Shown piece by piece: positions 1 to 64,000 of a DNA stretch of 64,000 bases. The position numbers and the translations under genes were made by a program. The DNA is from Candidatus Blochmanniella camponoti (GTDB taxonomy: Bacteria > Pseudomonadota > Gammaproteobacteria > Enterobacterales > Enterobacteriaceae), in NCBI RefSeq assembly GCF_023585825.1, contig NZ_CP097751.1:186001-250000 (forward strand), written 5' to 3'. The notes below the pieces were generated by a model. The model searched no databases. It saw only the letters and a list, made by a program, of their open reading frames with translations, and was not told where the DNA came from. The first letter of the stretch is position 1, and each line of letters starts with the position of its first letter.

Positions 1-131
1 AAAGTAGTAATGAATGTTATGCTCATTCCAGATAAAGCAACCCAACGCGGTACCCAACATCCAATACGTTCTGACTGCCAACATAACAGTCCAAAAATAA
101 AAGGAATAAATATTAAGATAATTAATAACAT
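1..131 (-). CDS. nuoM: NADH-quinone oxidoreductase subunit M (N-terminal part only)
   Basis: Only the first 43 codons lie in the window; the gene continues past base 1. The N-terminus reads MLLIILIFIPFIFGLLCWQ and then has a VPRWVAL segment, closely matching the start of E. coli NuoM, an antiporter-like proton-pumping membrane subunit of complex I. A GAGA-type ribosome site lies a few bases upstream of the ATG at 129-131. It follows nuoL by 82 bases on the same strand, as in the standard nuo operon; nuoN would be expected beyond the edge. Confidence 0.9.
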   Translation of the reverse strand, partial: MLLIILIFIPFIFGLLCWQSERIGCWVPRWVALSGMSITFITT

Positions 132-213
132 ATTATTTTTGTTTTTCTCGATAAAACATATACATTAAATATTTGTATTTCCTCATATTATAAACCAATA
201 ATGCTACACTGAT

Positions 214-2100
214 TTACAGACGATCATAAATTAATATCATGATTAGTATCATAACTGCCCCTATGTTCATCGATATTATGTACCAACTGAGTTTACCATT
301 TTCACTACATATCAAACCATTCTTAAGCCAACATAATAACGATACGATAACATTCACGATTACATCAATTGGATCAGAATAAGATAATTTTTTTGTTATA
401 AATAAATATGGCTTTATAAATATCAATTTATAAAGCCAATCAAATCCCCATCCATAATAACATAACAATACTATATATCGTTCTACTACTTCTGTTACAC
501 GAGGCCTAATAATCTGTCTTGTAATTATACGCAAAGAATCCATCCAAAAAATTGATGCCAACCAAATACCAAGCATTACTAAAATCCCCGATATTATTTC
601 AAGATATATTTGACTATAATTATACACCTCGCCAACGTTAGTAATTATAGTATCTGTTAACAACGGTAATTTTATCCATCCACCAATAAACGTCGATAAC
701 AATAACAATAAGATTAAGGGTAAATTTTGAGCAATTTTATTACATACACGTGGCTCTATTTTTTTTTCACCATGAAACACAACAAAAATCATTCGGAACG
801 TATAAATAGGTGTTAAAAACATTCCTATTAATCCAGATAACAAGAAAAAATAATCATGATTAGTTAGTGTTTTTAACATGATCATTTCTTTTGAATAAAC
901 TCCAGCAGTAATGATAGGCACTCCAGATAAAGATGCTCCACCTATTAAAAAACAAACATAAATTAAAGGTATAAATTTATATAACCCTCCCATCTTAAAA
1001 ATATTTTGTTCATATCTGCAAGCGTAAATTAATGAACCCGCAGATAAAAACAACAACGCTTTAAAAAAAGCATGTGTTACTAAATGAAACATAGCTGCAT
1101 CCCAATGTTGACCTCCGAGCGCTAAAAACATGTATCCTATTTGACTTATAGTAGAATATGCTAAAATTTTTTTAATATTGCTTTGAAATAACGCTGAACA
1201 ACTAAATAAAATCACAGTTAATGAACCAATAATACCGGTCAAATACAAAATACTTGGAGTCATTAAAAAAAATTTATTCATACGAATTATTAAATACACA
1301 CCAGAAGTGACCATAGTAGCTGCGTGAATCAATGCCGACACTGGGGTTGGACCAGCCATAGCGCTGGTTAACCAAGTTTGTAAGGGTAACTGAGCTGATT
1401 TACCTATTGCTCCAATAAGTAACATAACAGATATCCATGTGATATCATTAAAAATATGACACGATAAATATTTTAGTTCCAACGTTAGTAATTTACTAAA
1501 ACTCAAGGTATGATATTGATCATAAATCATGAATAACGCACATACCAAACATATGTCTCCAAAACGAGTAATAATAAATGCTTTCAAAGCTGCTATTCCA
1601 TTCTTAGAATCAGAATAGTAAAATCCAATTAATAAATAACTACACAGTCCTACGCCTTCCCATCCAAAATACATCAATAACAAATTATCTGAAAGCACCA
1701 AAAGCACCATATTTGCCATAAATAAATTAGTGTAAGCAAAAAAACGAGAATATCCTTCACATTCACTCATATACCAAGCGGCATATAAATGAATGATAAA
1801 TCCAACACCAATAATTACTGATAACATGATTAAGGACAACCCATCTAATCTAAGTGCTACAGTAATACATAAGGTATTAATAATAAACCAGGTCCAAAGT
1901 TCCTGTACAAACATAAAATTAACGTCATTACTGGAATTGCAATAAAAATTAAATATGACGTATATAGCAACCAACGCTGATACACCTACCGTGCCTACTC
2001 CTATTATAGCAGAAGTATTTTCTGACCATTTTCCTTGAGAAATAGCTAACGTAATGAATCCTAATAGCGGAAAAAGTATAGTTAAAAAAAGTAAATTCAT
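214..2100 (-). CDS. nuoL: NADH-quinone oxidoreductase subunit L
   Basis: Largest antiporter-like membrane subunit of complex I, at the distal end of the membrane arm, coupling quinone reduction to proton pumping. The 628-residue protein (E. coli about 613) is hydrophobic throughout. It keeps the ionisable residues of the family channel: Glu148 in a GWEG motif, Lys234 in [11 protein letters not shown], and His259 in [12 protein letters not shown]. The start codon overlaps the nuoK stop by 4 bases (ATGA), indicating translational coupling. Identity is firm. Confidence 0.97.
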
Positions 2101-2399
2101 CCGCGCATCTCACTAATATTATCAATATGCAATGTATGATAACGACGATATAACTGAAGTAATAATGCTAAAGAAACTGCAGATTCAGAAGCAGATAAAG
2201 TAATTACTAAAATATACATAACCTGACCATCTGATTGCCCCAAACAAGATCCTACTATCACAAATGCTGAAGCAGCAGCATTAATCATAATTTCTAGACC
2301 CAATAATATAAACAATAAATCACGTCTTATTATTATAGCTATTAAACCTAACATAAATAAAATTATAGATAAACCAAAAGCATGCGATAAAGGAATCAT
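2097..2399 (-). CDS. nuoK: NADH-quinone oxidoreductase subunit K
   Basis: Small membrane subunit of complex I, 100 residues as in E. coli, with three predicted membrane helices. The two buried glutamates essential for proton translocation are present at the same positions as in E. coli: Glu36 (LLGLEIMIN) and Glu72 ([11 protein letters not shown]). It overlaps nuoJ upstream and nuoL downstream by 4 bases each, so the three are almost certainly translated as a coupled set. Confidence 0.97.
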
Positions 2400-2947
2400 A
2401 TTTTATATTTTTGTAATTGAGTTGAATCAATACAATCATCAGATTGTGTATGTTTTTGAGACAAATGAAAGACAGAAATCAACGCACCTAATAATAAAAA
2501 TGACGCTAGTTCTACCATTAATATATATGGCCCAAATAATACAACACCAACTTGTTTTGAGTCTATTATTGAGTTGTTTACATTTATCACATCATCTTTT
2601 AATCCAAAGGATATGTACAGTAAAATCGCAAACAAAGTACCTACCAACAACGCAGAGCCACAACATAATATGGGGTTTAAAAATTTACTTTCTTTTTGTA
2701 TACCAAATATAATATTTTTCGTATTAAGCATCATTATTGCAAATACGAATAAAATCATGATAGCTCCGGCATAAACAATAATTTCCAAGGCAGCAGCAAA
2801 AGATGCGCCTAAAGAAAAAAAATTGCATGATATAGATAAAAAGGAAACTATTAAGTATAATAAAGCACGCATTGGATTATAATGCAATATTACACATATC
2901 GTAGACAATATCGCTATAATTCCAGAAATATAAAATAGAACCATCAT
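2396..2947 (-). CDS. nuoJ: NADH-quinone oxidoreductase subunit J
   Basis: Membrane subunit of complex I next to NuoK and NuoA, 183 residues (E. coli 184). About five hydrophobic helices are visible, with the conserved stretch [20 protein letters not shown] at about residues 53-72 that forms the pi-bulge helix linking quinone site and proton path. The C-terminal tail is polar and poorly conserved, as usual. It lies 33 bases after nuoI and overlaps nuoK by 4 bases. Confidence 0.95.
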
Positions 2948-2980
2948 ACTACATTCCTCTTATGAACCATCACCTTAAAA

Positions 2981-3526
2981 TTAGGGCAATATGTTTTTAA
3001 CATTTATAGGCTTTGATTCTTTTATCGCGTCCCCCTTTTTTTTATCCAATATTTCCTTACCAGAAAATTGATAAAAATCATACTCTAAATATTTTCCAGG
3101 ACCCGATATTAATAAATCAGACTTTTCATACACTAAATCATGTCTTTTAAAATCACTCATTTCAAAATCTGGAGTTAATTGAATAGCTGCTGTTGGGCAT
3201 GCCTCTTCACACATACCACAAAAAATACATCTAGAAAAATTGATTCTAAAAAATTTTGGATACCACCGACCATCTGTAGATTCTCCTTTTTTCAAAGAAA
3301 TACACCCTACTGGACAAGCTACAGCGCATAAATTACAAGCTACACAACGTTCTCGACCTGAAGAGTCTCGAGTCAATACGATACGACCACGATATCTAGG
3401 TGATGGAATATACGGAACTTCAGGATACATCCGAGTTTCACGTTTACTAAATGCTTGCATTCCTATCATCCAAATACTACGTAATATAGAACCAATATCT
3501 ATAAAAACCTTTTTTAACTTCATCAT
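2981..3526 (-). CDS. nuoI: NADH-quinone oxidoreductase subunit I (two [4Fe-4S] ferredoxin)
   Basis: Peripheral-arm subunit that carries clusters N6a and N6b and passes electrons to NuoB. The protein has 181 residues. Two ferredoxin motifs are intact: Cys61, 64, 67 and 71 ([12 protein letters not shown]), and Cys100, 103, 106 and 110 ([12 protein letters not shown]). Length matches the family. It sits between nuoH (24-base gap) and nuoJ in the usual order. Confidence 0.97.
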
Positions 3527-3550
3527 AATATATTTAACCTATATTAATAA

Positions 3551-4525
3551 TTATAATAAAATAACAACAGCAGTACTTAATAAATTAAACAACGTCATCG
3601 GTAAACAAATTTTCCAACCTATCAACATAACTTGATCGTAACGTGGACGTGGTAACGCCGCACGTATCAATATAAACAGAATCAACAATAAAAAAGTTTT
3701 AGTAATAAACCAAATTACAGGAGGAAACCAAGGTCCCTGCCACCCTCCAAAAAACAGTGTTACAATGAATGACGCAATGACAATCATATTGATATATCCA
3801 GAAATAAAAAATAAACTAAACTTAATACCAGAATATTCAATATGATAACCATCTGCCAACTCTTGTTCTGATTCTGGTTGATCAAATGGATGTCTATGAC
3901 ACAAAGCCATACCCGCTAAAAAAAAAGTAATAAATCCTACAAATTGAGGAATTATATTCCACAGATATAATTGATCTTCAACTATATTTTTTAAATTAAA
4001 CGATCCAGCTTTAGCAACTACACCCATTATAGATAAACCTAAAAACACCTCATAACTAAGAGTTTGAGCTGCAGCACGCACAGCTCCAATTAAAGCATAT
4101 TTATTGTTGCTTGCCCACCCCGCAAGCAACACTGAATAAACCATTAATCCTGACATCATAAGAAAAAATAATATACCAATATTGCAATCCCATATTATCC
4201 ATGTAGGCGTAAAAGGAATAATCAATACACTCATTAATGATGAAATAAAAGCTATCACTGGGGCTAAAACAAATACAATACGATCAGAAAATGGAGGGAT
4301 CCAATCCTCCTTGAACATAACTTTAATTAAATCAGCGCATAATTGTAATGAACCATGCCAACCTACTCTATTAGGACCATAACGATTTTGAAACAACGCC
4401 AATAACCTGCGTTCTAAAAAACTCATGTATGCACCACAAGCGACTACCACTAACAAAATAATTACCGCATGAAAAATGGCGGAAAAACAATGTTCCGTAA
4501 TAATTTCTGACGAACCAGACATCAC
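3551..4525 (-). CDS. nuoH: NADH-quinone oxidoreductase subunit H
   Basis: Membrane subunit at the junction of the two arms that forms much of the quinone chamber; 324 residues (E. coli 325) with about eight membrane helices. Family hallmarks are visible, including [18 protein letters not shown] near residues 38-55 and the [19 protein letters not shown] loop with its conserved acidic residues in the middle. The start overlaps the nuoG stop by 4 bases. Confidence 0.97.
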
Positions 4526-7281
4526 AATAATACTCCTTGAACATCTTGCGCATACATACCAGATAAAAATAAAGGAATATCTGGAAAACCTAAAGGTAAT
4601 CCAATATGGCCTGTAGGTAAATTAGTACTAAATTTGATCGGTAAACATAAAATTTGATCAGCACATGTAAATTTAAGCAACATATTTTTTTGTATTTTTA
4701 GTTGCAACGCATCTAATTGATTGAGCATTACATAAGGATTTGGCATACAATCTTGAATACACTTAGATCGCTGAGAAGTTTCTTCACTACCAAATAAATG
4801 CCAATAAGGTACTATCAACCACCGATCAACATTTTTCATAATTTTAAAAGATTGAGGAATCATATTAAACCAATTCAATGTTGAACCATTATCAGTGTGT
4901 AATACACGTATTCCCGGATTACCAGAATACAAATTCTCACCTACTTTATCTTGAAATTTATTCCATGCTTGTGGAGAATTCCATCCCGGAGCCCATGCAA
5001 ACGCCACTTGTTTATGAAAAGATTGAACATTATGATTACCTTCCATAGAAAAAGAAAACATCGTATCATCATCTTGTGATATATAAGGTTCGTGTACATC
5101 AACATTAGCATACATCGCTGTACGTCCACTATAACGATGCGGTGCACGAGCTAGTTTTTGTCCATATATACGAAAAGATGCGTCCGGAGATGCCTGTTTA
5201 ATTCCAATTAATTTTGGAAAATAATAAATAATAGCATCTATAATCTGATCAATATGCAAATTTTTTTTTCTAATATAATTTATATAGCAATCATGTATCA
5301 AATATAACCATCTCCAACTTTCTAAAATAACTGTATTTTTTTTATAACTTTGTGGCTTATATAAGCGAAAAAACCTTTGTGCACGCCCTTCGTAATTAAT
5401 CACAGTACCATCGCTTTCAACAAAACTAGAAACTGGTAAAACTAAATTTGCTTTCTTTTGAATCAGAGTACATTGATGATCTAATACAATTAAATAATTA
5501 ACCTTATTTAAAGCAACATCAACTTGATTTGCCTGTGCATGACGATACAAATCACTTTCTAAAACAATTAAACCAACGGATGAAGTGTCGGTACTACAAA
5601 TATCTACAAGAGCAGCATCGAGACTTTTTTTACCTAACATTACTAAACCTATGCTATTTACTTCTCCTACGATAAAAGTAATCCCAACTTCACTCCCGCG
5701 ATTTTTTAAAGCACGAGCAATATTTGCTGCTGAAGCAATTAATTCTTTACTACCTGCATTACTTCCTGAAATAATTAATGGCTTGTGCGCTTCCATTAAT
5801 TTTTGTACAACTATATCTAATTTTTCATTCAGTTTAGAATCAAAATCTTTAACTTCGGGAGCAGTATGATCTAACGCGTGAGCAATAGCAAAACCAAACC
5901 GTGCTTGATTTTGTACTGAATCATAATATGTTAATATAGCAACATCGTCTAATTTAGTCTTGTCAACTCCAGTTATCAATATATTATTTTTAATACCTTG
6001 AGAGCTATTTATAATAGCCGCAGATTGCCAATCAAAAATTCCTTGATCCCCCGCGTCTTTACGCGCTTTCCCTTTAACTACCTGACGTATCGACAGTGCT
6101 ACTCGTGCTCCAGTTTGAGTTAAATCCTCTCCTAATATTAACACTGTATCATAACTTTCTACTTCACGTAACGACGGAACTTGAATACCACTATTACACA
6201 ATATTTCAATTATTAATAATAATCGCTCTTGTTCGAGATTATTAATCCCATTATAAAAATTATCTGGTCCTACCAATTTTAACAAAGAAAAATTGCTTTC
6301 CATGCTGGCGCGAGAAGATCCAATACCAATTATCCTGTTACAATTATATTTTAATCCATTGGCAGCCTCTTGTATCGCTTGTCTTTCATTCAACACAACC
6401 CAATTATCACCTTGCTTATTTGATGGAATTTTAGGTCTATTATCAATATTAACGTAATTACATCCAAACCGGCCACGATCACATAAAAAATACCCATTAA
6501 TATTGCCATTATAGCGATTTTCAACACGACACAACTTTCCGTAACGCTCACCTACAATAATATTACATCCAACGCTACATTGTTGACAAATACTCGGCGC
6601 AAAAATCATATCCCATTTACGGGTATAATTTTGGGACTGTGTTTTATCAGTAAACACTCCAGTAGGGCATATCTCTATTAAATTTCCAGAAAACTCACTT
6701 CGTAACATACCATCTTGTACTCGTCCAAAATAAATGTTATCATGCACCCCGAATACCCCTAAATCATCACCGCCAGCATAATCATTATAATAACGTATGC
6801 AACGATAACAAGTAATACACCTATTCATTTCATGCCCAATAAACGGTCCCAAATATTGATTATAGTGTGTACGCTTATTAAACCTATAACGACGATATGT
6901 TTGTCCAACCATTGCTGTCATATCTTGAAGATGACAATTACCTCCTTCCTCGCATATTGGACAATCATGAGGATGATTAATCATTAACAACTCCAATATA
7001 CTCTTTCTAAATTCTTCTACCTCATCATCAAAAATAATAATAGAACTACCATCTGCTACTGGTGTCATACAAGACATCACCAAATGACTTTTTGTATCTT
7101 TTATTGCGTTACCAAAATGCTGTTGTTTTACTGCACATTGCCTGCAAGCTCCAACACTGCCTAAAGCAGGATGCCAACAAAAATAAGGAATGTCAAATCC
7201 AAGAGACAAACATGTTTCCAGTATATTTTTTGAATCTTCCACTGTATACTTTTTCCCTTCTATATAAATAGAAATCATCAT
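4522..7281 (-). CDS. nuoG: NADH-quinone oxidoreductase subunit G
   Basis: Large iron-sulfur subunit of the peripheral arm, 919 residues (E. coli about 908). The N-terminal [2Fe-2S] ligands Cys35, 46, 49 and 71 are present, as is the His-plus-three-Cys cluster (His103, Cys107, Cys110, Cys116), followed by [10 protein letters not shown] and the CQQCSVGC motifs of the molybdopterin-oxidoreductase-like region. The C-terminal half (for example [14 protein letters not shown]) is the inactive oxidoreductase fold. The start may be the second ATG (7278). A 116-base spacer separates it from nuoF. Confidence 0.96.
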
Positions 7282-7397
7282 TTTAATATACCAATTTTAT
7301 ATTTTGTTGGTGCCTGAAAAAATTTAAAAATCATCAATGTACATTATTTATATTGAACATATAATATGATTATATTTATTTTGTGATAAAAAATTTT

Positions 7398-8729
7398 TTA
7401 ATTAATTTGCACACAAGTAATACGATTAGGTTCCTGTTTATAAAATTTATAAATACCCAATTCAAATTCATTTTTAAAATATTTTAAAGCACTTTTCAAA
7501 GGTTCTATAGCTCCTGGGGCATGAGCGCAAAAAGTCCTTCCAGGTCCAAGTACACAACACAATTTCTCTAATAATTCTATGTCTCCAGGCCTGCCATCTT
7601 TATTTTCCAAAGAAATCAATAATTTTACTATCCACGGTAAACCATCTCTACAAGGAGTACACCAACCACAAGATTCTCGTGAAAAAAACTCTTCTAAATT
7701 ACGCACTAAAGACACCATATTTACGGTATTATCTATTGCTATTGCCATACCAGTTCCAAATCTACTGCCAGAAATAGCAATATTATCAAAATCCATAGGT
7801 GTATCTAAATGATCTTTGGTTAAAAAATCTGTACTTACACCCCCAGGTTGCCATGCTTTTAATCTAAAACCAGGACACATTCCTCGAGAATAATCTTCTA
7901 AAATTTCTCTAGCAGTCGTACCAAAAGGCAGCTCCCAAACCCCTGGGTTTTTTACTCGACCAGAAAATCCCATTAGTTTTGTACCTGAATCATTACTTTT
8001 TTTAGAAGAAATGTTTCGATACCAAGTGGCCCCATGTTCAATAATTCCTGGAATATTACATAACGTCTCAACATTATTGACACATGTAGGTTTTCCCCAC
8101 AATCCTACATGACTTGGAAAAGGTGGTTTAGCACGCGGCACTGCTCGACGACCCTCTAAAGCATTAATCAACGCTGTTTCTTCTCCACAAATATATCTTC
8201 CAGCTCCTGTATGTAAGAATAACTCAAAATTGAACTCACTATTCAATATGTTTTTACCAATCAATCCAATTGACTTAATCTCAGCTATAGCCCGAGTTAA
8301 ATATTTCGCCACGATTATGTATTCATATCTTAAAAAAATATACGCTCGTGACACCCCTAAAGCATAACTTGAAATTAATATACCTTCTAATAATAAATGA
8401 GGCAATCGTTCCATTAAAAATCGATCTTTATAAGTTCCTGGCTCCATTTCGTCTGCATTACATACTAAATAACGAGAGCAGCCTGACTTACTTTGAGACA
8501 TCATGGACCATTTTATTCCGGTAAGAAACCCCCCACCGCCACGACCTCTTAAACCTGAATTTTTAACTAATCCAATAATCTCTTCTGGAGACATTCGAGT
8601 AATTGCTTTATACGCAGATCGATACCCATTTTTAGATGTATATTCATGCAACCATACTGGTTGTTTATCGTCACGCATTCTCCATGTAAGTGGATTATTT
8701 TCTGCGCTAACATCATAAATATTGTTCAT
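7398..8729 (-). CDS. nuoF: NADH-quinone oxidoreductase subunit F (NADH/FMN-binding)
   Basis: Binds NADH and FMN and carries one [4Fe-4S] cluster; entry point for electrons into complex I. The frame is open further upstream to 8774, but the ATG at 8727-8729 ([11 protein letters not shown]) is chosen. It overlaps the nuoE stop as ATGA, and the protein then has 443 residues, close to E. coli, with homology starting there. The glycine-rich [10 protein letters not shown] (FMN/NADH), [15 protein letters not shown] and the cluster motif [11 protein letters not shown] near residue 350 are all intact. Confidence 0.96.
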
Positions 8730-9247
8730 AAATACTGTCCTAACAATTTTGTAATTGTTTCCGGAACTATACAAGAATAAATATCTTTGTCTATCATAAT
8801 GACTGGAGCTTTATCACAAATACCTAAACAACAAGTAGGCAATAAGGTAAAGCGATGATCTGAAGTTGTATTACCCACTTTAATATTCAACAGATATATT
8901 AAAGTGTTTTTGATTTTTTCACATCCAACCAAGTAACATACCGCACTATCACAATACCTAATGATATGTCGACCTACCGGCTGACGAAAAATTTGATTAT
9001 AAAATGTCGCGACACCTTCTAGATCAGCGGCAGAAATACATAATATTTTAGCAATAAAAATAATTGCTTCATCTGGTACCCACCCATGATTTTTTTGAAT
9101 AATTTTTAACGCTTCAATAGAAGCAGCGCGCATGTCCTCATAATGTGTACATTCTTCTTGAATAGCATTACATTCTTCTTGACTTAATTGAAAAAAACTA
9201 TTACTACTTAAACTAGTAGGCGTATCATTAATTTTAATATTACTCAT
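8726..9247 (-). CDS. nuoE: NADH-quinone oxidoreductase subunit E ([2Fe-2S])
   Basis: Thioredoxin-like [2Fe-2S] subunit of the NADH-input module, 173 residues. The four ligands are present: Cys99 and Cys104 (CDSAVC), and Cys140 and Cys144 (CLGIC). The conserved [16 protein letters not shown] precedes them. It lies 13 bases after nuoCD and overlaps nuoF by 4 bases, the usual nuoE-F coupling. Confidence 0.97.
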
Positions 9248-9260
9248 ATTTCTCCATTTA

Positions 9261-11051
9261 TTAACGATCTACATCAGACATAACAAAATCAATACTACCT
9301 AAATACACAATTAAATCAGATATTAAACTACCACGAATAACATGTGGAATCTGCTGTAGATGAGGAAAACTAGGAGTACGAATACGAGTACGATAACTCA
9401 TAGTATTCCCATCACTAATTAAATAATAACTATTAATACCTTTTGTGGCTTCAATCATTTGAAAGGACTCATTAGCTGGGATAACAGGACCCCATGATAC
9501 TTGCAGAAAATGAGTAATGAGAGTCTCTATGTGTTGTAGGGCGTATTCTTTCATGGGAGGAGTTGCTAAAGGGTGATCTGATTTAAATGGGCCTATTGGC
9601 ATGTTCTGCAAACATTGTTCCAAAATACGTACACTTTGATATATTTCTTCTACTTTTAACATTACTCGACTGTAAGAATCGCTGATTCCATTTCCTATTG
9701 GTACATCGAAATCAAAATTTTCATATCCAGAATAAGGCCGTGACTTACGTATATCAAATTCAATGCCAGTAGCACGCAATCCTGCTCCAGTTACTCCCCA
9801 ATCTAATGCGTCCTTGGCATTATATGCGCCAATACCACACGCTCGTTTTTTAAATATACTATTTTCTAATGTTGACTTAACATAAAAAGAAACACGATGT
9901 GGAATCCAGTCAAGACATTTTCTTAATAAACACTCCCAACCTCTAGGCAAATCATGAGCAACCCCCCCAATACGAAACCATGCCGGATGCATACGAGATC
10001 CGGTAATTGATTCAATAACATCATAAATCTTCTGTCTGTCAGTGAACGCTAAAAAAACTGGAGACATAGCACCTACATCTTGCAAATAAGTGCTAATATA
10101 CAACAAATGGCTATTAATTCTAAATAATTCAGACAACATAATGCGGATCACTTTTACTCTATCCGGTACTGCAATTCCAGCAAGTTTCTCGACAGCTAAA
10201 ATATAGGGCATTTCATTGACACAGCCCCCTAAATATTCAATGCGATCAGTATAAGGAATGTAACTATGCCAAGTTTGTCGCTCTCCCATTTTTTCAGCAC
10301 CTCGATGATGATAACCAATATCTGGAACACAATCTATAATTTCCTCTCCATTTAATTGTAAAACAATACGAAACACTCCATGCACTGAAGGATGATTAGG
10401 TCCTAAATTAAGAAACATAAAATTTTCATGTTTACTATGTCTATGCATTCCCCATTCTTCGGGTTTAAATAATAATCCTTCCATTGCTAAATCTTCTTTT
10501 TGTTTCGTAAGAGTAAAAGGATTAAATTCTGTAGCACGAGCTGGATATTCTTTGCGTAACGGATATCCATTCCAGTTTTTTGGCATAATTATACGCGTTA
10601 AATTAGGATGTTTATTAAAATGAATTCCAAACATTTCCCACGTTTCTCGTTCATACCAATTCGCATTTGCAAACACAGACACTATTGTGTCTACGTATAG
10701 AGATTGCTCTAGCAAAGGAACTTTTATTATTATATCATCATTACGTAATATAGAAATTAAATGATAAAACACTGTAAAATCTGATTCTGGCAATCCTTCA
10801 CGATGTATACGCAACCTTTCATCTATACCATGTAAATCATATAACATAATATACGGTTTTGACGTTGTTTTTAAAAATGTCAACACCGGGATTACCATCG
10901 CACGTTTGATCCAAATTATTAAAATTCCAGTATGAGTAGGTTGTAGCACAAAGTCCACAGAACTGAATGCAGAGAATAAATCATCTAATATCGGGTAAAT
11001 ATTGTTAATTAAAGACGCACCTGTAGAATCATTACGCATCATATCTACCAA
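9261..11051 (-). CDS. nuoC: NADH-quinone oxidoreductase fused subunit C/D
   Basis: Fused NuoCD, 596 residues, as in E. coli and other Enterobacterales, where the 30-kDa and 49-kDa subunits form one chain. The N-terminal third carries the NuoC signature [13 protein letters not shown]. The rest is the 49-kDa part with [13 protein letters not shown] (quinone-site histidine region) and [11 protein letters not shown]. It lies in the peripheral arm with NuoB at the quinone pocket. A 37-base spacer separates it from nuoB. Confidence 0.97.
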
Positions 11052-11088
11052 CTAATGATAATTATTACAAAAACTCTTAAAACTTTGA

Positions 11089-11799
11089 TTATGCCTCGCC
11101 GTTTTGTTTTGAATATACATCAAGTTCATCATCTGGAGAAGATAAAATAGTTTCTGCTGTGCGAGTATTATGTTTACATTGACGCTCTGACTCCATATTT
11201 CTTCTATATATCCCTTTATCTCCCAACACCCAAGAAAGTGGACGTCGTTCTTCATTAATAGACTTTTTTAATAATAACAACCCTTGAATATACGCTTCAG
11301 GTCTAGGTGGGCATCCAGGAATATAGACGTCCACAGGAAGAAATTTATCTACTCCTTGCACCACAGAATAAATATCATACATACCTCCAGAATTTGCGCA
11401 AGCCCCCATAGAAATCACCCACTTAGGCTCTAACATTTGATCATATAATCGTTGTATTACTGGCACCATTTTAAGAAACGGAGTACCCGCTATAACCATA
11501 AAATCCGATTGACGAGGAGATGCGCGTAGCACTTCTGAACCAAACCGTGCAACATCATGTATTGCAGTGAACGCGGTAGTCATTTCAACATAACAGCAGG
11601 ATAATCCAAAATTATAAGGCCATAAAGAATTGCCTCGTCCCCAATTGACAATTTTATGCAAAACAGCACTTAATTTTCCAAAAAAAACATTCCGTTTAAT
11701 ATTCTTTTCTAACGGATCTGTCACAATCTTCTTTTCTTGAAGAGGATATTGCTCATCTTCACTATTATCTGTTCGAGCTGTTGTTAAAGTATATTTCAT
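11089..11799 (-). CDS. nuoB: NADH-quinone oxidoreductase subunit B (cluster N2)
   Basis: Carries the terminal [4Fe-4S] cluster N2 that reduces quinone; 236 residues. Ligands Cys68-Cys69 (GLSCCYVEM), Cys134 (MGACANSGG) and Cys163 (PGCPPRP) correspond to E. coli 63, 64, 129 and 158. The non-ligand Cys of E. coli in the AGTCF segment is Pro here. The start is supported by AAGG about 8 bases upstream. Unusually, the start lies inside nuoA, with a 35-base overlap. Confidence 0.96.
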
Positions 11800-12244
11800 A
11801 TCTGCTACCTTGTATTGTTTTTTTTAAATATCTCGAAGTATCAATATCAAAACAATCTACACAATGGACATATCGGGATGATTGGTCCATCCAATCAAAC
11901 ATACCAATTCGTATCAAATATACTAAACTTACTAATAAAATAAAAATAAAAACAAAAATCTCACTAAACCCTACCCAACCCACATCTCGTACAGATATAG
12001 CCCAAGCATACACATATATTCCTTCTACATCAAAAATTACAAAAAACATCGCAATTAAGTAAAATTTAACAGAGAATTGTATTCTAGCATTCCCTATAGA
12101 TTTAATTCCCGACTCAAATGGTACATTTTTAGAACGTGAACTTGAACGTCCTCCCAGAAAATATCCACAAGACAACATAAAAACACATAAAAATAAGATA
12201 CCAACTATAAATGCTATTAAACCCCAATGATAAGTATCACACAA
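11765..12244 (-). CDS. nuoA: NADH-quinone oxidoreductase subunit A
   Basis: Small membrane subunit of complex I and first gene of the operon. It has 159 residues (E. coli 147), three membrane helices, and the family motif [14 protein letters not shown] (loop) followed by [18 protein letters not shown] with its conserved acidic pair. The extra length is a C-terminal tail that runs 35 bases into nuoB. The promoter of the whole nuo operon should lie upstream, within 12245-12918. Confidence 0.94.
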
Positions 12245-12918
12245 ATTATATACCTGATTTTTTATTATTGAACACTACGTTTACATCAAATTATAAGTTT
12301 AACTACTATAAAACATAAACATTCAAATTTTTACTATCACATTTCATTAAAAATGTACTCATGACGACATACTTAATAATTTATTTCATGAATCTATAAA
12401 ACTATTTACTATAGCCATTTTAATTCAGTACAAGTTAAAATTAAAAATGGTACAAAATTCCACACATACTATATTATACAACACAGTTGGCGGTATGATT
12501 CTGCATACTATATAGTAATCAGTGTATCTTTGCATAGAATATATTATAAATAGAACATATATAATATATATTACAGCGATCATAAGTATAAAACATAAAT
12601 TAAATTAACTAAAATTCAAAATTCAATATACTACTGATTGCATTCTCTAAAAGAATGCAATTTCCAAACAAATAATCACAAAATCATAGGAAAACAATTT
12701 CTCTAAATTTATTTAATTAATTTACGATCAAATTTCTGACACATACAATTTATATACAACTGAAATATCTAACGACCTAAGATCATTAATTTTTAGTTTT
12801 CTATTTTCTACTTGTATTAATATTAAATAATTAATGTAAACCTATTTAATAAAAAGAACATCAAATTTCATAATTTCCTAACACTGATCAGCATATACAC
12901 CAAAATATAAATTTATAA
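12245..12918. other. Spacer between folC and nuoA
   Basis: 674 bases without a recognisable gene. It must contain the nuo promoter (minus strand) and the end of the folC transcript, but I see no convincing promoter boxes. E. coli has regulator and aminotransferase genes in this interval; no trace is readable. The one clear structure is the 10-bp hairpin at 12637-12661. Confidence 0.5.
12637..12661 (-). terminator. Hairpin downstream of folC
   Basis: Perfect 10-bp inverted repeat (ATTGCATTCT / AGAATGCAAT) with a 5-base loop. It lies about 260 bases past the folC stop and upstream of nuoA. It could end the accD-folC transcript. No T-run follows on the minus strand, so terminator function is only plausible. 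Confidence 0.35.
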
Positions 12919-14193
12919 CTATTTCATTATATTTCTCATAATTGGACTGACAGCGTGAAAAGATCCAAATACTAAAATGCAATCATCACATGATGCATCT
13001 AATACAGATTGATTCCAAGCATCTAATATATTACTAAATCTCTGAACATTACAATTCAACAAACAACCAGATAGTTCTACAGAACTCGCAGAAAAAGGGA
13101 CATTTAAATCAGAACAATACCAAACGTCAACTAAATGACTTAAACAACATACGGTACCTTGAATATCCTTATTTTTTAACATTCCTATGACCATTCTCAC
13201 TTTACCTGTCCTTCTTTTAAGAAGGACAGGTAATCGTTTAGTTAAATAATTAGCAGCATGAGGATTATGCCCTACATCTAATATTGCAAGCGGGCTACGA
13301 GCAACTATTTGAAAACGTCCTGGCAACGTAGCTACTTGTAACCCATAGCTTATTGCTGTTTTATCCACCAAAAAAGGTAACCAATATAATACACTTAATG
13401 CTGTAGCGGCATTTTCTATTGGGATTATAGGTAGGGGTAAATCATATAATAATCTACAATCATTAGAGCACTCCCGCCACATCCACTTATTTCCATAAAC
13501 ACGAAAATTCCAGTCCCTTCCACGAGCAAACAACATTGCTCCGCAATATTGCGCCATTTTGCGCGCAATTACTGGAAAACAACTTTCACCAATTACTGCT
13601 GGTTTGTTAAAACGAAAAATACCTGATTTTTCCTGTGCAATCATATCACGATTTATACCTAAAAAATCAGTATGATCTATTGCAAAATTAGTAATTACAG
13701 AAATATCAGGGTTGACAATATTTGTAGCATCTAATCTGCCGCCTAATCCAACTTCAAGAATAACTAAATCTAATTTAGCTCGCTTAAATATATACAAAGC
13801 AGACAAAGTAATAAATTCAAAATAAGTTAATGCAATTTGATGACGTGCGGACTCTATAACAGATAATGCTTCAATATGCATGCTATCTGGAAGCTCTTTT
13901 CCACACACTCGAATCCGTTCATTATAAGAAAGTAGATGAGGAGAAGTATATAAACCAACTGTATTATTATTATTTAATAAAATAGTTTCTAATAAACAAC
14001 ATGTTGTACCCTTACCATTTGTACCTCCAACTAGTATAACATACTCTGCAGGATGTATTAAATCAAGATCAGTAGCTATTTTTCGTACCCTATCGAGATT
14101 TAAATCAATTAATACATGACTTAAAGATTCAATATAATTCAGCCATTTTCCCAGAGATGATTCCGCGGTGGGAGTATGAAAAATTTTATTCAT
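12919..14193 (-). CDS. folC: Bifunctional dihydrofolate synthase / folylpolyglutamate synthase
   Basis: Adds glutamate to dihydropteroate and to folates, cytoplasmic. It has 424 residues (E. coli 422). The Mur-ligase-type P-loop GGTNGKGTT is at residues 56-64, followed by YTSPHLLSYNERIR and the DVGHNPHAANYL motif of the C-terminal domain. It follows accD by 65 bases on the same strand, as in E. coli. An exact 15-bp inverted repeat lies inside the coding sequence at 13202-13233, where the protein is about two residues longer than E. coli FolC. Confidence 0.96.
   Translation of the reverse strand: MNKIFHTPTAESSLGKWLNYIESLSHVLIDLNLDRVRKIATDLDLIHPAEYVILVGGTNGKGTTCCLLETILLNNNNTVGLYTSPHLLSYNERIRVCGKELPDSMHIEALSVIESARHQIALTYFEFITLSALYIFKRAKLDLVILEVGLGGRLDATNIVNPDISVITNFAIDHTDFLGINRDMIAQEKSGIFRFNKPAVIGESCFPVIARKMAQYCGAMLFARGRDWNFRVYGNKWMWRECSNDCRLLYDLPLPIIPIENAATALSVLYWLPFLVDKTAISYGLQVATLPGRFQIVARSPLAILDVGHNPHAANYLTKRLPVLLKRRTGKVRMVIGMLKNKDIQGTVCCLSHLVDVWYCSDLNVPFSASSVELSGCLLNCNVQRFSNILDAWNQSVLDASCDDCILVFGSFHAVSPIMRNIMK
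13202..13233. repeat. Perfect 15-bp inverted repeat inside folC
   Basis: Arms TTACCTGTCCTTCTT and AAGAAGGACAGGTAA are exact reverse complements around a 2-base centre. In the folC frame they encode LPVLLKRRTGK, at the linker just after the YLTKR segment. This is richer in GC than the long hairpins in the spacers. Confidence 0.8.
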
Positions 14194-14258
14194 ATTTTAC
14201 ACAATTTTAATTATTGTAGTATTTTTGCATGGATATAAATTAATAAAAATACAGGCAT

Positions 14259-15143
14259 CTATTCGACACAATGTCTGTAATCACCTTTTGGTATTGGTTG
14301 TTGAGTTAACTTGGCTAATAACCCTGCTACTTTAAATCGTAAATCTGGTCTACGTACAATTAGATCAATCGATCCTTTTTCCAACAAAAATTCACTGCGT
14401 TGAAATCCCAACGGTAATTTTTCTCGAACTGTTTGCTCAATAATCCTAGGCCCAGCAAATCCTATAAGTGCTTTTGGCTCAGCAATATTCAGATCGCCTA
14501 ACATAGCTAAGCTAGCGGATACTCCTCCCATAGTAGGATTAGTTAAAACAGAAATATATGGTAAACATCGCTCATGTAAATTAGCTAACGCGGCACTAGT
14601 CCTCGCCATTTGCATTAAAGACATAAGAGCTTCTTGCATACGAGCACCACCACTTGCAGTAAAACAAACTAACGGACACCTAATTTTTAAGGCTTGATTT
14701 ACTGCATGCACAAAACGAGCTCCCACTACAGAAGACATCGATCCGCCAATAAAAGCGAATTCAAAAGAAGCAGCGACAATCTTCATGCCATATAAAGTAC
14801 CCTGCATAACTATCAATGCATCTTTTTCTTTTGTTATTTTTTGTGCTGAAATTAAACGATCTTTATATCTCTTCGAATCTCTAAACTTTAAAACATCTTT
14901 GGGTTCAAATTCACTTCCTAATTCAGATGTACTTCCTTGATCTAAAAAAGAAAACAAACGTACCCTCGCTGCAATTCTCATATGATGATCGCATTTAGGA
15001 CACACTTCTAAATTACGTTCTAACTCTTTTTTATATAACAATTGGCCACAATTATCGCACTTAGTCCATATTCCCTCTGGGATATTTATTTTTCGGGTGG
15101 GTATAATGGTACTTTTATTAAGAATTCGTTCAATCCAACTCAT
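14259..15143 (-). CDS. accD: Acetyl-CoA carboxylase carboxyltransferase subunit beta
   Basis: Beta subunit of the carboxyltransferase that makes malonyl-CoA with AccA, first step of fatty acid synthesis. It has 294 residues (E. coli 304), missing part of the variable C-terminal tail. The N-terminal zinc ribbon has Cys29, 32, 48 and 51. The crotonase-type core is intact: [22 protein letters not shown] (here [11 protein letters not shown]), TMGGVSAS and [11 protein letters not shown]. It precedes folC in an apparent two-gene unit. Confidence 0.97.
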
Positions 15144-15499
15144 TTTTAACCTTTAAAGTTTTAAAGAAATTAAATATGCTTAACATATATTCACTGCTAT
15201 AAATATTAATAATTCCATGTTCACAAATTATTTATAAAAAAATAAATCCATTATTAAAATATAGCTTAATAAAACTACCGCCCTCATTGATACTAATATA
15301 GTATGTCGAATACTATGCCATATACAATTATTTTCATATACATATTTTGCGAAATATAATAAAAATAATTCAATCACATGAAGACATCTTATAAAAATAA
15401 TTAAAAAAATATAATTTATTTCGCATTAAAACATAGATTCATAGAAATATATGCAAATATGATAATAATGCAAAACAAAATGCAAAATATTTATGTGCA
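15144..15499. other. Spacer between truA and accD
   Basis: 356 AT-rich bases. E. coli carries dedA here; no readable remnant was found. I see nothing else except short AT-rich dyads such as ATAGTAT/ATACTAT near 15298-15316. Confidence 0.5.
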
Positions 15500-16297
15500 C
15501 TACAGTTCTTCGATGAAAGAAGAAGGGATAGAAAAATCTGAAGGATATTTAACTTCCACCAAATATAAACCACTAGCTGGAGCTGTTACACCAGCTAGTG
15601 ATCTATCACAATTTTCTAACAACTCTGCAATCCATGTTTCTGGTTGCTCCCCACAACCAACTTTTACTAAACTACCTACAATATTTCGTACCATACGATA
15701 CATAAAAGAATTAGCTTTAATATCTATCACAATACATTGACCTTTGCGTATGATACGTATATGATATAATTTTCTTCGCGCTGAATGTGATTGACACCCT
15801 GCGGCACGAAACGAAGAAAAATCATTTTCTCCTAATAAATACTGAGCAGCATCACACATTTTATTGATATCTAAATATTTTTTATAATGCCAAGTTTTTC
15901 TAAATAACAAAGCAGATCGTATACAACTATTATTGATAATATAACAATAACGACGAGAAATGGCGCTAAAACGAGCATGAAAGTCTTTATGTACTAGTCT
16001 AGCCCAGCGTACGCAAATACTTGACGGCAAATAACGATTCATACCCAATGTCCAGGCTGATTTTGAGCACCGAGAATAAGTTTCAAAATGAACAACTTGC
16101 CCCAAAGCGTGTACTCCAGAATCGGTTCTGCCCGCGCAAAATACCGTTACTGACTCAGCTGTTATTTTTTTTATAGCGTTTTCTATGTAACTCTGGATAC
16201 TTGGCACATCTCTTTGTCTTTGCCAACCGCAATACCAAGACCCATCGTATTCAATGCCTAAAGCAAATTTTTGCATTACACTGCAACTTTTATTCAA
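15500..16297 (-). CDS. truA: tRNA pseudouridine(38-40) synthase
   Basis: Isomerises uridines 38-40 in the anticodon stem-loop of many tRNAs. It has 265 residues (E. coli 270). The catalytic Asp59 sits in CAGRTDSGVHALGQVVHFE. The C-terminal SFMYRMVRNIVG motif is also present. It stands alone on the minus strand; the E. coli neighbours dedA and usg are missing. Confidence 0.96.
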   Translation of the reverse strand: MNKSCSVMQKFALGIEYDGSWYCGWQRQRDVPSIQSYIENAIKKITAESVTVFCAGRTDSGVHALGQVVHFETYSRCSKSAWTLGMNRYLPSSICVRWARLVHKDFHARFSAISRRYCYIINNSCIRSALLFRKTWHYKKYLDINKMCDAAQYLLGENDFSSFRAAGCQSHSARRKLYHIRIIRKGQCIVIDIKANSFMYRMVRNIVGSLVKVGCGEQPETWIAELLENCDRSLAGVTAPASGLYLVEVKYPSDFSIPSSFIEEL

Positions 16298-16776
16298 ATA
16301 TGTGATGAATCTATATGAGATTAATACTAATTACATGAGTTCTAATTAAATATAAAGATACATAACGGATATTTTATTTTAATAAAAACAATACATACAC
16401 ATACAACACAAGCTAATTAAATTCAATAACAATGGAACCACAAAGCACAGTGGTTCATAATCTATATCTTCAAGATAAAAATATCGTAAAATCAGCGCGT
16501 AATAACTATTAATGAAAAATCAATATACTGTATGTCATTCTTATCAACAAAAAAATATAAGCGCTTATCTACTATACATAAAAATAGATATACCTAACTC
16601 AGCAGAATAAATGTACAAAAACACTTTTCAACATATATAGACAATAATCCTTAAAAAATGCTTGTATACAAAAACTCTTTACCCTAAACATACAGTCATA
16701 ACCCACTCAATATGCATTACAATACAAAAACTAGTAAACATGGACGCAATACAACAACACATATGCGAATATAATT
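16298..16776. other. Spacer between pdxB and truA
   Basis: 479 bases with no recognisable gene. E. coli has usg in this place; it has left no readable trace. A short dyad GAACCAC/GTGGTTC (16435-16456) is present and could be a weak transcript end for pdxB. Confidence 0.45.
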
Positions 16777-17919
<1,143 letters not shown>

Positions 17920-18120
17920 TTACTATATGTAAAGATTAAAATAATCATAATAACTACTCACCACGCTTGTATGCTTTCATCATATCCGATCATATAAGTA
18001 TAATATAAGTTTAAAAAACGCCCCTGAATATTCACATTTACAACTATATATTGTATTTTGTATGTGTAAAATACAATATACGGCACTAAACCTTATATAA
18101 CCAAAATATTGAAAAAACAT

Positions 18121-19335
18121 TCAGGAATATTTACTCATAATTAATGTAGCATTTGTTCCTCCGAACCCAAAACTATTAGTCATGGCTGTTTTTAATTTAC
18201 GATAAACAGGATTATTAACAACAATTCTCATATTTTTCATATATGGATCTAAATGATCAATATTAATACTTGGAGCGATAAAATTATGTTTTAACATTAA
18301 TAAAGTAAAAATAGTTTCATGAACTCCAGCAGCACCTAATGAATGACCGGTCATTGACTTAGTAGAAGAAAAAGAAGGATGTTGATCGCCAAAAATTTCA
18401 CGAATAGCCCAAATTTCTTTGATATCACCTATTTGAGTTGATGTACCGTGCACATTAAGATAATCTATCGAACCGCCAACATTTCTTAATGCCATTTTCA
18501 TACATCGAATTGCTCCTTCTCCAGAAGGAGCAACCATGTCACATCCATCGGACGTAGCTCCATACCCAACAATTTCTGCATAAATATAAGCTCCACGACT
18601 TAAAGCATGCGTTAACTCTTCTATTACAACTATCCCTCCGCCTCCCGCAATTACGAACCCATCTCTATTGATATCATAAGGACGAGATGCTCTTTCTGGT
18701 GTCATATTATACTTCGTAGATAATGCACCCATAGCATCAAATTCACAAGCCATTTCCCAACATAATTCCTCTCCGCCTCCAGCAAAAATAATAGATTGTT
18801 TTCCTGATTGAATTAATTCAACCGCATTTCCGATACAATGTGTAGATGTGGAACAAGCGGAACTGATAGAATAACTAACCCCACGAATTTTAAAAGAAGT
18901 AGCCAAGCATGCTGATACGCCTGAAGCCATAGATTTAGTGACCATATAAGGACCCACTCCTCTCAAACCACGCAAACGCATTCCATTAGATCCAGAAACT
19001 TGATTACGTGGGGATCCCCCTCCGGATCCGACAATCAATCCTGTTTGATCATTAGAAACCATACCTGCAGATAATCCAGAATCTATTATGGCCTGTTCCA
19101 TAGATAAATAAGTATAAATAGATGCATCACTCATAAAACGAGCAATCTTACGATCAATTAATCCTGATGTATTAAGTTTAATATTACCCCAAACATGACT
19201 ACGCATGCCAGATTCTTCTAATTCTTGAGAAAAAGTGACTCCAGATCTACCACTTTTTAAAGAAACCAAAACTTCATTCTGATTATTTCCAATACTTGAT
19301 ATAATCCCTAAACCAGTGATAACAGCGCGTTTCAT
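18121..19335 (-). CDS. fabB: 3-oxoacyl-[acyl-carrier-protein] synthase I
   Basis: Condensing enzyme of fatty acid elongation, needed for unsaturated chains in E. coli. It has 404 residues (E. coli 406). The Cys-His-His catalytic triad is complete: Cys161 (SSACSTSTH), His296 (NVHGTST) and His331 (TGHSLGAAG). The C-terminal [11 protein letters not shown] glycine motif is intact. Monocistronic on the minus strand. Confidence 0.97.
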
Positions 19336-20138
19336 TTTTTATATACCTCATGATAATAATGTTTTGTAATATCAAAATCGTACTAAACCTTAAACATATC
19401 TACTTAAAATGTTAAATCGTACGGTAAAAATTATTAACATAAGAAAGAACTCAATAATTTACAAACCCAATCATTACTTATTTAAATATTTTAAAAGAAT
19501 ATTCTATTGATCTTCAGGATATATCCCTTTAAATTGTAATCCAACATACAAAAATGTATTATTTGACTATTTAATAGTTATTTATACCGTTATAATATAT
19601 GACAGTATCAAGCGCATACTAATATAATTAGATATAATGTGATTTAATCATCAAAGTATACTGTTTCAAAATAAATAGCACTACATCTCATAAAACAAAA
19701 AATCGTAACACATTTATGAAAAATATAAACACAACAATTATAGTTCACTGAAAACATAAACATATATTTATAACTGGTACTGATTTTGAATCAAAATGTT
19801 GTATTAATTACAAAGCATATTCAATGCAATTGAATTACATATGCATAAATTAGTAAGTTAAATAACTTATAATCAACATATAACTACAACAAAGTACAAA
19901 ACCATATATAAAGTATCTATATATACAGTCAATAAATACTAATACGTAATTACATGATAACCATTCTCATATTATACTTTTATTAAACTAGCTATAACAT
20001 AGATATCACTATGTGTACAATCTGTACATAAATTACAAAAATATAATACTTTAATTTTTAATTATAAAACAAATTACACTCTCACACACAATAACTTTAC
20101 AGATCTGTATATGAATATAATCACAGGAATTACAATCC
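19336..20138. other. Divergent spacer between fabB and prmB
   Basis: 803 AT-rich bases between two divergent genes; both promoters must lie here. E. coli has mnmC and others in this interval. No coding remnant could be read with confidence. A small repeat TGTACA-ATC-TGTACA lies at 20014-20028. Confidence 0.45.
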
Positions 20139-21053
20139 ATGAAGAACGTAACTAAAGAAACACTGACAGAAATTCATACTATATTAGACATATTACGTTG
20201 GAGTAGCAGTCAATTTAATGCTAACCCAATTTTTTACGGGCATGGTACTAATAATTTTTGGGACGAAACATTACATTTAATACTACCTAGTATATACTTA
20301 CCTATAAATATTCCAACCCAAATATACCAAGCCCGTTTAACCTCGAGAGAGCGCTCTAAGATAATCAAGTTAGTTAACTATCGCATAAAGAAACGCATAC
20401 CAGTCCCTTACTTAACTTGTCAAGCATGGTTTTGTGGTTTAAAGTTTTATGTAGATAAACGAGTATTTATTCCTCGCTCTCCAATTGGAGAGCTAATTAC
20501 ATCATGTTTTAATGATCTATTACCCCAGTACCCATATCGTATTCTTGATATGGGTACTGGCAGCGGATGTATCGCTGTTGCAATCGCTACAGTTTACCCA
20601 AAATCTGAAATAGATGCAGTAGATATTTCCATCGATGCATTAAAAGTAGCTGAACACAATATTAAACTATATAATTTAGAACATCGTGTTTTCCCTATTC
20701 ATTCCGATTTATTTAGCAATTTGCCACAATTAAAATATGATCTAATCATAACTAACCCTCCTTATGTAAAGAATTCGGATATATATAAATTACCGAAAGA
20801 ATTTCATTATGAACCTATGATATCATTATCTGCAGATAATGATGGATTAAAGATAATTCAAAAAATACTAATGAACGTTATGCATCATTTAAATACAAAT
20901 GGAACTTTAATATGCGAAGTAGGTAGTACTAAAATGGCATTAATAGAGCGTTATCCAAATATACCATTTCGTTGGTTGCGTCTTTCTAACGGAGGAAAAG
21001 GTGTATTTATGTTAACTTATGAGCAATTATTATCTTTTGATAACACTGAATAG
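20139..21053 (+). CDS. prmB: Ribosomal protein uL3 glutamine methyltransferase
   Basis: SAM-dependent N5-glutamine methyltransferase of ribosomal protein uL3. It has 304 residues. The SAM motif DMGTGSGCIA is at residues 137-146 and the catalytic NPPY motif at 196-199. It could be confused with PrmC (release-factor methylase), but the N-terminal region and the position directly before aroC match E. coli prmB. AGGA lies upstream of the ATG. aroC starts 24 bases after its stop. Confidence 0.93.
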   Translation: MKNVTKETLTEIHTILDILRWSSSQFNANPIFYGHGTNNFWDETLHLILPSIYLPINIPTQIYQARLTSRERSKIIKLVNYRIKKRIPVPYLTCQAWFCGLKFYVDKRVFIPRSPIGELITSCFNDLLPQYPYRILDMGTGSGCIAVAIATVYPKSEIDAVDISIDALKVAEHNIKLYNLEHRVFPIHSDLFSNLPQLKYDLIITNPPYVKNSDIYKLPKEFHYEPMISLSADNDGLKIIQKILMNVMHHLNTNGTLICEVGSTKMALIERYPNIPFRWLRLSNGGKGVFMLTYEQLLSFDNTE

Positions 21054-21077
21054 TCAACAATTAAGGAAATTTTAATA

Positions 21078-22142
21078 ATGGCTGGTAATAGTATTGGGCA
21101 ATTTTTTAGAATTACAACATTTGGAGAATCACATGGATCTGCATTAGGTGGTATTATTGATGGAGTACCTCCAAGCCTTCCTTTAACAGAAAAAGATCTA
21201 CAATACGATCTAGATCGTAGACGTCCGGGTTCTTCTCGTTATACTAGTCAGCGATCAGAATTAGATACAGTAGAAATTTTATCTGGTGTCTTTAATGGAA
21301 AAACAACAGGTACTAGCATAGGATTAATCATCAAAAATACTGATCATCGGCCTCAAGATTACGAAAAAATAAAAAATCTATACCGACCTGGGCATGCTGA
21401 TTATACTTATGAAAAAAAATACGGTTTTAGAGATTACCGTGGCGGAGGACGTTCTTCAGCACGTGAAACAGCAGTACGAGTAGCAGCAGGAGCTGTTGCT
21501 AAAAAATATCTATTTAATAGAAAAAATATAAAAATTCGTGGATTCTTAGCACAAATGGGCGATGTTCATTGTAATTTAAAAGATTGGCGGCAAGTCGATA
21601 ACAATCCATTCTTTTGCCCTGATATTGAACAATTAACTGCATTAGATACATTAATAAATAATTTACAAAAATCTGGAGACTCTATTGGCGCAAAAATAAC
21701 AATAATAGCAGAAAATATACCAATTGGTTTAGGTGAACCTGTATTCGATCGACTTGATGCTGATTTAGCTCATGCATTGATGAGTATTAATGCAGTAAAA
21801 GGCGTAGAAATTGGGGATGGATTTTCAGTTATTACTAAACGTGGTAGCGAACATCGAGACGAAATGACATTAGATGGATTTGATAGCAATAATGCCGGAG
21901 GAATATTAGGAGGAATTAGCAATGGTCAACCAATAATCATGCATATAGCCATTAAACCAACCTCAAGCATAACAGTACCAGGAAAAACCATTACACGTGA
22001 AAATGAAGAAACACACGTAGTTACTATAGGACGACATGATCCTTGCATAGGAATTAGAGTAGTACCCATAGCAGAAGCTATGGTGGCGATTGTTGTCATG
22101 GATCATCTACTTAGACAACGCGCACAATGTGAAAAAATATAA
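21078..22142 (+). CDS. aroC: Chorismate synthase
   Basis: Converts 5-enolpyruvylshikimate-3-phosphate to chorismate with reduced FMN, the last shared step to aromatic amino acids. It has 354 residues (E. coli 361). The signatures GESHGSALG near the N-terminus, [12 protein letters not shown], and the C-terminal [10 protein letters not shown] motif are intact. Probably co-transcribed with prmB. Retention of this step fits a symbiont supplying aromatic amino acids to its host. Confidence 0.97.
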
Positions 22143-22449
22143 TAATCCAAAATAAAATATAGGATTAAATTAAAAAATAAATACATATATATTTACTAAA
22201 AACCAATTGCAATATTTTTACAATTATTCATGCAAAATCAATAATAAGTAGATATAACGTTATGTATATTAAATCAATAAAATCATTTTTTAACAAATTT
22301 CACATTTTAAAACAGTTCTATGCCCATGTGTATCTCTTTTTATATATCAAGACATCTATCATTTTGCAGTATCCAAAAACGCACAAATAACATACATGGA
22401 TTTATGTTTATTAGAATGTAATAATAATTTGAATGTATGATTTTAACAA
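22143..22449. other. Spacer between aroC and tRNA-Arg
   Basis: 307 AT-rich bases; I see no gene or strong structure in it. Confidence 0.5.
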
Positions 22450-22521
22450 GTCTTCGTAGTTAAAAGGATATAACGAGCCTCTCCTAAAGGCTAATTACAG
22501 GTTCGATTCCTGTCGAAGACA
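22450..22521 (+). tRNA. argW: tRNA-Arg (anticodon CCT)
   Basis: Complete cloverleaf: acceptor GTCTTCG/CGAAGAC, D arm closed by GTTA/TAAC, anticodon stem AGCCT/AGGCT with loop CTCCTAA (anticodon CCT at 22483-22485), T arm ACAGG/CCTGT and discriminator A. CCA is not encoded. It reads AGG codons. The position beside mntH matches E. coli argW. A small dyad GTTATAT/ATATAAC at 22526-22543 may end the transcript. Confidence 0.95.
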
Positions 22522-22924
22522 CACAGTTATATGATTATATAACTCGATATTAAATACACTCAAATAAGTGTATAATGCAGTAAACATAACCTTGTTTCTT
22601 ATTAAATTTACAACTTTAAAATAGATATTTTATACCACAATTTCCTATTAAATACAATAATATACGATCGTAAGATATACTTATGGGACAAACACATAAA
22701 TATAAACAATTATAAAAATTAAATAATTAATAATTATATGTTTTCTCTAAAATAGAGACAAAAGAATTTATAACTAATGTTTACCTCTACATATAAATCT
22801 ATAAAGCGTTTTATTTAATTAAATTAAAACAAATTTTAATGATAACGAAAACACACATAATGAACCACTACACGGTAAAACAGAAAATTTTAACAGCAAT
22901 CACCTACATTAACTTCTTGATTTA
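22522..22924. other. Spacer between tRNA-Arg and mntH
   Basis: 403 bases between a plus-strand tRNA and the 3' end of the minus-strand mntH. Apart from the small dyad directly after the tRNA, nothing is recognisable. Confidence 0.5.
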
Positions 22925-24497
<1,573 letters not shown>

Positions 24498-25685
24498 GTG
24501 TCTCGCATTTTTCATTTTATCTTAGGATTTACTGCAATAGTAATTCTGTCACTGATTGCCAGTAGTAATCCAAAAAACATTCGTGTACGCTTTATTTTTC
24601 AAGTATTAATAATAGAAATTTTATTTGGATATTTTATTTTACATTCCCAATTAGGATCAAATTCTATACGAAAATTATGTACTTTGTTCAATACACTGTT
24701 AATTTTTGCGTCAGAAGGAACAAACTTTGTCTTTGGAGGAATGCACGCACAGGGATTAGCTACTTTTTTCTTAAACATACTTTGTCCAATAATTTTCATT
24801 TCCGCGCTAATTGGTATTTTACAATATACTCATATATTAATATTTTCTATTCGAATAATTGGAACTATTTTATCTAAAATTAATGGAATGGGAAAGTTAG
24901 AATCTTTCAATGCTGTCAGTTCATTGATCTTAGGGCAATCTGAAAATTTTATAGTATATAAAAATATTATAGGAAAAATACCTGCACCACGAATGTATAC
25001 CATGGCAGCAACTGCCATGTCTACAGTGTCTCTTTCCATAATTGGTGCCTATATGACCATGCTAGCTCCAAAATATGTTGTAGCAGCATTAATATTAAAT
25101 ATGTTTAGTGCTTTTATCATATTATCATTGCTTAATCCTTATGTAGTAGATACAGAAAGAGATCTAGACATCACCGATTTTTACATCAATAACCAAAATA
25201 TTTTTGAAATTATAGGAGAATATATTTTAATTGGATTCAAAATAGCTGTTACTGTTACTGCAATGTTGATAGGGTTTATTGCGCTTATTTCCGCTCTTAA
25301 TTTCACATTTAAAATATTATTTAATACATCTTTACAAGAAATTTTAGGATATATTTTCTTTCCCTGCGCTTGGATTATGGGTATACCTGCTGATGAAATA
25401 CTCCCAGTCAGCAGTATTATGGCAACTAAATTAATTTCTAATGAATTTATTGCAATTATAAACCTACAAACAATTTCTGATGATTTATCGCCTCAAACTG
25501 TAGGAATAGCATCAGTTTTCTTGGTTTCATTTTCTAACTTCTCATCTATTGGTATTATTGCAGGTGCTATTAAAGGACTTAATGAAACACAAGGTAATAT
25601 AATTTCACATCTCGGATTTAAACTAATATATAGCTCCACACTTATCAATATGCTATCTGCTTCAATAGTCGGTTTACTTATATGA
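24498..25685 (+). CDS. nupC: Nucleoside:proton symporter NupC
   Basis: Concentrative nucleoside transporter (CNT family) in the inner membrane. It has 395 residues (E. coli 400). The conserved core [21 protein letters not shown] segment (here [14 protein letters not shown]), [10 protein letters not shown] and [11 protein letters not shown] are near-identical to E. coli. The start is GTG with GGAG at 24486-24489, 8 bases upstream. Import of host nucleosides would suit a reduced genome, but the direction of use here is inference. Confidence 0.96.
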
Positions 25686-25749
25686 TGATTATCGCTAACG
25701 ATTAAATGATAAATCAAATATTTTAATATTATTTAGAGACGAAAACCGC

Positions 25750-25790
25750 TAATAATCTAAATTGCATGTAGCATGCAATTTAGATTATTA
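25750..25790. terminator. 19-bp perfect hairpin after nupC
   Basis: Arms 25750-25768 and 25772-25790 are exact reverse complements with a 3-base loop, 64 bases after the nupC stop. Convergent tRNA-Ala lies beyond. No T-run follows, so it would be a stable but non-canonical, possibly two-way, transcript end. Confidence 0.5.
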
Positions 25791-25892
25791 ATACAATCAA
25801 AATACAATCTCATAAAACAAAAAATAAAATAAAAATACACATGCATTAATATTATGTGATTTAAAAAATTATATAATAATATAAAAAATAAG

Positions 25893-25965
<73 letters not shown>

Positions 25966-26139
25966 ATTACAAATCTCCTCTGTTTCTCTGTTTTATACAA
26001 TCATAATCCCGATGATATTTTTATACCTTTTTGAATAACAATAACTATCAAAATACTATATTATAGATGATATAACCCCAACGTGATAATGAAAAGTCAG
26101 TATGTATACAACAGTTATTTTTTGTATTTCCATCTAATA

Positions 26140-27546
26140 CTATGTTGAAATATAGCGTACAGCCTGATCAAGGCGCTCTAATACACGAGACTGACCAATT
26201 GCATGTATGGTAATACTGAGCGTTGGAGAACAATCCGTTCCGGTTAATGCTACACGAAGTGGCATACCTATTTTATCTATGCTAGTATTAAATTCATTGA
26301 CGGTTCCTATAATTATAGATTTAATAATCTCTGGCGTCCAATCAACTATATTGCTGAATTTTTTTCTTAAAAATTTTAATGGTGTTATCGCAACAGGTTT
26401 TAAATAATCTTTAGCTACCTTATTATCGAATAAATCAAAATCTATATAAAAATATAGACAATTATTTACAATTTCTTTTAATGTACGCGAACGTCTTGCA
26501 AATAATTTTATTATATCAGTTAATTTTGGACCATTTTGTATATTGATTTTTTGTTGATGCATATGCCATGATAAATGTGAAGCTACGTAGTCTATTGGCA
26601 AATGATTAATATAATAATGATTCAACCAAAGTAATTTTTCAAGATTTAAAATACTAGGAGATTTACTAATTCTGCTCAAATCAAAATATTTTATCATCTC
26701 TTCAATACTAAAAATTTCTTGATCTCCATGCGACCATCCCAATCTTACTAAATAATTAAGTATTGCTTCAGGGAGAAACCCATCATTACGATATTGCATA
26801 ATACCCAATGTTCCACGGCGTTTTGATAGTTTTTTTAAATTATTATCTAATATCATTGACACGTGAGCATACGTTGGTATTGGAGCTCGCAATGCTTTTA
26901 AAATATTAATCTGACGCGGAGTATTATTAATGTGTTCTGCACCTCGTATGATGTGAGTAATTTGCATATCCATATCGTCTATTACAACGCAAAAATTATA
27001 TGTTGGAGAACCATCGGCTCGGCGAATAATTAAATCATCCAATTCCTTGTTATTAAATGTAATTGTACCTCTGATTTGATCATGAAATATTACTACGCCT
27101 TCCTGAGGATTACAAAAACGTACCACATAAGAACTAATACAAGAATTATGTATAACCGTAGATTTAAAACGACAATAACCATCATATTTAGGTTTTTCTC
27201 CGTTTTTTATTTGATTTAATCGCAACGATTCTAACCTTTCTGACGAACAATAACACTTATAAGCCATATCGTGCTGAATCATATAACTTATTATACTATT
27301 GTAACGACTAAACCTATCAGTTTGAAAATAAGGACCTTCATCCCAATTTAAACGAAGCCAATTCATCCCTGCAACAATCAGATCAACTGTATCATCTATA
27401 GAACGTTGCGAATCAGAATCTTCTATACGTAATAAAAATTTACCACCTTGCTTTCGAGCAAACAACCAAGAATATAAAGCAGTACGAATATTGCCAATAT
27501 GTATGGAACCTGTAGGACTGGGTGCAAATCGAGTTTTAATATTCAT
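26140..27546 (-). CDS. gltX: Glutamyl-tRNA synthetase
   Basis: Class I aminoacyl-tRNA synthetase charging tRNA-Glu. It has 468 residues (E. coli 471). The HIGH-type motif is HIGN at residues 16-19 and the KMSKS-type motif is KLSKR at 239-243. Of the E. coli zinc ligands Cys98, Cys100, Cys125 and His127, the three cysteines are kept, but residue 127 is Phe (YCRF). tRNA-Ala lies on one side and tRNA-Val/tRNA-Lys on the other, as in E. coli. Confidence 0.96.
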
Positions 27547-27708
27547 AAAAATTAAGTACCTGACTGTAGATAATCATCAAATTTTCATTTGAGTCAATAC
27601 AAAATGAAATTTGATTTTCACATTAATAAAAACAATTAAAAAATCTCTATTTTTATAAAAACCCATTGACTCGTATCAATGAATCCATATAATTCAATTC
27701 AACAGAAA

Positions 27709-27782
27709 AGGTGATTAGCTCAGTTTGGCAGAGCATCTCCCTTACAAGGAGAGGGTCGGCGGTTCGATTCCGCCATCACCTA
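27709..27782 (+). tRNA. tRNA-Val (anticodon TAC)
   Basis: Cloverleaf with acceptor AGGTGAT/ATCACCT, anticodon stem TCTCC/GGAGA and loop CTTACAA (anticodon TAC), T arm GGCGG/CCGCC, discriminator A. CCA is not encoded. The first pair is A1:U72, whereas E. coli valU has G1:C72. A single copy stands where E. coli has the valU-X-Y cluster. Confidence 0.95.
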
Positions 27783-27806
27783 TTTTATCGTTCTAAATTT
27801 TAATTT

Positions 27807-27879
27807 GGGTCGTTAGCTCAGAAGGTAGAGCAGTTGACTTTTAATCAATTGGTCGCAGGTTCGAATCCTGCACGACCCA
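27807..27879 (+). tRNA. lysV: tRNA-Lys (anticodon TTT)
   Basis: Cloverleaf with acceptor GGGTCGT/ACGACCC, anticodon stem GTTGA/TCAAT and loop CTTTTAA (anticodon TTT), T arm GCAGG/CCTGC, discriminator A. CCA is not encoded. It lies 24 bases after tRNA-Val, matching the E. coli valUXY-lysV order; probably one transcript. Confidence 0.96.
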
Positions 27880-27961
27880 AAAATCGTTTATTTTCTATCA
27901 TATTAACAATTTTATCGATTACTAGGAAAACAGTTCAATATCCGCTACCTCTCAACCAAAG

Positions 27962-28002
27962 CATCCGATTTTAAAATGAATACATTTGTTTAAAATCGGA
28001 TG
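27962..28002. terminator. 14-bp perfect hairpin between tRNA-Lys and ligA
   Basis: Arms CATCCGATTTTAAA (27962-27975) and TTTAAAATCGGATG (27989-28002) are exact reverse complements. Placed between the convergent tRNA operon and ligA, it probably serves as a shared transcript end. Confidence 0.55.
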
Positions 28003-28156
28003 TAAACAACAAAAACTCTCTTAAAACACAGTTAACATGTATTCGTCGCCCAATTTGGATTTGCATCCTTTTGATTATTCATCATAGATATTTTCTAATA
28101 TACACAACTCCAATTTTAACATACCTATAATTTTTAATCTTTTAAATTCCTCATTT

Positions 28157-29944
28157 TCATGTAATAACACGTAACTGAATACCAATAGCCGGATCAATTA
28201 AATCTTGAACATTTTTTAAATTGTCTGGATTTCTGAAAAAATGATATATGTTATTAGCTATAATTGGCCCCACATATTTCAAATTTGATAATGATTGTAA
28301 ATCAGCAGCGGCCAAATTTTCTATGGTTTTATAAACAATAGCTAAATTATTAGCTATTGTTTCGCCTACACCATAAATACCTAATGCATATATAAAACGA
28401 GCCAAAGTGATTTTTTTAGAATCCTCGATAGACCTTAATAAACGTTCAATATTTTCCAAACCAAAGCCCTCTAAACAAAGTAACTTATTTTTATTTAAAC
28501 GAAAAACATCAGATGAAGTAAATATTAAACCTTGATTAACTAATTGATCAATAATTCTATTTCCCATTCCATAAATGTTCATTGCTTTTCTAGAAACAAA
28601 ATGCTCAAGCGTTGCTTTTCGTTGAGCAAGACACGTTAATCCAGCCGTACAGCGCAATATTGATTGATTGTGCCATGTTTTAATACGAGACCCGCATACC
28701 GGACAAAATCGGGGTAATTCTATAGTTTTTACATGATCGGTGCGTTCTGATAAAATTACTTCTACAATTTTAGGAATCACATCACCAGATCTTTGTATAC
28801 GAACTGTATCGCCAATCATTAATCCAAGCCTTTTAACTTCATTGATGTTATGCATGTTTACTTTTCTAATTGTAACATCAGAAATTACAATAGGCTCTAA
28901 ATAAGCTATTGGGGTAATAATACCTGTTCGGCCAACTTGGAAAATTACGTTATCTACTTTAGTAGAACTTATTTCCGAAGGAAATTTATAAGCAAGGGCC
29001 CAATAAGGTGCTTTAGATCCGCAACCTAATTTACTTTGATATGTGCAACTATTTACCTTAACAACTATTCCATCAATGTTAAATTCCAAATTGGATCGTA
29101 TTGTTTTTATATAAGAATAATATTCTAATACTTTATTAACTCCGCTCATTAAACGAATATAATTATTAATTGGTAAACCCCAATTTTTGCATAATTGTAA
29201 TCGTTCCCAATGACTGTCTGGTAATTCCTTTTCTCCACAATAATTACTAATACCATAACAATAAAAACTTAATGGACGTGTGGCTGTAACACTAGGATCT
29301 AACTGACGCAACGAACCAGAAGCAGCATTTCGCGCGTTAGAAAAAGGTTTGTTACCTTGTTGTATCGTTATTTTGTTTAATTGTAAAAAACATAATTTAG
29401 ATATAAATACTTCTCCTCTAATTTCTAATAAATATGGTAATTTGTCATATTTATTAGAATCTAATTTTAAATACATGGGTACTGCACGAATAGTGCTTAT
29501 ATTTTCAGTAACATCCTCTCCAATTTTACCATCACCTCGAGTTGCCGCATAAATCAATTTCCCCTTTTTATACAATAAACTAACTGCCACCCCATCTATT
29601 TTTAATTCACAACAATATGACATAATATGATTAGCATGAAGTTTAATTTTTATTCGTTTATCAAATGACAACAATTGAAACGATGCAACAATGCTATTTA
29701 AAGATAGCATTGGCACCTTATGATGTATTTTTTTAAAATTATATTGAGACACACCTCCTATACGTTGAGTAGGAGAACTTTCTGCAATCAAATGAGGATA
29801 AATTTGTTCTAACTGATTTAATTTTTCTAACATCGCATCATACTTTTCATCGGATACTGCAGATTCATTTTTTGTATAGTATAAATATTCCCAATGACGT
29901 AATTTTTTTCTTAATTTTTGTATTTTTTGTTTAGCAAATTTCAT
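28157..29944 (-). CDS. ligA: NAD-dependent DNA ligase lacking the BRCT domain
   Basis: Joins nicks during replication and repair. It has 595 residues against 671 in E. coli. The adenylated Lys115 is present in ELKIDG. The OB-fold region, the zinc finger (CPVC...CTAGLTC) and the helix-hairpin-helix region ending in LKYVGPIIANNIYHFF are also readable. The chain stops shortly after this, so the C-terminal BRCT domain (about 75 residues) is absent. No frame in the 280 bases downstream resembles BRCT. The BRCT domain is not needed for the chemistry, so the enzyme is probably active. Confidence 0.95.
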   Translation of the reverse strand: MKFAKQKIQKLRKKLRHWEYLYYTKNESAVSDEKYDAMLEKLNQLEQIYPHLIAESSPTQRIGGVSQYNFKKIHHKVPMLSLNSIVASFQLLSFDKRIKIKLHANHIMSYCCELKIDGVAVSLLYKKGKLIYAATRGDGKIGEDVTENISTIRAVPMYLKLDSNKYDKLPYLLEIRGEVFISKLCFLQLNKITIQQGNKPFSNARNAASGSLRQLDPSVTATRPLSFYCYGISNYCGEKELPDSHWERLQLCKNWGLPINNYIRLMSGVNKVLEYYSYIKTIRSNLEFNIDGIVVKVNSCTYQSKLGCGSKAPYWALAYKFPSEISSTKVDNVIFQVGRTGIITPIAYLEPIVISDVTIRKVNMHNINEVKRLGLMIGDTVRIQRSGDVIPKIVEVILSERTDHVKTIELPRFCPVCGSRIKTWHNQSILRCTAGLTCLAQRKATLEHFVSRKAMNIYGMGNRIIDQLVNQGLIFTSSDVFRLNKNKLLCLEGFGLENIERLLRSIEDSKKITLARFIYALGIYGVGETIANNLAIVYKTIENLAAADLQSLSNLKYVGPIIANNIYHFFRNPDNLKNVQDLIDPAIGIQLRVIT

Positions 29945-30315
29945 AATATAGATATCTCAATTATATGGGTTGCGATAATTAATTCATATTGAAAATCGTT
30001 ATTTTTATTTACATGTGATTTAACATTTTATGATGAAAACATCTTCAAACATACAGTTGTTTAATGTAATCATTGTTAAAATATCAAGAATACCAAATTA
30101 ATTTTTTATGAATTATCTATACCAACAAGATGTCAGAAATATTATTGAATATTGAATATACGTCTATAATTAATGCATAATAATCAATTTTATTCCAATA
30201 TTTATATCAGAATAAAAAAATTATATTTTTATTTGATCCAAACTATATTTAAAAGATATTCTATATCATAAACCCATCATTGTAGTGCTGCATAACACTT
30301 GAGGAATTATTAAAT
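29945..30315. other. Divergent spacer between ligA and cysK
   Basis: 371 AT-rich bases between divergent genes. E. coli has zipA and cysZ here; neither is present or readable. Promoters for both genes must lie here, but none can be named. Confidence 0.45.
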
Positions 30316-31263
30316 ATGTACAAAATTTATCAAGATAATTCTTACACTATTGGTCATACTCCATTAGTCCGTCTTAATAATATTGGCAATGGTCATATTG
30401 CTGTTAAAATAGAATCTAGAAATCCTAGTTTTAGCGTTAAATGTCGTATTGGCGCTAATATGATTTGGGATGCAGAAAAAAGAAACTTATTACAATTAGA
30501 TACGAGACTTATAGAAGCAACGAGTGGTAATACTGGAATTGCTCTAGCTTACGTAGCGGCCGCGCGACATTATAAACTAACTTTAACCATGCCAGAAACC
30601 ATGAGCGTTGAACGTCTTAAATTAATTAAAGCTCTAGGAGCCGAAATTATATTGACAGAAGGATGCGATGGAATGAAAGGAGCTATTGCTAAAGCAGAAG
30701 AAATTGTTGCTGCTGACCCTAAACATTATTTATTATTACAACAATTTAGCAATCCTGCAAATCCAGAAATTCATGAAAAAACCACAGGACCTGAAATTTG
30801 GAATGACTCGGACGGACAAATAGATATATTTGTAGCTGGAGTTGGCACAGGAGGTACTATCACCGGAGTTGGGCGATTTTTCAAACATACAAAAAAAAAT
30901 AAAAAAATTATTATCGTGGCAGTAGAACCAGAAGAATCTCCAGTCATTACCCAGACATTATCAGGTCAAAACATAAAACCAGCACCACATAAAATCCAAG
31001 GTATTGGTGCTGGTTTTATTCCAAAAAACCTCGATTTAACTTTAATTGATCATGTAGAAACAGTAACCATAGACGCAGCTGTTAGCTACGCTAAATATTT
31101 AATGGAAAAAGAAGGAATTTTAGCTGGAATTTCTTCAGGCGCCGCATTAGCAGCAGCGGTACAACTACAAAAAAACAAAACCTATGCCGATAAAAATATA
31201 GTAGTTATACTTCCATCGTCTGGTGAACGATATTTAAGTACTGTATTATTTTCAAAGTTATAA
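30316..31263 (+). CDS. cysK: Cysteine synthase A (O-acetylserine sulfhydrylase)
   Basis: PLP enzyme making cysteine from O-acetylserine and sulfide. It has 315 residues (E. coli 323), slightly short at the C-terminus. The PLP lysine is Lys42 ([11 protein letters not shown]). The substrate loop [13 protein letters not shown] and the phosphate-binding [12 protein letters not shown] are intact. A GAGGAA ribosome site lies upstream. It pairs functionally with the cysPTWA sulfate importer 3 kb away. Confidence 0.97.
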
Positions 31264-31301
31264 AAAAATAAATTTTTATTTTCTATTAACATTCAAAAAA
31301 A

Positions 31302-31332
31302 ATAGAAAACATTCATGTACGGTGTTTTCTAT
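31302..31332 (+). terminator. Terminator-like hairpin after cysK
   Basis: 10-bp inverted repeat ATAGAAAACA / TGTTTTCTAT, 39 bases after the cysK stop. It is followed by a T-rich tract (ATTTATTTTTT), the closest thing to a classical Rho-independent terminator in the window. Confidence 0.6.
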
Positions 31333-31463
31333 ATTTATTTTTTACATAGATAAAAACAATTTGTATATTTTATTTATTGCAGAATTTATAATAATATTGA
31401 ATTAATTACATTATGTAAATAGAATACTATCTTTTTAAGACATTAAAAAAATTAGGAGATCCA

Positions 31464-31592
31464 ATGAAAAATATCTGTAATACATATTCTATTTTGAATG
31501 TGATATACATGGAAAAGAAACAAAAAATTAATAGATTATTTATACGTATAACAGTTTCATTCGCCTATGTTTCATCAATAAAAAATATTTAA
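31464..31592 (+). CDS. Possible 42-residue small ORF upstream of ptsH
   Basis: An ATG at 31464 preceded by AGGAG (31454-31458) at ideal spacing opens a 42-codon frame (starts MKNICNTYS, ends SSIKNI). No homology is recognised. The peptide is basic and partly hydrophobic. The strong ribosome site is the only support; it may be a chance or decayed frame. It lies about 60 bases before ptsH on the same strand. Confidence 0.25.
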   Translation: MKNICNTYSILNVIYMEKKQKINRLFIRITVSFAYVSSIKNI

Positions 31593-31655
31593 TTTTAGTA
31601 AATTTATATAAAAAATAATATTTGTATCATATTGTTAAATTAAATGGAGATAAAA

Positions 31656-31913
31656 ATGTATCAAAAAGAAACTATAATTACTGCTTCCAATGGTTTACAT
31701 ACCCGTCCAGCTACTCAATTTGTAAAAGCAGCAAAAAAATTTAATTCTGAAATTACAGTAATCTCTAACGGGAAAAAAGCAAGCGCTAAAAGTTTATTTA
31801 AACTACAAACATTAGGTTTAAGCAAAGGATCTATGGTTGTCATTTCTGCCGAAGGAACAGACGCAGAACAAGCAGTACAACATTTAATCGAGTTTATTAC
31901 TGAACTTAAATAA
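31656..31913 (+). CDS. ptsH: Phosphocarrier protein HPr
   Basis: Small PTS phosphocarrier that takes phosphate from enzyme I and gives it to sugar-specific EIIA domains. It has 85 residues, as in E. coli. The active-site His15 ([10 protein letters not shown]) and Ser46 (SAKSLFKLQ) are present. An in-frame ATG four codons earlier (31644) is rejected, because GGAG at 31646-31649 is correctly placed for the ATG at 31656 and homology begins there. ptsI follows after 64 bases. Confidence 0.96.
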
Positions 31914-31977
31914 ATACAATATAATCAATTAATATTCGGATAATTACACTATTTATAACTCTAATGAAGGTAGAATT

Positions 31978-33702
31978 ATGATTTCAGGAATTTCAGTATC
32001 ACCTGGCATCGCCTTCGGAAAAGCGTTGCTATTACAAGAAAAAAAAATCCTTATCAATTTAGAAAAAATCAATATTGGTACTATTGAACAAGAAATTAAT
32101 CGATTTCTTTCCGGACGTGCCGAAACTTCCAGGCAATTGAAAGAAATTAAAAATAAAGTAAAAAAACAGTTGGACTCTAAAAAAGAAGCTATATTTGAAG
32201 GCCATATTATATTACTAGAAGATGAAGAACTTGAACAAGATATTATTACTCTTATTAAAGAAGAATTATTCAGCGCTGATGCTGCTGTACATTCAGTCAT
32301 TGAAACCCAAGCAAAAGCTTTAGAACAACTAGAGGATGAATATTTAAAAGAACGTGCTACTGATGTACGAGATATTGGAAATCGTTTATTAAAAAACATT
32401 CTAGGAATTCCAATTATCGACTTAAATTCTATTACTGAAGAAGTGATCATTATTGCGGTAGATCTTAGTCCATCAGAAACTGCACAATTAAATTTAAAAA
32501 AAGTTTTGGGATTTATTACTGATGCCGGTGGGAAAACTTCACACACCTCTATTATGGCGCGTTCTTTAGAACTACCAGCCATCGTAGGAACTGGTATAAT
32601 TACAAAAAGAGTGTCCAATGGAGATCTTATAATACTCGACGCCTTAAATAATAAAATTTACATCAATCCAACCCCAAACATCATTAAAAATATAAATACA
32701 TTAAAAAAGAAATATGTTTCTGAAAAATATAAACTAACTAAATTAAAGAATCTCCCAGCTATTACTCTCGACGGACGTCAAGTACGAATATGCGCTAATA
32801 TCGGTACGATACACGATATAGTTAGAGCTAAAGAAAACGGAGCTGAAGGAATAGGATTATATAGAACTGAATTTTTATTTATGAATCGTAATGCATTCCC
32901 CACAGAAGAAGAACAATTTAAAGCTTATAAAAACGCCGCTGAATCCATGATTAACGAAGCTGTGGTCATACGTATTATGGATATTGGGGGTGATAAAAGT
33001 TTACCTTACATGCACCTCCCAAACGAAGAAAATCCATTTCTTGGATGGCGCGCAATTCGTATTATGTTAGACAGAAAAGACATATTACATACTCAATTAC
33101 GCGCTATCTTACGAGCTTCCTTTTTTGGTAAATTGCGCATAATGTATCCTATGATTATTTCAGTAGAAGAAGTAAAAACTTTAAATACAGAATTAAATTT
33201 TTTAAAAACACAACTACGTCAAGAAGGGAAAAAATTTGACGAAAATATTAAAGTAGGTGTCATGATCGAAACTCCTGCTTCTGCAATTATCGCTCATCAT
33301 TTAGTTAAAGAAGTAGATTTTTTCAGTATTGGCACTAACGATTTAACTCAATATACACTTGCAGTAGATCGTGGCAACAAATTAATATCTCATCTATATA
33401 ATCCCATATCTCCGTCTATTCTAATATTAATTAAAAAAGTAATTGAAGCTTCACATACTGTAGGGAAATGGACAGCTATGTGCGGAGAAATGGCAGGAGA
33501 TGAACGTACTACTCTACTGTTACTGGGAATGGGGTTAGATGAATTTAGTATGAGCTCTATATCTATTCCACACATAAAAAACATAATCCGTAACGCATAT
33601 TATCGCGATGCAAAAAAATTGGCACAAAAAGCATTGAACTATTCAACCACAGAATCATTAATGCATTTACTTACGCATACACATGTATCAAATAATACAT
33701 AA
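31978..33702 (+). CDS. ptsI: Phosphoenolpyruvate-protein phosphotransferase (enzyme I)
   Basis: Transfers phosphate from PEP to HPr. It has 574 residues (E. coli 575). The phosphorylated His189 lies in [13 protein letters not shown]. The PEP-binding domain has [12 protein letters not shown] and the catalytic cysteine of MCGEMAGD near residue 502. It forms an operon with ptsH. In E. coli crr (EIIA-Glc) follows, but here the next 466 bases hold no gene. Confidence 0.97.
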
Positions 33703-34168
33703 AAATTATAAAACTATTCTTTTGTCAAAACATTATTGTGATTATAAACATATAATTTAACAATAGAAATTTTTTATAATTTTACAAATAAATCATCGGA
33801 TAGTTTATTTGAAAATATTAAACCTAGTCCCATGCTTACATTTTATACACAAATAAAATAACCACCAATATAACGTATGAATAAAAACAATCTATTTCAT
33901 AAATAGAATCAGCAATAATATATACAAAAAATTTTTTAATTGGCTATATATCTTCTTACAACATATTTTAAAATCTGATTACTCAGATATCTGAGTACCA
34001 CAAAATTCATAAATAAAAAAACCTAACTCTTATATACAACGATAAATATGAAAATTATCAATTATCTACACACACTATCTACACCAAAACCATGCGCTAA
34101 ATAAACCATACACTTGAAAACAATATTTACTACTAATTACATAAGTTACAGAATCTCAAAAAAAATAA
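33703..34168. other. Convergent spacer ptsI / cysA; crr missing
   Basis: 466 bases in the place of E. coli crr (and pdxK, cysM further on). No open frame is present. A short stretch at 33802-33822 reads SLFENIK in the plus strand, faintly like the GLFDKLK start of EIIA-Glc, too short to call. An exact 18-bp palindrome lies at 33980-33997. Confidence 0.5.
33980..33997. repeat. 18-bp perfect palindrome
   Basis: TACTCAGATATCTGAGTA is its own reverse complement. It lies between convergent ptsI and cysA. It has no loop, so it is more like a protein-binding dyad or a fossil than a terminator. Confidence 0.7.
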
Positions 34169-35236
34169 TTACAACATTATTTCCCCTGAATATAATCGTG
34201 CATTACGTCCGCTTAAATAACAATATGCACCGCATTCTGGAACACCAAAAATATCTTTAATTCCTAAAATTATAGTCAATAAATCTCGATGCCATCCTAA
34301 AGGCTCTACACTTAATTGCCAATAATAACCATGTAAACTGACATTCACAATCTTAGCTGGTAACGGATAAAGCACATTATGCTCTTTACTCATATCCATC
34401 TCCCACGGACGAAAAAATAATTCTACTTTCCCTTGTAAAGCTGGAATATATGGTAAAGACCAATGATAAGGCCCAATAAATAATTCCGATCCACACACTA
34501 CTCCTTGTAAACAATTCACTTCACTTATAAACTCTAAAACAAAACGAGTAGCCGGCACACACCAAATATCCTTAGGTGTACCTATCTGCTCAATAACTCC
34601 TCGATTCATCACTACTATTCTATTAGCAACTTCCATAGCTTCTTCTTGATCATGTGTAACAAAAACACTAGTGAATTTAAATTCATTATGTAACTTGCGA
34701 AGCCAACGACGCAGTTCTTTTCTAACTTGTGTATCTAATGCGCCAAATGGTTCATCTAACAGTAAAATTTCTGGTTCAATTGCTAAAGAACGAGCCAGAG
34801 CTACACGTTGCTTTTGACCCCCAGAAAGTTGAGTAGGATATCTATTTGCCAAACGTTCTAATTGAACCATACTTAATAATTGCGTAACTTTTTTGCTAAT
34901 TATATGAGAATTTGGACGTTTATGGCGTGGCAACATTCTTATTCCAAAAGAAATATTATCTGATACTGTCATATGACGAAACAAAGCATAATTTTGAAAA
35001 ACAAAACCAACATGACGATCACGTGCACTAAGATGACTAACATCTTTACCTCTAAAACGCAAACAACCACTATTATAATGTTCTAGCCCAGCAATAATAC
35101 GTAGTAATGTGGTTTTTCCAGAACCGGATGGTCCTAATAACGCTATTATTTCTCCAGATTCAATATGTAAAGAAACATTAGTCAATATTTTATCATGACC
35201 AAAAAATTTAGTGATTCCATCTATCTCAATGCTCAT
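34169..35236 (-). CDS. cysA: Sulfate/thiosulfate ABC transporter ATP-binding protein
   Basis: ATPase of the CysPTWA importer. It has 355 residues (E. coli 365). Walker A GPSGSGKTT starts at residue 35, signature LSGGQ is at 137-141 and Walker B LLLDEP at 158-163. The C-terminal regulatory domain of the CUT1-type family follows. Last gene of the operon, 21 bases after cysW. E. coli cysM, next in line, is absent. Confidence 0.96.
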   Translation of the reverse strand: MSIEIDGITKFFGHDKILTNVSLHIESGEIIALLGPSGSGKTTLLRIIAGLEHYNSGCLRFRGKDVSHLSARDRHVGFVFQNYALFRHMTVSDNISFGIRMLPRHKRPNSHIISKKVTQLLSMVQLERLANRYPTQLSGGQKQRVALARSLAIEPEILLLDEPFGALDTQVRKELRRWLRKLHNEFKFTSVFVTHDQEEAMEVANRIVVMNRGVIEQIGTPKDIWCVPATRFVLEFISEVNCLQGVVCGSELFIGPYHWSLPYIPALQGKVELFFRPWEMDMSKEHNVLYPLPAKIVNVSLHGYYWQLSVEPLGWHRDLLTIILGIKDIFGVPECGAYCYLSGRNARLYSGEIML

Positions 35237-35257
35237 TTCTTATCCTTGATCATAATA

Positions 35258-36118
35258 TTAATTAATACGTTTTAAACGACTTTGTAAATAATGTTTAATA
35301 AACAACATAAGAATTGAAATACAAGCTAATAATGATGCCGCAACAAATGCGCCTACAGCATTATAATCTTGATATAATAATTCTACATACAACGAAACAG
35401 TATATGTTTCACCCCGTATTAATCCTGATACTATAGATACTGCTCCAAATTCACCAATAGCACGAGAATTAGTAAGAATAGCCCCATATAACAAAGCCCA
35501 ACGAATATTTGGAAAAGTAACATATCGAAACATCATCCAACCAGATGCTCCAAGAAGTATCGCTGCCTCATCTTCCTGTCTTCCTTGATTCACCATCATA
35601 GGAACAAGCTCATGCACCACAAAAGGACAAGTAACGAAAATAGTAACTAACACTAATCCTACCCATGTGAATATTATTTGTATATTATGTAAATGTAGCC
35701 AATTTGTTATTATATTATTGTTTGCATAAAGCAATAAATACAATAATCCAGCAATTACTGGAGAAACAGCGATAGGTATATTTATTAATATATACAACAA
35801 CTGTCTTCCATAAAATTTAAAACGAGTCACTAACCAAGCCATTAATATACCAAAAAATACATTAATAGGTACCGTAAATAACGCTACAATAACCGTCAAA
35901 AAAGTAGCATGTATCATATCTTGATTTATTAAATTTACTATTACTATTTTTAGACCTTCTGAAAAAGCAGATACAAAAATCACAATTAAAGGAACTAACA
36001 ATAACATTATTGATATAAACATAGTGCAACTAATTAGAATCCATTGGTTCCATTTAATGCCACTGTTATAATTGTTGTTGTAATTTCTATTGACATAATT
36101 ATTCAACATACTGATCAT
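35258..36118 (-). CDS. cysW: Sulfate/thiosulfate ABC transporter permease CysW
   Basis: One of two inner-membrane permeases of the sulfate importer; 286 residues with about six helices. The EAA-type coupling loop reads DEAAILLGASGWMMFRYVTFP. The N-terminal 20 or so residues are Asn-rich and unlike E. coli. The start codon shares one base with the cysT stop (TAATG), so translation is coupled. Confidence 0.95.
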   Translation of the reverse strand: MISMLNNYVNRNYNNNYNSGIKWNQWILISCTMFISIMLLLVPLIVIFVSAFSEGLKIVIVNLINQDMIHATFLTVIVALFTVPINVFFGILMAWLVTRFKFYGRQLLYILINIPIAVSPVIAGLLYLLLYANNNIITNWLHLHNIQIIFTWVGLVLVTIFVTCPFVVHELVPMMVNQGRQEDEAAILLGASGWMMFRYVTFPNIRWALLYGAILTNSRAIGEFGAVSIVSGLIRGETYTVSLYVELLYQDYNAVGAFVAASLLACISILMLFIKHYLQSRLKRIN

Positions 36119-36954
36119 TAGGATCCCTTAAACCTCCGGTTTATTCGTAATTGAAACATACTAGTAAAAAATAGTAATAATAAAGAAATAATTAAAATTA
36201 CAGAAGAAATAGCACTGGCAGCTGGGTAATCAAATTCCTGTAAACGAATAAAAATAATTAAAGAGATAACTTCATTTTTCCAGGCAACATTTCCAGCTAT
36301 AAAAATAACCGCACCAAATTCACCTAAACTTCGTATGAACGACAACACTACGCCATACAACCAAGCTGGTGCCAATTCTGGAAAAATTACATTACAAAAA
36401 ATTTGCCAATGATCAGCTCCAAGAGTTTCTGCTACTTCTTCGTATTCTACAGTAAACTCCTCTAGCACCGGTTGTACGGTTCGTACTACAAATGGAATGC
36501 TTGTAAAAATCATAGCAATAGATATACCTATCCACGTATACGATACTGTGATGCCAAATCGAGATAACCAAGACCCATACCAACCTGACGTTGAAAACAA
36601 TGTTGCCAAAGTTAATCCCGCCACCGCGGTAGGCAAAGCAAAAGGTAAATCTATTAACGCATCTAACAATTTCCGACCAGGAAATTGATATCTAGTTATT
36701 ACCCATGATACTAACAATCCAAATATAGCATTAAATAATGTTGCTGCCCCGGCAGCTAATAAGGTAATTTTATAGGAAACCAATAATGCTGGATCTGTAA
36801 TTACATCCCAATATTGAGAAAAACTCATTTGGGATAATTGCATAACTAACGCACTTAAAGGTAATAATAGAATCAAACAAACAAACAATAAACTTCCGCC
36901 CAGTGCTATACCAAACCCAGGTAAGGTATGTTGAGACGAAGAAAATAACATCAA
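36118..36954 (-). CDS. cysT: Sulfate/thiosulfate ABC transporter permease CysT (CysU)
   Basis: Second permease of the sulfate importer; 278 residues (E. coli 277), about six helices. The N-terminal LPGFGIALGGSLLFVCLILLLP-type segment and the EAA loop EEVAETLGADHWQIF are characteristic. It overlaps cysP by 4 bases and cysW by 1. Confidence 0.96.
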   Translation of the reverse strand: MMLFSSSQHTLPGFGIALGGSLLFVCLILLLPLSALVMQLSQMSFSQYWDVITDPALLVSYKITLLAAGAATLFNAIFGLLVSWVITRYQFPGRKLLDALIDLPFALPTAVAGLTLATLFSTSGWYGSWLSRFGITVSYTWIGISIAMIFTSIPFVVRTVQPVLEEFTVEYEEVAETLGADHWQIFCNVIFPELAPAWLYGVVLSFIRSLGEFGAVIFIAGNVAWKNEVISLIIFIRLQEFDYPAASAISSVILIISLLLLFFTSMFQLRINRRFKGS

Positions 36955-37997
36955 CGATGTCCTATTGATAACAATTGATCTAATTCACCACCACGTTTAA
37001 AGTGCGTATTCATAACAGCATTCCAATTACCAAATTGATCCTCTACTCTAAATAATTGACCCCCAGAAGATCCATTCGGACATATTTGAGCAATGTCAGT
37101 GGTGTTGACGCGGTACCCAAACTTAGTAATAATCTTTTGTGCTGAAGGGATATATAGGTAATCTAAATAAGCTCGTGCTACATCTTTGGTTCCATTTCTA
37201 ATGACGTTTTTATCTATCCAAGTCACCGGAAATTCTACCAAAACATTCGGAGTGGGTATAACAATTTCATAATTATTACATCCATATTGACTTCGCACTA
37301 ATTTTGCTTCAGATTCAAAATTAATTAATACATCTCCTTGATTACGATCGACAAAAGTAGAGGTAGCAGCGCGTCCTCCAGTATCAAATACCTCTACATT
37401 TTTTAAAAATTTTTGCATCCAAATTCGAGTTTGCTCTATATCTCCGTCGCTATTTTTTAAGAAACAATGCCAAGCTGCTAAATAAGTATAACGTCCATTA
37501 CCAGAAGTTTTAGGGTTAGGAAATATTATTTTCAATCCTTCATTAGTTAAATCATGCCAATTATAAATTCCTTTTGGATTACCTCGTCTCACCAAGAAAG
37601 CCATAGTTGAAAAAAATGGCGAACTATGATTTGGAAATCGATCTTGCCAATTTTTAGGAATTAAGTGTCCGCGATCACACAAAATTTGTACATCTATCAC
37701 CTGATTATATGTCACCACATCCGCGCGCAGTCCCTGTAATATAGCCATAGCTTGTCTAGTAGATCCTGCATGAGATTGACGAATAATTAACTTATCTTCA
37801 GGATGAAGATCCTTCCAATATTCGATAAAATCAGAATTAATCTTTAAAAATAATTCTCTAGACACATCATAAGAACTATTTAATAAAATAGTTCCATGTA
37901 TTGGAACGCAAAAAACACAGTATAATAATGCTGTCACTTTAATTATTTTAAAAATAGTATGCATAATAATCATATATATATATCCGAATACAAACAT
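36951..37997 (-). CDS. cysP: Thiosulfate/sulfate-binding periplasmic protein
   Basis: Periplasmic receptor delivering sulfate or thiosulfate to CysTWA; 348 residues from the first ATG. The mature part begins near LLNSSYDVSRELF and follows E. coli CysP throughout (SHAGSTRQAMAILQG, NPKTSGNGRYTYLAAW, DTGGRAATSTF), favouring CysP over Sbp. A signal peptide precedes it. The true start may be this ATG (GAG 5 bases upstream) or one of the ATGs 8 and 11 codons later. First gene of cysPTWA. Confidence 0.94.
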   Translation of the reverse strand: MFVFGYIYMIIMHTIFKIIKVTALLYCVFCVPIHGTILLNSSYDVSRELFLKINSDFIEYWKDLHPEDKLIIRQSHAGSTRQAMAILQGLRADVVTYNQVIDVQILCDRGHLIPKNWQDRFPNHSSPFFSTMAFLVRRGNPKGIYNWHDLTNEGLKIIFPNPKTSGNGRYTYLAAWHCFLKNSDGDIEQTRIWMQKFLKNVEVFDTGGRAATSTFVDRNQGDVLINFESEAKLVRSQYGCNNYEIVIPTPNVLVEFPVTWIDKNVIRNGTKDVARAYLDYLYIPSAQKIITKFGYRVNTTDIAQICPNGSSGGQLFRVEDQFGNWNAVMNTHFKRGGELDQLLSIGHR

Positions 37998-39172
37998 ACC
38001 TACTCAAAATAAAGATTTTCCTTCCAGTTGATAGAATATCATTACATAATACATGCATAATTAAGACATAGACTACACGCACATTTGTACTTGCACACAA
38101 GTTTTGTAACCAATTATTAATTAAATGAAATGTAAATCAATCATATTTGATTAATTTTGTCTATACTGCTCTCTGCAAAATACTACCATATTCAATATTA
38201 TAATTTATACTAAAATATAGTAATATTATCTTTATTTTTAAACTATATAAAAAGATTTTATATAAAGATATATAGATAATTTAAAACATGATTTCTACAT
38301 ATAAATATAGATATTTTCGTTAACTCGACTTAAAACCTAAAATCATTCTCAATATGATCATATAATAATTAAAATTAAAAAATAATTCTGTTGTAATAAA
38401 TTATTTATATAACAAATGATTATCTTTATATATTGAGACTTTCGATTAATTTTATACAATTTAAGCGATACTTATTATAGTTAATACTACAATAAAAATT
38501 TGTGCTGTACTATAATTGTAATCTAAACAAAATAGCCCGTTGCAAAAGAAAAATAAAAAATAATAATTTTAAATAAATTCAAATATTATTTTTTACTATT
38601 AATTAGTTATGTGCTACACAACATATAATTTTGTTATGGAAAGATCATACAATATAAAAAATTAAACCGCCTACATAATCTTAAATTCCATTACACATGA
38701 CATAATAACACTCACACTTCAAAATCATTGCTTATGATGTATTATTAGTAATATGACATTAATCAGATAATATAATGTACTTTTGTTACACTCTACAAAA
38801 TGAAACCTCATGAACTTAACGTTTAAAAAATTACTTCAATCTCAATAATCTTTACAGTTATATAATAAAATTACAATCAGCATTAAATTGTGATGTTAAT
38901 AATAATTTTTACTATTTTAATACAATCACCTGACATACAGATGTACGCACATTAATTAATAGAGTGTTTATAGATACACAATGTTCACGCATCTTATATT
39001 GAGATATATGATACAACTTGTATAATATACATATTATAAAACATGTTTTGATAGAAATAAAACATACAATAAAATATATTTATGAGTATAAATATATTTT
39101 ATTGTATGCATTTAAAATGATTGTAAATATCGTTAATATTACCCAATTACAATACGTAATACGGAGTCAGTA
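37998..39172. other. Longest non-coding stretch, cysP to talA remnant
   Basis: 1,175 bases of very AT-rich sequence with no readable gene. E. coli has the eut operon and maeB in this interval. The cysPTWA promoter (minus strand) should lie near 38000-38200. The one strong structure is the 21-bp hairpin at 39063-39108. On the plus strand C clearly exceeds G (for example 38641-38700). Confidence 0.5.
39063..39108. repeat. 21-bp perfect hairpin upstream of the talA remnant
   Basis: Arms 39063-39083 and 39088-39108 are exact reverse complements, with a 4-base loop GAGT. The stem is almost all A-T. It ends 64 bases before the fossil talA start. It may be an old terminator of a lost upstream gene or an attenuator-like structure. 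Confidence 0.8.
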
Positions 39173-39978
39173 GTGAATCAAACAAATAATTTAAAAAAAA
39201 TTTCTGTAATTGTAGAAAATATCAAAAATATTGACACCATTCGATATTGCCATCCACATAACAATACTATTACTAATCCGTTTCTTACTCTAAAACCATT
39301 TTTTTTCAGTTCTCATTGCAAATTAAATGAATATACAATAATTTATACTATAAAAAAAGATGATGTTACACGTATTAGCACAATTAACACAATAAATGAG
39401 TTAAAAACTCATATCGACACTAAAATTTTAGACAATATTCCAGGGCATGCCTTCATAAAATGGATATAATATCTTCTTCTAATAAATATTTTAGAATAAA
39501 AAAATACTACAGATTTATCGCAATCTATAAAAATCAAAAGACAGATCCAGTTTATTTTATTATAAAAATCATTATCAATTGGAAAAGCATAAAAAAAACA
39601 ACAGAATTACAAACAAACAATATCCAAATCAATTTAATACTTTTACTATCTTTATATCAAAAACGCATATGTACCACATTAAATCTATGTTTAATACATC
39701 CATTTATAAAGCTTATTTATAACTGGTATAGTCAAAATGTACTATTCAGTATTTATAATTATACTAACATCATACAAAAAATAAATAAAAATTATTTTGA
39801 CCATAATAAATATTACGAAAATAATATTTCTATAAATACTAATTTATGTACAGATGACCCAATAATAATGGTTACAGATGAATATGATTGCTTAACAAGT
39901 GCTAAGAAATTACTCAAGCAACACGGTCAATTAATCTTGCATACACAGCCAATCAAATTTTTGTATTTTCTTTTTTAA
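39173..39978 (+). pseudogene. talA: Decayed transaldolase A gene (frameshifted)
   Basis: Two overlapping frames (39173-39469 and 39460-39978) together follow E. coli TalA. The first matches the N-terminus (the IDTIRYCHP-TNP segment against IESIRHYHP-TTNPS, and ILDNIPG against ILKIVPG). The second continues without a gap, with IIKIIINWKSIKKTTELQ against ILIKLASTWEGIRAAEEL, NLILLLS against NLTLLFS, HPFIKLIYNWY against SPFVGRIYDWY, and YDCLTSAKKLLK against CDRLTIAPNLLK. It needs a one-base shift near 39460. The Schiff-base lysine survives, but catalytic Asp17, Glu96 and Thr156 (TalB numbering) read Glu, Lys and Ile, and the C-terminal 50 or so residues are gone. A GTG start with GGAG (39163-39166) persists. 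It sits directly before tkt, as talA does in E. coli. Confidence 0.85.
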
Positions 39979-40137
39979 ATAAAAAATTTAATAAATCTAT
40001 TTCTGTGTATAAATCAAACTTTTAAAAAATCATAAAATAAGTATGGAAAAATTCACTAAACGTATTCGATAATTCTCTATAAGAGAGAAGAATTTATAAC
40101 CGTTTAATTAAAACATTCAATATTAGGAAAACACTTT

Positions 40138-42135
40138 ATGTTATCAGAAAAAATATTAGCTAATGCCATACGTATATTGAGCATAGATGCTATACAACAA
40201 GCTAATTCTGGGCATCCCGGCTGTCCCATGGGTATGGCGGATATTGCGGAAGTATTATGGAGGGATTACTTAAATCACAATCCAAACAATCCCAATTGGA
40301 TTAATAGAGACCGATTTGTTTTATCTAATGGGCATGGATCAATGCTGCTATACAGCATACTACATTTAACCGGATACAAAATATCTATAGAAGATCTAAA
40401 AAATTTTAGACAATTAAATTCAACAACACCCGGGCATCCAGAATATGGGCATACTGATGGAATTGAGGTTACAACAGGTCCGTTAGGACAAGGTCTTGCT
40501 AACGCTGTGGGGTTTGCAATTGCTGAACGAACACTAGCAGCTCAATTTAATCGCGCACAGTTTAATATCATCAATCATTATACTTATGTATTTTTAGGAG
40601 ATGGATGCATGATGGAAGGTATTTCTCATGAAGCTTGCGCGCTAGCTGGGACCATGAAATTAAATAAATTGATTATATTTTACGATAATAACGGTATTTC
40701 TATAGACGGGAATGTAAAAGAATGGTTCACAGACGATACTGCCATGCGTTTTGAATCTTATGGATGGCATGTAATACGTAATATAAATGGACATAATAGA
40801 AATTCTGTTAAAGCTGCAATTGATCAGGCTAAATCCATATTAGATAAGCCATCATTGTTAATATGTAATACTATTATTGCTTTCGGAGCTCCAAATAAAA
40901 GCGGAACACATAGCGCTCACGGCGCTCCATTAGGAGCAGAAGAAGTGGCTGCTACTCGAAAAGCGCTTAATTGGAATGAACCTCAATTCGTCATACCAAA
41001 ATCAATATATAAATCATGGAATGCCACGATACTGGGACAAAAAAAAGAAGATAATTGGCAACAACTTTTTCGCAAATACCAGGTTAGCTATCCTAATTTA
41101 GCAAAAGAATTAATAAGACGAATACAACGAAAATTACCCAACGATTGGCATAAAAAAACACAAAAATTTATTGAAAATTTACAGATGCATTCTCAAAATA
41201 TTGCTACACGTCAAGCTTCTCAAATTACAATTGAATTTTTTTCTAAAGAATTACCAGAGCTTTTTGGTGGATCAGCAGACTTAACACCCAGCAATTTGAC
41301 AACTTGGTCTCAATCTTCTTCTATTATGAAAAATCCTGCCGGAAATTATATTCATTACGGTGTACGTGAATTCGGGATGACTGCTATTGCTAATGGGATT
41401 GCTAATTATGGAGCTTTTTTACCTTATACTGCTACATTTTTAACATTTGTTGAATACGCACGCAACGCGGTTCGCATGGCAGCATTAATGAATAGTCATC
41501 ATATTATGATTTATACTCATGATTCTATTGGATTAGGAGAAGATGGCCCAACTCATCAACCTATAGAACAATTGTCAAGTTTACGTATGACCCCTAATTT
41601 AATAGTATGGCGTCCCTGTGATCAAGTGGAAACAGCAGTTGCCTGGAAATCAGCAATTGAACACTATGGACCAACCGCATTGATTTTATCTAGACAAAGT
41701 CTCATGCAACAAGAACGCACTTCAACACAAATTAATAACATTGCTCGCGGAGGATATATTCTGAAGGATTGTCAAAATATCCCTGAATTAATTATAATTG
41801 CTACTGGGTCAGAAATAATATTAGCAATACAGGCATATTACCGATTAACCGATGAAGGCTACAAAATACGAGTCATCTCGTTACCTTCTACTGATATATT
41901 TGATCAGCAAGATAAATCATATCGTGAATACGTATTACCAAAAACAGTAATTAATAGAATAGCTATCGAAGCTAGCAGTACTGACTATTGGTATAAGTAT
42001 GTTGGAATATATGGTGAAATCATTGGTATGAACACATTCGGAAAATCAGCTCCATCACATCAATTATTTAAATTTTTTGACTTTACTGTGGACTACGTGA
42101 TCAATAAATCATATAAATTACTCAAAAAATCCTAA
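40138..42135 (+). CDS. tktB: Transketolase
   Basis: Thiamine-diphosphate enzyme moving two-carbon units in the pentose phosphate pathway. It has 665 residues (E. coli TktA 663, TktB 667). His26 ([12 protein letters not shown]), His66 (SNGHGSM), His100 (PGHPEYGHT), and the ThDP motif GDG at 154-156 are present, as is the [10 protein letters not shown] segment with the catalytic glutamate. The location after talA matches E. coli tktB; as a sole copy it could equally be named tkt or tktA. A GGA-type ribosome site precedes the ATG. Confidence 0.95.
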
Positions 42136-42180
42136 AGCAACGGATCACCAAAAATGTTTAATTTTTATAAAAGGCATCTA

Positions 42181-42218
42181 TATACAACTATACCAATAAA
42201 TATCGGTATAGTTGTATA
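42181..42218 (+). terminator. 14-bp hairpin after tkt
   Basis: TATACAACTATACC (42181-42194) and GGTATAGTTGTATA (42205-42218) are exact reverse complements with a 10-base loop, 45 bases past the tkt stop. They are followed by a mildly T-rich stretch. Confidence 0.55.
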
Positions 42219-42313
42219 CCTGAATTTTGTATTGATTATATATATGATTTATTCGTGTGAATTATTAAATTCAAGATAATTTTATCAAAACTATTACTAC
42301 GGGAAAATATAAA

Positions 42314-43468
42314 ATGGATTATTCAGCACTAATCACGTTAGCTCAAAAATTAATTCAGCAACCTTCGGTTAGCCCAAACCATCATAGTTGTCATGAAATA
42401 ATTGCAAATTATTTAAAAAAACTAAATTTTAATGTAGAGTTAATGCGCTTTGATAACACTCTTAATCTTTTGGCATTTCATGGTTGTAAAAAACAACAAA
42501 AATGCACAACATTATTGTTTATTGGGCATACTGATGTGGTCGATCCTGGAGATCTTCAATGCTGGGATTACCCCCCGTTCTCAGGATTAGTCCATAATAA
42601 TATATTATATGGACGAGGCGCAATTGATATGAAAGGGGCATTAGCAGCTATGTTAGTAGCCGCTGCCAATTTTATCGACCAACATCCCAATTATCGAGGA
42701 CGGATTGCGTTTCTTATCACTTCTGACGAAGAAGGCAGTGGCATCAACGGAACCACAAAAGTTGTAGAATCTCTAATTGCTCGCAATGAATATATAAACT
42801 ATTGCATAGTCGGAGAGCCATCTAGTCAAGATCAACTAGGTGATGTTATAAAAAATGGTAGACGTGGATCACTTATTGGACAACTGACAATACATGGATC
42901 TCAAGGACATGTAGCGTATCCTCAATTCTCTAAAAATCCAATACATTTAATCATTCCAGCGCTGTCAGAGTTACTAAACACTACATGGGATCAAGAAAGA
43001 AGTATATTATTTCCCCCTACTGCTATACAAATTACTAATATTTATTCTAATAATAACAACAACAATGTTACACCCCATACAGTTATATTAAATTTTAATG
43101 TACGCTTTAATGATAAATGTTCTATTGACAATATTAAAAGATACATAAATGAAATATTCACATGTCATAATTTACCTTATAATATCGATTGGAAACTTTC
43201 TGCAGAGCCTTATTTTAGTAACCCTGGACCATTAACTAATGTTGTAGTCAATGCAATTAAATATTACCAAAAATTTGAACCTCGATTAGAAACTACAGGA
43301 GGTACTTCTGATGGACGTTTTATAGCTAAAATGGGGACAGAAGTCATAGAATTAGGCGCGCGTAACCATATGATCCATAAAGTTAACGAATACATTGATC
43401 TCATTGATTTAAAATTACTTAGCTCTATATATAAAAAAATTATAGAAGATTTAATACTAATACAATAA
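42314..43468 (+). CDS. dapE: Succinyl-diaminopimelate desuccinylase
   Basis: Dinuclear zinc hydrolase of the lysine/meso-diaminopimelate pathway. It has 384 residues (E. coli 375). Metal ligands are visible: His72 (GHTDVVDPGD), Asp105 (GRGAIDMKGA), Glu139-Glu140 (TSDEEGSG) and the C-terminal histidine in GARNHMIHKVNEY. A GGG-A ribosome site precedes the ATG. Works with DapA, encoded next on the opposite strand. Confidence 0.96.
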   Translation: MDYSALITLAQKLIQQPSVSPNHHSCHEIIANYLKKLNFNVELMRFDNTLNLLAFHGCKKQQKCTTLLFIGHTDVVDPGDLQCWDYPPFSGLVHNNILYGRGAIDMKGALAAMLVAAANFIDQHPNYRGRIAFLITSDEEGSGINGTTKVVESLIARNEYINYCIVGEPSSQDQLGDVIKNGRRGSLIGQLTIHGSQGHVAYPQFSKNPIHLIIPALSELLNTTWDQERSILFPPTAIQITNIYSNNNNNNVTPHTVILNFNVRFNDKCSIDNIKRYINEIFTCHNLPYNIDWKLSAEPYFSNPGPLTNVVVNAIKYYQKFEPRLETTGGTSDGRFIAKMGTEVIELGARNHMIHKVNEYIDLIDLKLLSSIYKKIIEDLILIQ

Positions 43469-43663
43469 ATACATAATGTATTATTAGAATAGTTCTGAGA
43501 CTAAGATACATTTTTATTAATCACATACGTGTATTATATATGGGAATATATATGAGGGAGTAATTTAACACTGAATAATAAACGTGTAGTTATTATTTTT
43601 TCATACATATATTAAAAATAATTTCAACAAAAAGGTATTACTTGCTTGCTTATTATATTAAAA

Positions 43664-43975
43664 TTAATCTTCAATGTTAATTAAACATGATTCATGTGAC
43701 ATATCTGTAGAAAAAATTAACGGAGGACATATATTTAGTTGTTTACCTACTTTTTGAGCAATAGTATTATCTTCTCTGATAACATCAGGAACAACATAAT
43801 CATCATATGATGTAGGTAATGCGCCATCTAAATCTTCTGGTATATTTAATTCTGCCAAAGATACAGAATCTAAATATGATAAATCACCATTAAGCTTACA
43901 GCGATCTTCCTTGTATATTCCAAAAGAACAAGCTGATAGTAATATCATGCATAAAATCTCTAAAAAAGTTAACAT
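43664..43975 (-). CDS. bamC: BamC-type lipoprotein reduced to its N-terminal segment
   Basis: 103-residue lipoprotein; E. coli BamC has 344. Lipobox LSAC with Cys16 follows a hydrophobic leader. After it, the pattern GDLSYLDSVSLAELNIP, DYVVP and VGKQLNICPP matches the extended N-terminal region of E. coli BamC (GDEAYLEAAPLAELHAP, DYAIP, VGKALDIRPP). That region binds BamD in the outer-membrane assembly complex. Both helix-grip domains that follow in E. coli are absent, and the 195 bases to dapE could not hold them. It lies 20 bases after dapA, as in E. coli, with AAGGG at good spacing, and has no internal stop, so it looks maintained. Confidence 0.85.
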   Translation of the reverse strand: MLTFLEILCMILLSACSFGIYKEDRCKLNGDLSYLDSVSLAELNIPEDLDGALPTSYDDYVVPDVIREDNTIAQKVGKQLNICPPLIFSTDMSHESCLINIED

Positions 43976-43995
43976 TATAACCCTTATATAAATAA

Positions 43996-44895
43996 TTATT
44001 TATAATTAGACTGATCATAAAATAACCCTGAATCTATTAAAGCTTTCTTTAGCACATCCCGATGTATCTCAGATAAAACAGTCATAGGTAAACGCAAAAC
44101 ATAATGCGATATTAATCCTAATTCTTTGCAAGCCCATTTCACTGGTATAGGATTAGAATCAATAAATAGCGCTTGGTGCACAGGCATTAAGCGCTGGTTA
44201 ATGTGTTGTGCATTTGAAAAATCGTTTTCATTTGCTAACTTACACAACTCAGCCATTTCTTTTGCAGCAATATTTGCTGTAACGGAAATTACCCCAACTC
44301 CCCCAAGTTTCATAAAATCTAATGCACTTAAATCATCTCCGCTCAACAAAATGAAATCTTCATGAACCAACTGTTTTAATTGATTTACTCGATGTAAGTT
44401 TCCTGTCGCCTCTTTAATACCAACTATATTTTTTATCTTTGATAAACGAGAAACAGTAATCGGTAACATATCGCAACCAGTACGTACTGGAACGTTATAC
44501 AATATCTGAGGTAATTCTGTGCTTTCTGAAATAGCCTTAAAATGTTGAAATAATCCTTCTTGATTAGGACGATTATAATAAGGAGTTACGCTTAAACAAG
44601 CTGCTATGTTGCTATCATTAAATTTATTAGTTAATGCAACCGCCTCTGCCGTTGAATTAGCGCCAGTACCCGCTATAACAGGCAATCTACCATCACTAAA
44701 CTCTAAGGTTCGCATAACCACATCAACATGCTCTTCATGTGTAAGTCCAGACATCTCTCCAGTTGTGCCAACGGAAACAATAGCTGACGTACCACTAACT
44801 ACATGATGATCAACAAGTTTTTTTAAACTTATTTGATCTACAGCACCCTTGAGATCCATTGGGGTAATTAAAGCTACTATACTTCCCGTAAACAT
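43996..44895 (-). CDS. dapA: 4-hydroxy-tetrahydrodipicolinate synthase
   Basis: Condenses pyruvate and aspartate semialdehyde, first committed step to lysine and diaminopimelate. It has 299 residues (E. coli 292). The Schiff-base Lys161 (GIKEATGN), Tyr133 and Thr44-Thr45 of the proton relay are at the same numbers as in E. coli. It begins an apparent operon with bamC. Confidence 0.97.
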
Positions 44896-45364
44896 GAACT
44901 ATTGTCTCCAATAAACAGAATCGTGAAAATATTGTTATTCAATAAAAACATCCAAATAAAATGGCAAAAAAATATCAAATAAAAATATTAACCGTTCTTC
45001 ATATATAACAAACAATACCGTTATTTTTAATAATATTAAAATATATATTTATTAATAAACATGCTTATCTTTTACTACCGTTTAATATTTTAAATTAATT
45101 AAAAATTATTTTCATTATATTTTTAATTATTAAGTAAATTATTCTTCGTTAACAATATGTTGAAATATTATGATTTAAAATTTTTTAAAAATAATTTGAA
45201 TCGCTTTCTTATATTAAAGCCTAATTTTTTCATGACCATACATAAACATAAAATTTTTTATTCAATAACTTATGTATATTCTATACAGAGACTAAAAATA
45301 ATATTAAAATTAATCGTGAGTTATTTGATATGTATATAACTATTAATTATTGGTGGAACATACA
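44896..45364. other. Divergent spacer between dapA and bcp
   Basis: 469 AT-rich bases. E. coli has gcvR here; no trace is readable. A 60-codon frame at 45157-45339 lacks a ribosome site and homology and is not accepted as a gene. Confidence 0.5.
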
Positions 45365-45838
45365 ATGGCATTATTACAGCCTGGGGACACAGCGCCTCAA
45401 TTTAATTTACCTGATCAAAATGGTGTTTTAATTAGCATTGATTCTTATATAGGAAGAAAAAAAATTCTTATTTATTTCTATCCTAAAGCCATGACACCAG
45501 GATGCACCATACAGGCATGTAAATTAAGAGACAATATGGATACATTCAGAAAATTAGGTATAGAGGTAATTGGAATTAGTAACGACAAATCAGAAAAACT
45601 TTTAAAATTCTCTGAAAAAGAAATGCTAAACTTTACTTTACTTTACGATGAAAACTGCCAAATTTCCAAAAAATTTGGAGTATGGGGAGAAAAAAAGTTT
45701 ATGGGAAAAACATATAACGGCATACATCGTGTTAGTTTCATCATCGACCAAACTGGTACTATCGAACAAGTATTTAAATATTTTAAACCTATTGATCATG
45801 ATCAAATCGTATTACGTTATCTAAATGATGAACGTTAA
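45365..45838 (+). CDS. bcp: Thioredoxin-dependent thiol peroxidase (peroxiredoxin Bcp)
   Basis: Reduces hydrogen peroxide and organic peroxides using thioredoxin; cytoplasmic. It has 157 residues (E. coli 156). The peroxidatic and resolving cysteines lie in AMTPGCTIQACKLRD. FGVWGEKKFMGKTYNGIHR is near-identical to E. coli. The ATG at 45365 is preferred over an in-frame TTG at 45350, because GGTGGA (45352-45357) precedes it and homology starts there. Confidence 0.95.
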   Translation: MALLQPGDTAPQFNLPDQNGVLISIDSYIGRKKILIYFYPKAMTPGCTIQACKLRDNMDTFRKLGIEVIGISNDKSEKLLKFSEKEMLNFTLLYDENCQISKKFGVWGEKKFMGKTYNGIHRVSFIIDQTGTIEQVFKYFKPIDHDQIVLRYLNDER

Positions 45839-45979
45839 TCACATAAATAACAGCTGTACATGTGCATGCATTTTTATATTATTATCATTATTAATTATTA
45901 ATGAAAAATCCATAATATAAGATCGTATAACGAATACATTTAAAACAATTAAAAATTCTTAATTATAAGAGATCGTATA

Positions 45980-46606
45980 TTATTTAGTTCCAAATGTTTT
46001 ATCGCCAGCATCCCCAAATCCTGGTATAATGTAACCGTTTTTATTAATTTTTTGATCTATAGAAGCTAAGTATAATTCAATATCTGGATGTTTTTCTTCC
46101 AAGGCTTCAATTCCTTCTGGGGCTGCTACTATTGATAAAACCTTTATATTATTACATCCAAATTTCTTTAATAAATCAATAGTAGCAATTATTGATCCGC
46201 CAGTAGCTAACATAGGATCTAACACCATAGCCATACGTTCATTAATGTTGGAAACTAATTTATGAAAATATGGAATCGGCTCAAAAGTAATTTTATTACG
46301 ATAAATCCCTATTATACTAATACGTGCACTTGGAAGATGCTCTAATACACCGTTCATCATGCCTAATCCAGCGCGTAAGATTGGTACCACTGTTATTTTT
46401 TTTCCCTTAATACGCGCAATTTTCACCAATCCACACCACCCTTTAATAGTTACTATTTCCATTTCTAAGTCATCGGTAGCTACATAAGTTAATAAACTGC
46501 CTAATTCTGAAGACAATTCTCTAAAACGTTTAGTGCTGATATCACAAATACGCATTAATCCTAATTTATGACGTACTAATGGATGTTTAATCTCAATTAT
46601 TTTCAT
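45980..46606 (-). CDS. upp: Uracil phosphoribosyltransferase
   Basis: Salvages uracil to UMP with PRPP. It has 208 residues from the chosen start (E. coli 208). The PRPP-binding motif [12 protein letters not shown] and the uracil-site [12 protein letters not shown] are present. An ATG six codons upstream (46624) lacks a ribosome site, whereas GGAG precedes the ATG at 46606, where homology ([17 protein letters not shown]) begins. A very long hairpin lies just upstream at 46658-46730. Confidence 0.95.
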
Positions 46607-47374
46607 ATCAATTTTGTTCTCCATGAAAGCAAATACTCAAACCTGAGCAATTATACTTTCAAATATCAATTTAAATAATATCCCATATTTAGATAATAAA
46701 TATGTGATATTATTTAAATTGATATTTGAAGAATTTTATTGATAAAATAAAAACTCACTTGTAATATATTAAATCATTTACTCTCCCATATACAATGCAA
46801 ACCAAATGTAAATAATGGAATTATATAACAGAATCTATCTATATTATGACTTTAATTTAATAGATATCATCTTAAGTTACAAACTATTACAAATAGTATC
46901 ATTATATTGTGTTTAAAAATAAAATAAACATTCAAATACAGTATGTAATGATGGCGATGTACTTATCTTCAAACAAACTAATATAAAAACATCTACATCA
47001 AAAATTAGAAGTATTTTTATTAATATTTCATGTTATAATTAACAATAATTAAAACTTCTATATATTCACCTAAACATCGTTCACGTCAAAATAAATACGA
47101 TAAACAACCAAACAAATTATTTAATAATTAATTTTTTTTAAATTCATAAAAAATTAATCCCCTCAAAAATAAAAATAAATAACTTTTATTAATTTTAATC
47201 TAATATTTTAAACAAAAAAACACATTTTACAATGAAATACATTTCATAACGATGCATACTTTAATAAATAATAATTTTAGGATTAAATAAAAACATATAT
47301 TTCATAGAATATTTGTGATTTCTAGCAAGAAATGTTACAATAAAGATTGTTTTAATAATTTTCTCATTGTTTTT
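46607..47374. other. Divergent spacer between upp and yfgG
   Basis: About 770 bases. E. coli has purM, purN, ppk and ppx in this interval; all are gone, with no readable remnant. It holds the 73-base hairpin at 46658-46730 and otherwise nothing I can name. Confidence 0.5.
46658..46730. repeat. Long near-perfect hairpin, 25 + 8 bp
   Basis: Arms 46658-46682 and 46706-46730 are exact 25-base reverse complements. After one mismatch (46683/46705), a further 8-bp stem (46684-46691 / 46697-46704) closes on a 5-base loop. It lies 52 bases upstream of the upp start codon, in a divergent spacer, not between gene ends. The T-rich stretch beyond it is weak. It could fold in the upp leader, or be the old end of a lost gene. 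Confidence 0.85.
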
Positions 47375-47557
47375 ATGAAAAGAAAAAAGAAAAAAATACG
47401 AATTGCCAAATGGATATTATTAATCAGTTTTACAATATTATTTGCTAGATTAATCTACGCTTCTGTAAACGCCTGGAATTACCACAAAAACCGTAATAAC
47501 AATGCTGTTATTCCTACTACTATATATTTAAATAATAATCGTATTGTACTACGCTAG
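47375..47557 (+). CDS. yfgG: YfgG-like small membrane protein (DUF2633)
   Basis: 60-residue protein with a basic N-terminus (KRKKKKIRIAK) and one membrane helix. The core WILLISFTILFARLIYASVNAW aligns with E. coli YfgG (VLLISFIFFFGRFIYSSVGAW). The molecular role is not established to my knowledge. The frame is open to a GTG at 47315, but homology begins after the ATG at 47375; no good ribosome site is seen for either. In E. coli yfgG also stands between ppx and guaA. Confidence 0.7.
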   Translation: MKRKKKKIRIAKWILLISFTILFARLIYASVNAWNYHKNRNNNAVIPTTIYLNNNRIVLR

Positions 47558-47822
47558 ACATAGTTTTTCAATCATTTTATATACATACAGAAATGCACGT
47601 GTCCATAAGTTAATATTTAATTAAATAATTTTTATTTTATATTTCCCGTTCTGATATCAAGCGACAGTTAAAATGAAAAAACACAAATATAAGTAGATGT
47701 GAAATATTTACATCAAATACATAATTAACATATATATCTATATATGTTTTTAAGAATTCATATGTTTATCTTTCATAAAAAAATCGTTATTACGAAAAAA
47801 ATTTCAAATGAACTATATTATT

Positions 47823-48482
47823 CTACTGAAAAGATAACCGTTGTGTCAAGATAAAATCAACAACGGATTGTACACCATGACCTGTTTTTAAATTAGTAAA
47901 AGACCATGGTAAACCTTTACGCATAAGATCTGTATCACGATCCATTATTTCCAACGATGCTCCCACATATTTAGCTAAATCAATTTTGTTAATTATTAAA
48001 AAATCAGAACGTGTAATACCTGGTCCACCTTTTCGAGGTATTTTATCACCTGCAGCTACATCAATAACATATAAATTTAAATCTGACAATTCTGGACTAA
48101 AAGTAGCACTCAAATTATCTCCACCACTTTCAATAAAAATAATATCCAAATTATTAAATTTTGATATTAATTCTTCTACAGCTAATAAATTCATAGAAGC
48201 ATCTTCACGAATAGCAGTATGTGGACATCCTCCAGTTTCTACTCCAACAATACGGTCAGCCGACAAAGCATTTGCATCTATCAAAATACGTTGATCTTCT
48301 TTGGTATAAATATCATTAGTCACCACCGCTAATTGATAGCTATCCTTCATTCTTTTACATAACACTTCAAGTAATGCGGTTTTACCTGATCCTACAGGAC
48401 CGCCTACACCTATACGAAATGGTTGTTTATATTGATTTAATAACAAAATATATTTCCCCTCAATTAAAAATTGACTATCCAC
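47823..48482 (-). CDS. ureG: Urease accessory GTPase UreG
   Basis: GTP-driven nickel delivery to urease with UreF and UreD. It has 219 residues. The P-loop [11 protein letters not shown] is at 25-35, the nickel-site motif [13 protein letters not shown] is present, and the [11 protein letters not shown] guanine motif lies near the C-terminus. The first 15 residues are extra relative to typical UreG. Last gene of the urease cluster, 41 bases after ureF. Confidence 0.96.
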
Positions 48483-48523
48483 ATATATACGATTGTATAT
48501 TTTATTAAAAAATAAAATACTTT

Positions 48524-49210
48524 TTAGGAACGAAATAATCGTGAATATTGTGTCTCATGACAGGAAGATGCTATAGATTGCAATGGAAAGCCATTGCCCA
48601 ATTCATGATCTGTTATCATATCAGATTTCTTCCAATCATTTGGAAGGCGCTCCATCAAAGATCTTAATAATCTCTGAGCAGTTCTTTGTCCAAAAGGCAC
48701 CAATTTCAGTCCCGCCATTGTAGCAGATTCCAACATATTATAGGCATACCCTAACGCTAAATTTTCTAAAGAAATACTCCACGTATACCCCAACCATGCT
48801 ATAGATGCTAAGCCACTATGTTTTAAAGCCGATAACCAAGTCTCACCATCCGTAAATGGATACCATTGCAATATTATTCTTGACAACGCTTTTCCGCGTT
48901 GTTGTTCTTCTAATCTAAGCTCATGAGTATCACGATAGGACAATATCTTTAATGCACATTGAAAAAAACTCATTTCATCTCCAATTTGAGTATAATAGTA
49001 GCAACGCTTAAGCATCGGCCATTCTAAATAAATTAATGGCCCATCAATCCATTGTTGTTGCCAAGAATAAAAAGTTTCTACAGAATTAACCCAATTACAT
49101 TCTACCGCCCACTCTAAACCTCGTGAATAAGCAAAGCCTCCCACAGGAAAGCTAGAACTAACCAATTGCATCAAAGACAAGACTGAATTAATACCGTGAT
49201 CAGAACGCAT
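48524..49210 (-). CDS. ureF: Urease accessory protein UreF
   Basis: All-helical chaperone that recruits UreG to the urease-UreD complex. It has 228 residues, the usual length. The N-terminal [25 protein letters not shown] is a clear family signature. It lies 462 bases after ureC; in ureDABCEFG operons ureE would fill that gap. Confidence 0.95.
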
Positions 49211-49233
49211 AATGACAATAATATAAATAATAT

Positions 49234-49430
49234 TTATAAATTACCAATATAAATATCATTGTAGTCTCGAATTATTACAGAAACAACAATTACAATAAAC
49301 TCTGTTTCTTCATTCAAAATAGTATTTATTTTATTAAATCAGCAATTTCGTTAAAATATACCTAATAAATACCATGACATATTATATTGTGAATCTTATT
49401 AATAAAAATATGCAAGTATAAATATAACAT
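49234..49430 (-). pseudogene. ureE: Probable ureE remnant between ureC and ureF
   Basis: In the ureE position of a ureDABCEFG operon, the minus strand holds no open gene. One frame of 29 codons ending at 49234 reads ILNEETEFIVIVVSVIIRD, resembling the UreE segment VLSNEEGTEFVQVI...VSVVRCDD. About 40 codons upstream, an ATG at 49430 is followed by LYLYL, like the MLYL start of some UreE proteins, and then by stops. The match is short, so position carries much of the weight. Confidence 0.5.
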
Positions 49431-49672
49431 CAAACGTCTACCTATATCATAAACATCCATCCTTGTATATATTTAGATTTCCAGTTACCGCCACACAATA
49501 TCATTACAGATCACTAAACATTATAAATCACATATACAATTTTCATTGCCACCCAATATTATAACACTAATAATTTCTGTTATTATCCCAATACCAAAAA
49601 ACAATTATTCGAAGCATTTAATAAAAAACAATATCCATATCATATATATATCATATGTGAATATATTGCATA

Positions 49673-51376
49673 TTAAAACAGAAAATAACGTTGTGACATT
49701 GGTAATACAGATGCAGGCTCACAAGTTAATAATTCTCCATTAGCACGTACCTGGTAAGTCTGAGAGTCTACTTCAATAATTGGTTGCCAAGAATTATGAA
49801 TCATATGCTTCTTTTGAATATCTCTGCAATGACGAACTTCGCCAATCAAACTAATCAACTTTAAATAATCTATTAACTCTGAATTATAAGCAACTTGAGA
49901 TACAAAAGTCATACGTGTAGCATGTTTTGCTTTACCAAGTGCTCCAAACATTAATCGATAATGTACTGGTTGAGGAGTAGGTATAGAAGCATTAGGATCT
50001 CCCATAGCAGAAGAGATAATCATACCGCCTTTAATTATTAATTCTGGTTTAACTCCAAAAAAAACAGGAGACCATAATACTAAATCTGCCAATTTTCCTA
50101 TTTCAACAGAACCAACTTCATGAGAAATTCCATGAGTTATCGCCGGGTTAATTGTATATTTAGCAATATACCGTTTTATGCGAACATTATCATCATATCT
50201 AGTAGCATCACCTAATAATGAACCTCTCTGTAGTTTCATCTTATGCGCTGTCTGCCAAGTACGTAAAATCACCTCCCCAACTCGTCCCATAGCTTGAGAA
50301 TCAGAAGAAATCATAGATAAAGCTCCAAGATCATGTAGCACATCCTCAGCTGCAATTGTCTCCCTCCGAATTCTAGACTCTGAAAATGCCATATCTTCAG
50401 GAAGATTAGGATTAAGATTATGACAAACCATCATCATATCTAAATGCTCATCTATTGTATTAACAGTATAAGGCATAGTAGGATTGGTAGATGATGGTAA
50501 CACATTAGCAAATCCACACATGCGTATAATATCTGGAGAATGTCCTCCACCTGCGCCCTCAGTATGATAAGCATGCACCGTTCTACCTTTAATAGCAGAT
50601 AAGGTATCTTCAACAAATCCTGATTCATTTAAAGTATCAGTATGAATAGAAACCTGAATATCAAAACGATCAGCCACATTTAAACAACAATCGATAGCAG
50701 CAGGAGTTGCGCCCCAGTCTTCATGCACTTTTAAACCAATCGCCCCTGCGATTATTTGTTCTTCTAAAGCATCAGGGAAAGAAGCACTACCTTTACCGGT
50801 AACTCCAATATTAATAGGCAAGGTATCTGCTACTTGTAGCATACGAGATATAAACCAAGGACCTGGAGTACAGGTAGTTGCATTACTGCCTGTTGCCGGA
50901 CCAGTACCACCTCCAATAAATGTAGTAATTCCAGAACACAGTGCTTCTTCTACTTGCTGAGGACAAATAAAATGAACATGAGCGTCAATTCCGCCAGCTG
51001 TAACAATTTTACCTTCCGCTGATATTATCTCTGTTCCAGGACCAATAAATATTGTTACATCTGGCTGTACATCCGGATTTCCTGCTTTTCCAATACCTGA
51101 TATACGACCATTATTGATACCAATATCTGCTTTTATTATTCCCCAGTAATCAATAATTATTGCATTAGTCAATACTAAATCAACACAATTTTTGCTACTC
51201 ATTTGTCCTTGACCCATTCCATCTCGTATAACTTTGCCTCCCCCAAATTTTACTTCTTCCCCATACACAGTAAAATCTCTTTCTATTCTTATCCACAATT
51301 CAGTATCTGCTAATCGTACAGAATCACCAATAGTTGGTCCAAATAGAGAGGCATAATCATGTTTAGATAGTAACAT
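49673..51376 (-). CDS. ureC: Urease alpha subunit
   Basis: Catalytic subunit hydrolysing urea to ammonia and carbamate. It has 567 residues (Klebsiella UreC 567). The nickel ligands His133 and His135 (DAHVHF), the carbamylated Lys216 with His218 (GLKVHEDWG), [10 protein letters not shown], and the active-site flap MMVCHNLNP are all present. The active site appears complete. It is separated from ureB by a single base. Confidence 0.98.
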
Positions 51377-51377
51377 A

Positions 51378-51686
51378 CTAATTTAACTTTCCCATAATGG
51401 CTTTACAAAACCCATAAATTTTACATGCACCTGCATATCTTACAAGTTCTACGGTCCTAAACTGTCCTGGTTCAAAACGTATTGCTGTTCCTGATGGAAT
51501 ATTTAAACGAAACCCACGAGCAATAACTCGATTAAATTTTAAAGCACTATTAACCTCATAAAAATGAAAATGAGAACCAATCTGTATGGGCCTATCTCCA
51601 GTATTTATAACGGTTACTAACACTTGTTGTCTTCCAACATTCAATTCTATATTTCCGTGAGAAATATAGAATTCACCCGGTATCAT
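51378..51686 (-). CDS. ureB: Urease beta subunit
   Basis: Structural subunit of the UreABC trimer, 102 residues. The family segment [15 protein letters not shown] and the C-terminal half [12 protein letters not shown] are characteristic. As a separate gene from ureA it follows the Klebsiella/Yersinia organisation, not the fused Helicobacter form. Confidence 0.97.
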
Positions 51687-51713
51687 AATATTGTTAGTAT
51701 CTTCATTAATTCA

Positions 51714-52016
51714 TTAAATTATTGGATCATGTACTGTTACTAATTTAGTTCCATCACTAAAAGTAGCTTCTACTTGTACATTAGTAATCATTTCAGGTAC
51801 TCCTATCATAACATCATCTCTGGTCAATACGTTTTTACCTATATCCATCAATTCCGCAACACTTTTTCCTTCACGAGCACCCTCCAAAATTACAGCGCTA
51901 ATTAATGCTATCGCTTCTGGATAATTTAATTTTAACCCGCGATTTCGACGCTTTTCTGCTAACAATGCTGCCGTAAATAACAATAATTTATCTTTTTCAC
52001 GAGGTAATAACTTCAT
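51714..52016 (-). CDS. ureA: Urease gamma subunit
   Basis: Smallest structural subunit, exactly 100 residues as in Klebsiella. The signature [11 protein letters not shown] at the N-terminus and [11 protein letters not shown] in the middle are typical. Separated by 27 bases from ureB and 13 from ureD. Confidence 0.97.
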
Positions 52017-52029
52017 AAATTTTCCTGAC

Positions 52030-52866
52030 TTATGTCATCCAAATACGAGGTAGCATAGCTTTTCTCCCTATTATAAAAGGACGTATAGTACACCAAATAT
52101 GATGAAGCATTTTTTTTAAATACTGATTATCATTACCTAATAATCGTACTACAAGGATCTCATCTAACAATGTAGCGCCTCCAACTTGAAAATGTTTAAC
52201 TGATGTTATTAATTTACGCACCTCATATAATATTTTCTCATCCGATGGAACAGCAAAAAGTAAAGCACTTATTCGAAATCCGCCTAACTTCATAACACAA
52301 TTTAATTCATTAATCCGCAAACGTTCCTGTAATCCAATCGAATCAGATAAACAAATTTTCAAATGGATATCTACTTCTTCTGGATAATTAGAAGTGCCTA
52401 ATGATAAATTTCCAAAACATAACATATCAAATGATATAATTCTAGATCCTTGTTCTATGATAAAAGTGGTATCTATTTTTACTTTAGATTTAGGAAAAAA
52501 AATACTGCTTTGAGGAACCCATTCTAAAGCAGTATTACATTCCAACCTAAACGTATGTTTCTGTTCTGCATACATACCGTTACTACGATAAAATTTAGTA
52601 GCGCCAGGTGTCGTTAATAACGCCCGGCTACCTGATTCCAATTTAACATCCAGTACCAATTTGTCCCCTCCCACTAACCCACCAGGAGGATGTAACAAAT
52701 ACACATGTGGAGTATTATCATGCTCCGAGTAAAAAACTTTTTTCACGTAAAACGGACCAACATGCTTACATTTAGTCAACACACTACGTCCACCACGTAA
52801 AGCAAAATTTAATCTTAACTCCCCTAACCAACCATCAATCAACTTCTGAGATAATTCGTCACTCAT
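52030..52866 (-). CDS. ureD: Urease accessory protein UreD
   Basis: Scaffold that binds apo-urease and guides nickel entry. It has 278 residues. The signature [12 protein letters not shown] and [11 protein letters not shown] are present. First gene of the cluster, so the promoter should lie in 52867-53256. Confidence 0.95.
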
Positions 52867-53256
52867 TGAAATGAAAAATAAAATATTTTCAAAAATTAAA
52901 ACAATAAATCCATTACAAAAATTGTTAGAACAATAATAAATACATTAACTTTTATTAAACACTATGAAATAATTATTATGCATGTATATTTACTTATTTT
53001 TAAGTAGAAATAACACCTCTACAAGAGAAACAGCATAATCCGCATAAACACAAATCCTCATGACATATATACTTATTTAAGTTTACACATTTTCACACAT
53101 ACTCTTCCTTATTTTATTATAAATTTTGTACTATTGATACACATTTAGTGAGTAAATTATAGTACTCCACTATGGAAACACATAATTTAAACTATTGTCA
53201 CATAAAACAATAAAAGTACACAAAAATATTTAACCTACATATAGTGTATAATACAT
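52867..53256. other. Spacer between guaA and ureD
   Basis: 390 AT-rich bases that must hold the urease promoter and the guaBA transcript end. No regulator gene (such as ureR) and no clear promoter boxes are seen. Confidence 0.45.
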
Positions 53257-54834
53257 TTATTCCCATTCAATAGTAGCCGGAGGTTTTGAGGAAATATCGT
53301 ACACCACACGAGATACTTCCTCAACTTCATTGACAATACGATTAGATACCTTATTTAAAAAATCATAAGATAAATAAGCCCAATGTGCTGTCATAAAATC
53401 TATAGTTTCCACTGCACGAAGAGCAATTACCCACTTATACTTACGCTGATCACCCTGTATTCCTACTGAATGCATCGGTAAAAATACTGCAAAAGCCTGA
53501 CTAATTTTAGAATATAAATGTTCACGCTTAAGTTCTTCAATAAAAATAAAATCTACTTTACGTAAAATATCACAATATTCTTTTTTTACTTCACCTAATA
53601 TTCTAATAGCTAACCCAGGTCCTGGAAATGGATGACGATAAGCTATATCGTAAGGTATCCCTAAATCCAATCCAATACCGCGAACTTCATCTTTAAATAA
53701 ATTTCTTATAGGCTCTAGTAATTGAATATTCGTAATTCCACAAAAACCACCTACATTATGATGCGATTTAATCACATTTTTAAAAGAAGATAAAGATACA
53801 CCAGATTCAATAACATCTGAATATATAGTACCTTGAGCTAACCATTTTACATCTACTAAATTGCGAATTTGCTCTTCAAAAACTTCTGTAAAAACTCTAC
53901 CAATTATTTTTCTTTTTTTCTCTGGATCATTAACTCCAATTAAAGCATCGAAAAATCGTTGTTCTTTCGACAGATAAATAATATCTAAATTACAATTTAG
54001 AGCACAAAAATTTTTAATTCGATCAAATTCATAATTTGATAATAACCCATGATCAATATGGATACAGATAAATTGATGACCAATGGCGCGTCGTAATAAT
54101 AAAGCTGTAACAAGGGAATCAATCCCGCCTGAAAACCCAAGCACTACTTTATCATTACCTACTTTTACACGAGTATCCATAACAATATCATCAATAATAT
54201 TCGCTATTTTCCAAGAAGATTTACAGCGACAAATACACGTAACAAAACGTTCTAAAATACTTTTTCCTTTTTTAGTATGAGTAACTTCCGGGTGAAATTG
54301 AACACCATATAAATGACGATCTTCATTAGCCATCATAGCAACTTGTTGATACTTATTAATACCAACAACCGTAAAATCTTTGGGAACAGTAGTAACAACA
54401 TCCCCGTGACTCATCCATACATCAAGAGCAAAACGTCCCGTAACACCATCAACATAATCATAGATATCATCTATAAGAACGCTTTTAGAAAGAATTGTTA
54501 CTTGAGTACAACCAAATTCACGCTGTGCAATAACACGTTCTACTCGTCCACCTAATTGAAACGACATAATTTGCATCCCATAACAAATTCCAAATATAGG
54601 TATACCTAATTGAAACACAAATTCAGGAATATACGGAGAATAACTATCGATAACACTATGAGGACCCCCAGAAAGAACAATACCATTAGGATTAAATTCA
54701 TATACTTGAGATTCGCTGATGTTCCAAGAACAAGTTTCAGAATATACTCCTAGTTCACGAATTCTTCTCAACAATAACTGAGTGTATTGAGATCCAAAAT
54801 CTATTACTAAAATACGATGATTGTTACATTTCAC
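53257..54834 (-). CDS. guaA: GMP synthase (glutamine-hydrolysing)
   Basis: Converts XMP to GMP. It has 525 residues, as in E. coli. The class I glutamine amidotransferase domain has the nucleophile Cys84 (GICYGMQ) and the His-Glu pair in QFHPEVTHT. The ATP pyrophosphatase P-loop SGGIDS follows, then the C-terminal dimerisation domain ending KPPATIEWE. It lies 143 bases after guaB, as in the E. coli guaBA operon. Confidence 0.97.
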
Positions 54835-54977
54835 ATTATGGCTTATTCTATTATTTATATTAATCTATCATTGATCAACCACATATTAATGATCAACAAC
54901 GTTCATTACATCACGCCGTACAAACTGCAAAAATAATACAGTCATACACAACACATAAACTTAAAACTAACTATTAA

Positions 54978-56447
54978 TCATCGTAAACGATAATTAGGCG
55001 ATTCCTTTGTTATCATCACATCGTGCACATGACTTTCCTGCATGCCCGAATAACTGACACGCACAAACCTAGCTTGTGTCCTCAAATCATTAATAGTAAC
55101 GCAACCCGTCAAGCCCATACAAGAACGCAAGCCACCCATCAATTGATGTATAATTGTTTCTAATTTTCCTTTGTAAGGAACACGTCCTTCTATCCCTTCC
55201 GGAACCAATTTATAAGTAATAACAGGATCCTGTTGTTGAAAATATCTATCAGCAGAGCCTTGAGACATAGCCCCTAAAGAACCCATACCTCTATAAGTCT
55301 TAAAAGATCTACCCTGATAAAATTCTATATCTCCTGGAGATTCCTCTGCACCTGCTAGCAACGAACCAATCATTACACAATGCGCGCCAGCCGCTATCGC
55401 TTTAGCAATATCGCCAGAAAAACGAATACCACCATCCGCGATAACCGGAACATTCGTATTTTTTAAGGCTTCCGCCACATCAGAAATAGCTGTAATTTGC
55501 GGAATCCCTACACCAGTAACAATACGAGTTGTACAAATAGAACCAGGTCCAATACCAACTTTCACTGCGCTAGCACCAGATTCGACCAATTCTAATGCAC
55601 CTTCTTTCGTAACAACATTGCCCCCTATAATTGATAAATCAGGATACATATTTCGAACTGTTGCAATACAATTTAATACTCTCTCTGAGTGCCCATGAGA
55701 AGAATCAACAAGTAATACATCTAAACCAGCATCAACCAAGCCTTCAACACGCTCTTTATAATCTTCTCCTACTCCAATAGCAGCTCCAACACATAACCTT
55801 CCATAATTATCTTTGCACGCATATGGCTTACGTTCTGCTTTTTCAAAATCCTTTGCAGTGATCATACCTTTAAGACGAAATGCAGCATCAATCAACAAAA
55901 TTTTTTCTACTCTTTTATCATGCATTTTACTTAATACTACTTCTCTATTTTCCTTTTCTAACACTGTAATTAAACGTTCTTTAGGAGTCATAACAGAAAA
56001 AACAAAATTTGATAAATCACTGGCAAACCTGACATCACGACTCGTAACGATTCCAACTAACTCATTTGTGTCCGTTACAACTGGATAGCCAGCAAATCCA
56101 TTGCGAGAGGTCAACTCTTTCACTTGCAATAAAGTCATATCAGGAGTAACACATTGAGGATTCGTTACTATTCCGCTTTCATAACGTTTAACTCGACGTA
56201 CCTCATTAATCTGTTGATCCAAAGACATATTTTTATGAATAAAACCCACCCCGCCTTCTTGCGCTAAAGCAATAGCTAGGCTCGCCTCAGTCACCGTATC
56301 CATCGCCGATGATACAACAGGAATATTCAAAGAAACAGCATTAGTCAAAAAACTTTTTAAAACCGTCTCCGCAGGAAGCACCCTCGAACGAGATGGAACG
56401 ATCAACACATCATCAAAAGTCAAAGCCTCTTTAACAACAGTCAACAT
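54978..56447 (-). CDS. guaB: Inosine-5'-monophosphate dehydrogenase
   Basis: NAD-dependent oxidation of IMP to XMP, the control point of guanine nucleotide synthesis. It has 489 residues (E. coli 488). The catalytic Cys305 is in GPGSICTTR, and the two CBS repeats lie between about residues 93 and 200. The flap motif [10 protein letters not shown] is intact. First gene of guaBA; its promoter should be in the spacer with the skew reversal. Confidence 0.98.
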
Positions 56448-57055
56448 TACAATTATCAGTATACCCTAAACTACAATAATGACATTGCTACGACGGAAAT
56501 TCGATTTCAGCACTATACCTTCTGACACCAAAAAATTTAAACAACACACACCAAAAACACAGACACCAAACAACCAAGCTCAAAATCAAATCCCGAACAC
56601 CAGCAGACTAACCCTAGAAGATCAAGGAACAACACACTATAAATTAATAATTATACGTTCTATAACACCTAACGGTGTTAGTTCTATCATGAATTATGTA
56701 ATTAATCAAGTTTAGAATGCAAGTTATAAAATTTAATCATTAAAGAATTTTGTTAAGGTTATGTGTAAATTGATATGGTATTAGTTGTAAGTGTATTGTG
56801 TGTATGAAGCGTCAGTAGTTAAGTTTTTATTAAAATAAAATTATTATTTTGATTATGTTATTTGTATTAAACGTTAAAAATATGATTTAATGCTGTTTTT
56901 TAATTGTTTTTTTGGAATTTATTTTTATTTCTTTATTGAGATGTGGTCTAATTATAAGGATTTTTGTGTGGTGTGTAAATTGTGTGTTATTAACAGTTTT
57001 TTGTCTTTATTACGGTAACTAAATACGTTAAGTATGCTATTAATTGAGTAATTAT
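56448..57055. other. Candidate replication origin region (skew reversal)
   Basis: 608 bases between guaB and mqo. Left of about 56.66 kb the plus strand is extremely C- and A-rich (56521-56580: 19 C, 3 G). Right of it, it is G- and T-rich (56761-56820: 17 G, 2 C). The change from negative to positive G-C skew is the direction expected at an origin. A T-rich stretch at about 56836-56940 could unwind. I find no TTATCCACA DnaA box and only one GATC in the spacer. The E. coli gene here, xseA, is absent. Confidence 0.55.
56657..56687. repeat. Small hairpin flanked by direct repeats at the skew switch
   Basis: TAACACC-TAAC-GGTGTTA (56663-56680) is a perfect 7-bp stem with a 4-base loop. The heptamer GTTCTAT lies on each side (56657-56663 and 56681-56687). 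It sits within about 50 bases of the skew reversal. Confidence 0.7.
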
Positions 57056-58603
57056 ATGAGTAATGTTGCTGTTATAAATCAAGAACATCGATTGATTAAA
57101 ATTACATCTTCAGCAGATGTGGTGCTGATTGGCGCTGGAATTATGAGCGCAACTTTTGGTACGTTCTTAACAATTCTTGAGCCAACTTGGAAAATTCATA
57201 TATATGAGCGTCTTAATCAGCCAGCACAGGAAAGCTCTAACGTATGGAATAACGCTGGTACAGGACATGCAGCATTTTGCGAGCTTAACTATACTCAATA
57301 TAATAACAAAAATTGTTCCGTTGATATTTCAAAGGCTATTGCTATTAATGAAGCATTCGAAATATCGCGGCAATTTTGGGCATATTTAGTACAAATAAAA
57401 GTACTTAAATATCCGAGTTCCTTTATTAATAATGTACCGCATATGAGTTTTGTATGGGGCGAAGAAAACGTTTGTTTTTTAAAAAAACGCTTTCAAGCAT
57501 TGCTAAATAGTGTTTTGTTTAGTGGTATGGTATATTCGGAAGATTTACAGCAAATTCGTCAGTGGGCTCCTCTTATTATTGACGGACGTAATGTATCGCA
57601 GAAAATAGCCGCCACTCGCATGGAAATGGGTACAGATGTTAATTTTGGAGCACTTACTCAACAATTATTGAATGAATTAAAAAAAAATGTAAATTTTAAA
57701 ATGTATTTACAGCATGATGTTGGATCTGTACAGAATAATAATGATGCAACTTGGGATGTGCATGTAATTGATCGACGCTGTAACCACAAAAAATGTATTC
57801 GTACAAATTATGTTTTTATAGGAGCTGGAGGAAGATCTCTTAGTCTTTTGCAAAGTTCTGGAGTTCCAGAAGTTTGTGGATACGCCGGATTTCCGGTAGG
57901 AGGTCAGTTTTTAGTCACAAAAAACCCGAAGATAGTTGCACAACATTTAGCTAAAGTGTATGGGAAAGCGTCTGTTAACGCTCCTCCAATGTCAGTACCT
58001 CATATAGATACTAGAATATTGAATGGTGAGAAGATTTTGTTGTTTGGCCCCTTCGCAACTTTCAGCAGTAAATTTTTAAAATATGGATCATGGCTAGATT
58101 TATTTCATTCTTTAAATAAGCATAATATTATTCCGATTTTGCAAGCTGGGATAGATAATTTTGATTTAATTAAGTATTTAATCGGTCAGTTAGTTATGTC
58201 AAACATGAATCGTATTGATGAGCTTAGGGAATACTATCCGACGGTTAACCCGTCAGATTGGACTTTAGTAACAGCAGGACAACGCGTTCAAATTATTAAA
58301 AGAAATAGCAACAAGAGAGGTATTTTACAATTTGGAACAGAAGTGGTTAAATCTAGTGATGGTACTTTATCGGCGCTTCTTGGTGCATCTCCGGGAGCAT
58401 CTACTGTAGTTTCAATAGTCTTACAACTTTTGGATACAATGTTTAATAATAAAATTAATAGTGATTTGTGGAAAAATAAAATTATAGATATGATCCCATC
58501 ATATACTAAAAATTTAAACGGTGATCTTATATTAGTAAATAAGATTAGACAATATACTTGTAATGCTTTGAAATTAAATTATATAGAAGCAATAGATCGT
58601 TAA
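57056..58603 (+). CDS. mqo: Malate:quinone oxidoreductase
   Basis: FAD enzyme on the inner face of the membrane that oxidises malate to oxaloacetate and reduces quinone. It has 515 residues from the ATG at 57056; an in-frame TTG four codons earlier is less likely. The FAD-binding VVLIGAGIMSATFG is near the N-terminus. NNAGTGHAAFCELNYT and FPVGGQFL are typical family motifs, and the C-terminal GASPGAST is intact. In E. coli mqo lies elsewhere. Confidence 0.95.
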   Translation: MSNVAVINQEHRLIKITSSADVVLIGAGIMSATFGTFLTILEPTWKIHIYERLNQPAQESSNVWNNAGTGHAAFCELNYTQYNNKNCSVDISKAIAINEAFEISRQFWAYLVQIKVLKYPSSFINNVPHMSFVWGEENVCFLKKRFQALLNSVLFSGMVYSEDLQQIRQWAPLIIDGRNVSQKIAATRMEMGTDVNFGALTQQLLNELKKNVNFKMYLQHDVGSVQNNNDATWDVHVIDRRCNHKKCIRTNYVFIGAGGRSLSLLQSSGVPEVCGYAGFPVGGQFLVTKNPKIVAQHLAKVYGKASVNAPPMSVPHIDTRILNGEKILLFGPFATFSSKFLKYGSWLDLFHSLNKHNIIPILQAGIDNFDLIKYLIGQLVMSNMNRIDELREYYPTVNPSDWTLVTAGQRVQIIKRNSNKRGILQFGTEVVKSSDGTLSALLGASPGASTVVSIVLQLLDTMFNNKINSDLWKNKIIDMIPSYTKNLNGDLILVNKIRQYTCNALKLNYIEAIDR

Positions 58604-58692
58604 AGCTCTCAACGTTATTCATTGGTCGTTTTCAATTCTATGTAAATGTTAGTTATTTTCATTGCATCTGTGTCCGTTGATGTGACATATTT

Positions 58693-60108
58693 TTATTTAT
58701 TAATAAATGGATTAATATTGTCTTTAAATTGCATGTGCAATAAAACACCTGTGATGTTTAACATACGATAAAAATATTTTTTTAGATATCGTTTATAATC
58801 ATCAGGTAATTTGCTGACGTGAGTGCCATGGATAATCAGAGTTAATGGTTCATGTTTTCCGACATGGATATATTTGGGTTTAATTCTTTTACCGTGTAAA
58901 AATGGCGGGGGGTATTTATCGATTGCAGCGTGCAATATTCGAATTAAATATGCTGTATTGATGGTTTTTGTATAACGAGAACATAAGTTCGTTGATTTGA
59001 TTGTTTGAAATAATGTTTTAATTCCCTTTCCGTACAATGCTGAAATAAAATGTATTTGAGTAAAACTAATAAAATTTATTTTTTCGTATAATTTTTTTTT
59101 AGTTGTATTGCGCAAATCTGGGGATATCAAATCCCATTTGTTAATAACGATTATTAATGCTTTACCATTATTTAGGATAAATTGTAACAAATGTAAATCT
59201 TGATCAGATATCCCCAGATTTGCATCTCCTATGAATAGGAGAATGTGCGCAGTCTTAATGATTTGAAATGTTTTTAGAATAGAAATTTGCTCCGCTACAT
59301 TATCTATTCTTTTGCTTTTTTGTATGCCTGCCGTATCAATCAATATGTATTTTTTTTTGTCATATATTATAGGCATATGAATGCAATTCCGAGTAGTTCC
59401 TGGTGTACTACAAGTAATCATACGGGTTTCTTCTAAAATATGATTGACAAAAGTAGATTTACCGGAATTGGGACGTCCTACAACTGCTACCGTGATAGCA
59501 GAATCTACTTTATTACATGATGGATTAATGATGTGGTTTTGATAAATAGTGTTATTTACATTACTTTCAGGTATTTTATTTTTGTAAAAAAATATATTTT
59601 TTGAAATTAATGAAGATATATTTTCTAACAAATTATCAATTCCATGCCCATGAATCGCTGAAATAAAGATAATATTTTTTGTACCAAAAGAACAATAATC
59701 CCACGTCAGGGTATGTATATGATGTGGGATATTATCAATTTTATTAACGACAATAAATATGTTTTTTTTTATTTTTTTCAAAAAATTAAAAATATCGTAA
59801 TTTATAGATGTTCCTACGGATTGTCTATCCATAACAAATAATAGAATGTCAGCTTCTTGCATGGCGAGAGTTGTTTGATAGGTTACATAACTTTGAATAT
59901 TTTCTGTGTTTGTACTACAAAATTTATCAATACCCCCAGTATCAATAAGAATAGATTTAAATTGTTTGCATTGAAAATAACCATATTGTCGATCTCGTGT
60001 TAATCCTGGATAATTAGATATTAAAGCATCATGTGTATGTGTTAATTTATTGAATAAAGTAGATTTACCTACATTTTTTTGCCCAATTAGCGTGATGATA
60101 GGTAGCAT
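58693..60108 (-). CDS. der: Ribosome-assembly GTPase Der (EngA)
   Basis: Tandem-GTPase needed for maturation of the 50S subunit. It has 471 residues (E. coli 490). First P-loop GQKNVGKS at 9-16 with NKID at 122-125; second P-loop GRPNSGKS at 211-218 with NKWD later; then the KH-like C-terminal domain. It is convergent with mqo (89-base gap). On this side of the window the plus strand is G/T-rich even over minus-strand genes. Confidence 0.97.
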   Translation of the reverse strand: MLPIITLIGQKNVGKSTLFNKLTHTHDALISNYPGLTRDRQYGYFQCKQFKSILIDTGGIDKFCSTNTENIQSYVTYQTTLAMQEADILLFVMDRQSVGTSINYDIFNFLKKIKKNIFIVVNKIDNIPHHIHTLTWDYCSFGTKNIIFISAIHGHGIDNLLENISSLISKNIFFYKNKIPESNVNNTIYQNHIINPSCNKVDSAITVAVVGRPNSGKSTFVNHILEETRMITCSTPGTTRNCIHMPIIYDKKKYILIDTAGIQKSKRIDNVAEQISILKTFQIIKTAHILLFIGDANLGISDQDLHLLQFILNNGKALIIVINKWDLISPDLRNTTKKKLYEKINFISFTQIHFISALYGKGIKTLFQTIKSTNLCSRYTKTINTAYLIRILHAAIDKYPPPFLHGKRIKPKYIHVGKHEPLTLIIHGTHVSKLPDDYKRYLKKYFYRMLNITGVLLHMQFKDNINPFINK

Positions 60109-60432
60109 TATTTAATTATCCATAAATAAGCAATTGTATAAATACACATAATATCAGTCTGAAATAACACAATAAAGCTATTTCTGTTTTAAGTAATTAT
60201 TTTTAATGGTTAAAGTATAATATGATCACTACAAATGCCAACAACAGCTCTCATTAATTGCCGAAAGATTAAATTTTAATTTTTGTCCATATGTATAAAT
60301 AGATTAGTGTTCAAATAGTTTTGATCTATATCTTCATAATTTTAATTTTATGTACATTCTTCAAACCTACTGAGATGTGCTGAGTATTAATGATATTCTA
60401 TTTTATAGAAAAAATTAATATCATTTTTATGA
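60109..60432. other. Spacer between hisS and der
   Basis: 324 bases. E. coli has bamB and yfgM here; neither is present or readable. A 9-bp dyad AATATCATT / AATGATATT (60389-60425), starting 8 bases past the hisS stop, may end the hisS transcript. Confidence 0.5.
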
Positions 60433-61749
60433 TCACGTATTATCAGTAGAATTGCATGTAATATGTAGTATATTTTTTAATCTTTCGGAAACTGCATCAT
60501 GTTTTAATATTTCTTGAGTTTTTGATTGTAAATTTTTTAGAATAATTGTTTTTTCAAGAACATTCTTTTCGTCCATGATTAATATGATTTGTGGTTTATG
60601 TTTATTAGCACAATAAAATTGTTTTTTTATGTTACCTCCTCCATGATGTACCATTAATCGAAGAGATGGTAGTGTTGAACGAATATTTTCAGACAATAAC
60701 ATTGCATGTTTTCGAGAACTATCTCCTATACTAATTAAATATACATCAATATATATATTTTTATTTAAAATGGTAATATTATTAATTTCTTGCATTAATA
60801 ATATTACACGTTCTAATCCTATGGAAAATCCTATCGCAGGTACTGAATGCCCTCCTAATTCTTGGACTAATTCATCATAACGACCACCAGCACAAATAGT
60901 TTTTTTTACTCCTAAACTATCAGTAACCCATTCAAAAACTGTTTTGTTATAATAATCTAAACCGCGTACCAGGTACGGATTAACCCTGTACGACACTCCT
61001 AAGAGGTTTAATAATTGACATAATTCGGAAAAATGAACACGTGAATCATCATCTAAATGATCACTTAATATAGGCGCATTAAGTAGTAATTCTTTAGTTT
61101 TAGTATTTTTGGTATCTAAGATGCGCAATGGATTAGAGTATAAACGACGTAGAGCGTTGTTGTCCAAATTGCTTAAATTTTTTTCTAAAAAAGTTATTAA
61201 TTTTTTACGATAACTTGTTCTAGATGATAAAGAGCCAATTGAATTTAATTCTAACGATAAATGATGATTAATTCCTAATTTTTCCCAACAACGAGCGGTA
61301 ATTAAAATTAACTCAGCATCTATGTCGGGTCCTATTTGACCAAAAGCTTCAGCACTAAATTGATGAAATTGTCTATAACGTCCTTTTTGAGGACGTTCAT
61401 AGCGAAACATCGGACCAAGATACCATAGACGTTGTTCTTGGTGATAAAACAGCCCATGCTTAATACCTGCTCGAACGCATCCAGATGTTCCTTCTGGACG
61501 TAACGTTAAATTATTACCGTTACGATCAGTAAAATTATACATCTCTTTTTCTATTACATCTGTCACTTCTCCGATTGAACGTTTGAATAAATTTGTGTCT
61601 TCAATAATAGGAAATCTAATTTCCTTATATCCGTAACTGTTTAATATAGTTATAAGTATATTTTCTATGTATTGCCATATAATCGTATCTTTTGGCAAAT
61701 AATCATGCATACCGCGGATAGACTGGATATTTTTATCATATTTAAGCAT
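60433..61749 (-). CDS. hisS: Histidyl-tRNA synthetase
   Basis: Class II synthetase charging tRNA-His. It has 438 residues (E. coli 424). Motif 2 is [16 protein letters not shown], the histidine-specific loop is [15 protein letters not shown], and motif 3 is [10 protein letters not shown]. The anticodon-binding domain follows. It lies 52 bases after ispG, as in the E. coli cluster. Confidence 0.97.
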
Positions 61750-61801
61750 TTGTAATCTTCAATTATTTATTATATGTGATGGGGTAGTGTTGTGGGTTAT
61801 T

Positions 61802-62893
61802 TTAATTTAATAATTTAGATTTAGCTCGAATACGACGTTCTAATTCTTCAACTATTGATATGTTATCGCAGCGTTTTTGCTGTCGTATACCATCTTCATA
61901 TATACCACTTTTGTTACGTGCACCGGCAACACCAATGGTTGATTTTAACGCTTCTCCTGGTCCGTTAACTACACATCCAATAATAGATACATCCATAGGT
62001 GTTGTAATATCACTTACCTTTTCTTCTAACGCATTAACTACGTTAATTACGTTAAATTCTTGTCGCGCACATCCAGGACAAGCTATAAAATTAATACCAT
62101 GAGCGCGAATTCTCAAAGCTCTTAAAATATCAAATGCCACCTTAACTTCTTCTATAGGGTCTGTAGCTAATGATATACGTATTGTATCCCCGATTCCTTC
62201 GTTTAATAAGAAACCTACAGCTATTGCAGATTTTACTGTTCCATTGCGTAAAGCTCCGGCTTCAGTAAGGCCTATATGTAATGGTTGATCTATTTTTGAT
62301 GCTAATGCGCGGTAGGCTTGTATTGTTATTAGCACATCAGAAGATTTAACGCTGACTTTAAATTGATGAAAGTTTAATTTATCTAAAATATCTACGTGTC
62401 TCATTGCTGATTCTAATAATACATGTTCTGTTGGATTTCCGTCATACTTTTTTTGTAAATCACGCTCAAGAGATCCAGAATTTACACCGATACGAATAGA
62501 TATATTTTTGTCTTGAGCACAATGCACTACAGATCGAATACGTTTATTGTTCCCGATGTTACCGGGATTGATACGTAAGCAATCTGCTCCATACTCAGCT
62601 ACTTTTAATGCAATACGATAATCAAAATGAATATCTGCTACTAATGGAATATTAATTACTTGTCGTTTAATTATTTTGAAAGCTTCAGCTGCATCCATAG
62701 TAGGTATCGATATTCGGACAATATCTACCCCTGCTTTTTTTAGGGCGTTAATTTGAGTAACTGTTTCTAAAATATTTGTAGTACGAGTATTTACCATGGA
62801 TTGTACCGCAATAGGAGCGCCATCTCCAATAGGAACATTGCCAATATAAATACGTGTAGATTTTCGACGAACAATGTTCGTAATATTATTCAT
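61802..62893 (-). CDS. ispG: 4-hydroxy-3-methylbut-2-en-1-yl diphosphate synthase
   Basis: Iron-sulfur enzyme of the non-mevalonate isoprenoid pathway. It has 363 residues from the chosen start (E. coli 372). [4Fe-4S] ligands are Cys272 and Cys275 ([10 protein letters not shown]), Cys307 and Glu314 ([11 protein letters not shown]). The ATG at 62893 is preferred over 62905, because GGGAG stands directly upstream of it (and overlaps the first ATG). Confidence 0.96.
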
Positions 62894-63115
62894 ATAATCT
62901 CCCATATTTTTATGTTTTTAAACAATAAATATATTTGTTTGAATTTATTGAGTATCTTAATTAAGAGATTTAATTATATTTATAATAGGAATCATAATTC
63001 CTATAATTTTATGATACATAGCAAATATGCGTAATTGTTATATTACATTTATGATCCTTTTTTAAAAATTCTGTCTTATTAATTTTATAACAATATTAAA
63101 TACAATGATATTATT

Positions 63116-64000
63116 TTATAATGAGTTATATTGTAATTTTATACGGTTAATTACTTCTCCTGTTAATTGTCCACAGGCAGCATTAATATCCGCTCCTCTT
63201 ATTTTGCGTATGATGGTTATTATATTATATTTCAATAAAACTTTAAGAAATGCATGCATACGAATCTGTGAGCTGCATGCATATCGTATATTTGGAATTG
63301 GGTTCCATGGGATCAAGTTAATTTTACACGGAATACCTTGAAGTTGTTTTGCTAATTGATGGGCGTGCAGGACATCGTCATTAATGTTTCTTAACAATAC
63401 ATACTCTATTGTTACTCTACCGTGAGTAGATTTAGTATCTATCGAATACCTACGCGCTGCTTCTAATACGCTATTAATATTGTACTTTTTATTAATTGGC
63501 ATAATCTTATTTCTAATGATATCATTTGGAGCATGTAGAGATATAGCTAATGGTACGTCGATCATATCTTTTAATTTTTCTATACCTGGTACGATTCCAG
63601 CAGTTGATAGCGTAACATGTCGTTTTGATAATTTAAAACCAAGGTCATCTAATATAATTCTGATCGCCGATACAACGTTAACAATATTTAATAATGGTTC
63701 TCCCATACCCATAAACACTATATTGGTAATAGGAAATCTATTTTTTATTTTTATTTTTTTATTGAGATTAATAAATTGCGCTGCTCTCCAAACTTGACCA
63801 ATTATCTCCGATACATTAAGATTTCTGTTAAATCCCTGTTGCGCTGTTCCACAAAAACTACATCCTAAAGGGCATCCAATTTGTGATGAAACGCACAAAG
63901 TGGTTCTCTTATTTTCAGGAATATAAACTGTTTCAATTTGTTGTTCATCAATTTTCATAGCCCATTTAATTGTTCCATCTGAAGAGAGTTGTTCTTTTAT
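63116..64000 (-). CDS. rlmN: Dual-specificity RNA methyltransferase RlmN (5' part outside window)
   Basis: Radical-SAM enzyme methylating A2503 of 23S rRNA and A37 of some tRNAs. The frame runs open to base 64000 and upstream of the internal ATG still reads [10 protein letters not shown], as in E. coli, so about 80-90 N-terminal residues lie beyond the edge. The cluster motif [16 protein letters not shown], and the C-terminal methyl-carrying cysteine region AACGQL are present. rodZ, between ispG and rlmN in E. coli, is absent. Confidence 0.96.

Follow-up and report, generated by a model that had tools for sequence, protein, structure and literature searches.

Where does a chromosome begin to replicate once the gene for its initiator is gone, and does its base composition still point to the right place? 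This question is raised by the spacer between the divergent genes guaB and mqo in a Blochmannia genome (hereafter G000) that consists of a single contig, a chromosome of 790,946 bp. The window, that is, the whole stretch of DNA that was analyzed, spans 64,000 nucleotides and corresponds to positions 186001-250000 of this contig; coordinates up to 64 kb refer to the window, and higher ones to the chromosome. A first-pass annotation of the window described a sharp reversal of strand composition within this spacer and took it for a probable chromosome origin. The base counts behind this claim are exact (19 C and 3 G at 56521-56580; 17 G and 2 C at 56761-56820), and the contrast of 31 between these two 60-bp windows compares with a maximum of 26 at the same spacing in the whole window outside 56.0-57.0 kb. 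With 300-bp flanks, the strongest skew boundary of the window falls at 56697, with a difference of 1.15, compared with 0.62 for the best boundary more than 1 kb away. In 2-kb bins, the raw GC skew runs from -0.24 to -0.31 across 51-57 kb, rises to +0.17 and +0.13 in the bins that start at 57001 and 58001, and thereafter stays between -0.01 and -0.06 up to 64 kb. Thus, the switch is as sharp as had been claimed; the excess of G over C ascribed to the right side is weaker than the wording of the annotation implied, given that it fades to near zero up to 64 kb. The genes named in that annotation (guaA, guaB, der, hisS, ispG and rlmN) are called correctly; the gene immediately to the right of the switch, mqo on the plus strand, was absent from it (Table 1). 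The contention that the reversal is not an effect of gene orientation is borne out by third-position skews split by gene strand and by the composition of der.

Table 1. Features at and around the skew switch, in window coordinates
Feature	Position	Strand	Remarks
guaB/mqo divergent intergenic spacer	56448..57055	.	608 bp; GC skew left half -0.37, right half +0.65, contrast 1.02
Switch point	56668..56710	.	maximum-likelihood GC change ~56674; 2-lnL interval 56668-56710
Small hairpin AACACC-TAAC-GGTGTT at the switch	56664..56679	.	read from sequence; putative, function unproven
Conserved 26-bp element adjoining the switch	56685..56710	.	from spacer alignment among relatives
guaB, IMP dehydrogenase	54978..56447	-	
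guaA, GMP synthase	53257..54834	-	
mqo, malate:quinone oxidoreductase	57056..58603	+	divergent from guaB; in 14/14 genomes
der (engA) GTPase	58693..60108	-	plus strand G-rich despite minus-strand gene

So does the chromosome as a whole place its origin in this spacer? Cumulative skews were calculated from 480,946 of the 790,946 bases, with the gaps filled with flank averages, and the two skews name different origins because their minima lie at different sites. The sampled cumulative TA skew has its minimum at 242,747, within the guaB-mqo spacer. The sampled cumulative GC skew stands at -10,163 at 242.66 kb, where the plus strand switches from negative to positive in the manner of an origin, and drops to its lowest value, -11,448, at 379,509, at mnmG; it peaks at 643,887. 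The annotation had proposed to check whether the global minimum falls at 56.5-56.9 kb of the window, with a minimum elsewhere refuting an origin; the TA skew has its minimum there, and the GC skew has its minimum elsewhere. The GC maximum at 643.9 kb is close to the antipode of guaB-mqo (638 kb), as befits a terminus opposite this site. The skew value R, a strand-corrected GC skew of third codon positions split by gene strand, divides the chromosome into four compartments: about -0.3 to the left of 242.6 kb, where the plus strand is strongly C-rich; about +0.09 in an intermediate zone between guaB and mnmG (242.6-380 kb); about +0.25 past mnmG, dropping to +0.03 to +0.16 towards 628 kb; and about -0.1 in another intermediate zone from ~628 kb to 790 kb. 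Zones of this kind, at 242.6-380 and ~640-775 kb, are expected from a 137-kb move of the origin between guaB-mqo and mnmG (which starts at 379,761) combined with a matching shift of the terminus. The local switch in G000 amounts to 1.15 at the guaB-mqo spacer and to 0.96 at the mnmG spacer; the latter measures 0.45-0.90 in other measurable genomes and 1.49 in the genome G006. The guaB-mqo site is not an origin of the yibN-hldD type, which is discussed below: hldD is located at 340,274, and the skew step there is weak (0.41).

Comparison with the relatives puts this ambiguity into an evolutionary perspective. Throughout the set of 14 Blochmannia genomes, G000 included, the relative order and orientation of guaB (minus strand), mqo, hldD and mnmG (all plus strand) are kept, and the guaB-mnmG spacing remains within 117-138 kb. 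The sampled skew switches at guaB-mqo in nine of these genomes (G000, G003, G008, G010, G007, G013, G011, G009 and G002), at mnmG, the ancestral site, in three (G004, G005 and G006), and near yibN-hldD, at +81 to +107 kb from guaB, in two (G001 and G012). The comparison of the spacer among Blochmannia species that the annotation had suggested thus finds the switch recurring. The change point of all nine genomes with the guaB-mqo switch is 78-273 bp away from the guaB start codon (offset 226, interval 220-262, in G000) and no more than 85 bp from the site of the 26-bp element. In G001 and G012, the change points are 115 and 725 bp upstream of hldD, respectively, which reproduces the published yibN-hldD origin. 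The coordinates of guaB identify G001 as B. floridanus (BX248583.1). We take G003 to be B. pennsylvanicus and G004 and G005 to be B. turneri and B. obliquus.

The 26-bp element is found with at most 3 mismatches in 9 of the 14 genomes, including G006 and excluding G002, which has 5 mismatches, and it is single-copy in each genome except for G013, which has three copies. In five genomes, 79% of the 33 columns of the element region are invariant, versus 34% to the left and 60% to the right. The element is possibly a part of the guaB promoter; it is not among the predictions of a promoter scan. At the position of the hairpin, G013 has another short stem, CCCT-AGC-AGGG. In the same genome, at ~237,558-239,799 of G013:C1 (L046, L333), the guaB-mqo spacer and the start of mqo are present three times, with the middle copy inverted and the copies 99.35-100% identical; this inverted triplication resembles origin-dependent inverted-repeat amplification, but it could be an assembly artefact. 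The mqo gene of G012 (L338) contains one in-frame TAA and might be a pseudogene in that lineage.

The genomes differ in how settled their skew appears. In G002 it is near settled, with R of -0.25 to the left, +0.48 to the right and +0.33 to +0.35 beyond; in G000, G003, G008 and G010 it is unsettled, with R of about 0 to +0.1 across most of the guaB-mnmG interval. These four genomes form a clade that is nested, with a support of 100, between G007 and the G013 group. G006 lies outside the clade that unites G000, G007 and the G013 trio, and with a support of 49 for its placement relative to G002, the tree does not separate retention of mnmG from a return to it in this genome. The local-contrast statistic does not set G006 (0.57) apart from the non-users G001 (0.75) and G004 (0.73), and we accordingly claim no fossil origin there.

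Composition integrates over a long past, so which way do the forks move now? We counted substitutions private to one tip, corrected for strand, in aligned stretches from both arms (left, L; right, R), from the guaB-mnmG interval (A) and from the interval that faces A across the chromosome (B). The tips of G000, G003 and G008 were pooled, with G010 as the outgroup, and the G010 tips were kept separate; the measures were log2(C>T per C / G>A per G) and log2(T>C / A>G). Columns within 3 bases of a gap and codon classes represented by fewer than 100 ancestral bases were excluded, an example of the latter being the plus-strand genes in zone A for C>T in the G013/G009 pair. In one earlier polarized count, G010 singletons were used only if G007 agreed, and none came from R2 and B2, where no G007 sequence was aligned.

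On the pooled tips, the C>T versus G>A measure is -0.63 in L, -0.52 in A, +0.60 in R and +0.22 in B, and the T>C versus A>G measure is +0.10, +0.21, -0.43 and -0.10, respectively. On a C>T scale from L=0 to R=1, zone A is at 0.09 (90% interval -0.25 to 0.29): in these three genomes, the interval mutates like the left arm, and recent mutations do not diverge from guaB-mqo. According to the net flux, G declines relative to C in A (-0.0197 ± 0.0037) and increases in B (+0.0142 ± 0.0036); the control arms L and R show +0.0049 and -0.0070. Zone B is only partly right-arm-like in these recent mutations, and single genomes are uneven (G008, +0.09 in A3 and -0.22 in B; G003, +0.05 in A2). In G013/G009, zone A is nearer to the right arm, at 0.60 (0.20 to 1.03) and 0.65 (0.28 to 1.23), and zone B is on the left-arm side (0.77 and 1.38). 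This positive control is soft, with C>T for A at -0.01 ± 0.16, between L at -0.43 and R at +0.27; the flux in this pair is -0.0093 ± 0.0051 in A, +0.0306 in L and -0.0232 in R, and such regression of the arms to the mean is a sign of parsimony bias.

On longer branches (the stems and G007), the controls of the C>T/G>A measure come out with the wrong sign, L being positive and R negative, and the G007 fit has no usable R class, so that G007 and the stems are read from T>C/A>G alone. In this class, zone A is right-arm-like in G007, at 0.92 (0.75 to 1.16), and intermediate in G010, at 0.53 (0.03 to 0.86); it is likewise intermediate on the stem of the four-genome clade (+0.07, with L at +0.53 and R at -0.25) and resembles the left arm on the G000/G003/G008 stem (+0.33, with L at +0.30 and R at -0.68). 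The mutation pattern suggests that guaB-mqo acts as an origin in G007 and, less sharply, in G013/G009. When G006 is compared with five others using unpolarized differences, zone A, at +0.99, is left-arm-like (L +1.08, R -1.05), as expected with an origin at mnmG. Zone B of G007 (L306, L326) aligns with G000 over only ~13.6 of 20 kb, which points to inserted, deleted or rearranged sequence near the terminus. Our first model, based on composition alone, had guaB-mqo as a newly acquired origin; it was rejected in view of the polarized substitutions, which argue for the reverse.

In our view, the guaB-mqo spacer is probably a fossil chromosome origin that was abandoned recently, as initiation went back to mnmG. 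The first-pass annotation would then have been right in recognizing an origin site, as the recurrence of the switch in nine genomes indicates; as a claim about the main origin of today, it is at odds with the left-arm-like interval A on the tips. Under this scenario, the ancestors would have replicated bidirectionally from guaB-mqo, which would have stamped opposite base compositions on the two sides, and guaB-mqo would already have been in use when G007 and the G013 group diverged. After the split from G007, on the branch leading to G000/G003/G008/G010, initiation would have moved back to the ancestral site upstream of mnmG; the direction of the forks would have been reversed in 242.6-380 kb and ~640-775 kb, and the composition of these zones would now be drifting back. 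That initiation took place physically in the spacer is inferred, as are the date of the return and the machinery responsible for initiation. What speaks against this scenario is the strong G excess that persists in the right half of the G000 spacer (+0.65): spacers evolve fast and would be expected to lose such a bias before other sequence does, and the substitutions counted within this half (6 of 48 for C>T and 13 of 123 for G>A) are not numerous enough to settle the matter.

Could both sites fire at present, in different cells or on different chromosomes? Dual firing, which we consider unlikely, would be in keeping with the intermediate composition of both zones, with the local switches at both spacers in G000, and with the intermediate recent mutations of zone B and of G010; the position of zone A on the scale between the two arms, however, implies that guaB-mqo starts at most about a third of the rounds. 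Slightly less plausible still is the idea, an extension of the view taken in the annotation, that guaB-mqo is the main origin today, recently gained from mnmG, with the intermediate zones still adapting. The TA-skew minimum, the compositional terminus near the antipode of guaB-mqo and the extreme local skew in the spacer all favor this idea, but on the G000/G003/G008 tips the interval groups with the left arm in two substitution classes, G013/G009 and, for T>C, G007 lean the opposite way in this test, and the settled-looking G002 already switches at guaB-mqo, so that the move there is probably old.

A local transcription effect of divergent promoters is a very improbable cause of the switch: it does sit between divergent genes, next to a conserved element that is possibly a promoter, but its contrast of 1.02 stands against at most 0.20 (mean -0.02) in 22 divergent spacers (200 bp or longer) from sampled stretches outside the window, the mnmG spacer left out, and -0.11 to 0.36 in the five other divergent spacers of the window, the same gene pair has no strongly G-rich right side in G001, G012, G004 and G005, and the composition change spans over 100 kb. 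Equally improbable is a recent inversion or misassembly that joined arms of opposite skew; such junctions look like abrupt switches, yet the gene order, orientation and spacing are constant in all 14 genomes, in line with the case that the annotation had made against an inversion, and the switch recurs in nine assemblies within a spacer that is alignable among relatives.

If the spacer served as an origin, what machinery could have been involved? In keeping with the lack of dnaA reported for B. floridanus, to which the annotation had pointed, a search with the TIGR00362 profile gave no match in G000. The gene was not found in 12 of the 14 genomes, is intact in G004 and is represented by fragments in G005, in agreement with the intact dnaA of B. 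turneri and the dnaA pseudogene of B. obliquus described in an excerpt of PMC4389277. In profile searches that, as in the case of dnaA, each included E. coli among the positive controls, recA was found in none of the 14 genomes and priA in none above the curated cut-off; the weak 16-20 bit priA matches in 7 genomes likely represent another helicase. DnaB and RNase H are present in all 14 genomes; no convincing DnaC-type loader was detected, with PF01695 above the cut-off in 3 of the 14, one of these matches being inside the dnaA of G004. In E. coli, constitutive stable DNA replication initiates without DnaA at ectopic sites (oriK), requires RecA and PriA, and is seen in the absence of RNase HI. 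Blochmannia is unlike this system: with RecA and a recognizable PriA not found, stable replication of the known, RecA- and PriA-dependent kind would not be available, and RNase H is retained. Neither does the site resemble a DnaA-dependent oriC, considering that no dnaA gene was found in G000 and that the spacer has no cluster of DnaA boxes. The spacer contains no DnaA box (TTWTNCACA), as had been stated; as support for a DnaA-free origin this absence carries little weight because the window has 11 boxes versus 12.05 expected by chance. A link between guaB and DnaA was considered in view of the published DnaA box inside E. coli guaB and was dropped because, according to an excerpt of PMC11317965, ChIP-seq did not detect binding at this box.

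Palindromes were considered as a general origin mark and rejected, being missing at other likely origins and, when long, not rare in the background. At or beside the guaB-mqo switch, palindromes have arms of 19 in G007, 26 in G013, 30 in G011 and 15 in G009, and of only 10 in G002; the hldD spacer of G001 has a palindrome with arms of 37. Those of G007, G013, G011, G009 and G001 are unrelated in sequence and lie on the switch or within tens of bases of it. In the four-genome clade where guaB-mqo looks abandoned, the arms are AT-rich and not longer than 12. With a filter of G+C of at least 0.2, no palindromes were detected upstream of mnmG in G000 and G006 or upstream of hldD in G012, those upstream of mnmG in G008 and G010 are away from the switch, and arms of 15 or longer are absent from the guaB-mqo spacers of G001, G012, G005 and G004. 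The background density of palindromes with such arms is 3.5-11 per 100 kb in 13 genomes and zero in G004, overlapping stretches included; for three Blochmannia genomes, an excerpt of PMC3017870 gives 20, 10 and 6 large palindromes.

Judging by open reading frames, the spacers in question separate divergent genes at guaB/mqo in G000, at mnmG in G006 and at hldD in G001 and G012. As a working guess, negative supercoiling in a long spacer with divergent promoters might open an AT-rich or hairpin-forming stretch, where DnaB would be loaded; so weak an opening requirement would leave the origin free to move. A bolder version, which we regard as rather improbable speculation, holds that without DnaA, RecA and PriA the origin moves among a few supercoil-sensitive divergent spacers, to which it may return, with the long palindromes of the genomes where guaB-mqo looks active as the opening device. 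If this were true, mnmG, yibN-hldD and guaB-mqo would be interchangeable sites, and the origin of this genus would no longer be fixed by an initiator.

Whatever the mechanism, three different sites seem to serve as origins among related genomes, and one of them was apparently given up so recently that composition and current mutation disagree; these genomes are thereby a natural set of replicates for studying what defines an origin once the initiator is gone. The origin of a bacterium that lacks the usual initiator gene could thus be followed while moving, and skew minima can point to a past origin.

How does this picture compare with what is known? In cyanobacteria, DnaA-independent replication has been described and initiation measured (PMC7198777, excerpt); there likewise, the dependence on DnaA was lost, the skew is irregular and the origin is not tied to oriC. 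Blochmannia would differ in using one discrete site at a time, as read from composition and mutation only. Within the genus, relocation of the origin is already known: in B. floridanus and B. vafer, it was reported to have shifted to between yibN and hldD (PMC3017870, excerpt). As with guaB-mqo, the genus is the same, dnaA is missing, and the origin was deduced from GC skew away from mnmG. The guaB-mqo site differs in being 137 kb from mnmG, versus ~32 kb for yibN-hldD, in belonging to another clade, and in having apparently been abandoned again in the clade of the window. An origin at mnmG has been published for most Blochmannia (PMC4389277, excerpt) and, next to gidA/mnmG, for B. pennsylvanicus; the latter agrees with the present origin that we propose for G003, and the second switch at guaB-mqo is not mentioned in the excerpts concerned (PMC4389277, PMC3017870). 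No paper that names guaB-mqo as an origin, or describes a return to mnmG, was recognized among the literature matches listed, and within these both the site and the return appear to be new. Finally, B. pennsylvanicus has been placed among the chromosomes with unequal replication arms, with skew disequilibrium as one possible reason (PMC2099444, excerpt). An origin at mnmG combined with a maximum near 264 kb (the G000 maximum projected onto G003 coordinates) would yield arms of ~264 and 528 kb, an inequality in keeping with a terminus signal that has stayed with guaB-mqo; a fossil origin may thus explain the unequal arms reported for B. pennsylvanicus.
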